Part shown: positions 1 to 64,000 of the stretch, one piece after another
Numbering within the stretch: the first letter of the stretch is position 1
Layout of the letters: each line of letters opens with the position of its first letter
Notes under the pieces: model-generated
Databases searched by the model: none
What the model was told of the DNA's origin: nothing
The model's input: only the letters and a program-made list of their open reading frames with translations
Source of the DNA: Dokdonia sinensis
GTDB lineage: Bacteria > Bacteroidota > Bacteroidia > Flavobacteriales > Flavobacteriaceae
Assembly (NCBI RefSeq): GCF_003688895.1
Contig: NZ_REFV01000008.1
Coordinates: forward strand, 62,001-126,000
Direction of reading: 5' to 3'
DNA: 64,000 nt
Made by a program: the position numbers and the translations under genes

Positions 1-1
1 C

Positions 2-1600
2 AATTTCTGGGTAATGCTGGTGTTCTTTCTCTTTACGGGAATTGCCCTAAAAATCTACCTGAACGAGCGACCTTTTGAACCTCGAGAACGAGATTATGCG
101 CTCGTAGGCTCCTTTTACGTTTTTGCGATGTGGATAGGCTTTGGAGCATTTGCGCTCTATGAAAGCTTTAGCGAATTCCTGAGCAGAAAAATTGCACTTC
201 CCATAGTCACCGTACTTTGTTTACTGGCGGGACCTATCCTACTTGCCAGCCAAAACTGGGACGACCACGACCGCTCTGGCCGAAAGACTGCCCTTGCAAT
301 GGCGCGTAAATATCTGGATTCGGTCGATGAGAATGCGATACTGTTTACCATAGGTGATAACGATACATTTGCCCTTTGGTACCTTCAAGAGATAGAAGAA
401 TACCGCACCGATGTGCGTGTAGTAAACACCAGCCTCTTTAACACAGATTGGTATATAGACCAGATGAAACGTCCGGCCTATGAGAGTGCTCCTATCCCTG
501 GACAATTGCGCCACGACCAGTATGTAACAGGAACTCGCGATGCGATTTGGTATGTACCCGTAAGTGACTCTACAGATATTAAAACGTGGCTTAACTGGGT
601 TGCGAGTGATGACCCGAGAACTAAGGAAGAACTGCGCAACGGACAATCTGTAAGTACTTTCCCAAGTAAAAACATCCGTATTCCTGTAGATAAGGAGTCT
701 GTGATGAAGAACAATATCGTCGCTGTAAAAGATGCAGATAAGGTTGTTCCGTACATCGATATTGAGCTTAAAGGAGATATTCTGTACAAGAACCGTCTCG
801 TGATGCTGGACGTGATTGCAAACAACAATTGGGAACGCCCTATTTACTTTACTGGTGGAAGTTTTGGCGATGATGATTACTTATGGATGAAAGACTTCCT
901 GCAACTGGACGGTGTTTGCTACAAACTTGTACCTATCTATACCCCTGTAGACCCTAGAAATCCTTATGATATGGGTCGTGTAGATTCCGAAAAGATGTAT
1001 AATATCGTGAAGAATTGGTACTGGGGTAATAGCGGTAGTGACGACATTTATCACGACCGTGAGACCAGAACGAACGGCATCACCTACCGTGGCAATATTG
1101 CACGCCTAGTAGAACAACTTTTAAATGACGGCGAACCAGAAAAGGCAAAAGAAATGCTGGATCTTGCTATGGAAAAAATGCCGGTAGATAAATTTGAATT
1201 CTACACACTCCTTGAACCTTATATTTCTGGATATTATGAAATAGGAGAAAAAGACACAGCGCGCAAAATATGGACAGATGTAGCCCGCAAGTATCAAGAA
1301 CAACTCACGTATTTGAGCTCTGTATCAGAAGAACGCCAAATTCAATATGCAGAAGAAATCTATACAAATATTGAGCGTTACCGTGGTCTTCTAGATCTTT
1401 TAATCATTAGTGGTGATGAAGACCTCGTCAAGGAAAAAGCAGATGAGTTTAATAACTATCTCAAGCTATTCTCCCTCTTTTACGACGATGAAGACATAGA
1501 AGAAATTGAGCGTTCAGAAATGCTAGAAACATTAGAGCAACCTACTATCCCTATCCCGTCAGATACGCTGGGAACGCTAGATACAGCGACAACAAATTAA
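2..1600 (+). CDS. DUF2723 family membrane protein, C-terminal part (5' end outside window)
   Basis: The reading frame is open back to the first bases of the window, so the apparent ATG at 14 is internal and the true start lies upstream. About 530 residues are visible. The first ~75 residues contain two or three hydrophobic membrane segments. The rest is a soluble, probably periplasmic region (for example the IGDNDTFALWYLQ and PIYFTGGSFGDDDYLWMKD segments), followed by a helical, TPR-like stretch around LLNDGEPEKAKEML. This pattern matches the C-terminal half of Bacteroidota DUF2723 proteins, which usually run about 1000 residues and resemble protein O-mannosyltransferases. A glycosyltransferase role is family inference only, since the catalytic N-terminal half is missing here. 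A polysaccharide deacetylase follows after 1 nt, so the two are probably co-transcribed. Confidence 0.75.
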   Translation, partial: NFWVMLVFFLFTGIALKIYLNERPFEPRERDYALVGSFYVFAMWIGFGAFALYESFSEFLSRKIALPIVTVLCLLAGPILLASQNWDDHDRSGRKTALAMARKYLDSVDENAILFTIGDNDTFALWYLQEIEEYRTDVRVVNTSLFNTDWYIDQMKRPAYESAPIPGQLRHDQYVTGTRDAIWYVPVSDSTDIKTWLNWVASDDPRTKEELRNGQSVSTFPSKNIRIPVDKESVMKNNIVAVKDADKVVPYIDIELKGDILYKNRLVMLDVIANNNWERPIYFTGGSFGDDDYLWMKDFLQLDGVCYKLVPIYTPVDPRNPYDMGRVDSEKMYNIVKNWYWGNSGSDDIYHDRETRTNGITYRGNIARLVEQLLNDGEPEKAKEMLDLAMEKMPVDKFEFYTLLEPYISGYYEIGEKDTARKIWTDVARKYQEQLTYLSSVSEERQIQYAEEIYTNIERYRGLLDLLIISGDEDLVKEKADEFNNYLKLFSLFYDDEDIEEIERSEMLETLEQPTIPIPSDTLGTLDTATTN

Positions 1601-1601
1601 G

Positions 1602-2264
1602 ATGAACTTCTTCATCCCATTACCTGTACGGGTACCACGATTTATAAAATGGTGGTACCCGTCTTGGTATATTTGGGACAGGAAAACAAATAAAAAAACG
1701 GTCTATCTCACCTTTGATGACGGTCCTATTCCAGAAGTGACGGAGTGGGTTTTAGATACGCTTTCGCGAAAGCGTATACCCGCAACATTCTTTTGTATAG
1801 GAGATAATGTACGCAAGCACCCCACTATTTTTAAGCGCCTCATCGCCGAAGGTCACAGCATAGGCAACCACACTTTTAATCACCTAAAAGGCTGGCAAAC
1901 CGAAGATAAAACCTACCTCAAAAACACCCATCTCGCTGACCTGGAAATGCGAAAACACGTTGATATTACTCCCAGTGAACTCGCCACAAACCTCTTTAGA
2001 CCTCCGTACGGAAAAATAAAGCGTGCTCAAGCCAAAGCGCTTAAGAAATTAGGCTACAAAATCATTATGTATCGCGTGGTCGCTTATGATTGGGAATCAA
2101 CCATCACACCAGAGCAATGCTTAGAAAATGTAATTAAGAACACGAGAGATGGAGATATTATCGTTTTTCACGACAGTGTTAAGGCCTCTGAAAATATGAA
2201 ATATGCCTTACCTAAAGTTATTGACCACTTTTTAGAGCACGGATTTACATTTGAGAAACTCTGA
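1602..2264 (+). CDS. Polysaccharide deacetylase family protein (NodB domain)
   Basis: This 220-residue protein is almost entirely one NodB homology domain (carbohydrate esterase 4). The visible motifs in order are TFDDGP (metal and catalytic Asp), HSIGNHTFNH (metal-binding His pair), RPPYGK, and IIVFHDS near the C terminus. These residues support metal-dependent de-N- or de-O-acetylation of a cell-envelope polysaccharide or peptidoglycan; the substrate cannot be told. There is no clear signal peptide. The start follows the preceding stop by 1 nt, suggesting translational coupling to the DUF2723 gene. The peptide TLSRKR around residues 53-58 is encoded by an exact copy of the dispersed palindrome and lies between motif 1 and the ATFFCIG strand. 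Confidence 0.9.
   Translation: MNFFIPLPVRVPRFIKWWYPSWYIWDRKTNKKTVYLTFDDGPIPEVTEWVLDTLSRKRIPATFFCIGDNVRKHPTIFKRLIAEGHSIGNHTFNHLKGWQTEDKTYLKNTHLADLEMRKHVDITPSELATNLFRPPYGKIKRAQAKALKKLGYKIIMYRVVAYDWESTITPEQCLENVIKNTRDGDIIVFHDSVKASENMKYALPKVIDHFLEHGFTFEKL
1756..1777. repeat. Dispersed palindrome, exact 22-bp copy
   Basis: Perfect palindrome with core CGCTTTCGCGAAAGCG and three extra matching bases on each side. It lies inside the deacetylase gene and is read there as TLSRKR. Confidence 0.95.
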
Positions 2265-2341
2265 AGAAGTCGAAGTTGAACTCGAACCTGAACCTGAACC
2301 TGAACCTGAAGGTAGACATGAAATTTTTAAAATTGGAATCA

Positions 2342-2461
2342 GTCATTTCGACAAAGCGTAGCGCCGAGAAATCGCATTACAGTGAGCAAGTTTGAATGAG
2401 CTACTCTTCTTAGCAAGATTCCTGAGCCAGATTATGGGATTTCTCCTATCGTCGAAATGAC
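2342..2461. repeat. 120-bp inverted-repeat element, copy A
   Basis: The ends are perfect 11-bp inverted repeats, GTCATTTCGAC at 2342-2352 and GTCGAAATGAC at 2451-2461. A second nested pair, GAGAAATC and GATTTCTC, lets the whole unit fold into one long hairpin. The same sequence recurs at 2471, 20597, 20668 and 20798. Confidence 0.85.
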
Positions 2462-2470
2462 CACAATTTT

Positions 2471-2576
2471 GTCATTTCGACAAAGCTTAGCGCCGAGAAA
2501 TCACATCACAGTGAGCAGGTATGAGTGAACAAGTTTGACTTAGCTAGGTTATGCGATTTCTCCTATCGTCGAAATG
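2471..2576. repeat. Inverted-repeat element, copy B (shorter spacer)
   Basis: Same left end (GTCATTTCGAC) and right end (GTCGAAATG) as copy A, in the same orientation and 9 bp after it. The middle is about 14 bp shorter, so the two ends are conserved better than the loop. Confidence 0.8.
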
Positions 2577-2618
2577 TCTATAGCCCGAACCCTGAGCGTA
2601 GCCTAAGGGTCGGTTTCA

Positions 2619-2918
2619 TTAGGAAGTATATTCCTGCATAATCCCGATAAGCGTGTTTGCGTCTTGTTCACCGCTCTGGCGCCATTTCATTTCGCCTTTT
2701 TGATAAATCATAAGCGTGGGAAGTTGCTTAATGCGTAAGGCTTCGGCGAGTTCGTTATTTTTATCGACGTCTATTTTTATGACTTTTCCTTTGTCACCTA
2801 CAGCGGCCGCAACGTCTCTTAAGACAGGGTGCATTGCAACAGAATCTTCATTCCACTCCGTATAGAAGTCCAGTAATACGGGGATATTGAGGTCTATAAG
2901 TTCGCCAAATTTTGACAT
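2619..2918 (-). CDS. Thioredoxin-fold protein lacking the CxxC active site
   Basis: The 99 residues fit the thioredoxin fold: an N-terminal helix, the strand IPVLLDFYTEW, a helix, KVIKIDVDKN, the cis-proline loop QLPTLMIY, and the last strand with EMKWRQSGE. Family members have WCGPC after the first central strand. Here the equivalent residues 22-26 are W-N-E-D-S, with no cysteine in that segment, so disulfide reductase activity is not expected. A chaperone or binding role is a guess. It is monocistronic, facing the repeat-rich gap. A TAnnTTTG box and a 17-bp palindrome lie just upstream. Confidence 0.8.
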   Translation of the reverse strand: MSKFGELIDLNIPVLLDFYTEWNEDSVAMHPVLRDVAAAVGDKGKVIKIDVDKNNELAEALRIKQLPTLMIYQKGEMKWRQSGEQDANTLIGIMQEYTS

Positions 2919-2936
2919 AATACTCAGGTTATTAAT

Positions 2937-2953
2937 TAACCGTCAGACGGTTA
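2937..2953. promoter_or_regulatory. 17-bp palindrome upstream of the thioredoxin-like gene
   Basis: TAACCGTC and GACGGTTA form perfect 8-bp arms around one central A. The site lies 19 nt before the start codon at 2918 and right after the predicted -7 box, about where transcription would begin. This position suits an operator for a dimeric repressor; the protein is unknown. Confidence 0.45.
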
Positions 2954-2960
2954 TGTGTAT

Positions 2961-2968
2961 CAAATATA
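2961..2968 (-). promoter_or_regulatory. Bacteroidota -7 box for the thioredoxin-like gene
   Basis: On the minus strand this reads TATATTTG, a full match to TAnnTTTG, about 43 nt before the start codon. I see no good -33 TTG at the usual distance, so confidence is moderate. Confidence 0.4.
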
Positions 2969-2982
2969 ACTTTTTTTCTTCA

Positions 2983-4281
2983 CTAGGCAGTTGCACCGCC
3001 TTTTTTGAGTTCGATTACTGTAATCTCTGGCCAGATGCCCACGCGTCCTGGGAATGCGAGATATCCAAAACCTCTATTCACATTAATATATTGTCTAGAA
3101 TCCTCATAAATTCCTGCCCAGTATTTGTAGCGCCACTTTACAGGGCTCCACTTAAACCAGCCCGGAATCTCAATCCCAAACTGCATCCCGTGGGTGTGAC
3201 CGCTCAGCGTTAAATGAAAATGATCCGGATGATCCTTAACCTCAAACTCCCAATGTGAAGGGTCGTGGCTCATTAATATCCTAAAGTCGTCTTTGTTTAA
3301 TCCTGTGATTGCCTTATTTAAATCACCCGCTTTTTTAAAACCGCCTGCACCCCAATTTTCTACACCTACAATGGCCAGTCGCTGTCCGTCTTTTTCGATA
3401 AAGCGGTGCTCGTTAAGCAAGAGGTTAAAGCCCATATCCTTTTGTATGGTTTTGAGGTTGTCTAGATTTTCGACCTTGGCCTCAGCGCTTTCCCAATCTA
3501 CATAATCGCCGTAGTCGTGGTTTCCTAGGACGGAAAATTTACCGTCTTTAGCTTTCAACCTACCAAATGATTCCTTCCATGGCTCCATCTCGCTGGCAAG
3601 GTTGTTTACCATATCCCCAGTAAATAGAATGGCATCACTTGCTTGCTCGTTAATAAGGTCTATTGCATAGTCTACTTTTTCCTTGTTATCAAAACTCCCA
3701 CTATGGATATCGCTTATCTGCGTGATTTTATAGCCGTCAAATGCTTCTGGCAAATCGTCAAAGGTGAGTGTATACTTCAGCACCTTAAAATTGTATCTTC
3801 CTACAATCACTCCATAAAGAATAGATGCAAAGGGTATCGAAGCAAGACCCAGCGCGAGCTGACTCACAAACTTTCGGCGTGAGGGAAAATAAAATGAATC
3901 ACTGTTGCGCTCCTGCCTGCCGGCAGGCAGGTTCGCGAAAGCGGACTTAAAAAACCTGAAAATATCTTCCCCAAACATCGTTGCAATAATGACCAGCTTA
4001 CAAACGATCAGAATGACGAAAGAGACGATAAAAAACTGAGTAAGCACACTCATATTGCGTCGTCCACCTGTAGAAAACTGATACACCATCCCACCAATTA
4101 TGAAAACGGTAATTAAAAAGTATAGGATGGTGCCCCACCGGCCTTTTACCATAAACCTAAAGGCTTGAAAGGCATAAATATCTAGGGCGAGAATTATGGC
4201 AATAAAAATGAAAAATCTAAGCACGAAAATTATAGTTTTAACAAAAATAAGTCTGTGAGTATTGTAAGCGGGCGGTTTCAC
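2983..4281 (-). CDS. Membrane-anchored metallophosphoesterase
   Basis: 432 residues. Roughly residues 12-105 contain three or four membrane segments. They are followed by SRRKFVSQLALGLASIPF at 134-151, which resembles a twin-arginine motif plus hydrophobic segment. The calcineurin-like domain then shows all the metal ligands: SDIHSG (D191, H193), TGDMVNN, LGNHDYGDY, LMSHDP and SGHTHGMQFG. This order matches YkuE-type phosphoesterases, which hydrolyse phosphodiesters or pyrophosphates at the outer face of the inner membrane; the substrate is unknown. Residues ~113-123 (SAFANLPAGRQ) are encoded by two nested palindromes, an oddity described separately. The gene diverges from the ABC ATPase. Confidence 0.88.
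   Translation of the reverse strand: MKPPAYNTHRLIFVKTIIFVLRFFIFIAIILALDIYAFQAFRFMVKGRWGTILYFLITVFIIGGMVYQFSTGGRRNMSVLTQFFIVSFVILIVCKLVIIATMFGEDIFRFFKSAFANLPAGRQERNSDSFYFPSRRKFVSQLALGLASIPFASILYGVIVGRYNFKVLKYTLTFDDLPEAFDGYKITQISDIHSGSFDNKEKVDYAIDLINEQASDAILFTGDMVNNLASEMEPWKESFGRLKAKDGKFSVLGNHDYGDYVDWESAEAKVENLDNLKTIQKDMGFNLLLNEHRFIEKDGQRLAIVGVENWGAGGFKKAGDLNKAITGLNKDDFRILMSHDPSHWEFEVKDHPDHFHLTLSGHTHGMQFGIEIPGWFKWSPVKWRYKYWAGIYEDSRQYINVNRGFGYLAFPGRVGIWPEITVIELKKGGATA
3908..3943. repeat. Dispersed palindrome split by a 20-bp GC palindrome
   Basis: CGCT (3908-3911) and TTCGCGAAAGCG (3932-3943) are separated by CCTGCCTGCCGGCAGGCAGG (3912-3931), itself a perfect 20-bp palindrome. Joining the flanks restores an exact CGCTTTCGCGAAAGCG. 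Confidence 0.85.
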
Positions 4282-4361
4282 GTTTCTTTAACGGTGGCTC
4301 GCGGTATTTCTTAGACGTAAAGGTATGGCAATTGTTACGCAACGGCTATTTTTGTAGGGTT

Positions 4362-5306
4362 ATGCTTAAGATTAAGGAGGTACTTTTTCATATTTCGCAA
4401 CGGTTTACGCTGGGGCCTATTGACCTAGAAATTGCTCAAGGTGAACACGTTGCGCTCATAGGTGAGAGTGGTTGTGGGAAAACGACGTTGCTTCAGTTAA
4501 TTTACGGACTATACGATTGGGACAGCGGTTCCATAAGCTGGAACGGTCAAGAGGTTACGGGACCTAAGGAAAACCTTATCCCTGGGATGCCGTATATGAA
4601 GTATCTTGCGCAAGATTTTGATCTGATGCCATTTACCTCGGTGGCGGAGAATGTGAATAAATTCTTGTCCCGATTACAACCTGAGGCTAGTTTGCAACGC
4701 ACGGACGAGTTGCTGGAGGTGGTGGAGATGACCGCTCTTGCAAAAGCTAAGGTAAAAACCCTCTCTGGCGGTCAGAAGCAACGTGTCGCCCTCGCACAGA
4801 CCCTAGCTCGCGAACCTGAACTTCTCCTGCTGGACGAACCTTTTTCACACATAGACAACTTCAGAAAAAACAAGCTCCGTCGGAGGTTATTTGACTACCT
4901 AAAAAAACAAAATATCACCTGCATCGTCGCCACCCACGATAGTACGGACGTGCTGGCCTATATGGACAGAACTATCGCAATGCGTGGCGGAAAAATAATT
5001 GCTCACGACAAAACGGATGTGCTTTACAATAATCCTCCATCATATTATGTTGGATCTCTCTTTGACGATATCAACGAGTTGCCTCGATCTTGGTTTTATG
5101 AGCATTTTGAGGGCGACGAGACTGTGTTGCTCTATCCACATCAGATTGCCGTTGTAGAAAATGGGATTTCGCTTACTGTAACTGATATTTATTTTATGGG
5201 GTCTCATTATCTTATTGTGGGAAATGCAGACGACAGGACTGTTCTTTTTAATGCTCAGAAATCTTATCCTTTACAGACCGTTTTGCATATTGGGTTGAAG
5301 GGGTAG
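4362..5306 (+). CDS. ABC transporter ATP-binding protein (importer type, with C-terminal extension)
   Basis: I start the gene at the ATG at 4362 rather than the upstream TTG at 4332, because MLKIKEVLF aligns with usual ABC N termini. The roughly 314-residue product has Walker A GESGCGKTT, a Q-loop region (YLAQDFDLMPF), the signature LSGGQKQR, Walker B LLLLDEPFSHID and the switch histidine in VATHDSTD. About 100 residues follow the ATPase core and look like a TOBE-type regulatory domain, as in polyamine, iron or sulfate importers. No permease or binding protein is adjacent, so the partner is encoded elsewhere. A TAnnTTTG match at 4347-4354 would place transcription start almost at the ATG. Confidence 0.85.
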   Translation: MLKIKEVLFHISQRFTLGPIDLEIAQGEHVALIGESGCGKTTLLQLIYGLYDWDSGSISWNGQEVTGPKENLIPGMPYMKYLAQDFDLMPFTSVAENVNKFLSRLQPEASLQRTDELLEVVEMTALAKAKVKTLSGGQKQRVALAQTLAREPELLLLDEPFSHIDNFRKNKLRRRLFDYLKKQNITCIVATHDSTDVLAYMDRTIAMRGGKIIAHDKTDVLYNNPPSYYVGSLFDDINELPRSWFYEHFEGDETVLLYPHQIAVVENGISLTVTDIYFMGSHYLIVGNADDRTVLFNAQKSYPLQTVLHIGLKG

Positions 5307-5647
5307 GTTTGAGTTTAGGCTGGAATTGAGCAGTTGTTAACATCCCATACTAGCCTTTACTTTGACAGGTGATTTTTTAGGTATTGGCAAATACAGCAAA
5401 AAACCTTTTCATTATGCCTTCCTCTCGCAAAAGGTCGTAGGAGGCAAGAAGTGGTGACTTTTTCTGAAATAAGCCAATTTCCACTCCCTTTAGGGCGGGA
5501 AAAATGGAAATTGGCGACTGGCAAACTAGCAAATATTGAAAAAATCGCTTCCAACCACTTCCCTAACTCAAAAGTCTACTTCCCTCATTGGCTGTTTTTG
5601 TGAGTGGTGTTGATGTCTAGTTTTGAACACATCAACACCAACCAAAT
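5307..5647. other. Intergenic region with two hairpins
   Basis: I find no credible gene in this 341-bp gap. It contains a hairpin at 5473-5515 (11-bp perfect arms GCCAATTTCCA and TGGAAATTGGC) and another at 5605-5640 just before the next gene. A weak promoter-like TTG (5334) and TACTTTG (5358) pair is present but one base short of consensus. Confidence 0.5.
5605..5640 (+). promoter_or_regulatory. 12-bp perfect stem-loop immediately upstream of the barrel gene
   Basis: TGGTGTTGATGT (5605-5616) and ACATCAACACCA (5629-5640) pair perfectly around a 12-nt loop. The stem ends 7 nt before the start codon at 5648. In RNA it would sit in the initiation region; in DNA it could be an operator. Confidence 0.5.
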
Positions 5648-8068
5648 ATGAAAATAGCACTACACTTACTCTTTCTTTTCTCTTTAACCACAATGTTTGG
5701 ACAACGAGGAATCGTATCGGGCACCCTGGAGGCAGATGGTGGTCCACTCCCAGGCGCAAACGTGATTATCAAAGGTACAAGCATTGGTACTCAAACTGAT
5801 TTTGACGGCAATTATAGCATTGAGTGTCAAGTGGGCGATACGCTCCTCATCACCTTTGTAGGTTATGACACTAGAGAAGTCCTGGTAACGCCAGCGCTAT
5901 TAGGTTTTGAGGAAATTCCATACTCTGCTCCTCGTGAAGCAGTCCCGATGATTAAATCGATTGCATATAGCGATGCTGTTCAGAGAGCTAGTGACTCTTT
6001 ACATAGTATTCCCAGTCTCAACTCATCTCCTTATATGTATACTAAAAGAAATGGCTATCGGTCATTTAGAGGAATCAAGAGTATTAAACAAAGTAAGAAT
6101 ATCGTCACACTTAAATATAGCGATGGTGAATTGTATGTTGATGGAACGTACAAGGGCAGTATGCAATTGCGAACTATTACTGACAAAAACTTACCTAGCA
6201 ACGGCATAAATCCATATGCTTCTGTTTTGAGTACCAATCATAGGGTAAATACTTCTATTTGGGACAATAATATAAGAGGCGGATTGAGTTTAAATTACGG
6301 CATAGGCAATGATAATTACCTAAGCACCGTATTCCATAACGAGGGTATTTCTGCTAACTTCAATACACAAGGGTCTTATAAAATCCCGTTGCAGATTCAG
6401 CTGGGGTATAACTCGGCGACAGATAATCTGGCAAATCTTAACGGGTATCAAAATTTGCTTCTCGGTCGTCAACTTACAAACGCGCAATTTCAGGAAAATC
6501 CGCTACTAGCTTTAAATGGTAATGAAAGTATCTCGAAGAGCAAAAACTTTAGAACGGCTGTAAGTGCAGAAAAATCTTTTGGATTAGATTTCAAATTGAT
6601 AGGAACACAAAGCCTTGTGATTTCTGATAGGGATGAAGAGTACAGACTCAACGCTGGCAGTTTTGGCTATGAAAGCGATTATCGTTCAGGTAAAAGATTT
6701 AATAACCTACAGAGCAATACGGCATTGACGTTTCAGACAAATTTTGAAATTTTAAATAGCATTGGAGTAAACACAACTTCAAAAATCCAATGGCAACATT
6801 CAGAAATAGACTATGATTTTAATGAAGTGGGCAATGAAAATCCGCTCAGAACATCGCAGGAGCTCAACCAAGGTATTTTTGAAATGCAACACAATATCAA
6901 TTTAGATTATAACAATCACGTCTTCCTAAACTTGACCAATACGAGTATTGCAAGCACGCGACAAGCGGGCGCACTCCTAGTGCCCCAAGTCTCAATCTCG
7001 GCGGTACCCACGGAGATCTGGTATGGACTAGACAACGGCTTTATAGATTACATTAATGTGAGTGCTCGCTACGGCGAGACGGTGAGCGCCTCGGGACTGT
7101 TTTATGACAATTATGCTCATCAATCCTTGCTACTGGAAGACACTCAGGCTTTACAACTTCTAAATAATCGGGATTTATTTTATCCAGAAGATTTGGCTTT
7201 GGAGAGCGGTCGTTCTTTTGAGGTGGCGACGGAGTTTCGACTTTTTTACAATCGCTTAAGGCTTGGTTTTACTTACGAAAACAGAAAGGATGATCACGGT
7301 ATTTTTCCAGTACGTTTAGGTGATGGTTTTGTGTTGGATAATTTGGCAAATACTAGAACGAAAGGCTTTGACATTTCGCTAAGAACAATCAATATAAATG
7401 GATACGATGATAGTGCGAGATGGACTACTGAGGTTACGCTTTCGCGAAAGCGCACAAAAACAAGTTCCCTGCTCAACGGCTCAGACCGTGTTTCCATCGC
7501 AGGATTTTCTAATGTAAATGCAAATCTTATCCCTGGAGCTTCGGCTGGAGTTATTGTTGGAACGGCATTCGAAAGAAACGATAATGGAGTAATTGTAACC
7601 GACAGTCAAGAAAACCCAGTAATTGCCGAAGGGGTGCGCATCATAGGAGACCCGACTCCCGATTTTATTCTTGGCATCACTAATCATCTAGATATTGGTC
7701 GTTGGAATGTTGCGCTATCTGTGGATTACCAACAGGGAGGTGACATCTGGAACGGCACTCAAAAAGCGCTCAACAATTTTACAGACGCTGATGAATCTTA
7801 CGTTGAGGAGGCCACTTTCATCAACATAAAATCACTTTCGGCAACCTACGAACTTGTCGATGAGAAAAAGTGGAATAACAGCGGGCACTTGCCATTTTTT
7901 AATTCTTTTAAGATAAGTGTGTTTGCAAACAATCTTGCGACCTCTACGGCATACAGAGGCGCCACCCCTTACAGTTCGGCTTTTGACAATCAATCTGCTA
8001 TGGGAATTCAATATTTTAATACGCCACTTCAGCTAGAAACTGGCTTTTCAATCATCGCAAAAATATAA
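5648..8068 (+). CDS. SusC-like TonB outer-membrane barrel lacking a plug domain
   Basis: 806 residues with a signal peptide (MKIALHLLFLFSLTTMFGQ). A carboxypeptidase-regulatory-like domain follows at ~20-85 (GPLPGANVIIKGTS, FDGNYSI, FVGYDT). The C-terminal ~600 residues are beta-barrel in character, with SusC family features (LESGRSFEVATEFRLFYNRL, IGDPTPDFILGITNHL, FINIKSLSATYEL) and a final barrel strand. Between them I find no plug: the usual VIVxGYG, plug core and the ASATAIYGSRAANGVVxITTKKG signature are absent, replaced by ~120 unrelated residues. Full SusC proteins are about 1000 residues. The next gene begins 4 nt later and does contain a plug module, so the two probably act together. 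One exact palindrome copy encodes TLSRKR near residue 598. Confidence 0.82.
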   Translation: MKIALHLLFLFSLTTMFGQRGIVSGTLEADGGPLPGANVIIKGTSIGTQTDFDGNYSIECQVGDTLLITFVGYDTREVLVTPALLGFEEIPYSAPREAVPMIKSIAYSDAVQRASDSLHSIPSLNSSPYMYTKRNGYRSFRGIKSIKQSKNIVTLKYSDGELYVDGTYKGSMQLRTITDKNLPSNGINPYASVLSTNHRVNTSIWDNNIRGGLSLNYGIGNDNYLSTVFHNEGISANFNTQGSYKIPLQIQLGYNSATDNLANLNGYQNLLLGRQLTNAQFQENPLLALNGNESISKSKNFRTAVSAEKSFGLDFKLIGTQSLVISDRDEEYRLNAGSFGYESDYRSGKRFNNLQSNTALTFQTNFEILNSIGVNTTSKIQWQHSEIDYDFNEVGNENPLRTSQELNQGIFEMQHNINLDYNNHVFLNLTNTSIASTRQAGALLVPQVSISAVPTEIWYGLDNGFIDYINVSARYGETVSASGLFYDNYAHQSLLLEDTQALQLLNNRDLFYPEDLALESGRSFEVATEFRLFYNRLRLGFTYENRKDDHGIFPVRLGDGFVLDNLANTRTKGFDISLRTININGYDDSARWTTEVTLSRKRTKTSSLLNGSDRVSIAGFSNVNANLIPGASAGVIVGTAFERNDNGVIVTDSQENPVIAEGVRIIGDPTPDFILGITNHLDIGRWNVALSVDYQQGGDIWNGTQKALNNFTDADESYVEEATFINIKSLSATYELVDEKKWNNSGHLPFFNSFKISVFANNLATSTAYRGATPYSSAFDNQSAMGIQYFNTPLQLETGFSIIAKI
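7437..7452. repeat. Dispersed palindrome, exact copy
   Basis: CGCTTTCGCGAAAGCG inside the plugless barrel gene, read as TLSRKR in a predicted loop between barrel strands. Confidence 0.95.
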
Positions 8069-8072
8069 TTTT

Positions 8073-11000
8073 ATGAAAACTATACTTTACATCTTGCTTT
8101 TAGCTTTTGGTATTTCGATGTCCGTTTCTGCCCAGCAAGAATTGGCACAAACCAAAGCCCCAGACCGTGTAGAAAAAACCTATCTGCACACCGACCGTCC
8201 ATTTTATTTTCCGGGGGAAACGATTTGGTTCAAGGCTTACATCACAAATGCCCACCATAAAGTCACTACCCTAAGTGACGTACTTTACGTAGAACTGGTT
8301 TCGCCAGAAGGAAACGTCGTGCGCACCGATGATTATAAGATAGGTACGGGATATTCCTACGGGCAGTTCGAGCTAGATAAGAACTGGGTGGGTGGCATCT
8401 ATACTATAAAAGCCTACACAAAGTGGATGAAAAATAATGGAGAGGAGTCCTTCTTCTCTAAAAAAATCACGATACAAAAAGTAGTGCAACCTAGACTTCA
8501 AATGACCTTTGACTTCATAAAAGAAGCCTACGGTCCTGGCAGTAATGTCCAAGCCAAAGTAAAACTCGAAGACCTAGAAAACAACCTCCTTAAAAACAAG
8601 CAATGCAATTACACCCTATCTATAGACGGGAAAGTTAAAGTTACCGAACAGGGCACTACAGATAATGATGGGATGCTCTATCTCAATGTGTCCCTTCCTG
8701 AAGGTTTAAAAACAACGGACGTAATAATCAATGTGACCATACCCCACGAGGGGAATACGGAAGCTATCTCGAGAAGTGTCCCTGTGACTCTAGATAACAT
8801 TGACCTACAATTCCTTCCAGAAAGTGGAATAATGCTAGCCGATTACAAGAACACCATTGTCTTTAAAGCGCTCAATGCCTATGGAAAACCTGCAGACATT
8901 AGCGGTGTGATAAAAAACAACGCAGGTCGAGTGGTTGCAAATTTCTCGAGCTATCACAATGGGATGGGAAGTTTTGACTTAACACCTCAAGCTGGTGAAA
9001 CCTATACTGCTCATATCACCGTTCCATTTGTTTCCAAACAAACGTACGTGCTACCTGAGGCGCAGAACAACGGTATTACGATGCACCTAGAAAAAATCTC
9101 TAACAAGAAGGCAACCTTTACGATAACCGCCAGCAAGGCGTACGACATAGAATTGTGTGGAAGTGACGCGCAGGAAACGATTTTTAGCAATGGATATTCC
9201 TTGAAAAAAGGGAGTCAGCAGGTGGAGGTTCCTATTTTCGCTTTCGCGAAAGGGATTACCAAATTTACCTTACAGACCACGTCTGGAGACCATATCGCAG
9301 AGCGTCTCGCTTTTGTCCACTATGATCAAAAACTAGATATTACCATTACCCCAGACAAGGAAACCTACGGCACCCGCGAAAAAGTAGATGTGCTCATCAC
9401 CACTAAAGACCAGAATGGCAACAACGTGCCCGCAAACCTTTCGGTTGCGGTAGTGGACAATAAACTACTAAGCTTTGCCGATGACCGTCAGGATACTATA
9501 GAGTCCTATTTTCTGATGTCTAGCGAACTCCAAGGTAGTATCTACAAACCTAACTTTTACTTTAATCCAGAAGAGAAAAAAGCATCTCGAGCGCTCGATT
9601 ACGTATTGCTTACCCACGGTTGGAGATCTTATATGACTGAGAAGCCGTTTGATATTCTTGAAGCTACGCACAAACCTGAGCAACTGTATTTGCAATCTGG
9701 TATCGTAGTTAATATGAACGACAAGCCTACAAAGGCCGAACTACTTTTATTTGATGCAAACACGGACCAAGTACTTCCTTTTGCAACAGACGAGAACGGA
9801 AAGTTTATTTTTAAAATGGAACAAAGTGCATATCGTACTTTGATTGCTTACAATAATAAAGGCGACAAGTTAAAGATAAAGCTGGATCCCTCACACAATG
9901 TCCAGACTTATAATGATTTTCGCAAGAGAATAGCTGTTGAAGCCGTCGTCGAAGAAAATGAATTACAAGAAGTAAAAAAAATCGCCAGACCTAACGCAAA
10001 ACCTATCGTCCAACAAGCTCAAAAAATAACAAATGCGTCTGTTACGCTCAATGGAAGCAACACTTTAGAAGAAGTTATTGTAACTGCTCAGGGCATTAAA
10101 CGAGAAAAGAAAGCATTGGGGTATGCTGTAACAAGGGTAGAAGCAGAAGCTCTAGATGAGCCAGCTCAAGACCTTGGGAGAATGCTTCAAGGGCGTGCAC
10201 CAGGTGTAACCATAAATAATCAGGACGGAGCTTCTGGAAGTGCCTCACAAATAATAATTCGAGGCTACAGTTCTATCAACGGAAGTAATAAACCATTATT
10301 TGTCGTAGACGGTGTTCCCTTTACTGATGAAGGTAACGGTGTAGACGGCACATTATTAGATATTCAGCCAGATTCCATAGAATCTGTAAGTGTTTTAAAA
10401 GGTCTTTCGGCAACAATGCTATATGGCAGTCAGGGTCGTAATGGTGTCATCATCGTAAACACCAAAAATGATGCGTTTAAGAACAACCATTACAAGAAAA
10501 AAATAGGAGGAGCAAACTTTAAGAATTATGCTGTACAGCATTTTTACAATTATCAGTCACGCAACTTTAATAGCGCTAAGGAATTTTACATTCCTAAATA
10601 CGACAGCAAGAAATTGCCAAAAGAGCGCACAGATTTCCGCTCTACGATTTATTGGAATCCGGTCGTACAGACCGATAAAAATGGGATTGCAACTTTTGGG
10701 TACTACAATTCAGACGCCACGACATCCTTCAGCATTATTGCCGAAGGTGTGGACGCCACAGGCCAGTTAGGTCGTAAAGAACAAAGCTACAGCGTGACAA
10801 AACCATTGAGTATCGATTACAAAATGCCCGCATACCTGTCCGTAAATGACAAAGTCACGCTTGCGATTACCGTTAAAAATTCAACTACGGAAGATGTTTC
10901 GGGTGCTTTAGAGATTGAACTTGCTGATGAGTTCGCTTTCGCGAAAGCGCACAAAACCCAAAAAACCACCATTCCTGCCAATGGATTTAAAGTCATCCCA

Positions 11001-12695
11001 GTAACCGTTATTCCAAAGCAACAGGTGGTTGATGCATTATTAAGTGTAAATTTTATAACTGACACTTATAGCGATTTCTTAACCCGAAAAGCAACGATTA
11101 TAAGTCCATATTTCCCGACGCAAATATCTATTTCTGGAGCCAAAAGCGAGCAGTACGTTGTGGATATTAACAACATAGTTGATAGCTCACTAGAAGCAGA
11201 CTTTACCGTTTACACAGACATCGTGGGTGACGTGATGAATGGTATTGAGTCACTCATAAGAAAACCTTCCGGTTGTTTTGAGCAGACCTCATCAAGCACC
11301 TATCCCAACATTATGGTACTCAAGTACCTAAAAGAATCTGGCAAATCGAACACCGACATCGAGCAAAAAGCCTTAGGTTTTATCGCCGAAGGGTATAAGA
11401 GACTGATTTCATTTGAAACAAAAGAAGGCGGGTTTGAATGGTTCGGAAAAACCCCACCGCACGAAACGCTCACGGCTTACGGCATTCTGGAGTTTACCGA
11501 AATGAAAGAAGTGTATCCAGAAGTGAGTCAGAAAATGATAGACCGCACCGTACAATGGTTAATGAGCAGAAGAGATGGTGAAGGCGGATTTTATAAAAGT
11601 CAAAGAGGATACGACAGTTTTGCAAGTAGTCCGGAGGACGTAGCAAACGCTTATATCGTGTATGCCTTGAGTACTTCAAAAGTGGACGTAAATCTAGACA
11701 AGGAATATCAAACTGCACTAGCCAATGCACTTAACAGCAACGACAGCTATAAACTTGCACTTATGGCTAGAGCTTCAAAAGCACTCAACAAAATGAGCGA
11801 TTATGAGAAGCTGATGACAGTAATAAAAGCGAATATTTCTGAGTATTCGTTTGATAAATTACCTGTAAAAAACACGATTACTCGTTCTTACGGCAATGAC
11901 AAACAGACGGAGACCCTAGCTTTTACCATTCTCGCATTGTTGATGGAAGATAATCGAGACGATGCCCTTATCGCGCAGGCAGTAGAACAGCTTTTACTGG
12001 CCCGCCGTCACGGAACCTTTGGGTCTACACAGGCAACAGCAATGTCACTTAAAGCACTCATCGAATACACCAAAACGCAAAAACAAAAGCTCGTACAGTC
12101 TAAAGATACTGTGACCTTGGTTATTAATGGCAAAAACCTAAAAAATACGCTTACCATTTCAGACAATGGAAAAGTCCAGATTGCAGGGATTGCAAAATAT
12201 CTCAAGGAGGGAAAAAACACCATCGGTATTCAATTTTCTAATGCAGAAAATACGTTCCCATACGGCCTCGACCTTAACTGGAAGAGCACGCTACCCACTT
12301 CGACAAGTGATTGTCCGCTGGAGCTTGAAACGGTCATTGGGGACTCGGCAATTGCGGTTGGAGATAACCTGAGAATGACCACAAAGGTTACCAATTTAAA
12401 AAATGATGGTCTTGGAATGGTAACCGCCATCATCGGACTTCCCTCTGGTGCGAGTGCACAGCCATGGCAACTCAAGGAACTTATCGAAACAAACAAAGTT
12501 GCCTTCTACGAAGTTTTTGACAATAACATTGTTTTGTACTGGCGCTCCTTCGAGCCTAGCGAATCCAAAGTCATCAACCTAGATTTAAAAGCCGAAGTTT
12601 CGGGAGATTACACCGCTCCGGCTAGTTGTGCATATTTATACTATGGAGAGGAATTTAAAATTTGGAAGAAAGGGGTTACTGCTAGTATTCAGTAG
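8073..12695 (+). CDS. Thioester alpha-2-macroglobulin with an embedded TonB plug domain
   Basis: 1540 residues with a type I signal peptide (ends ...SVSAQQ) and no lipobox. Residues ~35-130 are the Bacteroidota MG2 type (TYLHTDRPFYFPGETIWFKAY), followed by further macroglobulin domains. A carboxypeptidase-regulatory-like module (~545-615) is followed by a TonB plug at ~660-795: LEEVIVTAQGIKREKKALGY, LQGRAPGVTINNQ, IIIRGYSSINGSNKPLFVVDGVP, SVLKGLSATMLYGSQGRNGVIIVNTKN. The thioester domain follows, with GCFEQ at C1068-Q1071, then the alpha/alpha-toroid and a C-terminal receptor-binding-like domain. Macroglobulins trap proteases covalently via the thioester. The plug implies docking at an outer-membrane barrel, and the plugless barrel upstream is the obvious candidate. 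Palindrome copies lie at 9239 and 10934. Confidence 0.88.
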   Translation: MKTILYILLLAFGISMSVSAQQELAQTKAPDRVEKTYLHTDRPFYFPGETIWFKAYITNAHHKVTTLSDVLYVELVSPEGNVVRTDDYKIGTGYSYGQFELDKNWVGGIYTIKAYTKWMKNNGEESFFSKKITIQKVVQPRLQMTFDFIKEAYGPGSNVQAKVKLEDLENNLLKNKQCNYTLSIDGKVKVTEQGTTDNDGMLYLNVSLPEGLKTTDVIINVTIPHEGNTEAISRSVPVTLDNIDLQFLPESGIMLADYKNTIVFKALNAYGKPADISGVIKNNAGRVVANFSSYHNGMGSFDLTPQAGETYTAHITVPFVSKQTYVLPEAQNNGITMHLEKISNKKATFTITASKAYDIELCGSDAQETIFSNGYSLKKGSQQVEVPIFAFAKGITKFTLQTTSGDHIAERLAFVHYDQKLDITITPDKETYGTREKVDVLITTKDQNGNNVPANLSVAVVDNKLLSFADDRQDTIESYFLMSSELQGSIYKPNFYFNPEEKKASRALDYVLLTHGWRSYMTEKPFDILEATHKPEQLYLQSGIVVNMNDKPTKAELLLFDANTDQVLPFATDENGKFIFKMEQSAYRTLIAYNNKGDKLKIKLDPSHNVQTYNDFRKRIAVEAVVEENELQEVKKIARPNAKPIVQQAQKITNASVTLNGSNTLEEVIVTAQGIKREKKALGYAVTRVEAEALDEPAQDLGRMLQGRAPGVTINNQDGASGSASQIIIRGYSSINGSNKPLFVVDGVPFTDEGNGVDGTLLDIQPDSIESVSVLKGLSATMLYGSQGRNGVIIVNTKNDAFKNNHYKKKIGGANFKNYAVQHFYNYQSRNFNSAKEFYIPKYDSKKLPKERTDFRSTIYWNPVVQTDKNGIATFGYYNSDATTSFSIIAEGVDATGQLGRKEQSYSVTKPLSIDYKMPAYLSVNDKVTLAITVKNSTTEDVSGALEIELADEFAFAKAHKTQKTTIPANGFKVIPVTVIPKQQVVDALLSVNFITDTYSDFLTRKATIISPYFPTQISISGAKSEQYVVDINNIVDSSLEADFTVYTDIVGDVMNGIESLIRKPSGCFEQTSSSTYPNIMVLKYLKESGKSNTDIEQKALGFIAEGYKRLISFETKEGGFEWFGKTPPHETLTAYGILEFTEMKEVYPEVSQKMIDRTVQWLMSRRDGEGGFYKSQRGYDSFASSPEDVANAYIVYALSTSKVDVNLDKEYQTALANALNSNDSYKLALMARASKALNKMSDYEKLMTVIKANISEYSFDKLPVKNTITRSYGNDKQTETLAFTILALLMEDNRDDALIAQAVEQLLLARRHGTFGSTQATAMSLKALIEYTKTQKQKLVQSKDTVTLVINGKNLKNTLTISDNGKVQIAGIAKYLKEGKNTIGIQFSNAENTFPYGLDLNWKSTLPTSTSDCPLELETVIGDSAIAVGDNLRMTTKVTNLKNDGLGMVTAIIGLPSGASAQPWQLKELIETNKVAFYEVFDNNIVLYWRSFEPSESKVINLDLKAEVSGDYTAPASCAYLYYGEEFKIWKKGVTASIQ
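9239..9254. repeat. Dispersed palindrome, 15/16 match
   Basis: CGCTTTCGCGAAAGGG inside the macroglobulin gene, read as AFAK. Confidence 0.85.
10934..10949. repeat. Dispersed palindrome, exact copy
   Basis: Second copy in the macroglobulin gene, read as AFAKA, between a macroglobulin domain strand and the HKTQKTTIP segment. Confidence 0.95.
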
Positions 12696-12716
12696 ATACG
12701 TTTGGTTGGTGTGAAA

Positions 12717-12750
12717 GAAAGAGGAGGCTCATTTTATGACCTCCCCTTTT
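12717..12750. terminator. Convergent hairpin terminator
   Basis: AAAGAGGAGG and CCTCCCCTTTT flank a short loop, giving a stem with one bulge, an A-rich left side and a T-rich right side. It sits between the convergent macroglobulin and GreA-type genes and could end both transcripts. Confidence 0.55.
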
Positions 12751-12776
12751 GATATTACTATGGCAATAAATCTTTC

Positions 12777-13235
12777 TCAATAAACAGAGGTAATGGTAAT
12801 ATCGCTTTCGCGAAAGCGTACCACATCCCCTTTTTTCTTACCCAACAGTAATTGTCCCATAGGAGAAGAAAGCGCCACCGCGTAAAAGGGACGTCCATCC
12901 ACTTTAATCTCACCTGCCGAAACAGCAATAAAAAAACGATTTGTAGTCGTGTGCACCACACTCCCCAATCGCACATAATCACTTTTTACCTTAATATCTA
13001 CCTTAGAGAGTGCTTCTTCTATCTTACCGATTTCCTTAAGCTGTTCTCCTGCTTGCTCACGATCTATCTGCAACATTGCACGTCCTGTCTCGTGCTTATC
13101 TCCTGCAGAGCTTTTGGTCTCGTCTTCCAGCGACTCCATAATATCGGAAATTACGTTTTCAACCTTGGTGCGTCTATTTGCAATATGTAAATGACATTTT
13201 TCTAGTAATGCAGATTTTATTTCTAAGTGGTTCAT
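12777..13235 (-). CDS. GreA/GreB-type transcription factor
   Basis: 152 residues. The N-terminal ~80 residues are helical with coiled-coil character (ALLEKCHLHIANRR, EQAGEQLKEIGKIEEALSKV). The C-terminal ~70 form a GreA/GreB FKBP-like domain (VRLGSVVHTTTNRFFIAVSAG, YAVALSSPMGQLLLGKKKGDVV). The size fits Gre factors, which rescue backtracked RNA polymerase through the coiled-coil tip. I cannot confirm the acidic tip residues, so it may be a Gre-like polymerase-binding protein instead. Homologues are sometimes labelled 3-oxoacyl-ACP synthase, which this sequence does not support. An exact palindrome copy near the 3' end encodes RFRES within the last beta strands, where Gre proteins usually carry V-x-x-P-x-G. 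Confidence 0.75.
   Translation of the reverse strand: MNHLEIKSALLEKCHLHIANRRTKVENVISDIMESLEDETKSSAGDKHETGRAMLQIDREQAGEQLKEIGKIEEALSKVDIKVKSDYVRLGSVVHTTTNRFFIAVSAGEIKVDGRPFYAVALSSPMGQLLLGKKKGDVVRFRESDITITSVY
12803..12818. repeat. Dispersed palindrome, exact copy
   Basis: Located close to the 3' end of the GreA-type gene, read as RFRES on the minus strand. Confidence 0.95.
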
Positions 13236-13346
13236 AAGTTGTGCAGAACAGTTTTAAGATGTGAATAGCCCTGTTATACGTTAAATATCAAAATAAGTTA
13301 CAGGCTAAAAAAATAAAAATGAGATTAGAAGTTATAAATAGAACAC

Positions 13347-14492
13347 TTAGCCCTTCGGATTCTGAGCGTTGCCGAAGGCCATATCTGCCAGCTCCTTCCC
13401 TACTAGACTTCCTATAGCTACGCCCATACCGCCTAATCGAACTCCGCAATAAACGTTTGCCGAAAGTTGCTTTACAATGGGTTTCTTTTGGTTTCCCACT
13501 CCCATTATTCCGCTCCAGCGGGAGTCGATTTCATAGGATATGTTTGGGAGAATGACCTCGCTGAGTAGACGTTCTAATTTGTTTTGAATGATTTCAGTTT
13601 CTCCAAATTCGGTAGTTTCTTCGGTTTTAAAATCTAGGTTTCGGCCACCTCCGAGGAGGATGCGGTTGTTTATGTTTCTGAAGTAATAATAACCTTTGTC
13701 TAGGTGAAACGTTCCTTTAATTTCTAAATTCGGAACGGGCTTCGTCACAAGTACTTGTGCCCTGGCAGGTTTTACTCTTGGAATTTCTAGGTTGCGTGCA
13801 AATCCGTTAGTTGCAATAAAGAGATTTTTGCTTTTGAAGGTAAAGCGCTGGGTTTGGATTGTCACCCCATCATTGGTTTCATCATACGACTGGACTTCTG
13901 TACTGTTGAGTATCTGGATGTTTTGCTTTTGAGCTTGGGCAATTAAGGCTTGCATCATTTTTCCTGTATCGATTTGTCCTTCGTATTGGTTATAAATACA
14001 TTCGGGCAAAACATTTTGAAATGAGGACGGTGCTTTCTTGATAGCATATACCGGCGCATCAAAAAGCGGTTGCAACAGTTCGTTTACCATTTCTAGCTTG
14101 CTCACACAGGTCTCAAACAAGTCCTTATCATCTTCCGTAAAAATCTCGTAACCGCCCAACTCTTGATAGTCTATCACCTCATCGCCCAGTCTATCCCTTA
14201 AGATTCCCAGCCCGTGGATGCGCTGTTTTACGAGGGCGACTACCTCGGCTTTTGTGTGGGTGTTTAGGTCGTCCAAGATTTCGGAGACACTTCCGAAACA
14301 GGCAAATCCTGCGTTTTTTGTGCTGGCTCCTTGTGGTAAAATGCCTTTTTCTAGGATGAGGATTTTTGCGCTGGGGAAACTTTCGCGCAAGCGTAACGCA
14401 CAAGTTAATCCTACGATACCGCTTCCTACGACCGTAAAATCGACACGGGACAACCACGTTTCTTGCTCCCAATAACTAGGCTTCATAATCAT
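13347..14492 (-). CDS. FAD-dependent oxidoreductase (DAO family)
   Basis: 381 residues. The N terminus has the FAD-binding dinucleotide motif VVGSGIVGLTCALRL followed by a Glu-ending second strand (ILILEKG), then GASTKNAGFACFGS, as in D-amino-acid oxidase and glycine oxidase relatives. The C terminus has RWSGIMGVG and the conserved GVRLGGMGVAIGSLVGKELADM flavin contact. It probably oxidises an amine or amino acid in the cytosol; the substrate is not evident. The start could be the ATG at 14492 or the second ATG at 14486 (MKPSYWEQ), which looks equally good. A degenerate palindrome copy (RLRES) sits at 14378-14393. The upstream gene diverges across 60 bp. Confidence 0.85.
   Translation of the reverse strand: MIMKPSYWEQETWLSRVDFTVVGSGIVGLTCALRLRESFPSAKILILEKGILPQGASTKNAGFACFGSVSEILDDLNTHTKAEVVALVKQRIHGLGILRDRLGDEVIDYQELGGYEIFTEDDKDLFETCVSKLEMVNELLQPLFDAPVYAIKKAPSSFQNVLPECIYNQYEGQIDTGKMMQALIAQAQKQNIQILNSTEVQSYDETNDGVTIQTQRFTFKSKNLFIATNGFARNLEIPRVKPARAQVLVTKPVPNLEIKGTFHLDKGYYYFRNINNRILLGGGRNLDFKTEETTEFGETEIIQNKLERLLSEVILPNISYEIDSRWSGIMGVGNQKKPIVKQLSANVYCGVRLGGMGVAIGSLVGKELADMAFGNAQNPKG
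14378..14393. repeat. Dispersed palindrome, degenerate copy (13/16)
   Basis: AACTTTCGCGCAAGCG in the oxidoreductase gene, read as LRES on the minus strand. It may be a decayed copy or chance. Confidence 0.4.
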
Positions 14493-14552
14493 CTTTTTGT
14501 AAAAATAAGATTCTCGGTGTTAGTCTCTGTCATAACATTCGTCTAAACGCTT

Positions 14553-15032
14553 ATGCTTATCAAATTACTCACTCTTTTTTTTCTGTTTTCAGCTCCCGTT
14601 TTAGATGGAGGCTCCAAATCCTATGAAAAGCTGTATGATGACGCCGGAAATATTACTGCCGAGGGCTGGAAAATGGGCGAAATGCGGGTGAAATACTGGA
14701 AATTCTATCACCCCAATGGACAAGTTGCTTCTAAGGGGCATTACGAGAAAAACAGAAAAAATGAATACTGGTATTATTACAATCCTGAAGGCAAAATCAT
14801 AAAAGAAGGTCATTACGATAAAGGAACGGCCGAAAATTGGTGGATTTTTTACGACCTTGCGACGCGCGAAAAACGCAAAGTGCAATTTAAAAATGGACTA
14901 CGCAACGGTTTCTGTCTTGTTTATAAAAACGGTAGCCTCAAGCAAGTAGAACGCTATAAAAATGACAAAAAAAATGGTGTCTGGAATGATGTCACAAGTT
15001 TTAAACGGGATAACCCAGATGTTTCATTCTAG
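14553..15032 (+). CDS. YwqK/MORN-like repeat protein, secreted
   Basis: 159 residues with an N-terminal hydrophobic signal (MLIKLLTLFFLFSAPVLDG). Five or so ~20-residue repeats follow with the pattern G-x-x-x-x-x-W-x-x-Y-x-x-x-G (KYWKFYHPNGQVASKGHYEKNRK, EYWYYYNPEGKIIKEGHYDKG, NWWIFYD, NGFCLVYKNGSLKQVERYKN). This is the MORN-like repeat of the YwqK family, sometimes annotated as an antitoxin. No toxin partner is visible, so I do not endorse that role. The repeats form an open beta sheet that may bind a surface partner. Two glycosyltransferases follow after 15 nt, which suggests an envelope-related operon. Confidence 0.75.
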   Translation: MLIKLLTLFFLFSAPVLDGGSKSYEKLYDDAGNITAEGWKMGEMRVKYWKFYHPNGQVASKGHYEKNRKNEYWYYYNPEGKIIKEGHYDKGTAENWWIFYDLATREKRKVQFKNGLRNGFCLVYKNGSLKQVERYKNDKKNGVWNDVTSFKRDNPDVSF

Positions 15033-15047
15033 CCAGCCCAACTGTTA

Positions 15048-15743
15048 ATGACACCCATTATAAAAGTTATCATCCCTGCCTACAACGAGCAGGATTCCAT
15101 AGGTCACGTGCTGCAAGACATCCCGCACATTGTGCAGGAAGTCATTGTGGTGAGCAACGCTTCTACCGATAATACTGAAGAAGTCGCTAGGGCAAACGGC
15201 GCAACTGTGTTACAAGAAAACAATCGCGGTTATGGCTATGCTTGTTTAAAGGGGATGGCGCATATTGCGAGCTCAAACCCAAAGCCAGACATCGTCGTAT
15301 TTCTAGATGGAGATTATAGCGACTATCCAGAACAGCTCACCGAAATTGTGGCACCCATTATTGAAAATGACTACGATATGGTAATCGGGGCGCGGGATAA
15401 ACGCTTTCGCGAAAGCGGGTCAATGACCGTCCCACAAGTTTTTGGAAACTGGCTTGCGACGACGCTTATGACACTATTTTTTGGGGCAAAATTTACAGAT
15501 TTAGGCCCTTTTAGAGCGATGAAATATGAAAGCCTCCTCGCGCTGGAAATGGAAGACAAAACCTACGGCTGGACGGTCGAGATGCAACTCAAGGTTCTAA
15601 AAAAGAAAATGAAATACACCGAAGTTCCCGTAAGATATCGCAATAGAATAGGTGTTTCCAAGGTTTCTGGGACGGTAAAAGGCGCTATCTTTGCCGGCGT
15701 AAAAATCTTGGGGTGGATCTTTAAATACAGCTTTAAAAAATGA
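15048..15743 (+). CDS. Glycosyltransferase family 2 (polyprenyl-phosphate sugar transferase type)
   Basis: 231 residues with a GT-A fold: VIIPAYNEQDSIGHVL, the nucleotide-contact VSNASTDNT, NRGYGYACLKGM and the metal-binding DGDYSD. The family resembles dolichyl- or undecaprenyl-phosphate glucosyl/mannosyl transferases. It has no C-terminal membrane helices, only a hydrophobic C-terminal segment (FAGVKILGWIFKYSF). It overlaps the next glycosyltransferase by 4 nt (ATGA), so the two are co-translated. An exact palindrome copy encodes RFRES right after the VIGARDK segment, in the loop that in this family often carries an R-x-x-R-like acceptor motif. Confidence 0.85.
   Translation: MTPIIKVIIPAYNEQDSIGHVLQDIPHIVQEVIVVSNASTDNTEEVARANGATVLQENNRGYGYACLKGMAHIASSNPKPDIVVFLDGDYSDYPEQLTEIVAPIIENDYDMVIGARDKRFRESGSMTVPQVFGNWLATTLMTLFFGAKFTDLGPFRAMKYESLLALEMEDKTYGWTVEMQLKVLKKKMKYTEVPVRYRNRIGVSKVSGTVKGAIFAGVKILGWIFKYSFKK
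15402..15417. repeat. Dispersed palindrome, exact copy
   Basis: Inside the 231-residue GT2 gene, read as RFRES after GARDK. Confidence 0.95.
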
Positions 15744-17230
15744 TTTTAGAAATCGCCATTATCGTCATTTATACCATCTCGCTGGTCATTATTTTTGCCT
15801 ACAGCCTCTCGCAGTTGAACCTCTTGTTCAACTATTTAAGAGCGCAACGCAAGAAAGATGATGCACCAAAATTCAACTTTAAAGACCCTGAGCAAATTCC
15901 GCTCGTGACCATCCAGCTCCCTGTCTATAACGAGCTATATGTGATGGAGCGATTGCTGGACAATATTGCTTTGCTAGAATATCCACCAGAAAAGCTGGAA
16001 ATTCAAGTCCTGGACGACAGTACGGATGAGTCTTTTGACACCACACGATTACATATAGACCGCTTGCGCGAAAAAGGGCTCGACATCAAGCACGTTACTC
16101 GCGATGACCGTTCGGGATTTAAAGCGGGAGCACTCAAGGAAGGGCTTAAAATTGCCAAAGGAGAATACATCGCAATTTTTGATGCAGATTTTCTTCCAGA
16201 GCCTAACTGGCTCAAGCGTACCATTCCCTATTTTAAGGATAGAAACATCGGTGTCGTTCAAACCCGCTGGGGACATATAAACAGAGATTATTCTTTGCTA
16301 ACTAAAGTTCAGGCCTTTGCGCTGGATGCGCATTTTACACTCGAGCAAGTAGGAAGAAATAGCGAAGGGCACTTTATTAATTTTAATGGCACAGCCGGCG
16401 TATGGCGTAAGCAATGCATTCTGGATGCCGGAAACTGGGAAGGTGATACCCTGACGGAAGACCTCGACCTGAGCTATCGCGCCCAACTCAAAAACTGGAA
16501 ATTCAAATATCTGGAAAACGTAGAAACCCCTGCCGAGCTTCCGGTGGTGATAAGCGCTGCGCGCTCACAGCAATTTCGATGGAATAAAGGTGGAGCCGAG
16601 AACTTTCAGAAAATGTCTAAGAAAGTAGTGAAAAGTAAAAATATTTCTACAAAAACCAAGGCTCACGGGTTATTACATTTATTAAATAGCACGATGTTTC
16701 TCAATGTGCTCATCGTGGCATTATTGAGTATCCCAATGCTCTACATTAAGAATGAATATTCCCACTTAAAGCCGTACTTCTATGTGATGAGTTTCTTTGT
16801 GGCGAGTACCATTATTTTCTTTGTGTGCTACTGGTATATGTTTAAGAGTATTTATGGCGGTGGCTTCAAACAGTTCATAAAATATATCGGGATGTTTTTT
16901 ACATTCTTCAGCATCGCGATGGGATTCTCATTGCATAATTCTATTGCCGTGATTGAGGGGCATTTAGGTAAGCGAAGTGATTTTATAAGAACGCCTAAGT
17001 TTAATATTAATTCGCTCAAAGACTCTTGGAAAGGCAACAAATACTTAAAGAAAAATCTTTCGGTCAATGTGATTTTTGAAGGTCTTTTGATGCTCTATTT
17101 TGGTTTTGGAATGTACTCTGCTTTTGTGGTAGGAGATCAAGGAGGAGATTTCGGACTTTTTCCGTTTCACTTGATGCTTTTTGCGGGATTTGGTTTTGTA
17201 TTTTTTAAGTCGCTTACGAGTAAGGCATAA
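15740..17230 (+). CDS. Processive-type GT2 membrane glycosyltransferase (cellulose synthase-like)
   Basis: 496 residues. An N-terminal membrane helix (1-28) precedes a GT2 domain with the processive-transferase signatures: VTIQLPVYNE, DDSTDES, DADFLP (DxD), TEDLDLS and QQFRWNKGG (QxxRW). Three or four membrane helices follow from ~300, with two more at the C terminus. This is the layout of CESA/glucosylceramide-synthase-like enzymes that polymerise or extrude beta-linked sugars, or glycosylate lipids. No PilZ domain or BcsB partner is present, so cellulose synthesis is unlikely. The 4-nt overlap with the upstream GT2 ties the two functions together. Confidence 0.85.
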   Translation: MILEIAIIVIYTISLVIIFAYSLSQLNLLFNYLRAQRKKDDAPKFNFKDPEQIPLVTIQLPVYNELYVMERLLDNIALLEYPPEKLEIQVLDDSTDESFDTTRLHIDRLREKGLDIKHVTRDDRSGFKAGALKEGLKIAKGEYIAIFDADFLPEPNWLKRTIPYFKDRNIGVVQTRWGHINRDYSLLTKVQAFALDAHFTLEQVGRNSEGHFINFNGTAGVWRKQCILDAGNWEGDTLTEDLDLSYRAQLKNWKFKYLENVETPAELPVVISAARSQQFRWNKGGAENFQKMSKKVVKSKNISTKTKAHGLLHLLNSTMFLNVLIVALLSIPMLYIKNEYSHLKPYFYVMSFFVASTIIFFVCYWYMFKSIYGGGFKQFIKYIGMFFTFFSIAMGFSLHNSIAVIEGHLGKRSDFIRTPKFNINSLKDSWKGNKYLKKNLSVNVIFEGLLMLYFGFGMYSAFVVGDQGGDFGLFPFHLMLFAGFGFVFFKSLTSKA

Positions 17231-17998
17231 TTACAACGGAGATTTCTCACTCAAATACTTCCAATACCTTTTAGGCACGTGTCTAAGGTGTAACCTCATA
17301 TTCTTACGGGAAGTGATATTCGTGCTTTTAAAGTAATTTTTCCAAAGGTCTTGATACAGCATTTCCTCCTCAGTAAAATACATCGGGGCTTTGAGACTGG
17401 AGTTTATGTCTCGTGAGATTTCGAGATCTACAGTTTCTAACTTATGTAGATCATAATAAATTCCATAGTTTCTATTCAGGTCATAAATGAGCCACTTTTG
17501 GTCTGCATAACGATTTTTAAAGTGTGAAGCATTGAGCGGTAGGACATTAAAATCTGGTTCGACGGTGGCAAAATAGATATTATCCCGTGTCTTTCTGAAC
17601 CGTACAAAAGCATCCATTCTGTGCTTTTCTCTTCCCACCTCCTTTACAATCTGATTGAGCTTGAGCACATCAAGATCAGAAAAGTCATCTACCACATTGC
17701 GACCATTAAAGCCTTTTCTGATAATTGCTTGAAGTAAGCGTTCCATCTCTAATTTCTCACTTAAAAATGCACGATATATAAGTCTGGATGCTGGTTTACC
17801 GATTTTAGTTAGAATACCTTTCCAGACACGGTCTGCCTTTGTCATATCCGTCCAGACTTTAAACGTCTCGTCAAAAAGGTTTTCTGAAGCGAACTGCTCT
17901 CTCTCAATTTTGGCAATGGCAGGCCTGCGCTCGTATATCTCAAAAATTGCAGTGAGATATCCCTCAAAAGTACCATCATATATGAAACGCTCTACCAT
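17231..17998 (-). CDS. DUF4130-type DNA-metabolism protein (TIGR03915-like), rSAM partner
   Basis: 255 residues. The N terminus FIYDGTFEGYLTAIFEIYERR and the C-terminal LRHVPKRYWKYLSEK segment match a family that travels with a radical-SAM protein and is predicted to act in DNA repair or modification. In some bacteria it is fused to uracil-DNA glycosylase; here no glycosylase domain is present. The middle has FSDLDVLKLNQIVKEVGREKHRMDAFVRFRKTRDN and a YADQKWLIYDLNRNYGIYYD segment, both typical of the family. It starts 3 nt after the radical-SAM gene stop on the same strand, so they form one operon. Function is known only by association. Confidence 0.85.
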   Translation of the reverse strand: MVERFIYDGTFEGYLTAIFEIYERRPAIAKIEREQFASENLFDETFKVWTDMTKADRVWKGILTKIGKPASRLIYRAFLSEKLEMERLLQAIIRKGFNGRNVVDDFSDLDVLKLNQIVKEVGREKHRMDAFVRFRKTRDNIYFATVEPDFNVLPLNASHFKNRYADQKWLIYDLNRNYGIYYDLHKLETVDLEISRDINSSLKAPMYFTEEEMLYQDLWKNYFKSTNITSRKNMRLHLRHVPKRYWKYLSEKSPL

Positions 17999-18001
17999 AG
18001 C

Positions 18002-19222
18002 TTATACAGGCAATGCGGGATTATCAAATAGATTGAGTTGTGCGCTATAATTTCCCCGAAACTTGGAGGAGCTGTTGCTCAATATCAAACTCTTGAGTTG
18101 CGCTGGAGTGCGATCTTTAGATTCAAACCTTGAGGAATCACACACAAGAAAGTACTGTGCTCTATTCATTGAGATACCAATAGCTTTGAGGTTATCCCAA
18201 TTCAACCGTCTGTAGCGTCTGGCATTTATAATTTTATGGACAGATTTCATCCCGATGCCCGGAATACGGGCAATCATCTTTCGGTCTGCGCGGTTAATAT
18301 CTATGGGGAATTTATCCAGATTACGGAGTGCCCAACCCAGTTTTGGGTCGATGTCCATATCTAAATTCGGATTTTCTTTATTTAAAATCTCCCGCACATC
18401 AAATCCGTAAAACCGCAGTAACCAGTCCGTCTGGTATAACCTGTTCTCCCGCATCATAGGCACCTCTGTCCCGATGGAAGGCAACCGCTCATCATAACTT
18501 ATGGGAATATAACCCGAATAGTATACCCGTTTCATATTAAACTGCTTGTAGAAATATGCACTTGTGTACATAATCTGTGCATCTGTCTCTCCGCTTGCAC
18601 CTATGATCATTTGGGTACTCTGACCGGCCGGAGCATAAACAGGTGTACTCTTAATGAGCTTTTTCTCGCTTTTGTACTGGATGATTTCGTTGCGCACCTT
18701 TTTCATTGGCTTGATAAAATCTTCTCGATTTTTATCTGGCGCTAGTAATTTGAGCCCTTTCTCTGTTGGAATCTCGATATTTACAGAAAGTCTATCTGCA
18801 TATAAACCCGCTTCTCGCATTAATTCATCACTTGCGCCAGGAATAGATTTTAAGTGAATGTAACCGTTAAAGTTTTCTTCCTCCCGTAATTTTTTCGCCA
18901 CAGCGACGAGCCGCTCCATCGTATAATCGGCATTTTTAAAAATACCGCTGCTCAAAAACAGTCCTTCGATGTAATTGCGCCTATAAAAGTTAATCGTAAG
19001 ATCGACCACTTCCTGAACCTTAAAAGCCGCACGTTTTACATCGTTACTTTTACGCGTCACGCAATATGCACAATCAAAAATGCAATGGTTGGTTAGCAGA
19101 ATTTTGAGCAGAGAAACACAACGACCATCTTCTGTATAGGTGTGACAAATCCCCATCCCGCTGGAATCTCCTAAGCCTTTATTCTTGTTCGTGCGCTTGC
19201 TTCCGCTAGAAGAGCAGGACAC
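18002..19222 (-). CDS. Putative DNA repair radical-SAM protein (TIGR03916-like), N terminus apparently frameshifted
   Basis: 406 residues from the GTG at 19222. The radical-SAM cluster motif is C47-x3-C51-x2-C54 (CIFDCAYC). A helix-hairpin-helix pair (ADRKMIARIPGIGMKSVHKI) at ~310-345 suggests DNA binding. The protein is predicted to repair or modify DNA bases with its operon partner. Homologues begin with a segment like KLxILADAAKYDVSCSSSGSK. Here the codons before GTG do read K-L-N-I-L-A-D-A-A-K-Y-D in frame, then hit a stop. The missing start NFERIKE lies in another frame, joined at a run of four A (19256-19259) where five would keep the frame. So the real gene probably starts near 19281 and has a 1-nt deletion or a read error. 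Confidence 0.8.
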   Translation of the reverse strand: MSCSSSGSKRTNKNKGLGDSSGMGICHTYTEDGRCVSLLKILLTNHCIFDCAYCVTRKSNDVKRAAFKVQEVVDLTINFYRRNYIEGLFLSSGIFKNADYTMERLVAVAKKLREEENFNGYIHLKSIPGASDELMREAGLYADRLSVNIEIPTEKGLKLLAPDKNREDFIKPMKKVRNEIIQYKSEKKLIKSTPVYAPAGQSTQMIIGASGETDAQIMYTSAYFYKQFNMKRVYYSGYIPISYDERLPSIGTEVPMMRENRLYQTDWLLRFYGFDVREILNKENPNLDMDIDPKLGWALRNLDKFPIDINRADRKMIARIPGIGMKSVHKIINARRYRRLNWDNLKAIGISMNRAQYFLVCDSSRFESKDRTPAQLKSLILSNSSSKFRGNYSAQLNLFDNPALPV

Positions 19223-19393
19223 GTCGTACTTGGCCGCATCGGCAAGGATATTGAGTTTTCTTTAATTCTTTCAAAGTTCACAGCAGGGATTTTATTCAAA
19301 ATTATGGAATATTTCCTAATTAATGCGTTTTATCCAAATGATTGTGAACGCAATTGATGGTTTTTAATGCCGCTTTCCTTGAGACAAGTTCAG

Positions 19394-19435
19394 GATAAAT
19401 CGCGAAATAAATTTGAGATAAATCGCGAAAGCGTA
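19394..19435. repeat. Extended intergenic palindrome element (core AATAAATTTGAGATAAAT)
   Basis: GATAAATCGCGAAA occurs twice (19394-19407 and 19417-19430). The segment from CGCGAAATAAATTTGAG to ATCGCGAAAGCGTAT matches, in reverse complement, the element at 21548-21592. The ends are half-sites of the dispersed palindrome around a shared AT-rich core. Confidence 0.7.
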
Positions 19436-19485
19436 TCCCCTATTATTCGACTATCCCTTTGTATTTTTAAACCAAACTCCGAAAT

Positions 19486-20445
19486 ATGTCACAACCCAAC
19501 CACCTCAAAGTAGCCCTCGCCCAGATCGCACCCGTGTGGGGTAATCAAAAAGCGACGCTCGAAAAAATAAAAACCTCAATCATCGAGGCTTCGGAAAATG
19601 GAGCGGAGCTTGTCATTTTTGGAGAAGGGCTTTTGCCGGGATATCCTTACTGGCTCTCCTTAATGGACGGTGCTGCTTGGGATAAAAAAGAAGTCAAAGA
19701 ATTGCACGCCCATTATGCGCGCAATGCGGTGGATATTGAAAGAGGGGATTTAGAAGAAGTTTGTACGCTTTCGCGAAAGCATAATATCGCAATTTATCTA
19801 GGCGTCATTGAGCGTCCTCAAGATCGTGGCGGTTCTAGTCTATATTGTTCCTTAGTTTATATAAATCAGGAAGGTGAGATACAATCTGTACACCGAAAGT
19901 TACAGCCTACCTACGACGAACGCCTCACCTGGGCGCCTGGTGATGGTCACGGTTTACGTGTGCATCCGCTTAAACAGTTTACCGTAGGCGGACTCAACTG
20001 CTGGGAAAACTGGATGCCGTTGCCACGTGCAGCGATGTATGCACAAGGCGAAAATCTACATATTGCTGTATGGCCGGGAAGCGACTACAATACAAAAGAC
20101 ATCACGCGATTTATCGCTCGGGAATCCCGCTCCTACGTCATATCCGTCTCCAGCCGAATGGCCATCGCTACCGATTTCCCCAAAGACACACCTCATCTAG
20201 ACACCTTATTAAAAAATGCTCCAGAGCGTTCCTCAAATGGAGGTTCCTGCATCGCTGGTCCAGATGGGGAATTTATTCTCCCTCCAGATACAACCTCAGA
20301 AGGGCTAATTTACCATACCCTAGATTTTAACCGCGTGTATGAGGAGCGTCAAAACTTCGATCCATCAGGACATTATTCTCGTCCTGATGTGACACAGCTT
20401 ACCGTTAATCGTGAACGGCAGACTACGGTAAAGTTTGAAGAGTAG
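19486..20445 (+). CDS. Nitrilase family carbon-nitrogen hydrolase
   Basis: 319 residues with the nitrilase catalytic triad: E47 (IFGEGLLPGYPYW), K138 (HRKLQPTYDERLTW) and C172 (GGLNCWENWMPL). The CWEN(W/Y)MPL block and the ERLTWxxGDG segment are those of true nitrilases and cyanide-hydratase-like enzymes, not amidases, so conversion of an organic nitrile to the acid plus ammonia is the best guess. It is cytosolic, with no signal peptide, and monocistronic. A one-mismatch palindrome copy encodes TLSRKH at ~94-99. The hairpin at 20471-20504 may terminate it. Confidence 0.88.
   Translation: MSQPNHLKVALAQIAPVWGNQKATLEKIKTSIIEASENGAELVIFGEGLLPGYPYWLSLMDGAAWDKKEVKELHAHYARNAVDIERGDLEEVCTLSRKHNIAIYLGVIERPQDRGGSSLYCSLVYINQEGEIQSVHRKLQPTYDERLTWAPGDGHGLRVHPLKQFTVGGLNCWENWMPLPRAAMYAQGENLHIAVWPGSDYNTKDITRFIARESRSYVISVSSRMAIATDFPKDTPHLDTLLKNAPERSSNGGSCIAGPDGEFILPPDTTSEGLIYHTLDFNRVYEERQNFDPSGHYSRPDVTQLTVNRERQTTVKFEE
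19766..19781. repeat. Dispersed palindrome, 15/16 match
   Basis: CGCTTTCGCGAAAGCA in the nitrilase gene, read as TLSRKH. Confidence 0.85.
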
Positions 20446-20470
20446 CTGTTATAGTCGGTAGTTTCGATAC

Positions 20471-20504
20471 GATTTTATCTTTCGCTCAGGCAAAAGACAA
20501 AATC
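20471..20504 (+). terminator. Hairpin after nitrilase gene
   Basis: 12-bp arms with one mismatch around a 10-nt loop, 26 nt after the nitrilase stop. There is no strong T tract, so termination is tentative; it may be another dispersed repeat. Confidence 0.35.
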
Positions 20505-20596
20505 ACTCGACCGCTTTGAAATCGAAAACGAAAACGAATTTGAACTGGAAGATGTAATTTAAGAATTAAATTAAGCCATTCTCCTTTAAAAAAAAT

Positions 20597-20657
20597 TGAG
20601 CTTATTGAGCTACGTTCCTGAGTTTGTTTATGCGATTTCTCCTATCGTCGAAATGAC
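20597..20657. repeat. Inverted-repeat element, 5'-truncated copy
   Basis: Contains only the right half (TTGAGC..., GCGATTTCTCCTATC, GTCGAAATGAC at 20647-20657) of the element at 2342-2461. Confidence 0.7.
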
Positions 20658-20667
20658 CAATCAAATC

Positions 20668-20787
20668 GTCATTTCGACAAAGCAAAGCGCCGAGAAATCG
20701 CATTACAGTGAGCAGGTTTGAGTGAGCAACTATGCTGAGCTATATTCCTGAACTATACTACGCGATTTCTCCTATCGTCGAAATGAC
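20668..20787. repeat. 120-bp inverted-repeat element, full copy
   Basis: GTCATTTCGAC at 20668-20678 and GTCGAAATGAC at 20777-20787. It has the same length and orientation as the copy at 2342-2461. Confidence 0.85.
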
Positions 20788-20797
20788 TAAAATTTTA

Positions 20798-20820
20798 TCA
20801 TTTCGACAAAGCGCAGTACC
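20798..20820. repeat. Inverted-repeat element, 3'-truncated copy
   Basis: TCATTTCGACAAAGCGCAGT matches the left end only, 10 bp after the full copy. Confidence 0.6.
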
Positions 20821-20854
20821 CCAAAGTATAGGGAGTCAAAATGAACGGTTTTTT

Positions 20855-21472
20855 TCAAATCCTTTGCTTTGTTTCGGTCTCCGTAATAATCATCGGGTAC
20901 ATATCTTTAATACGGTTGAGTTGTGATTTTACTTTTTCCAGATTTCCGTCGTAAGAGCCAGCTTTTACCTGCGCTTGGATTTCTGTGAAGTCCCAGCCGT
21001 ATAATTGTTGCGATGTTCGATCACGCAAGGTGTTGTAAGCACTTGTTATGATGTTCTGTACAGCAATATAATCACCGTATTTTGTATCACGATTTGATGT
21101 GATTGCAATAACGGCCTTTTTTGGATGATCAGATGATGTCGCGTCTCGCACGCCCTCACAATAGTCACAGAATAAATCTGAAGATTCTTCGATTATCCCA
21201 CCGTTATCTATAAAGTCTATTGCTTGTTGAGCTAATTCACTCACAGGCAACAATTCCTGATTAACAAGTAATTCTCCATCGCTATTAATATTTACAACCA
21301 TAATATTGCGCATACTCACTTGACCTTCATTTTCAGTTTTATCTGGTGGGAGTTGTCTAAAAATTCCTTTGTCTTTATCTATGGTCGTGGTGACCAGAAA
21401 GAAAATCAGTAATAAGAATGCGATGTCTGCCATAGAGCCAGCATTCACTTCGGAAGTGTTACGTCTTGCCAT
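20855..21472 (-). CDS. exbD: ExbD/TolR-type biopolymer transport protein
   Basis: 205 residues. A short cytosolic N terminus precedes one membrane helix with the essential Asp (AGSMADIAFLLLIFFLVTTTI). The periplasmic part follows (KGIFRQLPPD, NIMVVNINSDGELLVN), with VIAITSNRDTKYGDYIAVQNII as the typical ExbD sheet. ExbD works with ExbB to energise TonB or Tol complexes with the proton gradient. No exbB, tonB or second exbD is adjacent, which is unusual because flavobacteria normally encode them in tandem; partners must lie elsewhere. The periplasmic domain is longer than E. coli ExbD (141 residues) and has a Cys pair (CDYC) near 96-99. Confidence 0.88.
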   Translation of the reverse strand: MARRNTSEVNAGSMADIAFLLLIFFLVTTTIDKDKGIFRQLPPDKTENEGQVSMRNIMVVNINSDGELLVNQELLPVSELAQQAIDFIDNGGIIEESSDLFCDYCEGVRDATSSDHPKKAVIAITSNRDTKYGDYIAVQNIITSAYNTLRDRTSQQLYGWDFTEIQAQVKAGSYDGNLEKVKSQLNRIKDMYPMIITETETKQRI

Positions 21473-21547
21473 AATTAAAAGGTTTTAAATGTTGAACACT
21501 TAAAGGTCATCAAGGTCTGTGCCATTAGGGTTTAGCGTTGTGGTTTT

Positions 21548-21592
21548 TACGCTTTTGCGATTTATCTCGAATTTATTCCGCGAAAGCGTAAC
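21548..21592. repeat. Extended intergenic palindrome element, second copy
   Basis: Arms TTACGCTTTTGCG and CGCGAAAGCGTAA (one mismatch) flank a 19-nt core. In reverse complement the core reads GAATAAATTCGAGATAAAT, nearly identical to 19404-19423. Confidence 0.75.
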
Positions 21593-21645
21593 TATTACCA
21601 TTCACTTTACCTTCTTATATTCTCAGAACACATCATACTAAATGC

Positions 21646-21653
21646 TACCTTTG
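21646..21653 (+). promoter_or_regulatory. Bacteroidota -7 promoter box
   Basis: TACCTTTG is a perfect TAnnTTTG match 19 nt before the start codon at 21673. The expected -33 position has only a weak TTC. Confidence 0.5.
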
Positions 21654-21672
21654 CACCAAATATCAAGTATTT

Positions 21673-22545
21673 ATGTCAAGAGGAGGAGAACGTAACGGAA
21701 AACAAAAACCGTCAGGTCGTGGTGATGCAAAAGGTCGCTCTAAAAGTAGTGCCCGTGGGAATGCACCCATTAATAAAAAAGGCAATCCAAAAAATGCCGA
21801 AACAGCAAAGAAAGCAACGACGTCTAAGCGCGCTGCAGATGGTAAGATACGTCTAAACAAATACATTGCAAACTCGGGAATGTGCTCCCGTCGTGAGGCA
21901 GATATGTACATCTCTATAGGGAACGTGACTGTAAACGGGCAAGTTGTAAACGAGATGGGATATAGAGTTAATATGGATGATGATGTACGTTTTGACGGAC
22001 GCCGTATCAATCCAGAACCTAAGACGTATATATTACTAAACAAGCCCAAAGGATTTGCTACCACAACAAGTAATGAAAAAGGAATGACCGTTATGGATCT
22101 TGTTGCAAAAGCAACTACTGCAAGAATTAAACCTATAGGTAGACTGGGACGTAATGCTACTGGATTACTTCTTTTTACAAACGATGAAGCAGTCGTAAGC
22201 AAGTTTACAAATTCCAAAAATGGAGTGACTAAACTATACCACGTTGAGCTTTCTAAAAATCTCAAAATGGCAGACAAGGATCGTATTCTTGAAGGGCATA
22301 AGGTAGAGGGGAAAACGATACAGGTGGAAGAGCTAAGTCACGTAGAAAATGCCAAAAAGAGTGAAGTGGGAATTAAAATAAAGCACCGTGGTCATAGTGT
22401 AATACGCGAGCTTTTTGAAAGTCTAAACTATGAAGTAATACGGATAGACTGTGTGGGTATTGCAGGTTTGACAAAGAAAGACCTTCCTAGGGGACATTGG
22501 AGGCATCTTACTAGTCAAGAAGTAAACAATCTCGCAATGCTCTAA
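21673..22545 (+). CDS. RsuA/RluB-type 23S/16S rRNA pseudouridine synthase, catalytic Asp apparently missing
   Basis: 290 residues. Residues 1-55 are a basic, low-complexity tail (SRGGERNGKQKPSGRGDAKG). An S4 RNA-binding domain follows (RLNKYIANSGMCSRREADMYI), then the RsuA catalytic domain. The family motif GRLDxxTxGLLLxTND appears as GRLGRNATGLLLFTNDE, so Gly stands where the catalytic Asp should be. If correct, the protein could bind rRNA but not isomerise uridine. The rest of the fold is intact (HVELSKNLKMADKDRIL, HRGHSVIRELFESLNYEVIRIDCVGIAGL). The basic tail is common in Bacteroidota homologues. A TACCTTTG promoter box lies 19 nt upstream. Confidence 0.85.
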   Translation: MSRGGERNGKQKPSGRGDAKGRSKSSARGNAPINKKGNPKNAETAKKATTSKRAADGKIRLNKYIANSGMCSRREADMYISIGNVTVNGQVVNEMGYRVNMDDDVRFDGRRINPEPKTYILLNKPKGFATTTSNEKGMTVMDLVAKATTARIKPIGRLGRNATGLLLFTNDEAVVSKFTNSKNGVTKLYHVELSKNLKMADKDRILEGHKVEGKTIQVEELSHVENAKKSEVGIKIKHRGHSVIRELFESLNYEVIRIDCVGIAGLTKKDLPRGHWRHLTSQEVNNLAML

Positions 22546-22555
22546 TTATTAGTCT

Positions 22556-23275
22556 ATGGAGTATCGCTTAACCATCGTAGTTCCTGTTTACAATGAGGAG
22601 GACAATCTTCTAAGAGTCGAAGCTGAATTTTTGAAATATTTTAAAACCGCAGTCGCTAAGAGTAAAGTACTCTTTGTTAACGACGGTTCAAAAGATAATA
22701 GCCAGCATATTATTGAAGAAATTTGCTCACGTAATAGTGATTTTGAATTTATCTCTTTTGTTGAAAATCGAGGCCTGAGCGCTGCTATTAAAGCTGGGTT
22801 TGATAACACAGACACGGAGCTCGTCGGGTACATCGATAGCGATTTGCAAACTGCTCCAGAAGATTTTAATATTCTGATTAAGGAAATAGGCACTTATGAT
22901 CTGGTTACGGGTGTACGTGCAGACCGGAAAGATAGCTTCGTTAAGAATATGTCTTCTAAAATTGCAAATGGTATACGCCGCTCCTTTACTCACGACGGGA
23001 TGGATGATACAGGCTGCCCACTTAAAATAATAAAAACGGACTACGCACAACGTATCCCGATGTTTAAAGGGTTACATCGTTTTCTGCCAGCGATGATCTT
23101 ATTGCAGAACGGAAAAGTAAAACAAGTTCCGGTACGTCACTTTCCTCGTATTGCTGGGGAAGCAAAATTTGGACTTTGGAATCGCTTATTAGGACCTCTT
23201 ATGGACTGTTTTGCATACTTATGGATGAAAAAAAAATACATAAACTATAACATAGGCAAAAGTAGTCGTGGATAA
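22556..23275 (+). CDS. Glycosyltransferase family 2 (ArnC/undecaprenyl-phosphate type)
   Basis: 239 residues with GT-A features: TIVVPVYNEEDNL, LFVNDGSKDNS, NRGLSAAIKAGFD and the DSDLQTAPED (DxD) metal site. The later GCPLKIIKTDYAQRIPMFKGLHRFLPAMI segment is typical of polyprenyl-phosphate glycosyltransferases such as ArnC/GtrB, but the usual C-terminal membrane helices are missing. It overlaps by 8 nt a LAB_N protein, which in turn overlaps an ArnT-like transferase by 1 nt. The three together suggest a lipid-linked sugar made here, moved across the membrane and attached to lipid A or another acceptor. Confidence 0.85.
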   Translation: MEYRLTIVVPVYNEEDNLLRVEAEFLKYFKTAVAKSKVLFVNDGSKDNSQHIIEEICSRNSDFEFISFVENRGLSAAIKAGFDNTDTELVGYIDSDLQTAPEDFNILIKEIGTYDLVTGVRADRKDSFVKNMSSKIANGIRRSFTHDGMDDTGCPLKIIKTDYAQRIPMFKGLHRFLPAMILLQNGKVKQVPVRHFPRIAGEAKFGLWNRLLGPLMDCFAYLWMKKKYINYNIGKSSRG

Positions 23276-23882
23276 ACTTTCCATCATTGCGGTGATTGCA
23301 CAATTGCTTTTTGGAGCGAGGATGCTCTCGCAATGGCTACTTTCTGAGAAGCAAAAAAAAGTGGTCACGCCACTTACCTTCTGGTGGCTGAGCCTTTCTG
23401 GTTCTTTTGTGCTCTTTATATATGGGTATCTGAGAGTAGATTTCCCCTTAATGTTAGGGCAAGTTCTTGCATACATCATCTACATAAGAAATTTACAGAT
23501 TCAAAAGCAATGGAATATCTTACCCAAATGGACACAACTATTTGTAGTAGGAATCCCCATTGCCATTGTTATTTATGGCTACAACAACGGCAAATTTGAC
23601 ATCTCCGCCTTATTTTCTAGAGAAGAGATGCCCCAATGGCTCTTAATACTAGGAATCGTAGCACAAGTGCTATTTACACTCCGATTTGTTTATCAATGGT
23701 TTTATGCAGAAAAAAATAAAGTTGCCACATTACCTTTAGGGTTTTGGCTATTTTCCTTTACGGGTGGCTTACTTTCACTCGCATACTTTACCTTAAGAAC
23801 TGATTATGTGATGGTAATTTCCTACGGACTAGGTACTTTTATTTATACCCGCAATATTTATTTATATTTCAAGTCACAATAG
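23268..23882 (+). CDS. Lipid-A-biosynthesis N-terminal domain (LAB_N) protein, duplicated
   Basis: 204 residues, almost all membrane. Two copies of the LAB_N unit are visible: residues ~5-70 (IAQLLFGARMLSQWLLSEKQKKVVTPLTFWWLSLSGS) and ~122-200 (VAQVLFTLRFVYQWFYAEKNKVATLPLGFWLFSFTGG). Each has the QW(L/F)xxEK and FWxxSxxG features. LAB_N proteins are small multi-helix proteins next to ArnC/ArnT-like enzymes and may help flip lipid-linked sugars; that role is inferred. I use the GTG at 23268, since the frame gives MDKLSIIAVIAQ and no ATG fits. The gene overlaps both neighbours, so the operon is tightly coupled. Confidence 0.8.
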   Translation: MDKLSIIAVIAQLLFGARMLSQWLLSEKQKKVVTPLTFWWLSLSGSFVLFIYGYLRVDFPLMLGQVLAYIIYIRNLQIQKQWNILPKWTQLFVVGIPIAIVIYGYNNGKFDISALFSREEMPQWLLILGIVAQVLFTLRFVYQWFYAEKNKVATLPLGFWLFSFTGGLLSLAYFTLRTDYVMVISYGLGTFIYTRNIYLYFKSQ

Positions 23883-25540
23883 TGATTAAACTACTAGAAA
23901 AACGCCCTATCCTTACTATCATTAGCTTGGTAGCATTACTGATTTTTCCTATTCTAGATATACTTGAGGTGAGTATTATGGAGGCTCGCAATTTTATTTC
24001 GGCAAGGGAGATGCTTGTAGATAGCAATTGGGTACTTACTACTATGAGCGGGGAAGCAAGGTATCAAAAACCTCCCTTACCTACTTGGCTCACGGCAATT
24101 TCGGCAAGTGTCTTTGGATTAAAGAATATTTGGGGATTACGACTTCCTGCGGCACTTATGGTAATGCTTCTGGGAAGTATGGTTTTTACGCTTTCGCGAA
24201 AGCTAAAACTCTCCAAAAACCAAAGCCTAGGTAATGGATTAATCGCTGTAACCTCGTTATACGTCGTGCTCATCATCTTTGAAGCTCCGTGGGACATTTA
24301 CGCACACGCCTTTATGCTTACGGGTATTTACTTTCTGGTCAAAATCTTAAACGCCGAGAGAAACTCGATTCTAAATACTATTTGTGCTTCATTATTCATA
24401 GGCTGCTCGATTTTAAGTAAAGGACCAGTTGCACTATATGTACTTTTGCTTCCTTTTATATTGAGCTATATAGCCATTTATAGAAAAAACGCAAGCTCAA
24501 AAACGTGGTCGTTAAGTATTTTAAGTATTGTCTTAGGTTTATTTATAGGATTTAGTTGGTACTTATATGTGCGCTACGCAGATCCAGCGACATTTAGTCG
24601 AATGGCTGAGAATGAGACAGGCAACTGGACCAGTTACAACGTGCGCCCTTTTTACTACTATTGGAGTTTTTTTGTTCAAAGTGGCGTATGGACATTACCT
24701 GCGTTTATCAGTCTTATATATCCTTATCTAAAAAGCCGAGTTTCTGATCTTAAAGCATATCAATTTACTTGGCTCTGGACGATTCTGGCGGTTGTATTAT
24801 TATCTATTATCCCTGAGAAGAAGTCTCGTTATTTAATGCCGATTTTAATCCCGCTGGCCATAAATTGCGGGTTTTACGTAGATTATTTAATGCGCAAGTT
24901 CAACGGATTAAGAGATAGGAAAGAAACGATTCCTGTCTATTTTAATTTTGGGTTACTAGGTACAGTATTTCTTTTATTAAGTGTTGCGGGAATTGTAAGT
25001 CCATTCATACTTGAGGGTGTGTCTTGGTGGCTTTTGCCATTATCGATAATTTTGATTTTTATCTCCGTTATACTACTGCGTAGTCTTATTAAAAAGAATT
25101 TTGAATATGTTTTTATGTTTTCACTCTGTGCCTTAATTATAAGTCTCTTTTGTTTTACTCAGGTTCAAAAGTTTGAGATACCTTGGCAGGAAACATCAAT
25201 AAATAATAACAGCTCCAACACCGTAGCCACTTTTGAAGCGTTTGAAAGTAAAGAAAAGCTTCCCATTTATATTTTTGACGTAAAGTCTCCAGAAATGATT
25301 TGGGCATCTGGAAGAATTTTACCTCAAATCTATGACGATAAAGCAGTACTGCTACCCCCAGAAGATAAATTTTACCTACTCGTTTTTGAAATAGAGTTCT
25401 CAGAAGTAAGTAAAACTCTTCAAGGATATGAGACAGAATACCAGTTTACAATAGACCTGAATAAAGTCCCTAAAACTTCCCGCAACTATACGGGCAGAAA
25501 AAGAGCAGAAGTCTTTAAAGTAGAAAAGTTAGATAGATAG
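23882..25540 (+). CDS. ArnT-like glycosyltransferase (GT39/GT83 type)
   Basis: 552 residues with about ten membrane helices. The first periplasmic loop has LDILEVSIMEARNFISAREML and GEARYQKPPLPTWLTAIS. This follows the GT-C pattern: acidic residue before a membrane-exposed loop, then a YxKPPL motif as in ArnT and related polyprenyl-phosphate transferases. The C-terminal ~120 residues are soluble and periplasmic. It should move a sugar from undecaprenyl phosphate onto a periplasmic acceptor such as lipid A. The start is the GTG at 23882, overlapping the previous stop by 1 nt. Its 3' end overlaps the convergent mannosyltransferase gene by 12 nt. A one-mismatch palindrome copy encodes TLSRKL at ~102-107. 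Confidence 0.85.
   Translation: MIKLLEKRPILTIISLVALLIFPILDILEVSIMEARNFISAREMLVDSNWVLTTMSGEARYQKPPLPTWLTAISASVFGLKNIWGLRLPAALMVMLLGSMVFTLSRKLKLSKNQSLGNGLIAVTSLYVVLIIFEAPWDIYAHAFMLTGIYFLVKILNAERNSILNTICASLFIGCSILSKGPVALYVLLLPFILSYIAIYRKNASSKTWSLSILSIVLGLFIGFSWYLYVRYADPATFSRMAENETGNWTSYNVRPFYYYWSFFVQSGVWTLPAFISLIYPYLKSRVSDLKAYQFTWLWTILAVVLLSIIPEKKSRYLMPILIPLAINCGFYVDYLMRKFNGLRDRKETIPVYFNFGLLGTVFLLLSVAGIVSPFILEGVSWWLLPLSIILIFISVILLRSLIKKNFEYVFMFSLCALIISLFCFTQVQKFEIPWQETSINNNSSNTVATFEAFESKEKLPIYIFDVKSPEMIWASGRILPQIYDDKAVLLPPEDKFYLLVFEIEFSEVSKTLQGYETEYQFTIDLNKVPKTSRNYTGRKRAEVFKVEKLDR
24189..24204. repeat. Dispersed palindrome, 15/16 match
   Basis: CGCTTTCGCGAAAGCT in the ArnT-like gene, read as TLSRKL in a cytosolic loop between helices. 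Confidence 0.85.
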
Positions 25541-26956
25541 CGCAACATCATTTGGTTTTCTAAAAAGCTCCCAAAAAAAGTATCCTATTACAAGGGCATA
25601 TTCTGTGGCGACGAGCCATAGATTTTCTTGAAATCCGCCATCAGTATACGCACTATAACTAAGCATTATCGTAAAACTCCAAACCAGCGGAAATCTATAT
25701 CTGGTAAATACGCAAAGTAACAAAGGAGTCGCCACATACCACGGATGCACGGTTGTAGACAGTAGAAAATAAAAAGAAATCCCAAAAAGCATTGAAGTAA
25801 TCATTTGGCTCATCGTTACATTCTTTCTAAAAAATGCCAGAAGTATCAAAAAAATTACTACAAAAATGGGCAATTTAGGCCCTACATCCCAGATAATATT
25901 CCACCCCACAAGTTCATAACCTATCCACCTTATGATATAATAGACACTCGCGTTAAACTCAAAATTCTTGAACCAAAGCGCAATCGATGCGCCAAAATTT
26001 TCGGCAAACTGACCTGTTAGAAAAGGGAGGAATGTCAGGAACACTGTGAGTATTACTATGAGGTAAAAGTAAATGAGGCGAGGGAGGTTTTTTACGCTTT
26101 CGCGAAAGCGGTATCCCCAAGGGTAAGAGCTTCTAAAGTGTGATTTACGTATCCCTCCACCTTCCGTTAAGAAGTACTGTAAAAACAATGGCAGTAATAG
26201 CAACGGAATAAGCTTGGTCGAAACTGAAAGCGCCAGCACAATCGCACTTAAAACCCATTTTCCTTGCGCCAAAAGATATAGTGACCACACCACAAAAAAC
26301 AACATTACAGATTCAAAATGAAGATTTCCTGTCATCTCGATGATGATGAAAGGATTAAGCGCATACCAAAAGATATGGTACGGTTTCATCCCCAGACGCT
26401 CCAGCAATTTTTTTCCAAAGTAAATAATCCCAACATCTGCAAGAATAGTGGATATTCTAAAGACCATAACAGACCCAACGATGCTCTTGCTAGAAACTAA
26501 AGCCGCAATACTGAACAAAAGCTGGTTGACTGGAGGATAGTTTGTAAAGTGTTTCCCGTTAAGCATTCCCATCCCAGCATACAATTCCTGTGCTTGGGCA
26601 ACGATTGAGAAGTTCCCAGCGTCTATATAACTGAGCGGTGTTGTGAGATAAGGATTTAAACCCTGAACGAGCAAACGCCCATCCCATATAAACCGGTAAA
26701 AATCTTGTGATAAGTTAGGAATCGCAGGAATAAAAACCAGCCGAAATAGTATGGCTAAACCAGCAACTGCCGAGAACCCTGCTCTCCATTTTTTAAGGTA
26801 AAGAACAAATAAAAAGAAGAGCCCTCCATAAAGTGCAAGGAGTTGAGGAAAATCTGCTCGCTTTAGGTTATAAGCAAAAATTACATAAAAAACACAACTA
26901 AACGTTGCAAATAGTATAGTAAATCTGTGTTGCTTAAAATGAGAGAATAATTGCAA
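25529..26956 (-). CDS. DUF2029/GT87-like membrane mannosyltransferase
   Basis: 475 residues with about eleven membrane helices. The segment SQDFYRFIWDGRLLVQGLNPYLTTP is the signature of polyprenol-dependent mannosyltransferases of the DUF2029/GT87 kind and contains the likely catalytic Asp of a GT-C fold. The start used is the TTG at 26956 (MQLFSHFKQHRF); no in-frame ATG precedes the first helix. The last 12 nt overlap the ArnT-like gene on the other strand, so transcripts converge without a terminator. An exact palindrome copy encodes RFRES in the loop YPWGYRFRESVKNLPR between two helices. Confidence 0.78.
   Translation of the reverse strand: MQLFSHFKQHRFTILFATFSCVFYVIFAYNLKRADFPQLLALYGGLFFLFVLYLKKWRAGFSAVAGLAILFRLVFIPAIPNLSQDFYRFIWDGRLLVQGLNPYLTTPLSYIDAGNFSIVAQAQELYAGMGMLNGKHFTNYPPVNQLLFSIAALVSSKSIVGSVMVFRISTILADVGIIYFGKKLLERLGMKPYHIFWYALNPFIIIEMTGNLHFESVMLFFVVWSLYLLAQGKWVLSAIVLALSVSTKLIPLLLLPLFLQYFLTEGGGIRKSHFRSSYPWGYRFRESVKNLPRLIYFYLIVILTVFLTFLPFLTGQFAENFGASIALWFKNFEFNASVYYIIRWIGYELVGWNIIWDVGPKLPIFVVIFLILLAFFRKNVTMSQMITSMLFGISFYFLLSTTVHPWYVATPLLLCVFTRYRFPLVWSFTIMLSYSAYTDGGFQENLWLVATEYALVIGYFFWELFRKPNDVALSI
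26095..26110. repeat. Dispersed palindrome, exact copy
   Basis: In the DUF2029-type gene, read as RFRES on the minus strand in a loop between membrane helices. Confidence 0.95.
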
Positions 26957-27022
26957 ATGATGCGTATTTAAGAATTTGTCCCTATTTGAGACTGCAAATT
27001 ACAAATTACTAAAATGCCGAGG

Positions 27023-27928
27023 CTAGAAAATTCTGTTAAGCACAACACTTGCATCTAGTAGGATGATACAGAAGACTCCCGCCACAATGATAAACTTTAA
27101 AATATTATGAAGAATTATATAATGTGTCCTAACCTTAGATTGCCAGAGAATTCCTAAAAAAATGAGCAATAAGACCACACTTCCATAAAAATAAAGGTTC
27201 ATATACCCTATAGCAAAATGATTTATTAGAAAGTAAATGGGAATAATTGTTAATCCCGCGAGGGCGGTAAGCAACCATTTTGAAGTGAGCACACCGTAAA
27301 TCACAGGAATGGTCCTGTAGTTTTGGGCTAAATCTCCTTTCAAATTTTCAAGATCTTTTACCATTTCTCTCATCCCAATAACTAAAAACAAGAAACTCCC
27401 GTGTACAAAAATTACCGGAGCCTGATTACCGTAATAAATAAAAATCGCAAAGAAAGGAATAACTGCCAGCGTTGCGGCCACAAGATTTCCGAGCAAGGGT
27501 ACCTTCTTGAGCTTATGAGAATAAAACCAGATTCCAAAAATATACAGTGAAAAGAAAACAACTGCTCTAAAGGAAATAGCGCTCGCTATAATAACAGCAC
27601 TGAAATTCAGGACAAAGTAGACCGCAAGCTTCGTTTGCTGGCTCACGAGCCTATCCAGCATTGTTTTAGTAGGCCTATTGATCAGATCTTTCTCAGAATC
27701 GTAGAAGTTATTTATGATATAACCGCCCGCGATGGTCACTGCAGATGCCAGAACAAGCAAGAATAAATAGGGATCAAAAATTACATCCCGCAATGGTAAT
27801 TCTGGAGCAAGAATGAAAATAGATGTAAGGTATTGAGCCAGAACGATTACAAGAATATTGTAACCCCTCACCACCGAAAACAAACTAAATATCTTGAGAA
27901 GAAGGCGTTTGTTTTTTCGCGAAAGCAT
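27023..27928 (-). CDS. UbiA-family prenyltransferase (geranylgeranylglycerol-phosphate type)
   Basis: 301 residues with about eight membrane helices. The first Asp-rich motif is N74-F-Y-D77-S-E-K-D81 followed by INRP. The second is REMVKDLENLKGD. Both bind the prenyl diphosphate through Mg2+. The length and helices fit UbiA enzymes; Bacteroidota members of this subgroup are often named for geranylgeranylglycerol-phosphate synthase activity, but quinone or other acceptors are possible. It lies 25 nt after mevalonate kinase on the same strand, so isoprenoid supply and use are co-transcribed. The start ATG and the first codons (M-L-S-R-K) are made of a degenerate palindrome copy. Confidence 0.85.
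   Translation of the reverse strand: MLSRKNKRLLLKIFSLFSVVRGYNILVIVLAQYLTSIFILAPELPLRDVIFDPYLFLLVLASAVTIAGGYIINNFYDSEKDLINRPTKTMLDRLVSQQTKLAVYFVLNFSAVIIASAISFRAVVFFSLYIFGIWFYSHKLKKVPLLGNLVAATLAVIPFFAIFIYYGNQAPVIFVHGSFLFLVIGMREMVKDLENLKGDLAQNYRTIPVIYGVLTSKWLLTALAGLTIIPIYFLINHFAIGYMNLYFYGSVVLLLIFLGILWQSKVRTHYIILHNILKFIIVAGVFCIILLDASVVLNRIF
27915..27926. repeat. Dispersed palindrome, partial copy at a start codon
   Basis: TTTCGCGAAAGC, 12 bases of the core. The adjoining ATG (27928-27926, minus strand) is the UbiA start codon. Confidence 0.65.
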
Positions 27929-27953
27929 AAAAAGCCTTTTAATTCATAGCTAA

Positions 27954-28880
27954 CTAGAAGTTGTAAACGACCTCTAGCTTATAATCTTTAAGCGCAGCTT
28001 GTGCCTTATCGATATCCTCCGTAAAACCGAGCATATAACCGCCTCCACCAGAACCACATAGCTTGAGATAATAATCGTTAGATTCTATCCCTTGTTTCCA
28101 CAATTTATGGAATTGTGCCGGTATCATAGGCTTAAAGTTATTAAGCACCACTTTAGAGAGTTGCTTCACATTGCCAAAGAGTGATTTTACATCGCCCTTA
28201 AGAAAATCCTCCACGCAGGCATCCGTATGTTTTACAAATTGATCCTTGAGCATCGCTCTAAAACCCTCTTGCTTCATACTTTCCATAAAGATATTTACCA
28301 TAGGAGCAGTTTCTCCTACAATACCGCTGTCTAAAAGAAAAACAGCACCCTTTCCCTCTTTTTGAGATGGGATCCCAGCAGGTTCTATATTGTCTTGACT
28401 ATTAATTAAAATAGGAAGGCTTAAATAACTGTTAAGTGGATCTAATCCAGAAGACTTACCGTGAAAGAAAGACTCCATAGCGCCAAAAATAGCCTTGAGT
28501 CGCAACAGCTTTTCCCGAGTTAGATTTTCTAAAACCGTAATCTTATCCAGAGCATATTTATCGTAAATAGCGGCAACCAGTGCACCGCTACTCCCCACAC
28601 CATACCCCTGAGGGATGCTAGAATCAAAATGCATACCTGCAGCTACATCTGCATTGAGCGTATCCATATCAAAAGTTACTAAACTTGCATCTAAATCCTT
28701 GAGATATGTCGCAAACCTAGCGAGATTCTCGTTGGATTTTTTAGCTTCGGCTGTTTCAGCATCTTCTGTTTTGAGAGCTCCGTTATAAAAGTTATAAGGA
28801 ATGGCAAGACCTTTTGAGTCTTTTATAATACCATATTCTCCGAAGAGAAGGATTTTAGAATAAAATAGGGGTCCTTTCAT
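27954..28880 (-). CDS. Mevalonate kinase-like GHMP kinase
   Basis: 308 residues. The GHMP phosphate-binding loop is PQGYGVGSSGALVAAIYD near 92-107, preceded by FDSSI. The C-terminal motif is LKLCGSGGGGYMLGF. The FGEYGIIKDSKGLAIPY start is typical of mevalonate kinases. It phosphorylates mevalonate at the 5-position in the isoprenoid pathway. A diphosphomevalonate decarboxylase is encoded 2.6 kb to the right and a prenyltransferase follows directly, which supports this over galactokinase. The gene is one of few in this region without a palindrome copy. Confidence 0.85.
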   Translation of the reverse strand: MKGPLFYSKILLFGEYGIIKDSKGLAIPYNFYNGALKTEDAETAEAKKSNENLARFATYLKDLDASLVTFDMDTLNADVAAGMHFDSSIPQGYGVGSSGALVAAIYDKYALDKITVLENLTREKLLRLKAIFGAMESFFHGKSSGLDPLNSYLSLPILINSQDNIEPAGIPSQKEGKGAVFLLDSGIVGETAPMVNIFMESMKQEGFRAMLKDQFVKHTDACVEDFLKGDVKSLFGNVKQLSKVVLNNFKPMIPAQFHKLWKQGIESNDYYLKLCGSGGGGYMLGFTEDIDKAQAALKDYKLEVVYNF

Positions 28881-29014
28881 ATAGGCAAAATTAACGTATT
28901 ATTCTTAAAACACGACCGCTGTTACAGGGATTAGCCTAGATTTAACGTAAAACAATCGCTTTTTACAAGCACATAAACGCAATTTAAAGATAAGAATTAT
29001 AAATTAGCACCTGT

Positions 29015-31417
29015 ATGTCCTCACAACCATCATCGCTCAACCGTATCGTGACTGCCCTTTTCTTAGCGGCCATTCTGGTGGCTGTATCCTTACCGAGTAG
29101 TTCGACATTAGAGCCTGGAGACACACAATGGCTATATCTAAGTTGTATAAACATCATAGGGCTCGTGGTGCTTTTTACGCTTTCGCGAAAAATATCTTGG
29201 CATAAAAACAAGCTCACAAAATATTTCTTTTTGAGCTTTTTAGGTTTTCTATTTTTTTCTTGTCTATCACTTATCACAGCAATTAACGTTCCCGAAGGTG
29301 TTCTCGCCATCGCCAAAGTTGCAACAACACTCGCAACAATAACCATTATCTATGGTCTTGCACAACTACAGAGCACATCCCTGATTAAAACTGTAGCTCC
29401 ACTGCTCGCCATTTATATACTATTTCTTGCCATTCCCGTAATTTGGATATTCTTAAAAGATCCTACAATTGCCCGTAGTACCGCACTACTAGCTCCTGCA
29501 AAATTGAATTTCGGGAATCGCAATATAACGGCAGCGGTTTTAACCTGTTGCATCCCTTTTTGCTATTATGGATTAGGAATTTCTTATAATAGAGCAAGGT
29601 GGCTTTTTAAAATTCTTTATGGTACGGGCCTTATTCTCGGACTAACAGCAGTATTCTTTATTGCCTCCCGAACATCCTTTGTTTCATTAATTACGCTTGG
29701 GTTTATTGCCATAATCAGCGCAATGTACCAAGCACATAAAACAAAGTTTTCAAAGCCTCAGTTACTAAAAAGACTTGCAGTCATCATTACTGTTCCGTGC
29801 ATTCTACTATTTCTTGTGCTACAGACAAATAAAATCACACCAGATACTCCAAATACAATAAGCCAACTACTCATAACTCCGGAGACGACTAAAGATGTGC
29901 AACAGCCATCACTTACAAATGACGAGGTGGGGAATGACAATGCCAGGCTTATGTTTTATAAAATTGCCTTAGACGACTTTAAGCAAAATCCCATACTCGG
30001 AGTAGGTGCTGGAAACTGGAAACTTTCTGACAAAACAAAATTTTACAAAACCTTTAATCGTAATACCATTCTGAACCCGCAACGGGTGCATAATGACTTT
30101 TTACAGGTACTGGCAGAGATTGGGGTTTTTGGGTTCTTATGTTTTGTAGGGCTTTTTACAATACTATTTCTTACTATTATTCGGCTGATTAAAAGTGAAG
30201 ACGAGACAGGTCTTGGGTTTTTACTTTTGGCGGGTTTGTCGGTATATGCTATCGATGCTTTGCTCAATTTCCCGATGGAGCGACCGCAGTTGCAAGTTTT
30301 CTTTGGATTGCTGAGCGCGATGGTATTGGGAGGGGTTACGCTTTCGCGAAAGCGTAAAAAAGAACATTTCATATCTACCCAAACATCTTTAGCTGTTTTA
30401 GGAACGGTTTGCCTACTCTTACTCGGCGCGACTTACGTAGACTATTTAAAATTCGAGGATTCACGTAACGACCGCTACGTACATTCAGACTACAAGTTTA
30501 AGGACTTTCTTAACGGAGATAAATTCACCCTTTCTTATGATGCGGCCTCTCAATTACTGGATGGATATTTTGACATTAATGGTGACGGAACAGCCCACGA
30601 CCATATTTTAGGAATGTATGCGATGAGTGAGGAAAAGATGGATAGAGCGCTGTATCATTTTGACAAATCAATAAAAGTCGCGCCGTATGGCTACAACTCG
30701 CATATGCTCAAAGCGATCATTTATAAAGACAAGAAAGTAAATCTGGACAGTGCGGTGTATTATGCAAAAGAAGGAGTTGCACATAGACCGTCATTGCGTA
30801 ATAATTACACAGTATTGCTCAACACCTACAAACTGCAAAAGGATACTTTAAACTATCTGTCCACCTCTGAAAAATATCTGGAATATTACCCTAGCGATGT
30901 CAATGTATGGAGACAGCGAGCACTGCAAACACTTTCTAAAACAAAGGATTTTACTAAAACCCTTGAAATAATAAATAGCGGATTAAAAGCAAATCCAAAA
31001 AACCCTGTGCTTTCAAATCTTGAGGAGCTCGTTATTTCTAAAAAACCAGGAGCTGTGGTAAAAAGGACAAATCAACAGCGACTCAACCTGGCATTAGGTT
31101 ATGCGAAGCAACGAAAATATATTCTCGCCAATAAAGAATTGGCCCTTATTCTAGAGAACGACCCGAACCACTATCTTGCCTTGTTCAATTTAGGCTTTAA
31201 CGCATCAAGACAAAACCTTCATCAAGAAGCCATAGCTTATTATACTAGAGCAATAGCAACTGGACAATATAAAGATGGAATTGCCGAGTATAATCGAGGC
31301 CTAGCTTATGAACGTTTAGGATTAAAAGAAAAGGCTGCTCAGGATTATCGAAAGAGCAAATCCCTAGGATATAGGGTCGCACAAAGACTTCCTGCCAGCA
31401 AACTCAACCCTAACTAA
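29015..31417 (+). CDS. O-antigen ligase-like membrane protein with C-terminal TPR
   Basis: 800 residues. About ten membrane helices span ~10-455, with the large periplasmic loop of Wzy/WaaL proteins at ~280-365 (LGVGAGNWKLSDKTKFYKTF, RVHNDFLQVLAEIGVFGFL). The loop's Arg and HNDFLQ block are the family's conserved features. The C-terminal 300 residues are TPR repeats (ALYHFDKSIKVAPYGYNSHMLKA, AIAYYTRAIATGQYKDGIAEYNRGLAYERLG). This type joins or polymerises O-antigen or protein glycans in the periplasm. The TPR extension is frequent in Bacteroidota. Two palindrome copies (29178 degenerate, 30336 exact) encode TLSRK and TLSRKR, both in cytosolic loops following GVTLSRKRKK-type positive ends of helices. 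Confidence 0.83.
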   Translation: MSSQPSSLNRIVTALFLAAILVAVSLPSSSTLEPGDTQWLYLSCINIIGLVVLFTLSRKISWHKNKLTKYFFLSFLGFLFFSCLSLITAINVPEGVLAIAKVATTLATITIIYGLAQLQSTSLIKTVAPLLAIYILFLAIPVIWIFLKDPTIARSTALLAPAKLNFGNRNITAAVLTCCIPFCYYGLGISYNRARWLFKILYGTGLILGLTAVFFIASRTSFVSLITLGFIAIISAMYQAHKTKFSKPQLLKRLAVIITVPCILLFLVLQTNKITPDTPNTISQLLITPETTKDVQQPSLTNDEVGNDNARLMFYKIALDDFKQNPILGVGAGNWKLSDKTKFYKTFNRNTILNPQRVHNDFLQVLAEIGVFGFLCFVGLFTILFLTIIRLIKSEDETGLGFLLLAGLSVYAIDALLNFPMERPQLQVFFGLLSAMVLGGVTLSRKRKKEHFISTQTSLAVLGTVCLLLLGATYVDYLKFEDSRNDRYVHSDYKFKDFLNGDKFTLSYDAASQLLDGYFDINGDGTAHDHILGMYAMSEEKMDRALYHFDKSIKVAPYGYNSHMLKAIIYKDKKVNLDSAVYYAKEGVAHRPSLRNNYTVLLNTYKLQKDTLNYLSTSEKYLEYYPSDVNVWRQRALQTLSKTKDFTKTLEIINSGLKANPKNPVLSNLEELVISKKPGAVVKRTNQQRLNLALGYAKQRKYILANKELALILENDPNHYLALFNLGFNASRQNLHQEAIAYYTRAIATGQYKDGIAEYNRGLAYERLGLKEKAAQDYRKSKSLGYRVAQRLPASKLNPN
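29178..29193. repeat. Dispersed palindrome, degenerate copy (13/16)
   Basis: CGCTTTCGCGAAAAAT in the O-antigen ligase-like gene, read as TLSRK. Confidence 0.6.
30336..30357. repeat. Dispersed palindrome, exact 22-bp copy
   Basis: Core CGCTTTCGCGAAAGCG with three extra paired bases each side, read as TLSRKR at the cytosolic end of a membrane helix. Confidence 0.95.
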
Positions 31418-31436
31418 TATACCTTAGCTTGAACTT

Positions 31437-32519
31437 CTATAATTGCACAGCTCCCTTTCCTGCAAAATCTTCGATAAATTCTTGATCCTTGCAGTATTGA
31501 GAAAGCTCCCCTGCGATAAATGCGAGAACATTTTCCTTTTCACTTTTAGGGTATAGCACATGTACGTTTGCTCCCGCATCCAGAGTAAAAGAAACCTTTG
31601 AACCAGACTGTGCTCTATACTCCCAGATTTTATTGATGATCTCAAGTGTATTAGGTTTCATTAAAATGAAGTAAGGTTGGCTGGTCATCATCATTGCATG
31701 CAATGTGAGGGCTTCACTTTCTACAAGCTCTATAAAAGCATCCAGATCACCAGTTTTAAAAATTCCTTTTAGCGCTTCTAGATTGTCATTTGCCTGTGTA
31801 AATCGTGCCTCGGCGTAGGCGTGATTTTTCATAAGACCGTGGCCTACAGTACTACTTACTTGCTTTTCACCTTTATCCACAAGGAGAATAGTATCTTGGT
31901 ACTCCTTAAAAACCTCGTGAATTTCAAAAGGATATGGTGTCCCATACAACTGGCTACTACCTTCTATCTCCGCATGTGTTCCCCAAACGATTAAAGGTCC
32001 TCCTATACTCCTACTAGCGCTTCCAGAGCCGAGTCTTGCTAAAAATGATGCCTTTTTCTTAAAAAAGTCATCCGCCATATCGGGTTGCAATCCCTTCTCA
32101 ATGGTCATCAAACATAATGCGAGCGCACTCATTCCAGAAGCAGAGGATGCAATGCCAGAACTGTGAGGAAAAGAATTAGAAGTCTCAATGGAAAATTTAT
32201 AATTCTTTATAAAAGGTAAGTATTGCTCAATGCGTGTAAAAAAACCCTCAATTTTCTCTCTGAATTCTGGCGCGGGATTTCCGTCTAGAAAAATTTCAAA
32301 GGTCGTCTTTGCAAAGGGATTCTCAACAGGTTCGTAGTTTAGAGTCGTTACGGTATGGCAATTATTTAAGGTAAAACTTACACTAGGATTTTTGGGCATT
32401 TGCTCGCCGTATTTTCCCCAGTACTTCACAAGCGCTATATTACTGGGAGATTGCCAAGTCACACTGCCCGAGGATGCCTTAACGTCGTATCCTTGTGGAA
32501 GAAATTGTTCTACCGTCAT
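31437..32519 (-). CDS. mvaD: Diphosphomevalonate decarboxylase
   Basis: 360 residues. The N-terminal SNIALVKYWGKYGEQMPKNPSVSFTL block and the GHMP-type loop SSGIASSASGMSALALCL identify diphosphomevalonate decarboxylases. The ARLGSGSASRSIGG segment carries the Ser/Arg active-site residues. It makes isopentenyl diphosphate from diphosphomevalonate with ATP. Convergent with the O-antigen ligase gene (19 nt apart), divergent from tspO. A minus-strand TATATTTG at 32543-32536 suits a -7 box with a very short leader. The gene is unbroken and carries no palindrome copy. Confidence 0.92.
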   Translation of the reverse strand: MTVEQFLPQGYDVKASSGSVTWQSPSNIALVKYWGKYGEQMPKNPSVSFTLNNCHTVTTLNYEPVENPFAKTTFEIFLDGNPAPEFREKIEGFFTRIEQYLPFIKNYKFSIETSNSFPHSSGIASSASGMSALALCLMTIEKGLQPDMADDFFKKKASFLARLGSGSASRSIGGPLIVWGTHAEIEGSSQLYGTPYPFEIHEVFKEYQDTILLVDKGEKQVSSTVGHGLMKNHAYAEARFTQANDNLEALKGIFKTGDLDAFIELVESEALTLHAMMMTSQPYFILMKPNTLEIINKIWEYRAQSGSKVSFTLDAGANVHVLYPKSEKENVLAFIAGELSQYCKDQEFIEDFAGKGAVQL

Positions 32520-32535
32520 CTAGTTAAATTTTACA

Positions 32536-32543
32536 CAAATATA
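32536..32543 (-). promoter_or_regulatory. Bacteroidota -7 box for diphosphomevalonate decarboxylase
   Basis: TATATTTG on the minus strand, a full TAnnTTTG match 17 nt before the start codon at 32519. No clear TTG at -33. Confidence 0.4.
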
Positions 32544-32611
32544 CCGCATTAGACTGCGCTAGACGAAAGGTTAAAATGCATTTTTTTACCTTCGATGTTT
32601 TTAGCATTACT

Positions 32612-33088
32612 ATGAAAAAAGGACTTAGAACAAAACTACTCATCGCTATTGGGATTTGCTTGCTCGTAGGACTCATTGGTTCGATGGCAACCCAAACGAG
32701 TGTTTCTGGTTGGTTTGAAACCTTAGAAAAACCATCTTGGAATCCGCCCAGCTGGCTATTTGCACCTGTGTGGACATTACTTTATATTCTTATGGGAGTC
32801 GCAGCAGCACTAGTCTGGAACAAAGGTTTCCATCAGAAAGGAGTTCAGAAGGCACTGTATATCTTCGGCTTTCAGCTTCTTCTCAATGCGTTTTGGAGTA
32901 TTATCTTTTTTGCTTTGAGAGCTCCTTTATGGGCATTGGTAGAGATTGTGATTTTATTTATAACCATAATTCTCACTATAAAAGCTTTCAAACCTATAAG
33001 TAAAACAGCAGCTTACTTATTGATTCCCTATACACTCTGGATAGCATTTGCAACATTATTAACCTTAGAAATCGTGAGGCTCAACTAG
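32612..33088 (+). CDS. tspO: TspO/MBR family protein
   Basis: About 158 residues from the ATG at 32612 (MKKGLRTKLLIAIG), chosen over the ATG at 32576 because the latter adds a 12-residue stretch not seen in the family. Five membrane helices are clear. The tryptophan-rich signature is LEKPSWNPPSWLFAPVWTLLYILMG, and the last helix has PYTLWIAFATLL. TspO proteins bind porphyrins and affect tetrapyrrole, carotenoid and stress responses in the outer or inner membrane. Divergent from the decarboxylase and overlapping by 8 nt the convergent DUF1697 gene. A TACCTTCG at 32587-32594 is a one-off match to the -7 box. Confidence 0.92.
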   Translation: MKKGLRTKLLIAIGICLLVGLIGSMATQTSVSGWFETLEKPSWNPPSWLFAPVWTLLYILMGVAAALVWNKGFHQKGVQKALYIFGFQLLLNAFWSIIFFALRAPLWALVEIVILFITIILTIKAFKPISKTAAYLLIPYTLWIAFATLLTLEIVRLN

Positions 33089-33611
33089 CCATTTCAAGAA
33101 GTTTGGACATCGTACGATAATTACGGGCAGTGGCATTTACATTAAGTTTGCGCTCTATAATATTCCCTGTAAGTTTTGCTCTTCCATATCCGTTTGAGGC
33201 AAAGAAATAGACGCATCTGGACGTGATATGGAATTCTTCATCAGCATAAACTTCAGCGTTGAGCGTTGCTGTTTTTTCTTTGGTCGGCGGGTTGTCCAGT
33301 AAGATAAAATAAGACTTTTCTTTCTGTTCTTTTGGGAACGGACAATCTAAGATTATTTTTTGAAGAGTCTGCAGGTCGAGCACAAGGGTCAAGACTTCGA
33401 AGTTGTAGGACTGTTTGATTTTTTCTTTTATTGCTTTCGCGAAAGCGGACACATCACCCCCACAACTCTCGAAAACCACATTGCCGCTTTGAATGTGTGT
33501 CTCCACATTTTTAAATCCCAATTCTTGAAAAAGTACTTTGAGGTCTGCCATTAGTATCTTCCTGTGACCACCTACATTTATGCCTCTAAGCAGGGCGATG
33601 TATTTATTCAT
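33081..33611 (-). CDS. DUF1697 family protein
   Basis: 176 residues. The N-terminal YIALLRGINVGGHRKILMADLKVLFQELGFKNVETHIQSGNVVFES is a near-perfect statement of the DUF1697 family, and the C-terminal RNYRTMSKLLEMA closes it. The biochemical role is unknown; the fold is alpha/beta and the protein cytosolic. It is the last gene of a chain (amylase, HI0933-type flavoprotein, DUF4174, DUF1697) in which each gene overlaps the next by 4-8 nt. A one-mismatch palindrome copy encodes AFAKA inside the helix after VFESCGGDVS. Confidence 0.9.
   Translation of the reverse strand: MNKYIALLRGINVGGHRKILMADLKVLFQELGFKNVETHIQSGNVVFESCGGDVSAFAKAIKEKIKQSYNFEVLTLVLDLQTLQKIILDCPFPKEQKEKSYFILLDNPPTKEKTATLNAEVYADEEFHITSRCVYFFASNGYGRAKLTGNIIERKLNVNATARNYRTMSKLLEMAS
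33432..33447. repeat. Dispersed palindrome, 15/16 match
   Basis: TGCTTTCGCGAAAGCG in the DUF1697 gene, read as AFAKA on the minus strand. Confidence 0.85.
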
Positions 33612-33999
33612 TTTTTATCTCATTGCGTCGCATAGGCATCGTGTCTATAAGGTCAAAGAATCGCTGTGGTTCCTGAACCGTACTACTCTCAAACTTCACG
33701 CCTCCATCCAGACCGACTAAGAAAACTTTAAACCCCTTAAACTCTTCAGTAATGTCCACAAATTTTACTTCACCAAAATCTGTGCGCTCTCCTTCATTAG
33801 TATGTTCAATAAACACCAACTTATAATCGTCAAATTTAGATTTGACTTCCTTGAGCTTCTTAGCTTGAGATTGCGCTTTCTCGTCGTCAAAACTGGGAGC
33901 ATAAACGACAATCGCTCTTTTTTTCCATTGTAGCGACTTAAGATTCTGGGATATCATTGTCATAGGAGCAAAGATTAAAAGGGTTAAAAAAAATTTCAC
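33604..33999 (-). CDS. DUF4174 domain protein, secreted
   Basis: I choose the GTG at 33999 as start: it gives MKFFLTLLIFAPMTMISQ, a signal peptide, and overlaps the upstream stop as GTGA. A longer frame to 34050 would put 17 unrelated residues before the signal. The mature ~113 residues (LKSLQWKKRAIVVYAPSFDD, DYKLVFIEH, FKVFLVGLDGGVKFES) match DUF4174, a thioredoxin-like fold without a CxxC. Function is unknown. It lies between the flavoprotein and the DUF1697 gene, overlapping both. Confidence 0.78.
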   Translation of the reverse strand: MKFFLTLLIFAPMTMISQNLKSLQWKKRAIVVYAPSFDDEKAQSQAKKLKEVKSKFDDYKLVFIEHTNEGERTDFGEVKFVDITEEFKGFKVFLVGLDGGVKFESSTVQEPQRFFDLIDTMPMRRNEIKNE

Positions 34000-35225
34000 A
34001 GTTTCTTTTTGTTTACGATAGCCTGCGCCACGATGTAACCGCCCGTCCACGCATTCTGAAAATTAAAACCACCTGTAATAGCGTCTATATTAAGGACTTC
34101 TCCTGCAAAATACAAATGTTCACACACTTTGCTTGCAAACGTCTTAAAGTTCACCTCCTTAAGGTCTACACCGCCAGCGGTTACAAACTCTTCTTTAAAT
34201 GTACTTTTCCCGCTTACGCGAAAGATGCCACTCGTAAGTTCATTACTCAAGGACAACAACTGAACTTTGTTCAAATCTGCCCATTTCATGTCATTTGAAA
34301 TACTCGATGCCAAAAGTAAGTTTTGCCAAAGTCTTTTAGGCAACTCAAACTGTGCGTACGTGTGCGGTGACTGCTTTGCAAACTTTATTTTGAGTTCGCT
34401 CAGAGCATCCATTGCATCCTCTGGAGAAAAATGCACGAGCCAGTTTACCTTTACGTCAAAATTATATTTGGTTGCCGCGAGTTCCTGAGCTCCCCACGCA
34501 GATAACTTTAAGATTCCTGGTCCACTCATTCCCCAGTGTGTAATGAGCAATGGCCCCTGTGATGCGAGTTTTGTTCCCATTACCTCAACCGAAGCTTCGG
34601 TTGCCAGCCCCATTAAATCTTTTATTCTGTTATCTTTTATATTAAAGGTAAATAACGATGGTACAGCTGGAGAAACAGTATGCCCCACAGATTGTAGCAG
34701 TTTCCAGACTTTAGGATTACTCCCAGTCGCAATGACAAGGTCGTCACATAGAAAGTCACCTTGAGTAGTTGATATTTTCCAATGAGAAGAGGTACCTATG
34801 TATTCAAACTCCTGAACAGAATGATTCTTAAGTACAGAAATGCCTAAATCTTGCGAATCTTTAAGAAAACAGTCAATAATAGTCTGTGAACTGTCAGAAG
34901 TTGGGAACATCCTTCCATCCTCCTCAATTTTTAGTTCTACACCGCGCTCTTCAAACCAAGCAATGGTATCTCCAGTCATAAATGTGTGAAAAGGCCCAAG
35001 CAGCTCCTTCTCTCCCCGAGGATAGTTTTCCGACAAGTCTTTTGGCACAAACTCTGCGTGCGTCACGTTACAACGACCACCGCCAGATATCCGGACCTTA
35101 GTCAATACTTCCTTGCCCCGCTCTAATATCGAAACGCGCAAACTCGGGTCACTAGACGCTACATTTATCGCCGTAAAAAAACCAGCCGCACCACCTCCTA
35201 TTATAATTACATCGTGTTTATTCAT
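33996..35225 (-). CDS. HI0933/BaiN-type NAD(P)/FAD-dependent oxidoreductase
   Basis: 409 residues. The FAD-binding start is IIIGGGAAGFFTAI, followed by ILERGKEVLTKVRISGGGRCNVTHAE, the HI0933 family signature. The C-terminal LYFAGEVLNIDAITGGFNFQNAWTGGYIVAQA contacts the flavin. The family includes flavoproteins of uncertain substrate; some reduce steroid or bile-acid double bonds. It overlaps the amylase gene by 8 nt upstream and DUF4174 by 4 nt downstream. A degenerate palindrome copy (FRVSGK) lies at 34211-34226. Confidence 0.9.
   Translation of the reverse strand: MNKHDVIIIGGGAAGFFTAINVASSDPSLRVSILERGKEVLTKVRISGGGRCNVTHAEFVPKDLSENYPRGEKELLGPFHTFMTGDTIAWFEERGVELKIEEDGRMFPTSDSSQTIIDCFLKDSQDLGISVLKNHSVQEFEYIGTSSHWKISTTQGDFLCDDLVIATGSNPKVWKLLQSVGHTVSPAVPSLFTFNIKDNRIKDLMGLATEASVEVMGTKLASQGPLLITHWGMSGPGILKLSAWGAQELAATKYNFDVKVNWLVHFSPEDAMDALSELKIKFAKQSPHTYAQFELPKRLWQNLLLASSISNDMKWADLNKVQLLSLSNELTSGIFRVSGKSTFKEEFVTAGGVDLKEVNFKTFASKVCEHLYFAGEVLNIDAITGGFNFQNAWTGGYIVAQAIVNKKKL
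34211..34226. repeat. Dispersed palindrome, degenerate copy (13/16)
   Basis: CGCTTACGCGAAAGAT in the HI0933-type gene. Probably a decayed copy. Confidence 0.4.
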
Positions 35226-36654
35226 TATCGGTACTGGGGACTACAGGAAGTTCAAACTCTATCTTTGATTTCGGTTTATAAATATTGAATTTCCAAGGTG
35301 CGAGTGTTACCTGAGTAAAGCCCTCCATTTTAAGCTCATTACCAGTGAGTGCGTTTACGAAATCACCTTTAAAATCAAAATATGCCGTAGCGTTCTTACC
35401 AGAAAAATTTCCTACAAATACAAGTTGCTCATCATCTTTATCTCTGGCAAAACTCAAAATTGAGCCATCCTTTTGATCTATCTTAATAAGTCCCGCGTTA
35501 TTCTTACCGCCGTGCAGAGCCGGATTGGTATTTTTTAATTGCCCTAATTTCTTTAGAAGTTCAAAGTAGGTTCCTCTATTTTTCGGTATACTATCTTTTT
35601 CAAAGAAAGCCAGTCTATGGTCAAGGTCGTATTCCTGTCCACTATATATAAGAGGCATTCCCGGCAGCATATAAGTAAGCGTTGTAAAAATTTCTTTATT
35701 CTCGGGCATACGTTCACCCAACGTCCCTGCCCAAGAATTCTCATCGTGATTTGTAACGAAATACATATTAATGTCGTCCCCGCCCAGCGTCTGATCGTAT
35801 TTTGCAAGTAACGTCCAGAAATCTACAGTAGAGCGTTCCTCTTTTGCCATAGCATTTAAGAGATGGTGCATCTCCCAGGCGTAGTGCATATCAAAACCAT
35901 TTGCCATTAAATCGGGCTGTTCTGCCTCGGCAAGCATAAAAATAGGCTTGACTGTTTTCAGAGTGTCCACAGCTTCTGCAAAAAACTCTACTGGAACCTT
36001 ATGCGCAACGTCCATACGGAAACCATCTAAGTCGTGCTGTGTGACCCAGTATTTAAGATCTGCAATCATCTGCGCTTGCATATCCTTATTATTGTAATTC
36101 AAATCGGCAACATCTGTCCAACCGAAGGATTCACCTGTATCTGTATTTATAGGGTCTACAATCTCTCCTTTATCATTTGTAGTGTACCATTCTGGGTGCT
36201 GGGTAATCCAAGTATGGTCCCAGCCAGTATGATTAGGAACCCAGTCTAATATAATGGCAATGTCGTTTTTATGCGCTTCGGCAATCATTTCATCAACATC
36301 CTCGAGTGTTCCAAACTCAGGATTTACTTCCCTGAAATCAGAAACTGCATAATAACTTCCTAATGAACCTTTGCGTTTTGTTTCGGAAATGGGGAAGATG
36401 GGCATTACCCAGATTATCTTGACGCCAAGTTCTTTGAGCACAGGAATATCCTTTGTGAACGCATCAAAGGTGCCTTCAGGCGAGTACTGTCTAATGTTTG
36501 CCTCATAAATGACCGCTTTCTCTTCGGTTGCGTGGTTAAACGGTGTTAACGATTTTGTTTCCGCTTTCGCGAAAGCGGACTTCTCATCAGCACTATTCTT
36601 ACAACTGAAAATGAGAAAAGACATCACTGAGATGTATGCAATTTTTTTAAGCAT
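35218..36654 (-). CDS. GH13 alpha-amylase-type lipoprotein
   Basis: 478 residues. The N terminus is a lipoprotein signal (MSFLIFSC, Cys18), so it is membrane-anchored. The GH13 barrel shows WVMPIFPI, ILDWVPNHTGWDH, catalytic nucleophile D215 (GFRMDVAH), acid/base E243 (FMLAEAE) and D304 (TNHDENS), with a short beta-sandwich C terminus. It should cut alpha-1,4-glucans or related oligosaccharides and is positioned to feed the divergent SusC/SusD pair. An exact 20-bp palindrome copy encodes SAFAKAE in the linker just after the lipid-anchored Cys. It heads a run of four overlapping minus-strand genes whose other members have no evident sugar role. Confidence 0.9.
   Translation of the reverse strand: MLKKIAYISVMSFLIFSCKNSADEKSAFAKAETKSLTPFNHATEEKAVIYEANIRQYSPEGTFDAFTKDIPVLKELGVKIIWVMPIFPISETKRKGSLGSYYAVSDFREVNPEFGTLEDVDEMIAEAHKNDIAIILDWVPNHTGWDHTWITQHPEWYTTNDKGEIVDPINTDTGESFGWTDVADLNYNNKDMQAQMIADLKYWVTQHDLDGFRMDVAHKVPVEFFAEAVDTLKTVKPIFMLAEAEQPDLMANGFDMHYAWEMHHLLNAMAKEERSTVDFWTLLAKYDQTLGGDDINMYFVTNHDENSWAGTLGERMPENKEIFTTLTYMLPGMPLIYSGQEYDLDHRLAFFEKDSIPKNRGTYFELLKKLGQLKNTNPALHGGKNNAGLIKIDQKDGSILSFARDKDDEQLVFVGNFSGKNATAYFDFKGDFVNALTGNELKMEGFTQVTLAPWKFNIYKPKSKIEFELPVVPSTDNE
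36560..36579. repeat. Dispersed palindrome, exact copy (20 bp)
   Basis: Core CGCTTTCGCGAAAGCG with two extra pairs, read as SAFAKA in the linker of the amylase lipoprotein. Confidence 0.95.
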
Positions 36655-36811
36655 TTTTATGATTTTTTATCCTATACGAAGATACCAAATGTTAAGAACG
36701 AAAAGCACCTCACTTTCATTTCCATTCTCATATCGTGAATTTAAAACCTAAATTATTGTGTAATTCTAACTTTAGCTGTATTCTATTGTGTATATTATAG
36801 GTAAATACGAC

Positions 36812-36842
36812 TTGAAAACACGAAAACGTTTTCGTAACTTTA
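36812..36842 (+). promoter_or_regulatory. Predicted susC promoter
   Basis: TTG (36812-36814) and TAACTTTA (36835-36842, near TAnnTTTG) are 20 nt apart, fitting Bacteroidota -33/-7 spacing. Transcription would begin near 36849, leaving a leader of about 100 nt before susC at 36953. Confidence 0.5.
36820..36835. promoter_or_regulatory. LacI-type operator in the susC promoter
   Basis: ACGAAAACGTTTTCGT is a perfect 16-bp palindrome with the central CG typical of LacI-family operators. It lies between the -33 and -7 boxes of the predicted susC promoter, an ideal place for repression. The LacI-family regulator at 58557-59597 is the likely ligand. Confidence 0.65.
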
Positions 36843-36952
36843 TCGTTGTAGTGTAGTTGGCTTAACACAATTTTTACATAAATTTAACCCTTACATATGG
36901 CTCATAATGTCATATAATTAAACTAAGCAAACTAATTTTAAACAAGAATCTT

Positions 36953-39900
36953 ATGAAGAAAGTATTACTTAAAAGTATGCTACTCCTCGTTGCAACCCTC
37001 TTTGCTGGCATTTCGTATGCTCAGACGGTAACTGGAACAGTGACTGAAGAAAATGGTCCGCTTCCAGGAGCTAATGTAGTAGTTAAAGGCACCTCTAACG
37101 GTGCAACTACCGATTTTGACGGTAATTACACCTTAAACGAAGTACCAAGTGATGCTGTACTAGTTTTCAGCTACGTAGGCTATGCTTCTCAAGAAGTGGC
37201 AGTGGCAGGCAGAAGTGTTGTAAATGTTGCTATGGCATCAGACAATGCACTTGATGAAGTTATACTTATAGGGTATGGATCAACAACAATTAAAGATGCA
37301 ACTGGATCTGTTACCGCAGTTACTTCAGAGGATTTTAACCAAGGGGTTATTTCTTCTCCAGAGCAATTAATCGCTGGTAAATCTGCCGGAGTTCAAATTA
37401 CAGAAACATCAGGTTCCCCTGGAGCTGGTATTAATATTAGAATACGTGGTGCAAGTTCTGTACGAGGAGGTAATGATCCTTTATTTGTAGTTGACGGAAT
37501 TCCACTTTCTGGAGGTGGAGCGCCTGCGCCAGGTGGACTTGGAGTAGGAGGAGGAGATGCTAGAAACCCTCTTAGCTTTCTTAACCCAAACGACATCGAA
37601 AATATTTCCATTCTAAAAGATGCCTCTGCAACAGCGATTTATGGAGCGAGAGCTGCTAATGGAGTTGTAATCATTCAAACTAAAAAAGGAAAAGGACGTA
37701 AAGGCGTTTTTGAGTTAAATACGTCTGTAAGTTCTGCGTTTGCAAGAAAGAAGTACGATCTTCTTGATAGAGAGAATTTCTTAGATGCTATTGAAAAATT
37801 CGGTGGAGATAGAGAGGCTGCTGACTTTGGTTTTGATAATGATTTCCAAGACGAAGTACTTAGAAATGCATTTTCTAGAAGAACAGACTTAGCCTATTCG
37901 AAAGGATTTGAAACTGGAAACGTTCGTATAGGAGGAAGTTATAGTAATCAATTTGGTATTATTGAGAACTCTGGACAGGAACGTATCACTGGAAGACTGA
38001 ATGCTACAAAGCGTTTTTTTGACGATAAACTTACTATCGATTTCACAGGAGCAATTTCAAGAGTAAATGATCAGGCACCTCCACTTGCGGCTACTGCTGG
38101 ATTTAACGGAGATTTGTTAGGTTCTGCGATTATCGCTAATCCGACTTGGCCTGTAGATAGCACATTTAACCCTCAGGGTGGTGCTAGAAATCCATTGAAC
38201 TTGCTCGATAATTATGATGCTCGATCTAATAGTGAAAGATATCTAGCAAACATAGCAGGTACTTTTGATATTACTGAAGAATTAAGTGCTAGAGCGGCTT
38301 TTGGGTACGATGAAAATGATACGCAAACGACCGCTATTTATACTTCGGATGTTTTTGGATTTCAAGGTATATCTGGGGACGGTCGAGGGCAAATAGCTCG
38401 CTTTAAAGAGATCAACAAGCTCTTGGAAGGAACACTCAATTACAAGAAAGAATTCGGAAATGTAAATCTTGATTTACTTGCTGGATACTCTTATCAACAA
38501 TTTAATCGTCAAGGTTTTAATGGTGAAGGTTGGGGTTTCCAAAACAGCAATCTTAATAATATGCGTGATGCATTATTTAATGCCTATGACGAATTAGAAC
38601 GTGCTGCTGGATCATCTGCTCAGATTTATGGTTACGATGGTAACATTGCCGTTTCTCAAACTCTGAACACAGAAACAGAGCAAGTGGAGCAAACAGATAT
38701 CACAAATAGTTTTGATCGTCCTGTGCGTTCATTCTTTGCAGATGAATTTTCTAATGCAGACGAGATTCAATCATTCTTTTTTAGAGCGAATGCATCCATA
38801 TTAGACAAGTATTTGATAACTGCAACGGTTCGTCGAGACGGTTCGTCAGTATTTGGTCCAAATGAAAAATATGGTAACTTTCCTTCTGGAGCTATAGCCT
38901 GGAAAATTTCTGAAGAAGATTTTGTAGGTGAGAATGTATCTACTCTAAAACTTCGTATAGGTGCTGGGGTTGTAGGAAACTCTCAAGGTCTTGGTTTTGC
39001 CAGATTCTTACAGTTAAATACAATCGGAGGACCATCGATTAATAATGACGGTGATCTACTTCTTGGAGCACTAACTAGTCAAGGTGCTTTTAATCCAAAT
39101 TTGAAATGGGAAAATACTGTTGATTACAACCTCGGTTTGGATTTTGGTTTCAATAATGATAGACTAAATGGAACATTCAACGTTTATAGAAAAGAAACGA
39201 ATGACCTACTCTTTGAAACGCAGTCTGCCTTCCCTGGAAGTGGTCCTCGTGTATTTCAAAACCTATCGCAGTTTACTGTTATAAACCAAGGTGTTGAATT
39301 TGCCATAAATTATGATTTTGTACAAACTGAAGACGTAACATTTTCTGCAAACTTCAATATTGCCTATAATGACAACGTAGTGGAGGGTGCTCCAGGTGAT
39401 ATTAATACAGGTGAAATTAGAGGACAAGGATTAACTGGAGCTTTCTCACAGCGTTTAAGTAGTGGACAACCTTTATTCTCTTGGTTTATGCCAGTATTTG
39501 AAGGATTTGATGATGATGGATTTCCTATTTATGAAGATGTAGATGGTGATGGATTAGGTGATGCCGCACTTGATAAGAAATTCGTAGGAGAAAATGCTTT
39601 ACCAGATGTTACTGGAGGTTTATCTCTAAATTTACGTTACAAAAGATGGAATGTTGGAACTTATTTCGTAGGTCAATTTGGCTTCTCGGTTTACAATGCA
39701 ACTGCAAATGCTTTCTTTACTGCTGGTAATCCTACTAGTGGTAGAAACACAAACTTTGATGTACTTAATAGTCCTGAATCGGGAGGATCCTCAGCAGATG
39801 TTTCTACAAGATTCTTAGAGAAGGGGGATTTTGTAAGACTTCAAAACGCGACGGTTGGTTACGACTGGCCTTTAAGCGGTGATGGTTTTATAGATTCTCT

Positions 39901-40075
39901 TAGACTATCAGCAACGGCTCAGAATCTATTCTTAATTACAGGATATAGCGGTCTTGATCCTGAAATTACTTCGAACACTGGAGATTTAGGTAGTGGGGTT
40001 CCTACTCAAGGAATTGATTATTCTTCTTTCCCTAGGCCGACTACGATAACATTAGGCGTTAACGCCAGATTTTAA
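36953..40075 (+). CDS. susC: SusC-like TonB-linked outer-membrane transporter
   Basis: 1040 residues. Signal peptide to ~24 (GISYAQ), carboxypeptidase-regulatory-like domain ~25-100 (PLPGANVVVKGTSNGATTDFDGNYTL), then the plug with VILIGYGSTTIKDATGSVTAV, IRIRGASSVRGGNDPLFVVDGIPL and the classic ILKDASATAIYGARAANGVVIIQTKKGKG, then a barrel ending in ITLGVNARF. This is a complete SusC, unlike the one at 5648. It imports oligosaccharides or other ligands with TonB energy together with SusD 16 nt downstream. Its codons avoid the dispersed palindrome entirely. Expression is probably controlled by the LacI-type operator upstream. Confidence 0.93.
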   Translation: MKKVLLKSMLLLVATLFAGISYAQTVTGTVTEENGPLPGANVVVKGTSNGATTDFDGNYTLNEVPSDAVLVFSYVGYASQEVAVAGRSVVNVAMASDNALDEVILIGYGSTTIKDATGSVTAVTSEDFNQGVISSPEQLIAGKSAGVQITETSGSPGAGINIRIRGASSVRGGNDPLFVVDGIPLSGGGAPAPGGLGVGGGDARNPLSFLNPNDIENISILKDASATAIYGARAANGVVIIQTKKGKGRKGVFELNTSVSSAFARKKYDLLDRENFLDAIEKFGGDREAADFGFDNDFQDEVLRNAFSRRTDLAYSKGFETGNVRIGGSYSNQFGIIENSGQERITGRLNATKRFFDDKLTIDFTGAISRVNDQAPPLAATAGFNGDLLGSAIIANPTWPVDSTFNPQGGARNPLNLLDNYDARSNSERYLANIAGTFDITEELSARAAFGYDENDTQTTAIYTSDVFGFQGISGDGRGQIARFKEINKLLEGTLNYKKEFGNVNLDLLAGYSYQQFNRQGFNGEGWGFQNSNLNNMRDALFNAYDELERAAGSSAQIYGYDGNIAVSQTLNTETEQVEQTDITNSFDRPVRSFFADEFSNADEIQSFFFRANASILDKYLITATVRRDGSSVFGPNEKYGNFPSGAIAWKISEEDFVGENVSTLKLRIGAGVVGNSQGLGFARFLQLNTIGGPSINNDGDLLLGALTSQGAFNPNLKWENTVDYNLGLDFGFNNDRLNGTFNVYRKETNDLLFETQSAFPGSGPRVFQNLSQFTVINQGVEFAINYDFVQTEDVTFSANFNIAYNDNVVEGAPGDINTGEIRGQGLTGAFSQRLSSGQPLFSWFMPVFEGFDDDGFPIYEDVDGDGLGDAALDKKFVGENALPDVTGGLSLNLRYKRWNVGTYFVGQFGFSVYNATANAFFTAGNPTSGRNTNFDVLNSPESGGSSADVSTRFLEKGDFVRLQNATVGYDWPLSGDGFIDSLRLSATAQNLFLITGYSGLDPEITSNTGDLGSGVPTQGIDYSSFPRPTTITLGVNARF

Positions 40076-40091
40076 AAAAAAAAGAAAAATT

Positions 40092-41711
40092 ATGAAAACA
40101 CAAATGAAAAAAATAAGTGGATGGGGCCAAATACTATGCCTCACAGCGCTTTTCGGAATGTACTCCTGTACAGATTTAGAGGTCGAAACACCCGATTCTG
40201 TAGTGGTAAATCAAGGTGATGAAGCTGGGTTTCAAGGTATTTCAGACCCTTCTTCCTTTGTTGAAAATTCTTTTAACAGTCTTAGAGGACTAATAGGTGA
40301 TCAAGCAAATTTATTTGCATTATCTGAGGTTACTACTGATGCCGCCCTTATTCCAACTCGTGGAGGGGATTGGGGTGATAATGGTCTGTGGAGACAATTA
40401 CATCAGCACAACTGGAATTCAGAACACCAATTTTTCCTTAATGTATTTAGAGACTGGAACAACTTACATTTTCAAGCTACACAAGTTTTAGATCCATTAA
40501 CAGACGCGGATGCTGAAACTAAGGCAAATGCTTCTTTCTTGAGAGCGTTGGGTATGTTTGTTGTCGTTGATAATTTCAGACAAGTACCCGTAAGAGACCC
40601 GAATACAGATGACACTGTAGCTCCAGAAGTTTTACTCCCTTCTGATGTGCTTCCTATGATTGTAAGTGATTTAGAATTTGCAATTACAAATCTTCCAAAT
40701 ATTAATCCAGGAGGAAACAATGTCCGTCCAGGAAAAAGTGCTGCTAGATACTTGTTAGCCAAAGTTCTATTAAATAAGCACGTATACTTAGAGACTACAC
40801 CTGACAACGCTGACATGAACCGTGTAGTAAGCCTCGTAGATGCAATTCAGGCTGACGGTTATGGTTTAGTAGACGGATATTTTGATATATTCAAACAAGA
40901 CCTAGATAATGAGACTATTTGGTTCATTGATACTGCCGTTGGAAATAGAATTTGGAATGGTCTTCACTACAACTCCGCTCCAGTGATAGCAGGTGGTGGT
41001 TGGAATGGTTTTGCCACATTATCAGAATACTTTGATTTATTCGAAGGAAATCCTGACATTAACGTAGAAGGTAGTGGTCAAGAAGAGCGTCGTGGTTTTG
41101 TACCGACTGCTGGATTACCTATAGGCGCTGTCCCAGGTGGTAGCGATGCGAATGACAATGGCATTGCCGATGGTAGTGAAATAGGAAATGGATTTTTACT
41201 TGGTCAACAATACAATGAAGACGGTTCGTTGACTCTTGACCGACAAGGGGCGCCTCTTAAATTTACAAGAGAATTTGTGGACGGAAATGGAGCTCAAAGT
41301 TTGATTAACAACGGAGAGGAAACTGGAATCCGTGTAATAAAGTATAATCCTCGTTTTGGTGGATTTACTAACCACGAGATATTCTTTAGATATTCTGATG
41401 CCCACTTAATGAAAGCAGAAGCGCTATTGCGCAGTGGTGGAGACGCTACTCCTTTAGTTAATGAACTTAGGATTTTAAGAGATGCTAGTCCTTTAGGCTC
41501 TGTAACGGCACAAGAACTCATAGACGAAAGAGGACGTGAGCTTTATATGGAACTATGGCGTAGAAATGACCTTGTTCGCTTTAGCCAATACACTAAAGAC
41601 TGGGAATTCAAAGTACAGAATGCAATAGATAATCCAATTAGAAACGTATTCCCGATTCCTTTGAGTCAATTAGTAGCAAATCCTAACCTAGTTCAGAATC
41701 CAGGTTACTAG
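40092..41711 (+). CDS. susD: SusD/RagB-family surface lipoprotein
   Basis: 539 residues with a lipoprotein signal (LCLTALFGMYSC, lipid Cys ~26). Family features include the helical SusD core (SFLRALGMFVVVDNFRQVPVRDP) and the C-terminal YSDAHLMKAEALLR and ELIDERGRELYMELWRRNDLVRF blocks. SusD forms the lid of the SusC channel and binds the ligand at the cell surface. It follows susC by 16 nt and ends at a strong terminator (41733-41763), so susCD is a discrete transcription unit, with the FG-GAP genes behind it. Confidence 0.93.
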   Translation: MKTQMKKISGWGQILCLTALFGMYSCTDLEVETPDSVVVNQGDEAGFQGISDPSSFVENSFNSLRGLIGDQANLFALSEVTTDAALIPTRGGDWGDNGLWRQLHQHNWNSEHQFFLNVFRDWNNLHFQATQVLDPLTDADAETKANASFLRALGMFVVVDNFRQVPVRDPNTDDTVAPEVLLPSDVLPMIVSDLEFAITNLPNINPGGNNVRPGKSAARYLLAKVLLNKHVYLETTPDNADMNRVVSLVDAIQADGYGLVDGYFDIFKQDLDNETIWFIDTAVGNRIWNGLHYNSAPVIAGGGWNGFATLSEYFDLFEGNPDINVEGSGQEERRGFVPTAGLPIGAVPGGSDANDNGIADGSEIGNGFLLGQQYNEDGSLTLDRQGAPLKFTREFVDGNGAQSLINNGEETGIRVIKYNPRFGGFTNHEIFFRYSDAHLMKAEALLRSGGDATPLVNELRILRDASPLGSVTAQELIDERGRELYMELWRRNDLVRFSQYTKDWEFKVQNAIDNPIRNVFPIPLSQLVANPNLVQNPGY

Positions 41712-41732
41712 ATTATATTTTGAATTAAGCTT

Positions 41733-41763
41733 AAAAAGAGGGTTACTTGTTAACCCTCTTTTT
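41733..41763 (+). terminator. Rho-independent-type terminator after susD
   Basis: 13-bp perfect arms AAAAAGAGGGTTA and TAACCCTCTTTTT with a 5-nt loop, followed by more T. It separates susCD from the downstream FG-GAP genes. Confidence 0.85.
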
Positions 41764-41795
41764 TATATTTATACCCTACCCTAATCTCAATTTAA

Positions 41796-44700
41796 TTGCT
41801 GTTCGAACGGTACAAAATATTACTACTTGCTCTATTCCTTATTACTTCTTGCAAGGAAAATGTAGATGAAGTATTACGCTTTCGCGAAAGCGTAACCACA
41901 AACATTACCTTCTCTAATACTATTGAGAACACCACAAATCTTAACATCCTTAACTACCTCTATTTCTATAACGGAGCTGGAACTGCCGTTACCGATTTTG
42001 ACGGGGACGGCTTAAAAGACATCTACTTTACCTCAAACGCCCGTGCGGATGAACTATATCTAAATCAAGGAAATTTAGAATTTAAAAATGTCACTTCCAC
42101 ATCAGGAATTTCTAATGTTGAAGGATGGACAACCGGAGTCACCATTGTCGATATTAATAATGATACTAGACCAGACCTCTATATCTCTAAAGTAAGTGGT
42201 CATTTGGATTTAAAAGGACACAACTTACTTTACATAAATCAAGGGATCCAAAATGGAAAACTAACTTTTACCGAAGAAGCCAACAAGTACGGACTTGATT
42301 TTTCAGGATATGGTACGCAAGCAGTTTTCTTTGATTATGATTTGGATGGTGATTTAGACGCCTATCTCCTAAATCATTCTGTACATCCCAACAGTAATTA
42401 CGGTCGAGGTACCAAAAGAAAAAAAGTAGATTCCCTAAGTGGAGATAAATTGCTTAAAAATGATAATGGCACTTATACCGATATTTCAAAAGATGCAGGC
42501 ATCTATCAAAGCATCATAGGCTACGGCTTAGGAATAAGCGTAGGCGACCTAAACGATGACGGCCACCCCGACATTTATGTAGGTAATGACTTTTTTGAAA
42601 ACGACTATCTGTATATTAATCAGCAGGATGGTACTTTTAAAGAGGTAAACAGTTCTGAGGGAGCACTAGGACACTCCACCCATTTCTCGATGGGCAACTC
42701 CATTGCAGATTTGAACAATGATGGTTTACAAGATATTTTTTCGGTAGATATGTTGCCAGATGACTTAAAAACGCTTAAAGCTTCTGGGACAGAATACCCC
42801 TACCCCACATATCAAAATCAATTGCGTAGTGGTTACCAGCCACAATTTATGCAGAACACCTTGCATCTCAATAGGGGGAACGGTACATTTTCAGAAACCG
42901 CTTTTCAGAGCGGTATTTCAGCGACAGAATGGTCGTGGGCACCACTTACTGCAGACTTTGACAACGATGGAAATAAAGATATCTTCATCACAAACGGTAT
43001 CCAAGGAGCTACTAACGATATGGATTTCATTAATTTCATATCAAATGAAAGTATCCAAAAAAGACTAGGCGCAGGAATGAAGGCCGAAGATTTAAGCTTC
43101 ACCAAAGAACTACCCCAAAAGAAAACCCCGAACTACCTCTTTAAAAACAAAGGAAACGGAACCTTTGAGGATGTTAGTAATACTTGGATGAAGACGAAGC
43201 CTTCTTTCAGCAACGGGGCTTCTTATGCCGATTTGGACAATGACGGGGATTTGGACATTATCATCAACAACGTAAACGAAAGAGCGACTATTCTAGAAAA
43301 CAGAACGACAGAATTAGACAGTATAAACAATTATCTGAATGTCTCTTTTTCAGGCCCAGATAAAAACCGTCTGGGAATAGGCGCAAAAGTTATTGTATAT
43401 CATAAAAAAGAACAACAGCTTTTTGAAAACTATACAACAACCGGTTATCTCTCTGCGGTCGCTCCAGAGATTCACGTAGGACTAGGCGCAAAAGACAAAA
43501 TTGATTCGCTCAAAGTGATTTGGCCAGACAAGAAATACGAGACCATTGCAAATCCAGAAATCAAGACAAGCCTCACAGTTTCTTATAGCAATGCCTCTGG
43601 AAACTACTATAAAAACAAGCAAAGCACTTCACAAAACCTAATCTCTAACACCTCGATGTCATTAACTTACAATCACGAGGACGGAATTTCATTTGAATTT
43701 GATCGCGAGCCTTTAGTTCCCTACGCCAGCACAAATCGTGGTGGTAAAGTGATTGCTGGAGATTTAAATAATGACACTCTAGATGACCTCATCACGCTGG
43801 GTGCCAAAGGTCAAGAAACAAAATATTGGCTACAAAACGCCGACGGTACTTTTGTCGAAAAGCAATTTAAAAATGACGCTTCATATCTCATAAATGAAGA
43901 CATAGACGCAATTATTTTTGATGCGAACGGAGATAAGCTAAACGACATAGTCATCGTAAGTGGAGGTAACGAAATTAAAAGCGGGGAAGCGCTACAACCT
44001 CGTCTTTATCTGCAACAGGACGGTACATTCACTTTACACTCTTTAGCCTTTCAAGGTGCCGAAATGAATGCCTCTTCCGTTACCGCAGTAGATTATGACA
44101 ATGATAGTGACTTGGATGTCGTGATAACGTCTAACGCCATCCCACAATCGTTTGGTGCCAAGCCTAAACAGTTTGTATTCAATAATGACGGCAATGGAAA
44201 TTTTATAGATGTGTCAGAAACCTTCGGTAAAGCATTGCGCAACATAGGTAATGTACAGCATATTTCTTGGGTAGATATGGACGGCAACGGATTTCAGGAT
44301 GCGATTGTTTCTGGACACTGGATGCCTATCACGATTTTACTCAATGATGGGAAAAGGCTTGAGTCACTTGAGAATGCGACCTTACCCAGCACAAGTGGCT
44401 GGTGGAATACGCACGAAGTGGCAGATTTTGATAACGACGGTGACCTCGATATCTTTGCTGGAAACTGGGGGCTTAATACTCGGCTCACCGCTTCTGCGGA
44501 GGAACCGCTTAAGTTGTATCGTAACGACTTTGACGATAATGGGAAAATTGACCCCATTCTCACCTATTTCTACAAAGGAGAGGAAACTGTTTTGGCCTCA
44601 AAGGATGAACTCGTAAAACAGCTACCCTTTATAAACAAGGAGTTTTTGAGTTATAACGCTTTCGCGAAAGCGGAACTAACCCAACTATTCCCCGTAAAAA

Positions 44701-45098
44701 AACTAAAATCTGCCGAAATTAAAGAAGTGCAAACCCTAGCCTCAGTATACATCGAAAATCTAGGCAATGGCGATTTTAAAATCACTGAATTACCATTCCT
44801 TGCACAAGTTTCCTCTGTATACGACTTTCTTGTAGAAGACTTCAATAAAGATGGTTTTATGGACGTTATCCTTGTTGGTAATGACTATGAAATAAGCACC
44901 CAACTCGGTAGGTTAGACGGGTCTCAAGGCTTACTTTTGCTCAACAATAAACGTGGCTTTTTTGAAGCAAAAGAGAAGCAAGATTTTAATATTTCTGGTG
45001 CTTCAAGAAGCATCAAAAAAATCACGATTAATGACAGCACTTATTATGTTGTCGGACGAAATAATGACACACCGCTTTTTTTAAAGAAAGAAGAATAA
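41796..45098 (+). CDS. FG-GAP/ASPIC (CRTAC1-like) giant lipoprotein, paralogue 1
   Basis: 1100 residues. The only sensible start is the TTG at 41796, since the lipoprotein signal KILLLALFLITSC (Cys ~19) follows directly and no ATG precedes it. About a dozen calcium-binding FG-GAP/VCBS motifs (DxDxDGxxD, as in DFDGDGLKDIYF, DYDLDGDLDAYL, DFDNDGNKDIFI) build a beta-propeller. An ASPIC/UnbV domain sits at ~525-595 (GIGAKVIVYHKK, IHVGLGAKDKIDSLKVIWPD), then a second set of FG-GAP motifs. Such proteins bind ligands or partners at the surface. Palindrome copies lie at 41874 (RFRES, just after the lipid Cys) and 44657 (AFAKA). Confidence 0.87.
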   Translation: MLFERYKILLLALFLITSCKENVDEVLRFRESVTTNITFSNTIENTTNLNILNYLYFYNGAGTAVTDFDGDGLKDIYFTSNARADELYLNQGNLEFKNVTSTSGISNVEGWTTGVTIVDINNDTRPDLYISKVSGHLDLKGHNLLYINQGIQNGKLTFTEEANKYGLDFSGYGTQAVFFDYDLDGDLDAYLLNHSVHPNSNYGRGTKRKKVDSLSGDKLLKNDNGTYTDISKDAGIYQSIIGYGLGISVGDLNDDGHPDIYVGNDFFENDYLYINQQDGTFKEVNSSEGALGHSTHFSMGNSIADLNNDGLQDIFSVDMLPDDLKTLKASGTEYPYPTYQNQLRSGYQPQFMQNTLHLNRGNGTFSETAFQSGISATEWSWAPLTADFDNDGNKDIFITNGIQGATNDMDFINFISNESIQKRLGAGMKAEDLSFTKELPQKKTPNYLFKNKGNGTFEDVSNTWMKTKPSFSNGASYADLDNDGDLDIIINNVNERATILENRTTELDSINNYLNVSFSGPDKNRLGIGAKVIVYHKKEQQLFENYTTTGYLSAVAPEIHVGLGAKDKIDSLKVIWPDKKYETIANPEIKTSLTVSYSNASGNYYKNKQSTSQNLISNTSMSLTYNHEDGISFEFDREPLVPYASTNRGGKVIAGDLNNDTLDDLITLGAKGQETKYWLQNADGTFVEKQFKNDASYLINEDIDAIIFDANGDKLNDIVIVSGGNEIKSGEALQPRLYLQQDGTFTLHSLAFQGAEMNASSVTAVDYDNDSDLDVVITSNAIPQSFGAKPKQFVFNNDGNGNFIDVSETFGKALRNIGNVQHISWVDMDGNGFQDAIVSGHWMPITILLNDGKRLESLENATLPSTSGWWNTHEVADFDNDGDLDIFAGNWGLNTRLTASAEEPLKLYRNDFDDNGKIDPILTYFYKGEETVLASKDELVKQLPFINKEFLSYNAFAKAELTQLFPVKKLKSAEIKEVQTLASVYIENLGNGDFKITELPFLAQVSSVYDFLVEDFNKDGFMDVILVGNDYEISTQLGRLDGSQGLLLLNNKRGFFEAKEKQDFNISGASRSIKKITINDSTYYVVGRNNDTPLFLKKEE
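41874..41895. repeat. Dispersed palindrome, exact 22-bp copy
   Basis: In the linker right after the lipid-anchored Cys of FG-GAP paralogue 1, read as RFRES. Confidence 0.95.
44657..44672. repeat. Dispersed palindrome, exact copy
   Basis: Second copy in FG-GAP paralogue 1, read as AFAKA. Confidence 0.95.
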
Positions 45099-45101
45099 TT
45101 T

Positions 45102-48100
45102 ATGAACTTACAGAAAACGTTTTGCCTCCTAGGCGCTTTCACTATACTACTTTTCGTTTCTGGTTGCGATGCTGATGCTCCTAAGGAAACGGCAGTTGCT
45201 CAAAATGAGGACACCTTATTTACTCTAATGCCATCAGACAGTACGGGAATAGACTTTTTTAATGCCATTAAGAATGAAAAGAATTTCAACATTTTTAAAT
45301 ACCGCAACTTTTATAACGGCGGTGGGGTTGCTATAGGCGACATAAACAACGATGGTCTGGCGGATATTTATATGTCTGCAAACCAGGGTAAGAACCAATT
45401 ATATCTTAATAAGGGAAATTTCCAGTTTGAGAACATAACCGAAAAAGCTGGCGTGGGCGGGAACAAACCGTGGTCCACTGGAACGCTAATGGCAGATGTT
45501 AATGCTGATGGGTTGCTAGATATCTATGTAAGCAATGCGGGTAATCTGGAAGGAAACAATCACGATAATGACCTCTACATAAACAACGGGGACTTGACCT
45601 TTACGGAAAGTGCCGAAAAATATAATCTTGCCAAAACAGGTTTCTCCACCCACGCTACATTCTTTGACTACGATAAAGACGGAGACCTAGATGTGTACAT
45701 TCTTAACAACAGTAATATTCCTGTAAATAGCTTGGGCTACGCAGAGCAACGCGATAAACGCGCGCAGGACTGGGAAAATGTGCCGGATATCTTCCGAGGT
45801 GTGGGAGATTTATTAATGCGCAATGACGGCGACACCTTTACTGATGTGAGTGAGGAAGCAGGGATATATGGAAGTTTGATAGGTTTCGGTCTCGGTGTGA
45901 TGGTTACAGATATTAACAATGATTTGTATCCAGATATTTATGTGTCTAACGATTTCTATGAAAGAGATTACCTCTACCTAAACAATCAAGACGGCACGTT
46001 TACCGAGGATATTAAGAACTGGACGTCGCACCTAAGCCTCTCTGCAATGGGCGTAGATTTTGCAGATGTGAATAATGACGGCCTCCAAGACGTATTTATT
46101 ACAGATATGCTCCCCGACGGCGAGGAAACTGTAAAATCTGTAATGGAGTTTGATGGTTATGATGTCTATAAAACAAAACAGCGTAAGGATTTTTACCAGC
46201 AGTTTATTCAGAACACATTGCAGATAAACAATGGCAACGGTTCCTTTTCTGAAACCGCCTATTTCAGTGGCGTAGAGGCTACCGACTGGAGCTGGTCTGG
46301 TGTACTGTTTGATATGGATAACGACGGCTACCGCGATATTTATGTGACAAATGGTATCAATCACGATCTAACAGACCTGGACTTTGTAGATTTTTTTGCA
46401 AATGATATAATACAGAAAATGGCACTTACGGGTAAAAAGCAAGCCATAGATTCAATAATCAATAAAATGCCACAACGCCCCGTTCCCAACTATGCCTTCC
46501 GCAACAATGGTGATATCACATTTACAAATAAGGCAGACGACTGGGGTTTGGGAATTAAAAGTATGTCTAACGGCGCCGCTTACGGAGATTTAGACAACGA
46601 TGGAGACCTGGACCTCGTGGTAAATAATGTAAATATGGATTCCTTTGTGTACCGGAATAATACACAAGAAAAAACGGACAATAATTACCTCCAGCTCACA
46701 TTTCAAGGACAAGATAAGAATCCATTTGCAGTGGGAACTTCGGTAAGATTGTATTACGATGGCAACAGCTATTTACAGGAATTAATTCCCTCACGTGGTT
46801 TCCAGTCTTCAATGGATTATAAAATGACCATTGGTCTGGGCGAGACTAAAAAAGTTGATTCGCTCCGCGTGATTTGGCCCAACGATGCCACACAGTTACT
46901 CAACAATGTGCAAGCAAACCAACTGCTCACAATGAAGCAAAGCGAGGCGACTCAGACCTACATCCCGCCTTCAAAAAAGACAAAAGCACTTTTTACGGAG
47001 TTACCTAATAATAACCTTGTTGCTCACAAAGAGAACAGCTATAACGACTTTGACTACGAGGGGCTTATTGCAAAGCAACTCTCGCAGGAAGGTCCTTCTC
47101 TGGCCGTAGGCGATGTGAACGGAGACGGCAATGACGATATTTATCTGGGCGGCGCGAGTGGTCAGCCTGGACAATTGTATATGCATTCTGGCGACGGAAA
47201 ATTGAAGAGTGTTACTATTCCCGCTTTCGCGAAAGATGCCTCCCTCGAAGATACCGCTTCCATATTTATAGATGTAGATAACGACGGAGATCTAGACCTA
47301 ATGGCAGGCTCCGGCGGAAACGAAGTAGGCAAAAACGTAAATTATCGTCCTCGACTCTACTTTAACGACGGAAAAGGAAATTTCACAAAATCCGCAACCG
47401 AACTACCGAGCGCTTTTCAGAACATATCAGTTCTAGCACCTTATGATTTTGATGCAGACGGAGACGTAGATGTATTTGTAGGGTCGCGAAGCGTTGTAGG
47501 TGTTTACGGAGTAGACCCAAAACACTCCTTCCTAGAAAATGACGGAAAGGGTAACTTTACCGAAAGTGTAGAACGTGTCGCTTTCCCGCTGAAAGATGCA
47601 GGGATGATTACAGATGCAAAATGGCTGGACATAGACGGAGATAATAAAAAAGACCTACTCACCATTTCAGAATGGGGCACGCCTCAAATTTTCCGTAATA
47701 ATGGCCGAAGACTTACAAAAATGAAATCCTCGCTAGACAGCCTACACGGCTGGTGGAACGTGCTGGAATTAGAAGATCTGGACAAAGACGGGGACTTAGA
47801 CCTGATTATTGGGAACGAGGGAACAAACCTACATTACAAACCAATGCCCGAAGCACCGCTCAAGATGTACATCAACGATTTTGACAACAACGGAACCATT
47901 GAGCAGATAACGACATTTAACCAAGACGGAAAGGACTACCCTATTCACCAGAAAAAGGAACTTACGGCGCAACTTGTAAAGCTTAAAAAACAAAATTTGA
48001 AAGCATCAGAGTATGCCACAAAAACCATTCAGGAACTTTTCCCAGCGAGTGAATCCTTCAACAACTCAATCGTAAAAAAAGTTGAGACCGGAGCTTCAGT

Positions 48101-48461
48101 AATTGCAATAAATGAGGGCAACGGAAACTTCACGATTAAAGAACTCCCCTATCGTGTGCAACTTTCCTGCGTTTGTGGGATTACCTGCACAGACGTAAAC
48201 AATGATGGGAATACAGATATCATCCTAGGCGGAAACAACTTTGAATTTAAACCTCAATATTCCCAACTAGATGCAAACTACGGAAGCGTTCTTTTAGGAA
48301 ATGGAAAGAATGAATTTGCGTGGCAAGACTACGGTCAGAGTGGTTTTTACGTGCGTGATGAAATCAAGCATATCTCACAATTCAAAGACAAGAACGACAA
48401 TACCTTCTTTATGGTAGCTATTAATAATCAGAAACCTAAGATTTTTAAGCGCAATGATTAG
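45102..48461 (+). CDS. FG-GAP/ASPIC (CRTAC1-like) giant lipoprotein, paralogue 2
   Basis: 1119 residues with a lipoprotein signal (TILLFVSGC, Cys ~22). The layout mirrors its neighbours: N-terminal FG-GAP propeller (GDINNDGLADIYMSANQ, DVNADGLLDIYV, DYDKDGDLDVYI), ASPIC/UnbV at ~540-610 (NPFAVGTSVRLYYDG, MTIGLGETKKVDSLRVIWPND), and a second FG-GAP series (GDVNGDGNDDIYLGGASG). The segment NFYNGGGVAIGDINNDG is shared almost word for word with paralogue 3. It starts 3 nt after paralogue 1 and overlaps paralogue 3 by 8 nt, so they arose by tandem duplication and are co-transcribed. A palindrome copy (14/16) lies at 47222. Confidence 0.88.
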   Translation: MNLQKTFCLLGAFTILLFVSGCDADAPKETAVAQNEDTLFTLMPSDSTGIDFFNAIKNEKNFNIFKYRNFYNGGGVAIGDINNDGLADIYMSANQGKNQLYLNKGNFQFENITEKAGVGGNKPWSTGTLMADVNADGLLDIYVSNAGNLEGNNHDNDLYINNGDLTFTESAEKYNLAKTGFSTHATFFDYDKDGDLDVYILNNSNIPVNSLGYAEQRDKRAQDWENVPDIFRGVGDLLMRNDGDTFTDVSEEAGIYGSLIGFGLGVMVTDINNDLYPDIYVSNDFYERDYLYLNNQDGTFTEDIKNWTSHLSLSAMGVDFADVNNDGLQDVFITDMLPDGEETVKSVMEFDGYDVYKTKQRKDFYQQFIQNTLQINNGNGSFSETAYFSGVEATDWSWSGVLFDMDNDGYRDIYVTNGINHDLTDLDFVDFFANDIIQKMALTGKKQAIDSIINKMPQRPVPNYAFRNNGDITFTNKADDWGLGIKSMSNGAAYGDLDNDGDLDLVVNNVNMDSFVYRNNTQEKTDNNYLQLTFQGQDKNPFAVGTSVRLYYDGNSYLQELIPSRGFQSSMDYKMTIGLGETKKVDSLRVIWPNDATQLLNNVQANQLLTMKQSEATQTYIPPSKKTKALFTELPNNNLVAHKENSYNDFDYEGLIAKQLSQEGPSLAVGDVNGDGNDDIYLGGASGQPGQLYMHSGDGKLKSVTIPAFAKDASLEDTASIFIDVDNDGDLDLMAGSGGNEVGKNVNYRPRLYFNDGKGNFTKSATELPSAFQNISVLAPYDFDADGDVDVFVGSRSVVGVYGVDPKHSFLENDGKGNFTESVERVAFPLKDAGMITDAKWLDIDGDNKKDLLTISEWGTPQIFRNNGRRLTKMKSSLDSLHGWWNVLELEDLDKDGDLDLIIGNEGTNLHYKPMPEAPLKMYINDFDNNGTIEQITTFNQDGKDYPIHQKKELTAQLVKLKKQNLKASEYATKTIQELFPASESFNNSIVKKVETGASVIAINEGNGNFTIKELPYRVQLSCVCGITCTDVNNDGNTDIILGGNNFEFKPQYSQLDANYGSVLLGNGKNEFAWQDYGQSGFYVRDEIKHISQFKDKNDNTFFMVAINNQKPKIFKRND
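47222..47237. repeat. Dispersed palindrome, 14/16 match
   Basis: CGCTTTCGCGAAAGAT in FG-GAP paralogue 2, read as AFAKD. Confidence 0.7.
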
Positions 48462-51400
48462 ACGGCTAACTATTGGACTTATCCTTATAGCATTTTGGAG
48501 TTGTGACAAAGAGCCAGAGCTCTTTACAAATCCGAGTGCCCAAGAAACAGGCCTCGACTTTGTAAATACGCTTACAGAAAGTGACGACCTCAATATTCTA
48601 GACTACCTCTATTTTTATAACGGTGGTGGCGTCGCGGTAGGAGACATAAATAATGACGATCTACCCGATATTTACCTCTCGGGAAACCAAGTGAAAAACA
48701 AACTTTACCTCAACAAAGGGAATCTTAAGTTCGAAGATATTACAGCTACTGCTGGTGTCGCCGGAAATAGTGACTGGAATACAGGAACCATTATGGGCGA
48801 TGTAAATAATGATGGACTTCTGGACATTTACGTGTGTGCCGTTGTGGGAATAAACGGTTTTGGGGGACACAATGAACTTTTCATAAACAACGGAGACAAC
48901 ACCTTTACAGAAAGCGCAGGGAAATACGGACTCGATTTTGACACTTACAGCTCTTCTGGAGCATTTTTGGATTATGATGGAGATGGAGATTTGGATTTGT
49001 ACTTGCTCAATCACGCCGTGCACACACAAGATTCCTTCGGCAAAGCAGATTTAAGATATACGCGCAATTATGAAACGGGCGATCGTTTAATGCGCAACGA
49101 CGGTGGCACCTTTACAGATGTGAGCGAGGAGGCAGGAATAATTGGCGGTATAAACAGCTACGGTCTAGGCGTCGCCATTGCCGATTTTAACCAAGACGGA
49201 CGACCTGATATCTACGTGGGAAACGATTTTCACGAGGATGATTATTATTACTTGAATCAAGGGAAGGATAGTACGGGTGTAGTACGCTTTCGCGAAAGCT
49301 TAAAAGACCACTTTGGCCACACATCGCGTTTCTCTATGGGTAACGATGTGGCAGATATCAATCATGATGGCTGGCCAGATATGATTTCCTTAGATATGCT
49401 CGCCGAAGATGAAAAAGTACTCAAGGCCTCTGAAGGTGACGATCCTATCCAAACCTTAAAACTCCGCACCGAACGTTACGGTTATCACTACCAGTTTACG
49501 CGCAATATGCTTTATGTAAATCAGCAAGGATACGATTATCAGGAGACGGCATTGTTGAGTGGAGTCTCTGCAACAGACTGGAGCTGGAGCGCCCTTTTTG
49601 CCGATTTTAATCAAGATGCACAGCAAGATTTGTTTATTTCAAACGGTATCCCAAAACGCCCTAACGACCTGGATTACATCAACTTTGTATCCAGCGACCA
49701 AATTCAAAACAAAATAAGCAACACAAAACTGATGGACCAAAAGGCCATCGACCTGATGCCTCGTGGTAATGCGCATAATTACGTTTTTGAAGGGACGTCT
49801 TCTCTAAAATTCAACGATAAGTCTAAGGCTTGGATTAAAAACGACACACTAATTTCTGGTGCCACGGCGCTAAGTGATTTGGATAATGATGGTGATATTG
49901 ACATTGTGGTAAACAACCTAAATAGCCCTGTAGCTGTATATGTGAATAAGACGAATGAGCAAGCAAACTACCTAAAAATTAAACCCAAGTATTCAGATAG
50001 AAATCCATTTGGGATAGGGACAAAAGTGATTTCCTATCATAAGGGCATCAAGCAGTACAAGGAGTTGTACACCGCTCGTGGTTTTCAGGCATCTTCGGAG
50101 CCTCTAATACATTTTGGCTATGGCAATGACAACACGGTCGATTCTCTGCGCGTGATTTGGCCCGACGGCACCACACAGCTATTGAAATCGGTTGCTACGA
50201 ACCAAACGCTCAAGATTAAGCCTGAGAACAACAAACAATTTGATTATACTACCTTAAAGCCTGAACATTCAGCGCTTTTTGAAAAGGTAGATGGAAATCT
50301 AGGGCTCAATTTCAAGCACGAAGAGGATGATTATCTGGATTATAACAGGCAAAAACTCATTCCGTATCAAATTTCCGACCGCGGACCTGCTGTTGCTGTG
50401 GGTGACCTAAATGGTGACGGAAAAGAGGATATTTTCTTTGGTAGTTCGAAGTTTAAGGACTCTCAGGTTTATGTGCAACAGGATTCTATTGGCGAAGGTG
50501 GCGCTTTCGCGAAAGCGTACAAATCATCATTAGCTACAAACAACGTTACCGAAGATGTCGTAGCCACCATTGCAGATTTTAACGGAAACGGTAAAAACGA
50601 ACTGTTTTTAGGAACAGGCGGTGGCGATTTTTACAATAGGGCAAAGGCGCTTAAGGACGTTTATTTTTCTGTTCAAGATTCGACATTAGTCGCTCAGCAA
50701 CTTCCTGAGATGTTTGAAAACGCTTCTGTGATCGCACCCTATGATTACGATAGTGATGGTGATATAGATGTTTTCATCGGGAATCAAGCGGTCACTAATG
50801 ATTTTGGGGCAATGCCTACCTCCTATTTGCTCGAAAATGACAAGGGACAATTTATGATAGCTGATGCTAGCGATTTAAGCAATCTCGGGATGGTGACAGA
50901 TGCCATTTGGAATGATTTTGATAACGACGGAACTAAAGATTTAATTGTCGTGGGAGAATGGATGGCACCTCAGTTTTACAAGAATACCAATGGCAAACTT
51001 ACTCGAGTAAATCTTACAAAGGAGAAACTTAAAGGCCTCTGGCAGGCGATTGTTCCATTTGATATCGATGGAGATGGTGATACCGATTATATTCTGGGCA
51101 ACTGGGGAGAAAACAGCAAGTTTACTGCAAGTGAAGATGTTCCATTACGTATGTATTACAAGGATTTTGACGATAATGGGCAAACAGAAACTGTGGTTGC
51201 GACTCAAAAAAATGGGAAATACCATCCGCTTGAAGATTTTAATAATCTCTCCTCACAGATGGTAAGCCTGCGCAAGAAATTTAATACGTACTCCAGTTTT
51301 GCAGGGAAATCTGTAGAAGAAATCTTTGAATCAAAAGAGCTCAAAGATGCTCAAATCCTTGATGTAGAAACGTTGAAATCAGGGTTCTTGCGCAATGATA

Positions 51401-51729
51401 ATGGTGCTTTTACTTTTATGCCTTTTGGTTTAGAAATGCAAGTGTCGCCCATAATGGCTTTTTGTACATTTGATTTTGACGGAGACGGCAAAGATGAAGT
51501 CCTAGCAGGTGGAAATTACTTTGGCGTAAAACCCTATCACGGTAGGTTTGATTCTTTCTCTGGCGCATTGATTAACACGGAGACTGACATTATCTCAGGA
51601 CACCGACTTGGCTTGGATTTTGCACAAAAATCACTACGTCATTTAAACATTATTAACGTTAAGAAACAACCATACTTGCTCGCAACATTTAATAACGACA
51701 GCTCGCAGGTATATCGTTTAAAGAAATAA
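48454..51729 (+). CDS. FG-GAP/ASPIC (CRTAC1-like) giant lipoprotein, paralogue 3
   Basis: 1091 residues with a lipoprotein signal (GLILIAFWSC, Cys ~14). FG-GAP motifs (GDINNDDLPDIYLSGNQ, DYDGDGDLDLYLL, DFNQDGRPDIYV), ASPIC/UnbV at ~516-590 (NPFGIGTKVISYHKG, IHFGYGNDNTVDSLRVIWPDG) and a second FG-GAP set (GDLNGDGKEDIFFGSS, DYDSDGDIDVFIG) follow. Its ATG overlaps the end of paralogue 2 by 8 nt. It carries two palindrome copies, 49285 (RFRES) and 50502 (AFAKA). The haloperoxidase gene begins 4 nt after it, placing all four lipoproteins in one operon. The ligand is unknown. Confidence 0.88.
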   Translation: MIRRLTIGLILIAFWSCDKEPELFTNPSAQETGLDFVNTLTESDDLNILDYLYFYNGGGVAVGDINNDDLPDIYLSGNQVKNKLYLNKGNLKFEDITATAGVAGNSDWNTGTIMGDVNNDGLLDIYVCAVVGINGFGGHNELFINNGDNTFTESAGKYGLDFDTYSSSGAFLDYDGDGDLDLYLLNHAVHTQDSFGKADLRYTRNYETGDRLMRNDGGTFTDVSEEAGIIGGINSYGLGVAIADFNQDGRPDIYVGNDFHEDDYYYLNQGKDSTGVVRFRESLKDHFGHTSRFSMGNDVADINHDGWPDMISLDMLAEDEKVLKASEGDDPIQTLKLRTERYGYHYQFTRNMLYVNQQGYDYQETALLSGVSATDWSWSALFADFNQDAQQDLFISNGIPKRPNDLDYINFVSSDQIQNKISNTKLMDQKAIDLMPRGNAHNYVFEGTSSLKFNDKSKAWIKNDTLISGATALSDLDNDGDIDIVVNNLNSPVAVYVNKTNEQANYLKIKPKYSDRNPFGIGTKVISYHKGIKQYKELYTARGFQASSEPLIHFGYGNDNTVDSLRVIWPDGTTQLLKSVATNQTLKIKPENNKQFDYTTLKPEHSALFEKVDGNLGLNFKHEEDDYLDYNRQKLIPYQISDRGPAVAVGDLNGDGKEDIFFGSSKFKDSQVYVQQDSIGEGGAFAKAYKSSLATNNVTEDVVATIADFNGNGKNELFLGTGGGDFYNRAKALKDVYFSVQDSTLVAQQLPEMFENASVIAPYDYDSDGDIDVFIGNQAVTNDFGAMPTSYLLENDKGQFMIADASDLSNLGMVTDAIWNDFDNDGTKDLIVVGEWMAPQFYKNTNGKLTRVNLTKEKLKGLWQAIVPFDIDGDGDTDYILGNWGENSKFTASEDVPLRMYYKDFDDNGQTETVVATQKNGKYHPLEDFNNLSSQMVSLRKKFNTYSSFAGKSVEEIFESKELKDAQILDVETLKSGFLRNDNGAFTFMPFGLEMQVSPIMAFCTFDFDGDGKDEVLAGGNYFGVKPYHGRFDSFSGALINTETDIISGHRLGLDFAQKSLRHLNIINVKKQPYLLATFNNDSSQVYRLKK
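49285..49300. repeat. Dispersed palindrome, 15/16 match
   Basis: CGCTTTCGCGAAAGCT in FG-GAP paralogue 3, read as RFRES. Confidence 0.85.
50502..50517. repeat. Dispersed palindrome, exact copy
   Basis: Second copy in FG-GAP paralogue 3, read as AFAKA after the GEGG loop. Confidence 0.95.
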
Positions 51730-51733
51730 TACA

Positions 51734-53080
51734 ATGAAACATTTATATACGGTAGGCATAGCAATACTGCTCTTAACCGTTTCTTGCAAGGAAGCGCAAC
51801 CTATTGAAATCACTCCAGATAACTTTCACGCATCTATAGATAATGTGACGAAGGTCATCATACACGATATTTTTTCTCCGCCAGTAGCAAGTAGGATTTA
51901 TGCTTATCCTAATATTGCCGCTTACGAGATTTTAGCCAGCAACAACCCAGATTTCCAGTCGCTGGCGGGACAGCTCAATGATTTTACCGCCATACCTCAA
52001 CCAGAAGCAGAGACCACGATAAATTATGACCTCGCCGCTCTTGTCGCTCATATGCAATTGAGCAAGCAACTCATTTTTTCTGAGGATAAAATAGAAGTCT
52101 ATCGAGATAGTCTTTATAATGTTTGGCGCAATCAAAACGAAGAAGAATTTACGACTTCAGAGGCTTACGGAATGAAAGTAGCTGACCACATAAGCAAGTG
52201 GATAGACAAGGACAATTACAAGCAAACGCGCACGATGCCCAAGTTTACGGTACAGGCAGATGAGCCATCGCGCTGGCAACCTACACCACCAGCTTATATG
52301 GCAGGGATTGAGCCACATTGGAATAAGATTAGACCTTTTGTTATAGAAGCTCCAGACCAATTTAAACCTGTTCCTCCTCCGGCCTTCTCGATGGAAGAAG
52401 ATTCAGATTTTTATAAAGAACTTAAAGAAGTATATGACATCAGTCAGGACATTACGGCAAAGGGTGACGAGACTGAGGAAATTGCCATTGCTCAGTTTTG
52501 GGACTGTAATCCTTATGTTTCTGTGACCAGAGGTCATTTGATGTTTGCCACTAAAAAGATAACGCCTGGAGGTCACTGGATAGGAATTACAAAGATCGCT
52601 TCAAAAAAAGCCGGCTTTGATAATATGAATACCTTGTACGCTTACGCGAAAACTTCTGTTGCAATGGCAGATGCTTTTATAAGCTGTTGGGATGAGAAGT
52701 ATCGTAGTAACCTCATACGCCCAGAAACACTCATAAATGAGTATATAGATGATAGCTGGAAACCGATACTACAAACACCACCGTTCCCAGAATATGTAAG
52801 TGGTCACTCTGTGGTCTCTGGCGCCGCTGCCGAAGCATTGACAAGTATTTTTGGAGACAACTTTTCTTACAATGACGATACAGAAACCCCTTATGGAATT
52901 CCTGTACGCAACTTCCCATCTTTTAGAGCAGCCGCACAAGAAGCTGCCATAAGCCGTATGTACGGAGGAATACATTATCGTGCAGCAGTAGACGTAGGTC
53001 TTAAACAGGGACAAGACCTCGGGAAATATGTAGTGAACAACCTAGAAATGAAAGTAAACAACGCACAAGCCTCGAACTAG
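51734..53080 (+). CDS. Vanadium-dependent haloperoxidase-type lipoprotein (PAP2 superfamily)
   Basis: 448 residues with a lipoprotein signal (ILLLTVSC, Cys ~18). The vanadate/phosphate pocket is recognisable: KYRSNLIRPE, then PEYVSGHSVVSGAA with H358, then SRMYGGIHYRAAVD with R408 and H414. These are the three PAP2 motifs, in the order and spacing of vanadium haloperoxidases. Enzymes of this class oxidise halides with peroxide or act as phosphatases; sequence alone does not choose. It follows three FG-GAP/ASPIC genes by 4 nt and precedes a GyrI-like protein by 7 nt. A weak palindrome relic (YAYAK) lies at 52639-52654. Confidence 0.85.
   Translation: MKHLYTVGIAILLLTVSCKEAQPIEITPDNFHASIDNVTKVIIHDIFSPPVASRIYAYPNIAAYEILASNNPDFQSLAGQLNDFTAIPQPEAETTINYDLAALVAHMQLSKQLIFSEDKIEVYRDSLYNVWRNQNEEEFTTSEAYGMKVADHISKWIDKDNYKQTRTMPKFTVQADEPSRWQPTPPAYMAGIEPHWNKIRPFVIEAPDQFKPVPPPAFSMEEDSDFYKELKEVYDISQDITAKGDETEEIAIAQFWDCNPYVSVTRGHLMFATKKITPGGHWIGITKIASKKAGFDNMNTLYAYAKTSVAMADAFISCWDEKYRSNLIRPETLINEYIDDSWKPILQTPPFPEYVSGHSVVSGAAAEALTSIFGDNFSYNDDTETPYGIPVRNFPSFRAAAQEAAISRMYGGIHYRAAVDVGLKQGQDLGKYVVNNLEMKVNNAQASN
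52639..52654. repeat. Dispersed palindrome relic (12/16)
   Basis: CGCTTACGCGAAAACT in the haloperoxidase gene, read as AYAKT. It may be chance. Confidence 0.3.
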
Positions 53081-53087
53081 TTGATTT

Positions 53088-53984
53088 ATGAAAAAAGCGA
53101 TCATTGCTATTGTACTTATTTTGGTTTTAGGAATTTTGGGATACCTTTTTGTTTATCCCTATAACTATCAAGTAAACTTTGAAGCCAAAACAAACCCAGG
53201 CACCCTAAATCAATCCATCAAATCGTGGAATTCCTCACTTGAAAACGGTGAGATTATCGCTCAAGATGGCTGGGAGCATTTGGAACAAAAAATCGTACAA
53301 GGGGATTCTACATATATCTATACTTGGGACATTACCCCAATTAATGATTCTCTTTCTAAGGTTAAAGTGCGTATAGACGATAAGGAAAATGATCTCCCTT
53401 TAAAGCTTGCAGTCCCCTTTAAAAAAACAGACTTCGAAATACGTACGAAGGCTACGGTTAAGGAATTTTTTGACTTAATGAATAGTCATCTTGATGAGAT
53501 TCGAGTAACTATAGATGGAAAAAGTATTACACCTGCCACTTATGTTGCTTACGTACCCCTCAAGGGATTGCAGATCGAAAAAGCTAGAGGGATGATGCAA
53601 TACTATTCCCTCCTTACGAATCGGATGATTAAGTATGATGTAGAACTTAATGGACCTCCCTTTGTCGAAGTGACCGAATGGAATACTAAAACAGACAGTA
53701 TTCATTATAACTTTTGTTTCCCGATTAAATACGCTAAGGATCTTCCCGAAGACCCTATCATAAAATACAAACGGATCACATCAAAAGAAGCCATAAAAGC
53801 GACCTATAATGGTAATTATATCACATCAGATAGGGCTTGGTACGCATTACTACAATATGCAGAGGACAACAACCTCGAAGTTGAGAAAACCCCGCTAGAA
53901 TCCTTCTTTAACAACCCAAATATGGGAGGCGATGAGCTTAACTGGCGCGCAGATATTTATATGCCGCTTAAAGCGAAAGAATAA
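53088..53984 (+). CDS. Membrane-anchored SRPBCC plus GyrI-like ligand-binding protein
   Basis: 298 residues. One N-terminal membrane helix (AIIAIVLILVLGILGYLFVYPY) places the rest in the periplasm or outside. Residues ~30-140 resemble an SRPBCC/polyketide-cyclase-like domain (YQVNFEAKTNPGTLNQSIKSWN, TYIYTWDITPINDSLSKVKVRI). Residues ~150-295 resemble the GyrI-like small-molecule domain (ATYVAYVPLKGLQIEKARGMM, KATYNGNYITSDRAWYALLQYAEDNN). Both domains bind small hydrophobic ligands. No HTH is present, so it is not a regulator even though GyrI domains often occur in AraC proteins. It fits between the haloperoxidase and the pentapeptide gene in one operon. Confidence 0.7.
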   Translation: MKKAIIAIVLILVLGILGYLFVYPYNYQVNFEAKTNPGTLNQSIKSWNSSLENGEIIAQDGWEHLEQKIVQGDSTYIYTWDITPINDSLSKVKVRIDDKENDLPLKLAVPFKKTDFEIRTKATVKEFFDLMNSHLDEIRVTIDGKSITPATYVAYVPLKGLQIEKARGMMQYYSLLTNRMIKYDVELNGPPFVEVTEWNTKTDSIHYNFCFPIKYAKDLPEDPIIKYKRITSKEAIKATYNGNYITSDRAWYALLQYAEDNNLEVEKTPLESFFNNPNMGGDELNWRADIYMPLKAKE

Positions 53985-53989
53985 CCAGA

Positions 53990-54559
53990 ATGAAAGGAAT
54001 AGTACTCGATGAACAATACAATGGCGAGGATTTTACCAAACATCCTTTCAAAGCTACCGAGTACGACAACTGCACATTTATAGATTGTAATTTTGCTACA
54101 GTTCACGTGTCCAATAGTGTCTTTATGGAATGCTCTTTTGAAAACTGCAACTTTACAAACGCAAAATTTGGAGGAACGACGCTAAACGATGTAACTTTTA
54201 ATACCTGCAAATTACTTGGTGCTGATTTTAGTGTGCTCAATGATTTTATGCTCAAGTTATTATTTGAAAACTGCAGTTTAGATTTAGCAAATTTTTCGGG
54301 TCTTAAATGTCCAAATACTCTATTTGAAGAATGCTCGCTTGTAGAAACTGATTTTACAGATGCAGATATATCAAACACTGTTTTTAAGGACTGCAACCTT
54401 ACAAATGCCATTTTCTCAAATACTAATCTTGAAAAGGCAGATTTCAGAACGGCTATGCATTACACCATTGACCCTACTAAAAACAGAATGAAAGGTGCGC
54501 AATTCTCCCGTACAGAGGTTCACGGATTGCTAAATAATTTTGGAATCAAACTAGATTAG
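53990..54559 (+). CDS. Pentapeptide-repeat protein
   Basis: 189 residues made mostly of A(D/N)Lxx-type repeats in tandem: NCTFIDCNFATVHVSNSVFMECSFENCNFTNAKFGG, CSLVETDFTDADISNTVFKDCNLTNAIFSNTNLEKADF. The central position of each repeat is F or L, which builds a right-handed quadrilateral beta helix. There is no signal peptide, so it is cytosolic. Some pentapeptide proteins mimic DNA and protect gyrase (Qnr); the length (Qnr is ~215) is close but the resemblance is not specific. It starts 5 nt after the GyrI-like gene and ends overlapping the convergent GH16 gene by 4 nt. Confidence 0.85.
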   Translation: MKGIVLDEQYNGEDFTKHPFKATEYDNCTFIDCNFATVHVSNSVFMECSFENCNFTNAKFGGTTLNDVTFNTCKLLGADFSVLNDFMLKLLFENCSLDLANFSGLKCPNTLFEECSLVETDFTDADISNTVFKDCNLTNAIFSNTNLEKADFRTAMHYTIDPTKNRMKGAQFSRTEVHGLLNNFGIKLD

Positions 54560-55341
54560 TTCTCTTTTTCCAAAGGATTACTTTCATACACCCTAACATA
54601 ATCCACTTCATAAGTCTGAGGAAAAATACTGTTATTTATTTCTCCTCCAAAATTTCCTCCCACAGCCATATTTAATAGAATATAAAAGGGTTGTTTAAAT
54701 GGATAATTCTCTTCTGTCTTTTCCTGAGGAGCAAATCGATATACCTCTTCATTATCTCTGTAAAATATGATGCGCTCTTCATTCCAATCGCAGGCATAAG
54801 TATGCCACGCACTATTATCTTCTAGGAATGTTTTCTTAGTATTTACTGTATTTCCGCTACTCGCCTTTGTGTGTAGTGAAGTAAACAAACTATCTGCATC
54901 ACGTCCTACCCATTCCATAATATCTACCTCGCCACAGCGTGGCCAGCCTACTTGATCTATATTCTTACCTAACATCCAGAAAGCAGGCCAGAGACCTTTC
55001 CCTTTAGGAAGCTTGATTCTTGATTCTATATACCCATATTGGAAATCAAACTTGCCCTTAGTAGTAATTCTTGAAGAGGTGTAGATACTATCTTTAAGTT
55101 GTGCGTGAATTTTTAATGTTCCATCAGAAACTTCTGTGTTCTCTTTAGTATAGATTTGAGGTTCATTGTTTCCCCAGCCACACAAATCTGGACATCCATC
55201 TCCCAGCTTGTAATTCCAATTGGATTCATTTAAAGTTGTTCCATCAAACTCATCTGACCAAATCAAGGTGGACTCACTTTGCCTTTCTTGCTTACAGCTC
55301 GTGAGGACTAAAAACATAAGAAATCCTGAAACCCATTTCAT
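54556..55341 (-). CDS. GH16 family glucanase lipoprotein (laminarinase type)
   Basis: I start at the ATG at 55341 (MKWVSGFLMFLVLTSC): it overlaps the GH65 stop as ATGA and puts the lipobox Cys at ~16. A longer frame exists to 55362. The catalytic motif is GEVDIMEWVG, with nucleophile and acid/base Glu around DIM; the extra residue in the motif marks the laminarinase-like GH16 branch (beta-1,3 or mixed-link glucan). Other features are WSDEFDG at the N-terminal end and WPAFWMLG. The product is about 261 residues, the size of a bare catalytic domain. It is last in the pgmB-GH65-GH16 operon, a combination noted below. Confidence 0.87.
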   Translation of the reverse strand: MKWVSGFLMFLVLTSCKQERQSESTLIWSDEFDGTTLNESNWNYKLGDGCPDLCGWGNNEPQIYTKENTEVSDGTLKIHAQLKDSIYTSSRITTKGKFDFQYGYIESRIKLPKGKGLWPAFWMLGKNIDQVGWPRCGEVDIMEWVGRDADSLFTSLHTKASSGNTVNTKKTFLEDNSAWHTYACDWNEERIIFYRDNEEVYRFAPQEKTEENYPFKQPFYILLNMAVGGNFGGEINNSIFPQTYEVDYVRVYESNPLEKEN

Positions 55342-57671
55342 CTGGCTACTGTGATCGTACATTTTTCTCCATTTACAAGAATCTCTAGGTCATCGCCACT
55401 ATCGAGACTAAATGTCGACTTATTCTTAGCAACCTCAACCTTTACAACTTGACCTCTAAAATTCACTTTAAAGGAATACGAATGCCATGCATCTGGTATT
55501 TTCGGTTCAAAAGAAAGCTTGTTATTCCTTACGCGCATCCCGCCGAAACCTTCGACCACACTCATCCACGTGCCTGCCATACTTGTGATGTGCAAGCCTT
55601 CCTCAACTTCTTTGTTATAATCATCCAAGTCCAATCGTGAGGTGCGCAAGTAAAACTTGTACGCCTGTTCCATTCGATCCAACTTTGCTGCTTGTATTGC
55701 GTGTACACAAGGGGAAAGCGATGACTCGTGCACCGTAAACGGTTCATAAAAGTCAAAGTGTTTTTCAAGTTCTTCGGTTGTAAAATTATCTTCAAAGAAA
55801 TAGAATCCCTGCAACGTATCTGCCTGTTTAATGTATGGCGACCTTAAAATCCTATCCCAAGACCATTTCTGATTTATAGGGCGTTGCGATTTATCCAGCT
55901 TATCAACGGTGACAAGCTCTTTATCTAAAAACCCATCTTGCTGTAAGAAAACGTCGTACTCCTCGGAATATGGAAAATACATCTGCTCAGCAGTAGATTT
56001 CCACGAGAGGATTTCGTCAAAGGACAGCTTGGTCTTCCCCGTGATGCGCTTCCAGTCGTCTTTATGGTTGTCTCTTAGTTCTTCCGCTTTCGCGAAAGCG
56101 TACTCCAGACACCACTTTGCTATATAATTTGTAAACCAGTTATTGTTTACATTGTTCTCGTATTCGTTGGGTCCTGTGACCCCAAGAATTACATACTTAT
56201 TCTTTGCTTTAGAAAACGTAGCTCGCTGACGCCAAAATCTCGCAACGCCCACAATCACTTCCATTCCCATCTCCACAATGTAACTGTAATCGCCCGTGTA
56301 GCGCTCATAGTTGTGAATTGCAAATACCATAGAACCGTTACGGTGTATTTCCTCAAAGGTGATCTCCCACTCATTGTGACATTCCTCACCGTTCATCGTG
56401 ACCATAGGATATAAAGCCGCACCATTCTTGAAGCCCAATTTTCCCGCATTCTCAATGGCTTTGTCTAGTTGATTGTAACGATAGGTCAATAAATTTCGGG
56501 CAACCTCTTGATCCTTAGTCGCCATATAAAACGGAATGCAATACGCCTCCGTATCCCAATAGGTCGAACCTCCGTATTTCTCACCCGTGAATCCCTTTGG
56601 ACCAATATTAAGACGAGAATCTACGCCTGTATAGGTTTGATTGAGTTGGAAAATATTAAAACGAATTCCCTGTTGCGCCTTCACATCGCCATCTATCGTA
56701 ATGTCTGCCATTGCCCAAACCTGCGCCCAAGCGTCTTTTTGAGCCTGCAACATCGCATCATACCCCTGAGTGATTGCCGTATTTAAAACTATGGTTGAAG
56801 CAGTCTGTAAATTTTCTTTAGCGTGATTTAGATCAGAAACGTACCCGCCAAATTTGTGTATCGTAAACGTCTCGCCTTGCTTCACATCCGTCTCGTACTC
56901 GTGACCGATATACGTCGTGGTCTCTTCCTTATGACCTATGGCACCCTGATAAGAGGTTTTAGTTTTATGCTTTCGCGAAAGCGTAATCTCTCTCCCGTCT
57001 ATAAACAGACGATTGCGCATCATAGTTGTCACGTGAAAATTAGTTTTCATCGTGTGCGCTGTGATAAATGCCGCGTCTTCATCATCTGTCACCGAAAGTG
57101 TGTTCCAAAACTGGTCGTCCCAGTTTGAATCTTCATTTGTAACACCACTATCGAGATAGGGTTCAAAGATGATGGTTGCATCTTGATTGAGCGGTTTTAT
57201 ACTATACTTTATCGCTCCGACTTCATTCAACGCTAAACTCAAAAACCGCTGGGCTTTTACCGAAACCTCAACACCATTTTTTAAAGTTGCCTTAAATGAA
57301 CGGTCTAACGTTCCGTACAACATATTAAGCTCCCGACGGAAATCACTCACAGAAACGCAGGTATGTAAATCCAATCGCTCACCGTTTACTTTTACCTTAA
57401 TACCTATCCAGCTGGGCGCATTCAGTACTTTTGCAAAATATTCTGGATAACCGTTTTTCCACCACCCTACTTTAGTCTTGTCCGGATAATACACCCCACC
57501 GATGTAACTTCCCTGAAAGGTCGCGCCGCTGTACTCCTCTTCAAAATTTGCACGTTGCCCCATCGCCCCGTTCCCGAGACTCATTAAACTTTCTGAGGAT
57601 TTTACGTGTTCTGGGTTCCAACCTTCTTCTATGATGGACCAAGGATTGGGTTTTATATATTCTAAGTGCAT
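55338..57671 (-). CDS. GH65 glycoside phosphorylase (maltose/kojibiose/trehalose phosphorylase family)
   Basis: 777 residues. The family layout is complete: N-terminal beta-sandwich (SLGNGAMGQRANFEEEYSG, TFQGSYIGGVYYPD), linker helices, an (alpha/alpha)6 barrel (KGFTGEKYGGSTYWDTEAYCIPFY) with catalytic Glu in GVTGPNEYENNVNNNWF, the phosphate-binding HESSLSPCVHAIQAAKL, and a C-terminal sheet. It phosphorolyses an alpha-linked glucose disaccharide into beta-glucose 1-phosphate plus glucose; maltose is likeliest with the GH13 amylase nearby. Beta-phosphoglucomutase, which uses this product, is 60 nt upstream on the same strand. Two palindrome copies, 56085 (AFAKA) and 56968 (TLSRKH), lie in the gene. 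Confidence 0.93.
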   Translation of the reverse strand: MHLEYIKPNPWSIIEEGWNPEHVKSSESLMSLGNGAMGQRANFEEEYSGATFQGSYIGGVYYPDKTKVGWWKNGYPEYFAKVLNAPSWIGIKVKVNGERLDLHTCVSVSDFRRELNMLYGTLDRSFKATLKNGVEVSVKAQRFLSLALNEVGAIKYSIKPLNQDATIIFEPYLDSGVTNEDSNWDDQFWNTLSVTDDEDAAFITAHTMKTNFHVTTMMRNRLFIDGREITLSRKHKTKTSYQGAIGHKEETTTYIGHEYETDVKQGETFTIHKFGGYVSDLNHAKENLQTASTIVLNTAITQGYDAMLQAQKDAWAQVWAMADITIDGDVKAQQGIRFNIFQLNQTYTGVDSRLNIGPKGFTGEKYGGSTYWDTEAYCIPFYMATKDQEVARNLLTYRYNQLDKAIENAGKLGFKNGAALYPMVTMNGEECHNEWEITFEEIHRNGSMVFAIHNYERYTGDYSYIVEMGMEVIVGVARFWRQRATFSKAKNKYVILGVTGPNEYENNVNNNWFTNYIAKWCLEYAFAKAEELRDNHKDDWKRITGKTKLSFDEILSWKSTAEQMYFPYSEEYDVFLQQDGFLDKELVTVDKLDKSQRPINQKWSWDRILRSPYIKQADTLQGFYFFEDNFTTEELEKHFDFYEPFTVHESSLSPCVHAIQAAKLDRMEQAYKFYLRTSRLDLDDYNKEVEEGLHITSMAGTWMSVVEGFGGMRVRNNKLSFEPKIPDAWHSYSFKVNFRGQVVKVEVAKNKSTFSLDSGDDLEILVNGEKCTITVAR
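56085..56100. repeat. Dispersed palindrome, exact copy
   Basis: In the GH65 gene, read as AFAKA on the minus strand (EYAFAKAEELR). Confidence 0.95.
56968..56983. repeat. Dispersed palindrome, 15/16 match
   Basis: TGCTTTCGCGAAAGCG in the GH65 gene, read as TLSRKH on the minus strand. Confidence 0.85.
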
Positions 57672-57731
57672 AGTGTTTTAGATATGAGATGTTAGACCTG
57701 AGATATTAGGGCAAATTTAAAAGGAAGGTAT

Positions 57732-58388
57732 TTATCGTTCAATCAACTCCATTAAAAAAGCATCTGAAATTTCTGTAAAGTCTTGAAATACATAATCGGC
57801 TTCGTGGAGTACGTCTTTTTCGCCTATTCCTATACTCACCATTCCGGCACTATTAGCCGCTTGTATTCCGGCGATACTGTCCTCAAAAACGATACAATCT
57901 TTGCGCTCTATATTTAAAGCTTCACCGCCTTTTAAAAATACCTGAGGATCTGGCTTTGCAGCTGTCACATCATTACCGTCTACAATCGCCTCAAATTTAT
58001 GGATGAGATTTAATTTTTTAAGAATAGGGCGTGCATTTTTACTGGCGCTACCCAAAGCGACTCCCTGCTCTTTTTCTAACAGAAAATCCAATACTCTGGG
58101 GATGTCAGGCAAAATTTCACTTTCGTCCATCTTATCAATATATTTAAGATATTCGGTGTTCTTCTGTACGAGCCAGATGTCTTTTTGATCTTCGGTTGCA
58201 TCATAGTCTGCTAGGTCCAAGAGAATTTCCAGCGACCGTACCCGACTTACTCCTTTAAAGAGTTCGTTCTGTTCTTCGGTAAAATCAAAGTTCATTTCTT
58301 TAGCCAGATTTCTCCACGCCAGATAATGAAACTTTGCTGTATCTACTATAACTCCGTCTAGGTCAAAAAGGAATGCTTTTTTTTTCAT
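57732..58388 (-). CDS. pgmB: Beta-phosphoglucomutase
   Basis: 218 residues, HAD superfamily. The nucleophile Asp and its partner are D9 and D11 (FDLDGVIVDTAKFHYLAWR), followed by the cap with FKGVSRVRSLEILL, motif II GSASKN, and motif III with CIVFEDSIAGIQAANSAGM. It converts beta-glucose 1-phosphate, the product of GH65, into glucose 6-phosphate. The gene heads the pgmB-GH65-GH16 operon. An 8-bp hairpin (ATTTCCGC with GCGGAAAT, 58398-58417) lies just before the start codon, and a stronger hairpin separates it from the LacI-family gene. Confidence 0.94.
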   Translation of the reverse strand: MKKKAFLFDLDGVIVDTAKFHYLAWRNLAKEMNFDFTEEQNELFKGVSRVRSLEILLDLADYDATEDQKDIWLVQKNTEYLKYIDKMDESEILPDIPRVLDFLLEKEQGVALGSASKNARPILKKLNLIHKFEAIVDGNDVTAAKPDPQVFLKGGEALNIERKDCIVFEDSIAGIQAANSAGMVSIGIGEKDVLHEADYVFQDFTEISDAFLMELIER

Positions 58389-58397
58389 TTCAATTCA

Positions 58398-58417
58398 ATT
58401 TCCGCGAAGGCGGAAAT
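58398..58417. repeat. Short hairpin just upstream of pgmB
   Basis: ATTTCCGC and GCGGAAAT pair around a GAAG loop, 9 nt before the start codon. It may be a dispersed repeat or a regulatory structure. Confidence 0.4.
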
Positions 58418-58455
58418 CCCATCCAACCATTCGCATTTTTTAATTCGTTTTATGA

Positions 58456-58491
58456 ATTACAAAAGCGGAAGTCTAGTTCCGCTTTTGTAAT
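58456..58491 (-). terminator. Long hairpin between the LacI-family gene and pgmB
   Basis: 15-bp perfect arms ATTACAAAAGCGGAA and TTCCGCTTTTGTAAT around a 6-nt loop. It lies 65 nt after the regulator stop and could end that transcript. The T tract is modest. Confidence 0.6.
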
Positions 58492-58514
58492 CTATGTTTT
58501 TTAACTGTTGTGAC

Positions 58515-58530
58515 CTTTTTCGCGAAAGCG
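58515..58530. repeat. Dispersed palindrome, 14/16 match, intergenic
   Basis: CTTTTTCGCGAAAGCG, just after the LacI-family gene stop. One of the few copies outside genes. Confidence 0.6.
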
Positions 58531-58556
58531 AAAAAAACAATCTTAATACTGAGAGG

Positions 58557-59597
58557 CTACTTCACTTTTCTGGTGCTCTCCCTTTCTATCAAACTGGTAT
58601 TAATATATGAAGTCGTATACTCCTCTACTTCTACCTCTGGTCCTTCCAGTTTATTAATGAGCAACTCGGCCGCGCGACGCCCCATTTGTTCTCCGTGTTG
58701 ACTCACCGTGGTAAGGCTAGGTGTAGCATATTTAGATAAATCTCCATCAGAAAAACAAACGATGGATACATCAGCTGGGATAGACTTACCATTTGTGTGC
58801 AATGCCTTTGAAGCCTCGACGGCAAAAAGTTCATTTATGGTAAATACGCCATCTATATCTTTACCTTTAAGGAAATGCTTGATCTTTGCAATGCATTGAT
58901 CGTCACAAGAGTCAATATTATCCAGCTTTAAAATTAAATCTTTGTCTACTCGGATATCGTAAGACTCGAGCGCCTCGATATAGCCTTTAGTACGCAGTTT
59001 TCCTACGGTCACATAATCTTCGGTTGTGATGATAGCGATTTTTCTACATCCTGTTTTTAGGAGGTGAGTTACACCCATTTTTGCGCCTTCTCTATCGTCT
59101 ACTAGGACTTTATCGCTCGGTATCCCATCTACCACTCGATCAAACTGAACCACAGGCATTCCTTGATCTATCGCTTCGGTGAGGTGGTGAAAGTCGTTTT
59201 TTTGCATCGTTTCCTTAGCTAGTGAGAGGATAAATCCGTCCGTACTTCCGTTTGCCAGTAATTCCATATTCATCACCTCTTTCTCAAAGTCGTTGTTAGA
59301 AAGACAGATGATAACGTTATAATTATGCTCTCTTGCCATTTGCTCCACACCACGTATTACGGTTGTAAAAAAGTGATGCACAATCTGCGGAATAATAATC
59401 CCAATGGTTCGTGTTTTTCGGTTCTTGAGACTTAGCGCAATGTTGTTAGGTTTGTAGTTGTACAACTTTGCAAACGCCTTGATTTTTTGGCGGGTATCTT
59501 CACTTATCTCTGCGCTATCTCGCAATGCTTTGGATACGGTAGAGATGGAAACGTCCAGTTCTTTGGCGATAAGCTTTAATGTAAGTTTTCTTTTCAT
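58557..59597 (-). CDS. LacI-family transcriptional regulator
   Basis: 346 residues. The N-terminal HTH is TLKLIAKELDVSISTVSKALRDSAEISEDTRQKI, with the hinge helix YNYKPNNIALSLKNRKT. The rest is the periplasmic-binding-like sugar domain (TIGIIIPQIVHHFFTTVIRGVEQ, DGIPSDKVLVDDREG, ISIVCFSD-type end). It should repress or activate alpha-glucan genes in response to a sugar or sugar phosphate. A perfect LacI operator, ACGAAAACGTTTTCGT, lies in the susC promoter at 36820-36835, and the pgmB operon is immediately downstream. Confidence 0.92.
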   Translation of the reverse strand: MKRKLTLKLIAKELDVSISTVSKALRDSAEISEDTRQKIKAFAKLYNYKPNNIALSLKNRKTRTIGIIIPQIVHHFFTTVIRGVEQMAREHNYNVIICLSNNDFEKEVMNMELLANGSTDGFILSLAKETMQKNDFHHLTEAIDQGMPVVQFDRVVDGIPSDKVLVDDREGAKMGVTHLLKTGCRKIAIITTEDYVTVGKLRTKGYIEALESYDIRVDKDLILKLDNIDSCDDQCIAKIKHFLKGKDIDGVFTINELFAVEASKALHTNGKSIPADVSIVCFSDGDLSKYATPSLTTVSQHGEQMGRRAAELLINKLEGPEVEVEEYTTSYINTSLIERESTRKVK

Positions 59598-59616
59598 AAT
59601 CTAAGTTGTAAAAATA

Positions 59617-59632
59617 CGCTTTCGCGGAAGCA
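59617..59632. repeat. Dispersed palindrome, 14/16 match, intergenic
   Basis: CGCTTTCGCGGAAGCA, 20 nt upstream of the LacI-family gene start, where a promoter or operator could lie. Confidence 0.6.
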
Positions 59633-59845
59633 AAACCATTAGGAGTACAATTTACTCAAATCCTTTTTGAAAGTAAAGCTAGCTATCAAATTCTTATCAT
59701 ATTGCAATGAGTAGGGTTAAAAAGATAACAGAGTTTTCTTCTATGCTTTTGCGAAAATAACATTGTAATCATTTGTAATGAGAAAAAATAAATACCAAAA
59801 AAGAAAAAAAAGTAGATATTTGAATATGACCAATGCATAATTTTC

Positions 59846-60955
59846 TTGCTGATAACACTCTCAAATATTATTATTCTCATAGGCGTAATTCAAGGATTTG
59901 TTTTTGGAGGTATTTATCTATTTTCAAAGAAATTTAGGAATAGGAGTACTATGTTTCTAGCCCTACTTATTATTACCTTCTCTTATAATAATCTTCAGTT
60001 TTACATTTCTGGTGCGGGGATACTTCCAGGCAACCTAATGTATGCGACCTTTTACATTCCTGTAGGGTCTTTGATACCCGTATTCATAATTCAGTATGTT
60101 CAGGAGTTTCTTAATTTTAAAGAAAATAAGAAAAGTAGGAGTAGCTTACTTTTGTACCTCCCATTCTCAATCTTTCTAATTCTTGCTATTGCATTAAAAA
60201 TAGATTCTATAGGAAATGTCAATGCCGTTAGTAAACCTGTATGGCAAAATATAGGCAAAGTGCAAAGCTTATTCTCAATGGTTTACACACTTGCTCTAAT
60301 TGCTATTTCCTTTATAAAAGTACGCAGAAGCATTCCTCATTTTAACAGAAAAAAGCAAAAGCAAGTTGCCGAATTAAGATGGTTACACACCATGCTATTT
60401 ATACTATTTATACTCACCTTATTATGGGGATTAGCCTTGTTCAAGTATATCACAAATGTTTCTTTTAAAGGATATTTTACAGCCTTATGGATAGGACTCT
60501 CCCTAGCCATTTACTGGCTTGGACATATTGGGATTTATAAATATGGAATTCGTCAAGAACGAAAAAGTCTCAGCGACTTTTCTAAAAAACTAGATAGTAA
60601 CTCAGATTCTCAAAAAGCAAGTAACGGTCACATCGCGAGCATACATGACATCGTGAAGACTAAAAAAAGATATCTAGATGCTACCTTTTCTTTAGAACTT
60701 CTCGCACAGGAGCTACAACTAAGCACAAGCCACCTCTCTCGAGTTTTTAATAATGAAATGCAGACAAGCTTTTCAGACTATATAAATGCTCTTAGAGTAG
60801 AAGAAGCAAAGCGCTATCTTAAAAATCCAGAGTTTAAGAATTACACCTTAGTTGCGATAGGCTTAGAGGCTGGTTTTAACAGCAAGACTACTTTTAATAC
60901 AACCTTCAAAAAGATGACTGGACAGACTCCTTCCCAGTTTAAAAAAGCAAACTAA
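59846..60955 (+). CDS. Membrane AraC-type transcriptional regulator
   Basis: 369 residues. Six or seven membrane helices span ~5-235 (LSNIIILIGVIQGFVFGGIYLF, FIPVFIIQYVQEFL-type segments). The C-terminal ~110 residues form a double HTH of the AraC type (FSLELLAQELQLSTSHLSRVFNNEMQTSFSDYINALRVEEAKRYL, LVAIGLEAGFNSKTTFNTTFKKMTGQTPSQFKK). This is the standard design of Bacteroidota membrane sensors that may bind a lipophilic signal and act on DNA directly. The TTG at 59846 is used as start because no in-frame ATG precedes the first helix. A target gene is not evident; the lipoprotein gene downstream is a candidate. Confidence 0.85.
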   Translation: MLITLSNIIILIGVIQGFVFGGIYLFSKKFRNRSTMFLALLIITFSYNNLQFYISGAGILPGNLMYATFYIPVGSLIPVFIIQYVQEFLNFKENKKSRSSLLLYLPFSIFLILAIALKIDSIGNVNAVSKPVWQNIGKVQSLFSMVYTLALIAISFIKVRRSIPHFNRKKQKQVAELRWLHTMLFILFILTLLWGLALFKYITNVSFKGYFTALWIGLSLAIYWLGHIGIYKYGIRQERKSLSDFSKKLDSNSDSQKASNGHIASIHDIVKTKKRYLDATFSLELLAQELQLSTSHLSRVFNNEMQTSFSDYINALRVEEAKRYLKNPEFKNYTLVAIGLEAGFNSKTTFNTTFKKMTGQTPSQFKKAN

Positions 60956-61046
60956 TTATGTTCCGTTTTTTGTGGTTTGCAAATATCCTGAACTCTTAAA
61001 CAGCTAATTTACAATAGTTTCGATAGCATATCTAAAATCTCTTGAT

Positions 61047-62120
61047 ATGAATCGTTCACAAGTATTAGCAGGAGCACTCTGCATTATTATTTCTACATCT
61101 TCCTGCGATCGCGCTCAGGCAGTAAAAGATACGGAGGAATCACCAAGCCTATTAGGCTTAGTCCAAAACACCGAGCAAAACAATAATAGCACGAGACGTC
61201 CTATTAAGTACTTCCCCGTGCGGGATGCTCAACGTAATATGCTTATGGGTGTCTTACCCATTCCATCTGACTGGAATTTAAGCACCGCAGATGACAACAT
61301 AACATTCTTAGAAAGCCCTAAAGGGGTAAAAGTTCTATACATCGCTGGCAACGAATTTTTATACTCTCAAAATCCGTATATCAATCAAAGTTTCCAGCAA
61401 ATGGGTTTTGATACAAAACCACCGCAATCTTTTGAAGAGGTACTATCTCTTTTAAAAGAGCATGCAATAAAAAAAGGGGTAAACTATGTAAAACAATATC
61501 CACTTCCACAACTCGAAGCGGTAGACGCTAGCTTAGACAGACTTATATACAAGCCAGTACCAGAACAAAAAACAGCTCAAGTAGTAGCTACAGAATGGAT
61601 AGATACAAAAGGCAACGCTTCTCTCTTAGTGTTGCATTATTATGTTGCACAAACTGAACAATCCCTCTATTGGGGTTATAGAATTGAATCTATGGAGGCG
61701 CCTCAAGACCATTTTAACACCGCAAAGAGAGATTACCTGAACACACTTATAAATACACAAATCAACCCACAATGGTTACAAACAATTAACGCCGAAAATC
61801 GTCAAAAATCACAACAGATGATGGCTAGCCATAACCAGCGTATGGAAGCACTACGAGCTCAAGGCCGGCAGATTATTGCCGCTGGAAAACAACACGATGC
61901 AATGACCTCACGTAATCACCAAAAATTTATAGACGGATTAAGGGATGAGATTAATGTCACAAGTCCTGCCACAGGGCAAACATATAAGGTGAATTTAGGC
62001 AGTAATCATTACTGGATTAATGACAGCAACCAGCTCATTACCAGCAATGATGCAACTTTTGACCCGAATCAAAACAACGATAGTCGTGGAGTTTGGGTGG
62101 AGGCACAAATAAATAATTGA
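61047..62120 (+). CDS. Lipoprotein of unknown function
   Basis: 357 residues with a lipoprotein signal (GALCIIISTSSC, Cys ~20). I do not recognise the family. Visible: a conserved-looking central domain (PIKYFPVRDAQRNMLMGVLPIPSDWNL, VKVLYIAGNEFLYSQNPYINQSFQQMGF), a helical Gln/Ala-rich stretch (RQKSQQMMASHNQRMEALRAQGRQIIAAGKQHDAM) and a C-terminal part with TGQTYKVNLGSNHYWINDSNQ. The last part resembles a YARHG- or SH3-like beta module, but I would not press it. It stands alone between an AraC-type regulator and a secreted protein; the palindrome copy at 62141 lies 20 nt after its stop. Confidence 0.75.
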   Translation: MNRSQVLAGALCIIISTSSCDRAQAVKDTEESPSLLGLVQNTEQNNNSTRRPIKYFPVRDAQRNMLMGVLPIPSDWNLSTADDNITFLESPKGVKVLYIAGNEFLYSQNPYINQSFQQMGFDTKPPQSFEEVLSLLKEHAIKKGVNYVKQYPLPQLEAVDASLDRLIYKPVPEQKTAQVVATEWIDTKGNASLLVLHYYVAQTEQSLYWGYRIESMEAPQDHFNTAKRDYLNTLINTQINPQWLQTINAENRQKSQQMMASHNQRMEALRAQGRQIIAAGKQHDAMTSRNHQKFIDGLRDEINVTSPATGQTYKVNLGSNHYWINDSNQLITSNDATFDPNQNNDSRGVWVEAQINN

Positions 62121-62140
62121 GAATAGTGTAGCTGTTGTAC

Positions 62141-62156
62141 GCTTTCGCGAAAGCGC
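62141..62156. repeat. Dispersed palindrome, exact copy, intergenic
   Basis: CGCTTTCGCGAAAGCG between the unknown lipoprotein gene and the type IX-secreted protein gene. The only exact copy outside a gene. Confidence 0.95.
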
Positions 62157-62206
62157 ACTATTAAACAATAAAAAACAATAATTATAACCATTCTAAAATC
62201 AACATT

Positions 62207-64000
62207 ATGAAATCGTTCAAATTACTTTTTGCACCACTACTGGTATGTTTAATTTTTCAACTCTCAGCCTTTGCCCAAAAAACCTATACAAACGCTACAA
62301 ATAATGACTCTTGGCACGACCCTCTTAACTGGTCTCCTCAAGGAATCCCTACAGCTGCAGATAATGTCATTATACCACAGGGCGAGATTATAAATATAGG
62401 TGACACGGGTGCCAGCGCAAATGCTAATTTTCTAACCGTCGAGGAAGGAGCAATTGTTACTAAATTCGGAAGCTTAGCATTAGTGACGCAAACAGGTGGA
62501 AATTTTGCGCCCGGAAGTGAGTTAAATGTTTTAGAAGGCTGGATAACCACCATTAATGGACCAATAATTATAAATGGTGAATTGAACAGCATAGGTATGC
62601 TTTCAAAAGGAATAAGCGGAAATAATTCAAATCAGTCCTCTGTTGAGATTACTGGGACAATGCAAATACAATCTCCTAGCGAACCATTTTTAATGAATCT
62701 AGTTACATTACACATTTTTCCTTCTGGGATATTAACTATTGAAGAAGGGTCAATAGCTAACGTTAGTTCTTCAAGGCTACTCAATCAAGGCATTATACAA
62801 AAAACTGCTGGCACAGAGACTTTTGAGATGGCAACACCCTTTGAAAACGATGGTGGAACTATAAATATAGATAGCGGCTCCGTGGAATTTACACGTCCTA
62901 CAACATTTACAGATGGAGCATACAATGTAAATAGCGATGGATTTCTAAGCTGGGATAGCAATAATACCTACTTCTTAAATGGAACTTTAACGGGGCAACT
63001 GGACGGCCCGTTTATCATAAATTGTAATTCCGTAAGATTGTCTAATGGAGGTGAAAACTTTTTAGATTTTTCAGGCCCTGCGGTTATCGAGTGGATAGGC
63101 GGGTCGCTCGAAACGCAAGCCGCACCAGGCAGTATATTAATCAATAAAGTTTTGATGAATATTTCAGATACGGGTTTAAATGCACAAATAGCAGGTGGTG
63201 CGACCTTAAAAAATGAAGGCACCATAAACTTTACAGGTAGTCCTAACCTTCCCTTTGATATTGCTAGCAATTCTTTTTTAGAAAATACAGAACAAGGCCT
63301 TATTACAGTAGTTGATGATGTGGTTATAAGAGGCGCCGGATTTGTAAATAATGGAATTGTAGAAAAAATTTCGGGTTCCGGAGTTGCTCGCATCTTGAAT
63401 TTAATAAATAATGAGTCTGGCATAGTACGCATCACGCAAGGCACTCTTGAATGTACAAATGGCTATGAAGGCAAAGGACGCTTAACTGGCGCTGGGGCGC
63501 TAGAGGCAAACCCCTTTGACGATATTGAAAGTAGGATTGCACCTGGAAACGACGGTCCAGGTACATTAACGTATAACAACGCAGGGTCTTTTGATTCTAC
63601 CACAGATTGTATATATGAAATAGAGATAAATGGCTCTACCCCTAGTACCCAATACGATGTATTTGCCATTGAAACCACAAACCCTGTAGCAGAAATTAAT
63701 GGCACATTTGATATTCAATTAAGTTATGCTCCCCAGGTAGGTGATGAGTTTGTAGTGATTACAGCTGGTACAATTACGGAGTGTAATCTACCATCACAGG
63801 TCTCTGGATTTTTTGGTGGCATGGAATACATTTATGATGTTATATGCAATACCGACAACGTGACCTTGCGCGTGATTGATGCTGTACTCAATATTACAGA
63901 AAATTCAATCCGAACTGTAAAAGTATATCCTAACCCTACTGAAAATCAATTTACAATTCAACTGGATACTACTAAGTCAAAAATAACAGCGACCATTACA
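62207..64000 (+). CDS. Type IX-secreted protein with C-terminal sorting domain (3' end outside window)
   Basis: The frame from the ATG at 62207 is open to the last base of the window (598 codons) and has no stop, so the gene continues. A signal peptide (LLFAPLLVCLIFQLSAFAQ) is followed by a segment typical of Bacteroidota surface proteins (TYTNATNNDSWHDPLNWSPQGIPTAADNVIIPQG). About 480 residues of beta-helix-like repeats follow (GTINIDSGSVEF, EGTINFTGSP, GIVRITQGTLECTNG). Near the end lies ENSIRTVKVYPNPTENQFTIQL, the start of a type A sorting domain, which targets the protein across the outer membrane by the type IX system. The ligand or enzyme activity is unknown. About 50-60 residues probably remain beyond the edge. 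Confidence 0.85.
   Translation, partial: MKSFKLLFAPLLVCLIFQLSAFAQKTYTNATNNDSWHDPLNWSPQGIPTAADNVIIPQGEIINIGDTGASANANFLTVEEGAIVTKFGSLALVTQTGGNFAPGSELNVLEGWITTINGPIIINGELNSIGMLSKGISGNNSNQSSVEITGTMQIQSPSEPFLMNLVTLHIFPSGILTIEEGSIANVSSSRLLNQGIIQKTAGTETFEMATPFENDGGTINIDSGSVEFTRPTTFTDGAYNVNSDGFLSWDSNNTYFLNGTLTGQLDGPFIINCNSVRLSNGGENFLDFSGPAVIEWIGGSLETQAAPGSILINKVLMNISDTGLNAQIAGGATLKNEGTINFTGSPNLPFDIASNSFLENTEQGLITVVDDVVIRGAGFVNNGIVEKISGSGVARILNLINNESGIVRITQGTLECTNGYEGKGRLTGAGALEANPFDDIESRIAPGNDGPGTLTYNNAGSFDSTTDCIYEIEINGSTPSTQYDVFAIETTNPVAEINGTFDIQLSYAPQVGDEFVVITAGTITECNLPSQVSGFFGGMEYIYDVICNTDNVTLRVIDAVLNITENSIRTVKVYPNPTENQFTIQLDTTKSKITATIT

Follow-up and report, generated by a model that had tools for sequence, protein, structure and literature searches.

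Two adjacent genes in a 64,000-nucleotide stretch of Dokdonia sinensis DNA (NZ_REFV01000008.1, positions 62,001 to 126,000; hereafter the window) probably encode one TonB-dependent outer-membrane receptor that is split over two proteins, with a thioester macroglobulin plugging the barrel encoded next to it. Sequence comparison shows that the two proteins are complementary in anatomy, that their pairing is near-obligate within the thioester family, that plug and barrel have decayed together in a few genomes, that the plugs are of SusC type and that selection is purifying. That many bacteria of one large phylum encode a pore without a stopper beside a complement-like trap that carries it suggests that the trap corks the pore from the inside.

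Anatomy of the barrel and the macroglobulin

The upstream gene (5648–8068, forward strand, as are all features below) encodes a SusC-type outer-membrane barrel protein of 806 residues, assigned with Pfam, NCBIfam, AlphaFold2 and Foldseek, and the downstream gene (8073–12695), on the same strand after only 4 nt, encodes a thioester macroglobulin of 1540 residues with a TonB plug (Pfam, Foldseek); a preliminary description of this DNA had given the same two reading frames and gap, which we confirm. The barrel protein opens with a carboxypeptidase-D regulatory-like domain, the N-terminal extension of SusC proteins (residues 20–84, 5705–5899; CarbopepD_reg_2, PF13715, at 28–81), continues with a barrel-family-specific linker in the place of a plug (residues 85–162, 5900–6133; AlphaFold2, comparison) and ends in a SusC-like β-barrel (residues 163–806, 6134–8065) whose predicted structure matches BT2264 (Foldseek to 5fq6, E 7e-37). 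NCBIfam places it in the SusC/RagA family, with a best stretch that begins at profile position 327, past the plug, and a score of 124.7 bits that lies below the family cut-off of 368.25. The AlphaFold2 model, built from a 70-row alignment (A4) and judged from DSSP and pLDDT, has a mean pLDDT of 86.4 and a β-barrel that begins at about residue 163, while residues 85–162 are mostly of low confidence and have an order of elements that is not plug-like.

Pfam finds no Plug in the window barrel at E<=1, and none at that threshold in any of the 50 aligned barrels, the window included (alignment A7, a subset of A4; L114:14885, an ordinary plug-bearing SusC, was excluded from the barrel alignments), among the 25 of 28 matched families listed, the other three having at most one member each among the 50. 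In the same set, TIGR04056 (SusC/RagA) is matched at E<=0.01 in 48 barrels and the regulatory domain PF13715 in 36, and our own motif scan found a TonB-box-like motif in none of 96 barrels. The earlier assertion that the protein has the regulatory domain and the barrel but no plug agrees with Pfam, NCBIfam and AlphaFold2 alike. A hidden or degenerate plug at residues 85–210, where the preliminary description had advised looking for one, appears neither in profiles nor in structure prediction: Pfam (50 members), a local iterated plug profile and the AlphaFold2 model all argue against it.

The macroglobulin carries what the barrel lacks. Its N-terminal macroglobulin domains (residues 27–540, 8151–9692; MG2 at 36–122) were recognised by Foldseek matches of a model of residues 27–1040 to C3, CD109, A2M and ECAM. 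An inserted module that includes a disordered linker fills the bait position before the MG7-type domain, so that the plug sits at or near the bait region. The insert opens with a regulatory-like β domain (residues 535–612, 9675–9908) that is defined by AlphaFold2 strands and goes unmatched by Pfam in the window protein; the counterpart in one relative (L051) matches PF13620 at E 2.8e-4, below the cut-off of that family. There follows a linker predicted to be disordered, a candidate protease-sensitive stretch (residues 613–663, 9909–10061; pLDDT 25–41 across model residues 582–659), and then a TonB-box-like LEEVIV with a complete SusC plug (residues 664–800, 10062–10472; Pfam Plug, PF07715, at 680–792, E 2.1e-18), in which the plug motifs quoted in the preliminary description were found. 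On its own this part of the model is poorly ordered, with a block pLDDT of 25–70. Past the insert lie an A2M (MG7-type) domain (residues 858–945, 10644–10907; PF00207), the thioester domain or TED (residues 1045–1332, 11205–12068; PF07678, E 1.4e-30) and a receptor-binding or C-terminal MG domain, A2M_recep (residues 1448–1519, 12414–12629; PF07677, E 2.5e-4). The thioester motif GCFEQ, already reported with C1068–Q1071, reads G1067-C1068-F1069-E1070-Q1071 (11271–11285) within the TED, and GCxEQ is present in all 137 non-redundant macroglobulin relatives.

Matched to a single solved receptor, the two proteins are complementary: the macroglobulin covers residues 12–170 of BT2264 (5fq6_B; Foldseek, E 5e-26) and the barrel family profile covers residues 159–984 (E 1.7e-54). 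That together they correspond to one receptor, cut at the border between plug and barrel, is well supported by comparison.

Pairing across the Bacteroidota

To count pairs we started from 159 macroglobulin rows and dropped 12 in which the match to the thioester half was shorter than 600 residues (eleven remote macroglobulins of 1647–1830 aa without plug or upstream barrel, and the second half of the split L109), then removed ten near-duplicates from the remaining 147 and, from these 137, twelve without readable upstream DNA (seven with a plug, three with none, two with a TonB domain). In the resulting 125, a plugless barrel lies directly upstream of 91 of the 94 plug-bearing macroglobulins, compared with 0 of the 31 that are plug-free; the 91 include L080, whose frame is split, whose first half carries the plug below an upstream barrel, and which was labelled by hand. 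The median gap between barrel and macroglobulin is 4 nt (90 pairs). In the three exceptions the barrel is directly downstream, the barrel is on another contig (plug and barrel sit on different contigs in L237), or the plug has decayed and no such barrel was found. Decay of the plug was seen in two closely related genomes, where all that stands upstream is a 129-aa frame that matches the barrel family at its N-terminus. The locus scan took the best 80 of 551, with 50 of the 80 specified in one follow-up search and L107 outside that search. The barrel cluster occurs in 97 loci and the next neighbour cluster in 15; no neighbour but the barrel recurs widely as a conserved third gene. A divergent SusD close by is still possible, the Pfam scan having covered a few named neighbours.

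Genome-wide searches gave the same picture. Among 392 genomes of the phylum, with the two best candidates scored in each, a plugless-type match was obtained only in G000, G319, G087 and G118, which, of 15 genomes with thioester macroglobulins (also surveyed with two candidates per genome), are the four in which one bears a plug. Among 31 genomes chosen for a plug-free macroglobulin, with up to 28 candidates scored per genome, a plugless barrel was found only in the three that also have a plug-bearing one. A partial Pfam Plug (E 1e-6) in the macroglobulin of L201 has no adjacent barrel; the same genome has a plugless barrel beside another macroglobulin. Among nine shorter macroglobulin-like proteins without a thioester domain, three have a partial plug (L041, L057, L060) and none of the nine loci has a plugless barrel, which limits the pairing rule to the thioester family. 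The co-occurrence that the preliminary description had expected a genome survey to reveal is thus found across the Bacteroidota, with few and explainable exceptions, and the locus and genome surveys rule out chance adjacency. On the tree, the plug changes state at least two times and the barrel at least four, with only two independent pairs; the association therefore rests on few events, and a test on pairs is without power.

Selection and origin of the plug

Both plug and barrel are under purifying selection as judged from their sequences, the dN/dS of the plug being 0.07–0.31 in 13 of 15 pairs and not computable in the other two. With the rest of its own protein allowed for, plug divergence tracks that of the barrel gene (partial r 0.34, p 0.03, 43 disjoint pairs, excluding four window-clade pairs). 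This covariation is modest: the 39 closer pairs alone give p 0.045 (Pearson) and 0.057 (Spearman).

That the macroglobulin plugs form one clade is rejected by an AU test (p 0.0008) on 40 of 108 rows that were picked after a quick tree had been viewed. Macroglobulin plugs of the window clade are of SusC type and group with SusC plugs, and most macroglobulin plugs are less similar to the window plug than are the SusC plugs of its genus (about 60% identity). It seems that macroglobulin and SusC plugs have been exchanged, so that the macroglobulin plug probably functions as a plug. We also considered that the regulatory domain of the barrel and the plug of the macroglobulin both derive from one resident SusC (61% and 54% identity to C23). 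The regulatory-domain part of this proposal was dropped, since the nearest relatives of that domain are other plugless barrels (about 62–71% identity among the matches listed); a resident-SusC origin is kept for the plug.

A proposed guarded gate, its alternatives and known systems

The preliminary description had read the pair as a split receptor, with the macroglobulin plugging its partner from the periplasm, and had suggested that an altered trap, for instance one cut by an intruding protease, would change the pore or signal through TonB. The anatomy and the co-occurrence uphold the split, and that the plug physically fills the pore we infer from them. In the proposed arrangement, the barrel protein would provide the pore and an N-terminal regulatory domain, and the macroglobulin would be a putative periplasmic thioester protease trap bearing the TonB box and plug in its bait-region loop. 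Because a TonB plug has both its ends on the periplasmic side, it could be inserted as a loop of a periplasmic protein and dock from below, so that the macroglobulin would keep the pore shut and would itself be tethered to the outer membrane on its inner face. If a protease got as far as the linker or the plug loop, it would set off the thioester trap and either dislodge the plug or lock it in place, so that the pore would act as a guarded gate. Docking, the periplasmic location, the action of TonB on the macroglobulin's box and a protease-triggered change of trap and plug are all inferred features of this model, and the coupling of trap to pore is hinted at indirectly by the plug near the bait site, the TonB-box-like motif on most macroglobulins and, in one family (f5), an ECF sigma factor operon with a second plug protein. 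We tentatively extend the model to a covalent trap wired to a TonB gate, in which a protease cut or a TonB pull might free the thioester domain at the pore mouth to capture the entrant and, in some relatives, a plug protein of the inner membrane might read the vacated barrel and control an ECF sigma factor. We know of no outer-membrane immune checkpoint of this kind.

The plug might instead merely anchor a periplasmic protease trap beneath the outer membrane, with no TonB-driven gating or transport through the barrel, a reading that we consider rather unlikely. Our motif scan found a lipobox-like motif in just 3 of 99 macroglobulins, unlike ECAM, which is described as anchored in the inner membrane (PMC4498604), so another anchor is plausible. 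However, a TonB-box-like motif is retained in 88 of 100 macroglobulins by the same kind of scan, plug and barrel are both under purifying selection, and the barrel mostly retains its regulatory domain (PF13715, 36 of 50), all of which argue against an anchor alone.

It is unlikely, though conceivable, that the barrel acts as a receptor for signalling, with the macroglobulin as its trans-envelope sensor, so that plug release would let the plug of an inner-membrane anti-sigma-like protein engage and free an ECF sigma factor. In family f5, the plugless barrel and plug-bearing macroglobulin are preceded, in all ten loci whose upstream end was read (of 15), by a gene for an ECF sigma factor and one for a plug protein that has a single hydrophobic stretch close to its N-terminus, and a sigma gene stands directly upstream of the L201 macroglobulin. 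With four sigma proteins as queries, however, a sigma-like gene was found at only seven plug-macroglobulin loci and at neither the window nor most Flavobacteriaceae pairs, and the anti-sigma-like label of the f5 protein is an N-terminal layout judged by eye, without a family match.

We think it improbable that the macroglobulin plug serves other barrels or TonB alone and that the neighbouring barrel is an unrelated open pore. The similarity of the window plug to SusC plugs of the genus would fit such a role, as would the partial plugs of some shorter macroglobulin-like proteins that have no such barrel nearby, but among thioester macroglobulins the plug goes with the plugless barrel both in presence and in decay, once even when the two are unlinked, and a large pore without a plug would be costly. 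More doubtful still is a secretion device, in which the barrel serves to export or display the macroglobulin, with the plug as an element for parking or release: the type IX secretion system (T9SS) barrel with its separate plug protein gives the phylum a precedent for a plug in trans, but the window macroglobulin has no T9SS tail in Pfam, and its plug belongs to the TonB/SusC type and keeps a TonB-box-like motif. An error of sequencing, assembly or gene calling, or a chance pair of broken genes, is negligible as an explanation: split macroglobulin frames occur in just two relatives (L080, L109), while some 90 non-redundant pairs come from many assemblies, have a median gap of 4 nt and are under purifying selection.

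If the plug of the macroglobulin does dock in its neighbour, a TonB-dependent receptor need not be one polypeptide and its gate may belong to a protein with an activity of its own, while this family of macroglobulins would be stationed at the outer membrane and could draw on TonB energy. The pair would then serve as a model, open to testing, for a protease trap in bacteria that detects entry via a pore, and the supply of the plug in trans would make it a natural system for swapping, deleting and mixing the plug, the TonB box and the barrel independently. The barrel fold, regulatory domain, TonB-box-like motif and plug of SusC/RagA transporters (BT2264, BT1763, RagA) are all present in the pair, with BT2264 the best solved match, but here the plug and the TonB-box-like motif are on a second protein and not in the barrel polypeptide. 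SprA of the T9SS and its Plug protein are likewise a Bacteroidota outer-membrane barrel closed by a separate protein, although their plug and barrel type are unrelated to SusC and they are not TonB-dependent. The type II macroglobulin MagD of P. aeruginosa, with MagA, MagB and MagF, is also a periplasmic macroglobulin with operon partners (PMC5764988); it differs in being without a thioester, and the available excerpt of that source mentions neither plug nor barrel. With type I macroglobulins (E. coli ECAM/YfhM, Salmonella SaA2M) the window protein shares MG domains, the thioester motif, the TED and the C-terminal MG domain, although for its C-terminal half CD109 and human A2M are better matches than ECAM. 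In contrast to type I proteins, whose genes often adjoin PBP1c (PMC5764988), 96 of 99 of these macroglobulins have no lipobox-like motif, they carry a regulatory-like domain, TonB box and plug at the bait position, and their partner is an outer-membrane barrel.

Domain content of the two proteins and site of the plug

Both open reading frames of the preliminary description were recovered on the forward strand, at 5648-8068 for the barrel protein and 8073-12695 for the macroglobulin. Pfam places a PF13715 regulatory domain at residues 28-81 of the barrel protein and, in agreement with the plug's reported absence, finds no Plug, the best SusC/RagA stretch beginning past the plug. The full plug ascribed to the macroglobulin is matched at residues 680-792 (E 2.1e-18), together with MG2, the A2M domain (858-945) and the TED (1045-1332), and the thioester motif GCFEQ is present in the sequence. 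A same-genus relative (G011) encodes a near-identical macroglobulin. An ordinary SusC with its own plug lies elsewhere in the window, from 36953 onward on the forward strand, and corresponds to the own-genome match at C42:98983.

In a search against solved structures, the macroglobulin covers residues 12-170 of the SusC BT2264 (5fq6_B) with its residues 655-801 (E 5e-26), and residues 159-984 of that chain are covered by a profile built from 70 barrels (E 1.7e-54). The two sequences thus appear to add up to one receptor, cut at the plug/barrel border. AlphaFold2 predicts a β-barrel from about residue 163 of the barrel protein (pLDDT 86.4), preceded at residues 85-162 by a linker of mostly low confidence, and the top Foldseek match of this model is again BT2264 (E 7e-37). 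The model of macroglobulin residues 27-1040 (pLDDT 79.6) matches C3, CD109, A2M and ECAM; its plug part is poorly ordered on its own, which is consistent with, and no proof of, a domain missing its barrel.

Residue 852 of the macroglobulin is paired in the structural match with human A2M residue 732 (6tav), which lies at the bait region of the human protein. In the relative L051, Pfam places the Plug (685-782) between a weak BRD (415-462, E 1e-4) and A2M PF00207 (844-931); in the window macroglobulin the sole BRD match is weak and overlaps MG2, at 38-164. By eye, the plug-free relatives L130 and L139 carry a regulatory-like domain and an acidic linker at the plug site. Others hold a TonB C-terminal domain there, matched by PF03544 in L136:162-5201 (E 6e-13) and L242:1543-6381 (E 4e-19) and recognised by eye in L111:3-3146, whose sequence seeded our local profile, so that two different parts of the TonB system occupy the same site. 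Among these three only L242 has readable upstream DNA, and it contains no barrel. The two termini of a TonB plug both point into the periplasm, so inserting it as a loop is topologically possible.

Co-occurrence of plug and plugless barrel

The barrel lies directly upstream in 6/6 full-length relatives from 98 other genomes (five candidates scored per genome). For a broader survey, one genome per species was scanned across 84,980 species, the best 80 of 551 loci were used, and further macroglobulins were added by order-wide and phylum-wide draws, giving 159 rows, 137 non-redundant at 97% and 125 with readable upstream DNA. The pairing proposed from the window recurs in this set: 91 of the 125 have a plug and an upstream barrel (including L080, a gene in two pieces that was assigned to this class by hand), 31 have neither and three have a plug without an adjacent barrel, and none combines an upstream barrel with a plug-free macroglobulin. 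With all rows kept, 0/53 plug-free rows have an upstream barrel; for two of these (L080, L109) the gene is split and the row is its second half, plug and barrel belonging with the first half.

Of the three exceptions, L220 has its barrel immediately downstream, L237 shares its genome with a plugless barrel that sits on a different contig, and L212 has a decayed plug, with no plugless barrel found in its genome. The plug is likewise decayed in the close relatives L207 and L208 (E 2e-3 and 3e-4), where a 129-aa frame just upstream matches the N-terminus of the barrel family. Three genomes (G941, G849, G736) encode two macroglobulins each, one with plug and barrel and the other with neither by the local profile, although Pfam gives a partial Plug match in one of the latter, L201 (G736).

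Matches to the plugless family that include its N-terminal part occur in 4/392 phylum genomes (two candidates scored each; the window's own genome in pieces), the same four that encode a plug-bearing macroglobulin among the 15 with a thioester macroglobulin (E<=1e-30); the remaining eleven are plug-free. The remaining barrel matches in the 392 genomes begin beyond the site of the plug and, apart from one fragment (G231), belong to frames of more than 1000 aa. Among 31 genomes chosen for a plug-free macroglobulin, the plugless barrel was not found at E<=1e-70 in 28, and the other three also hold a second, plug-bearing macroglobulin; 13 other barrel matches in those 31 genomes have their own plug.

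Plug and barrel states cluster on the tree, so that the count of 125 represents far fewer independent events: at least two changes for the plug and at least four for the barrel, with only two independent pairs (FastTree, some long branches). We give more weight to the loci where plug and barrel decayed together, and to the pair that is unlinked, than to the total itself. Macroglobulin-like proteins that are shorter and lack the thioester domain do not obey the pairing rule; 3/9 examined have partial plug matches (L057:4864-8838, L060:3926-6367, L041), and no plugless barrel was found in the retrieved DNA stretches of the nine. Downstream of one complete pair, a second thioester-half fragment (L103:16632-16961) is likely a duplicate remnant.

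Function and descent of the plug, and a sigma-factor variant

A TonB-box-like motif precedes the plug in 88/100 macroglobulins, most of the 12 misses being near variants, and was found in 0/96 barrels. Plug dN/dS is 0.07-0.31 (13 computable pairs). Plug divergence tracks that of the barrel even after the remainder of the macroglobulin is accounted for (43 disjoint pairs, partial r 0.34, p 0.03; in the 39 closer pairs r is 0.32, with p 0.045, or 0.057 by Spearman), and controls within the macroglobulin were not significant.

In a FastTree phylogeny, a fully supported branch separates 77 plugless barrels from 11 SusC barrels. A single clade of macroglobulin plugs is rejected (AU p 0.0008) for 24 versus 16 rows, chosen out of 108 after a quick tree was seen. 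One group (100/98; member rows follow the quick tree) unites six SusC plugs with the macroglobulin plugs of the window, of three relatives in its genus and of one other flavobacterium (L108), whereas the regulatory domain, linker and barrel encoded in the window find their nearest matches within their own plugless family. If the macroglobulin acquired its plug from a functional SusC receptor and retained it, the best explanation would be that it acts as a plug, as argued from a tree of 132-141 columns. Three plug-bearing SusCs, L290:4133-7285 (G185; barrel versus plugless family E 1.8e-173) and L245 and L246 (about 1e-133), are candidate relatives of an ancestral one-piece receptor.

One family of pairs (f5) includes an ECF sigma gene. 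Its upstream end could be read in 10/15 loci (L051, L155, L157, L291-L297), and in all ten the sigma gene is followed by a plug-match protein with one hydrophobic stretch near its start, a further gene of ~635 aa in 6/10, the barrel and the plug-macroglobulin, so that two plug proteins share one plugless-barrel operon. The arrangement was recorded at L051:2860-8541, L157:565-4920 and L155:6016-10513, among others. The upstream protein is 328-891 aa as called, with a partial plug match in L155 and L157; that of L051, the sole one scanned with Pfam, has a VWA domain and a T9SS tail. Elsewhere, the L201 macroglobulin (1859-7057) has an extra N-terminus, anti-sigma-like by eye, with a sigma-factor gene directly upstream, and is possibly a one-protein sensor. 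At L141:1623-2093, two partial plug-like matches fall in a protein of 156 aa that lies just upstream of the plugless barrel, near a sigma-like gene.

Proposed arrangement and known systems

These patterns strongly suggest that the macroglobulin would be docked to the barrel by its plug, most likely as a periplasmic trap held under the outer membrane through the plug loop. We infer that cleavage by a protease, or pulling by TonB, could from there couple the state of the pore with that of the trap. A macroglobulin is set off when its disordered bait region is cut and the thioester domain is thereby released (described in PMC4498604). For the SusC BT1763, a requirement for the TonB box, no growth on levan once the N-terminal domain is lost, and a plug able to exit the barrel in vitro are reported in PMC7782687.

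Both halves of the pair belong to known families, and their pairing appears undescribed. Among the papers listed from a collection of 5.39 million open-access articles, with subscription papers and bioRxiv largely outside its scope, we found no description of a plug-bearing macroglobulin paired with a plugless barrel, of a receptor with its plug on a separate protein, or of a macroglobulin docked to a barrel. Bacterial macroglobulins such as ECAM have an inner-membrane anchor (as described in PMC4498604), whereas the macroglobulins studied here mostly lack a lipobox-like motif (present in 3/99). The type I macroglobulin gene adjoins PBP1c in a number of bacteria (as noted in PMC5764988); here, in contrast, the partner is a barrel.
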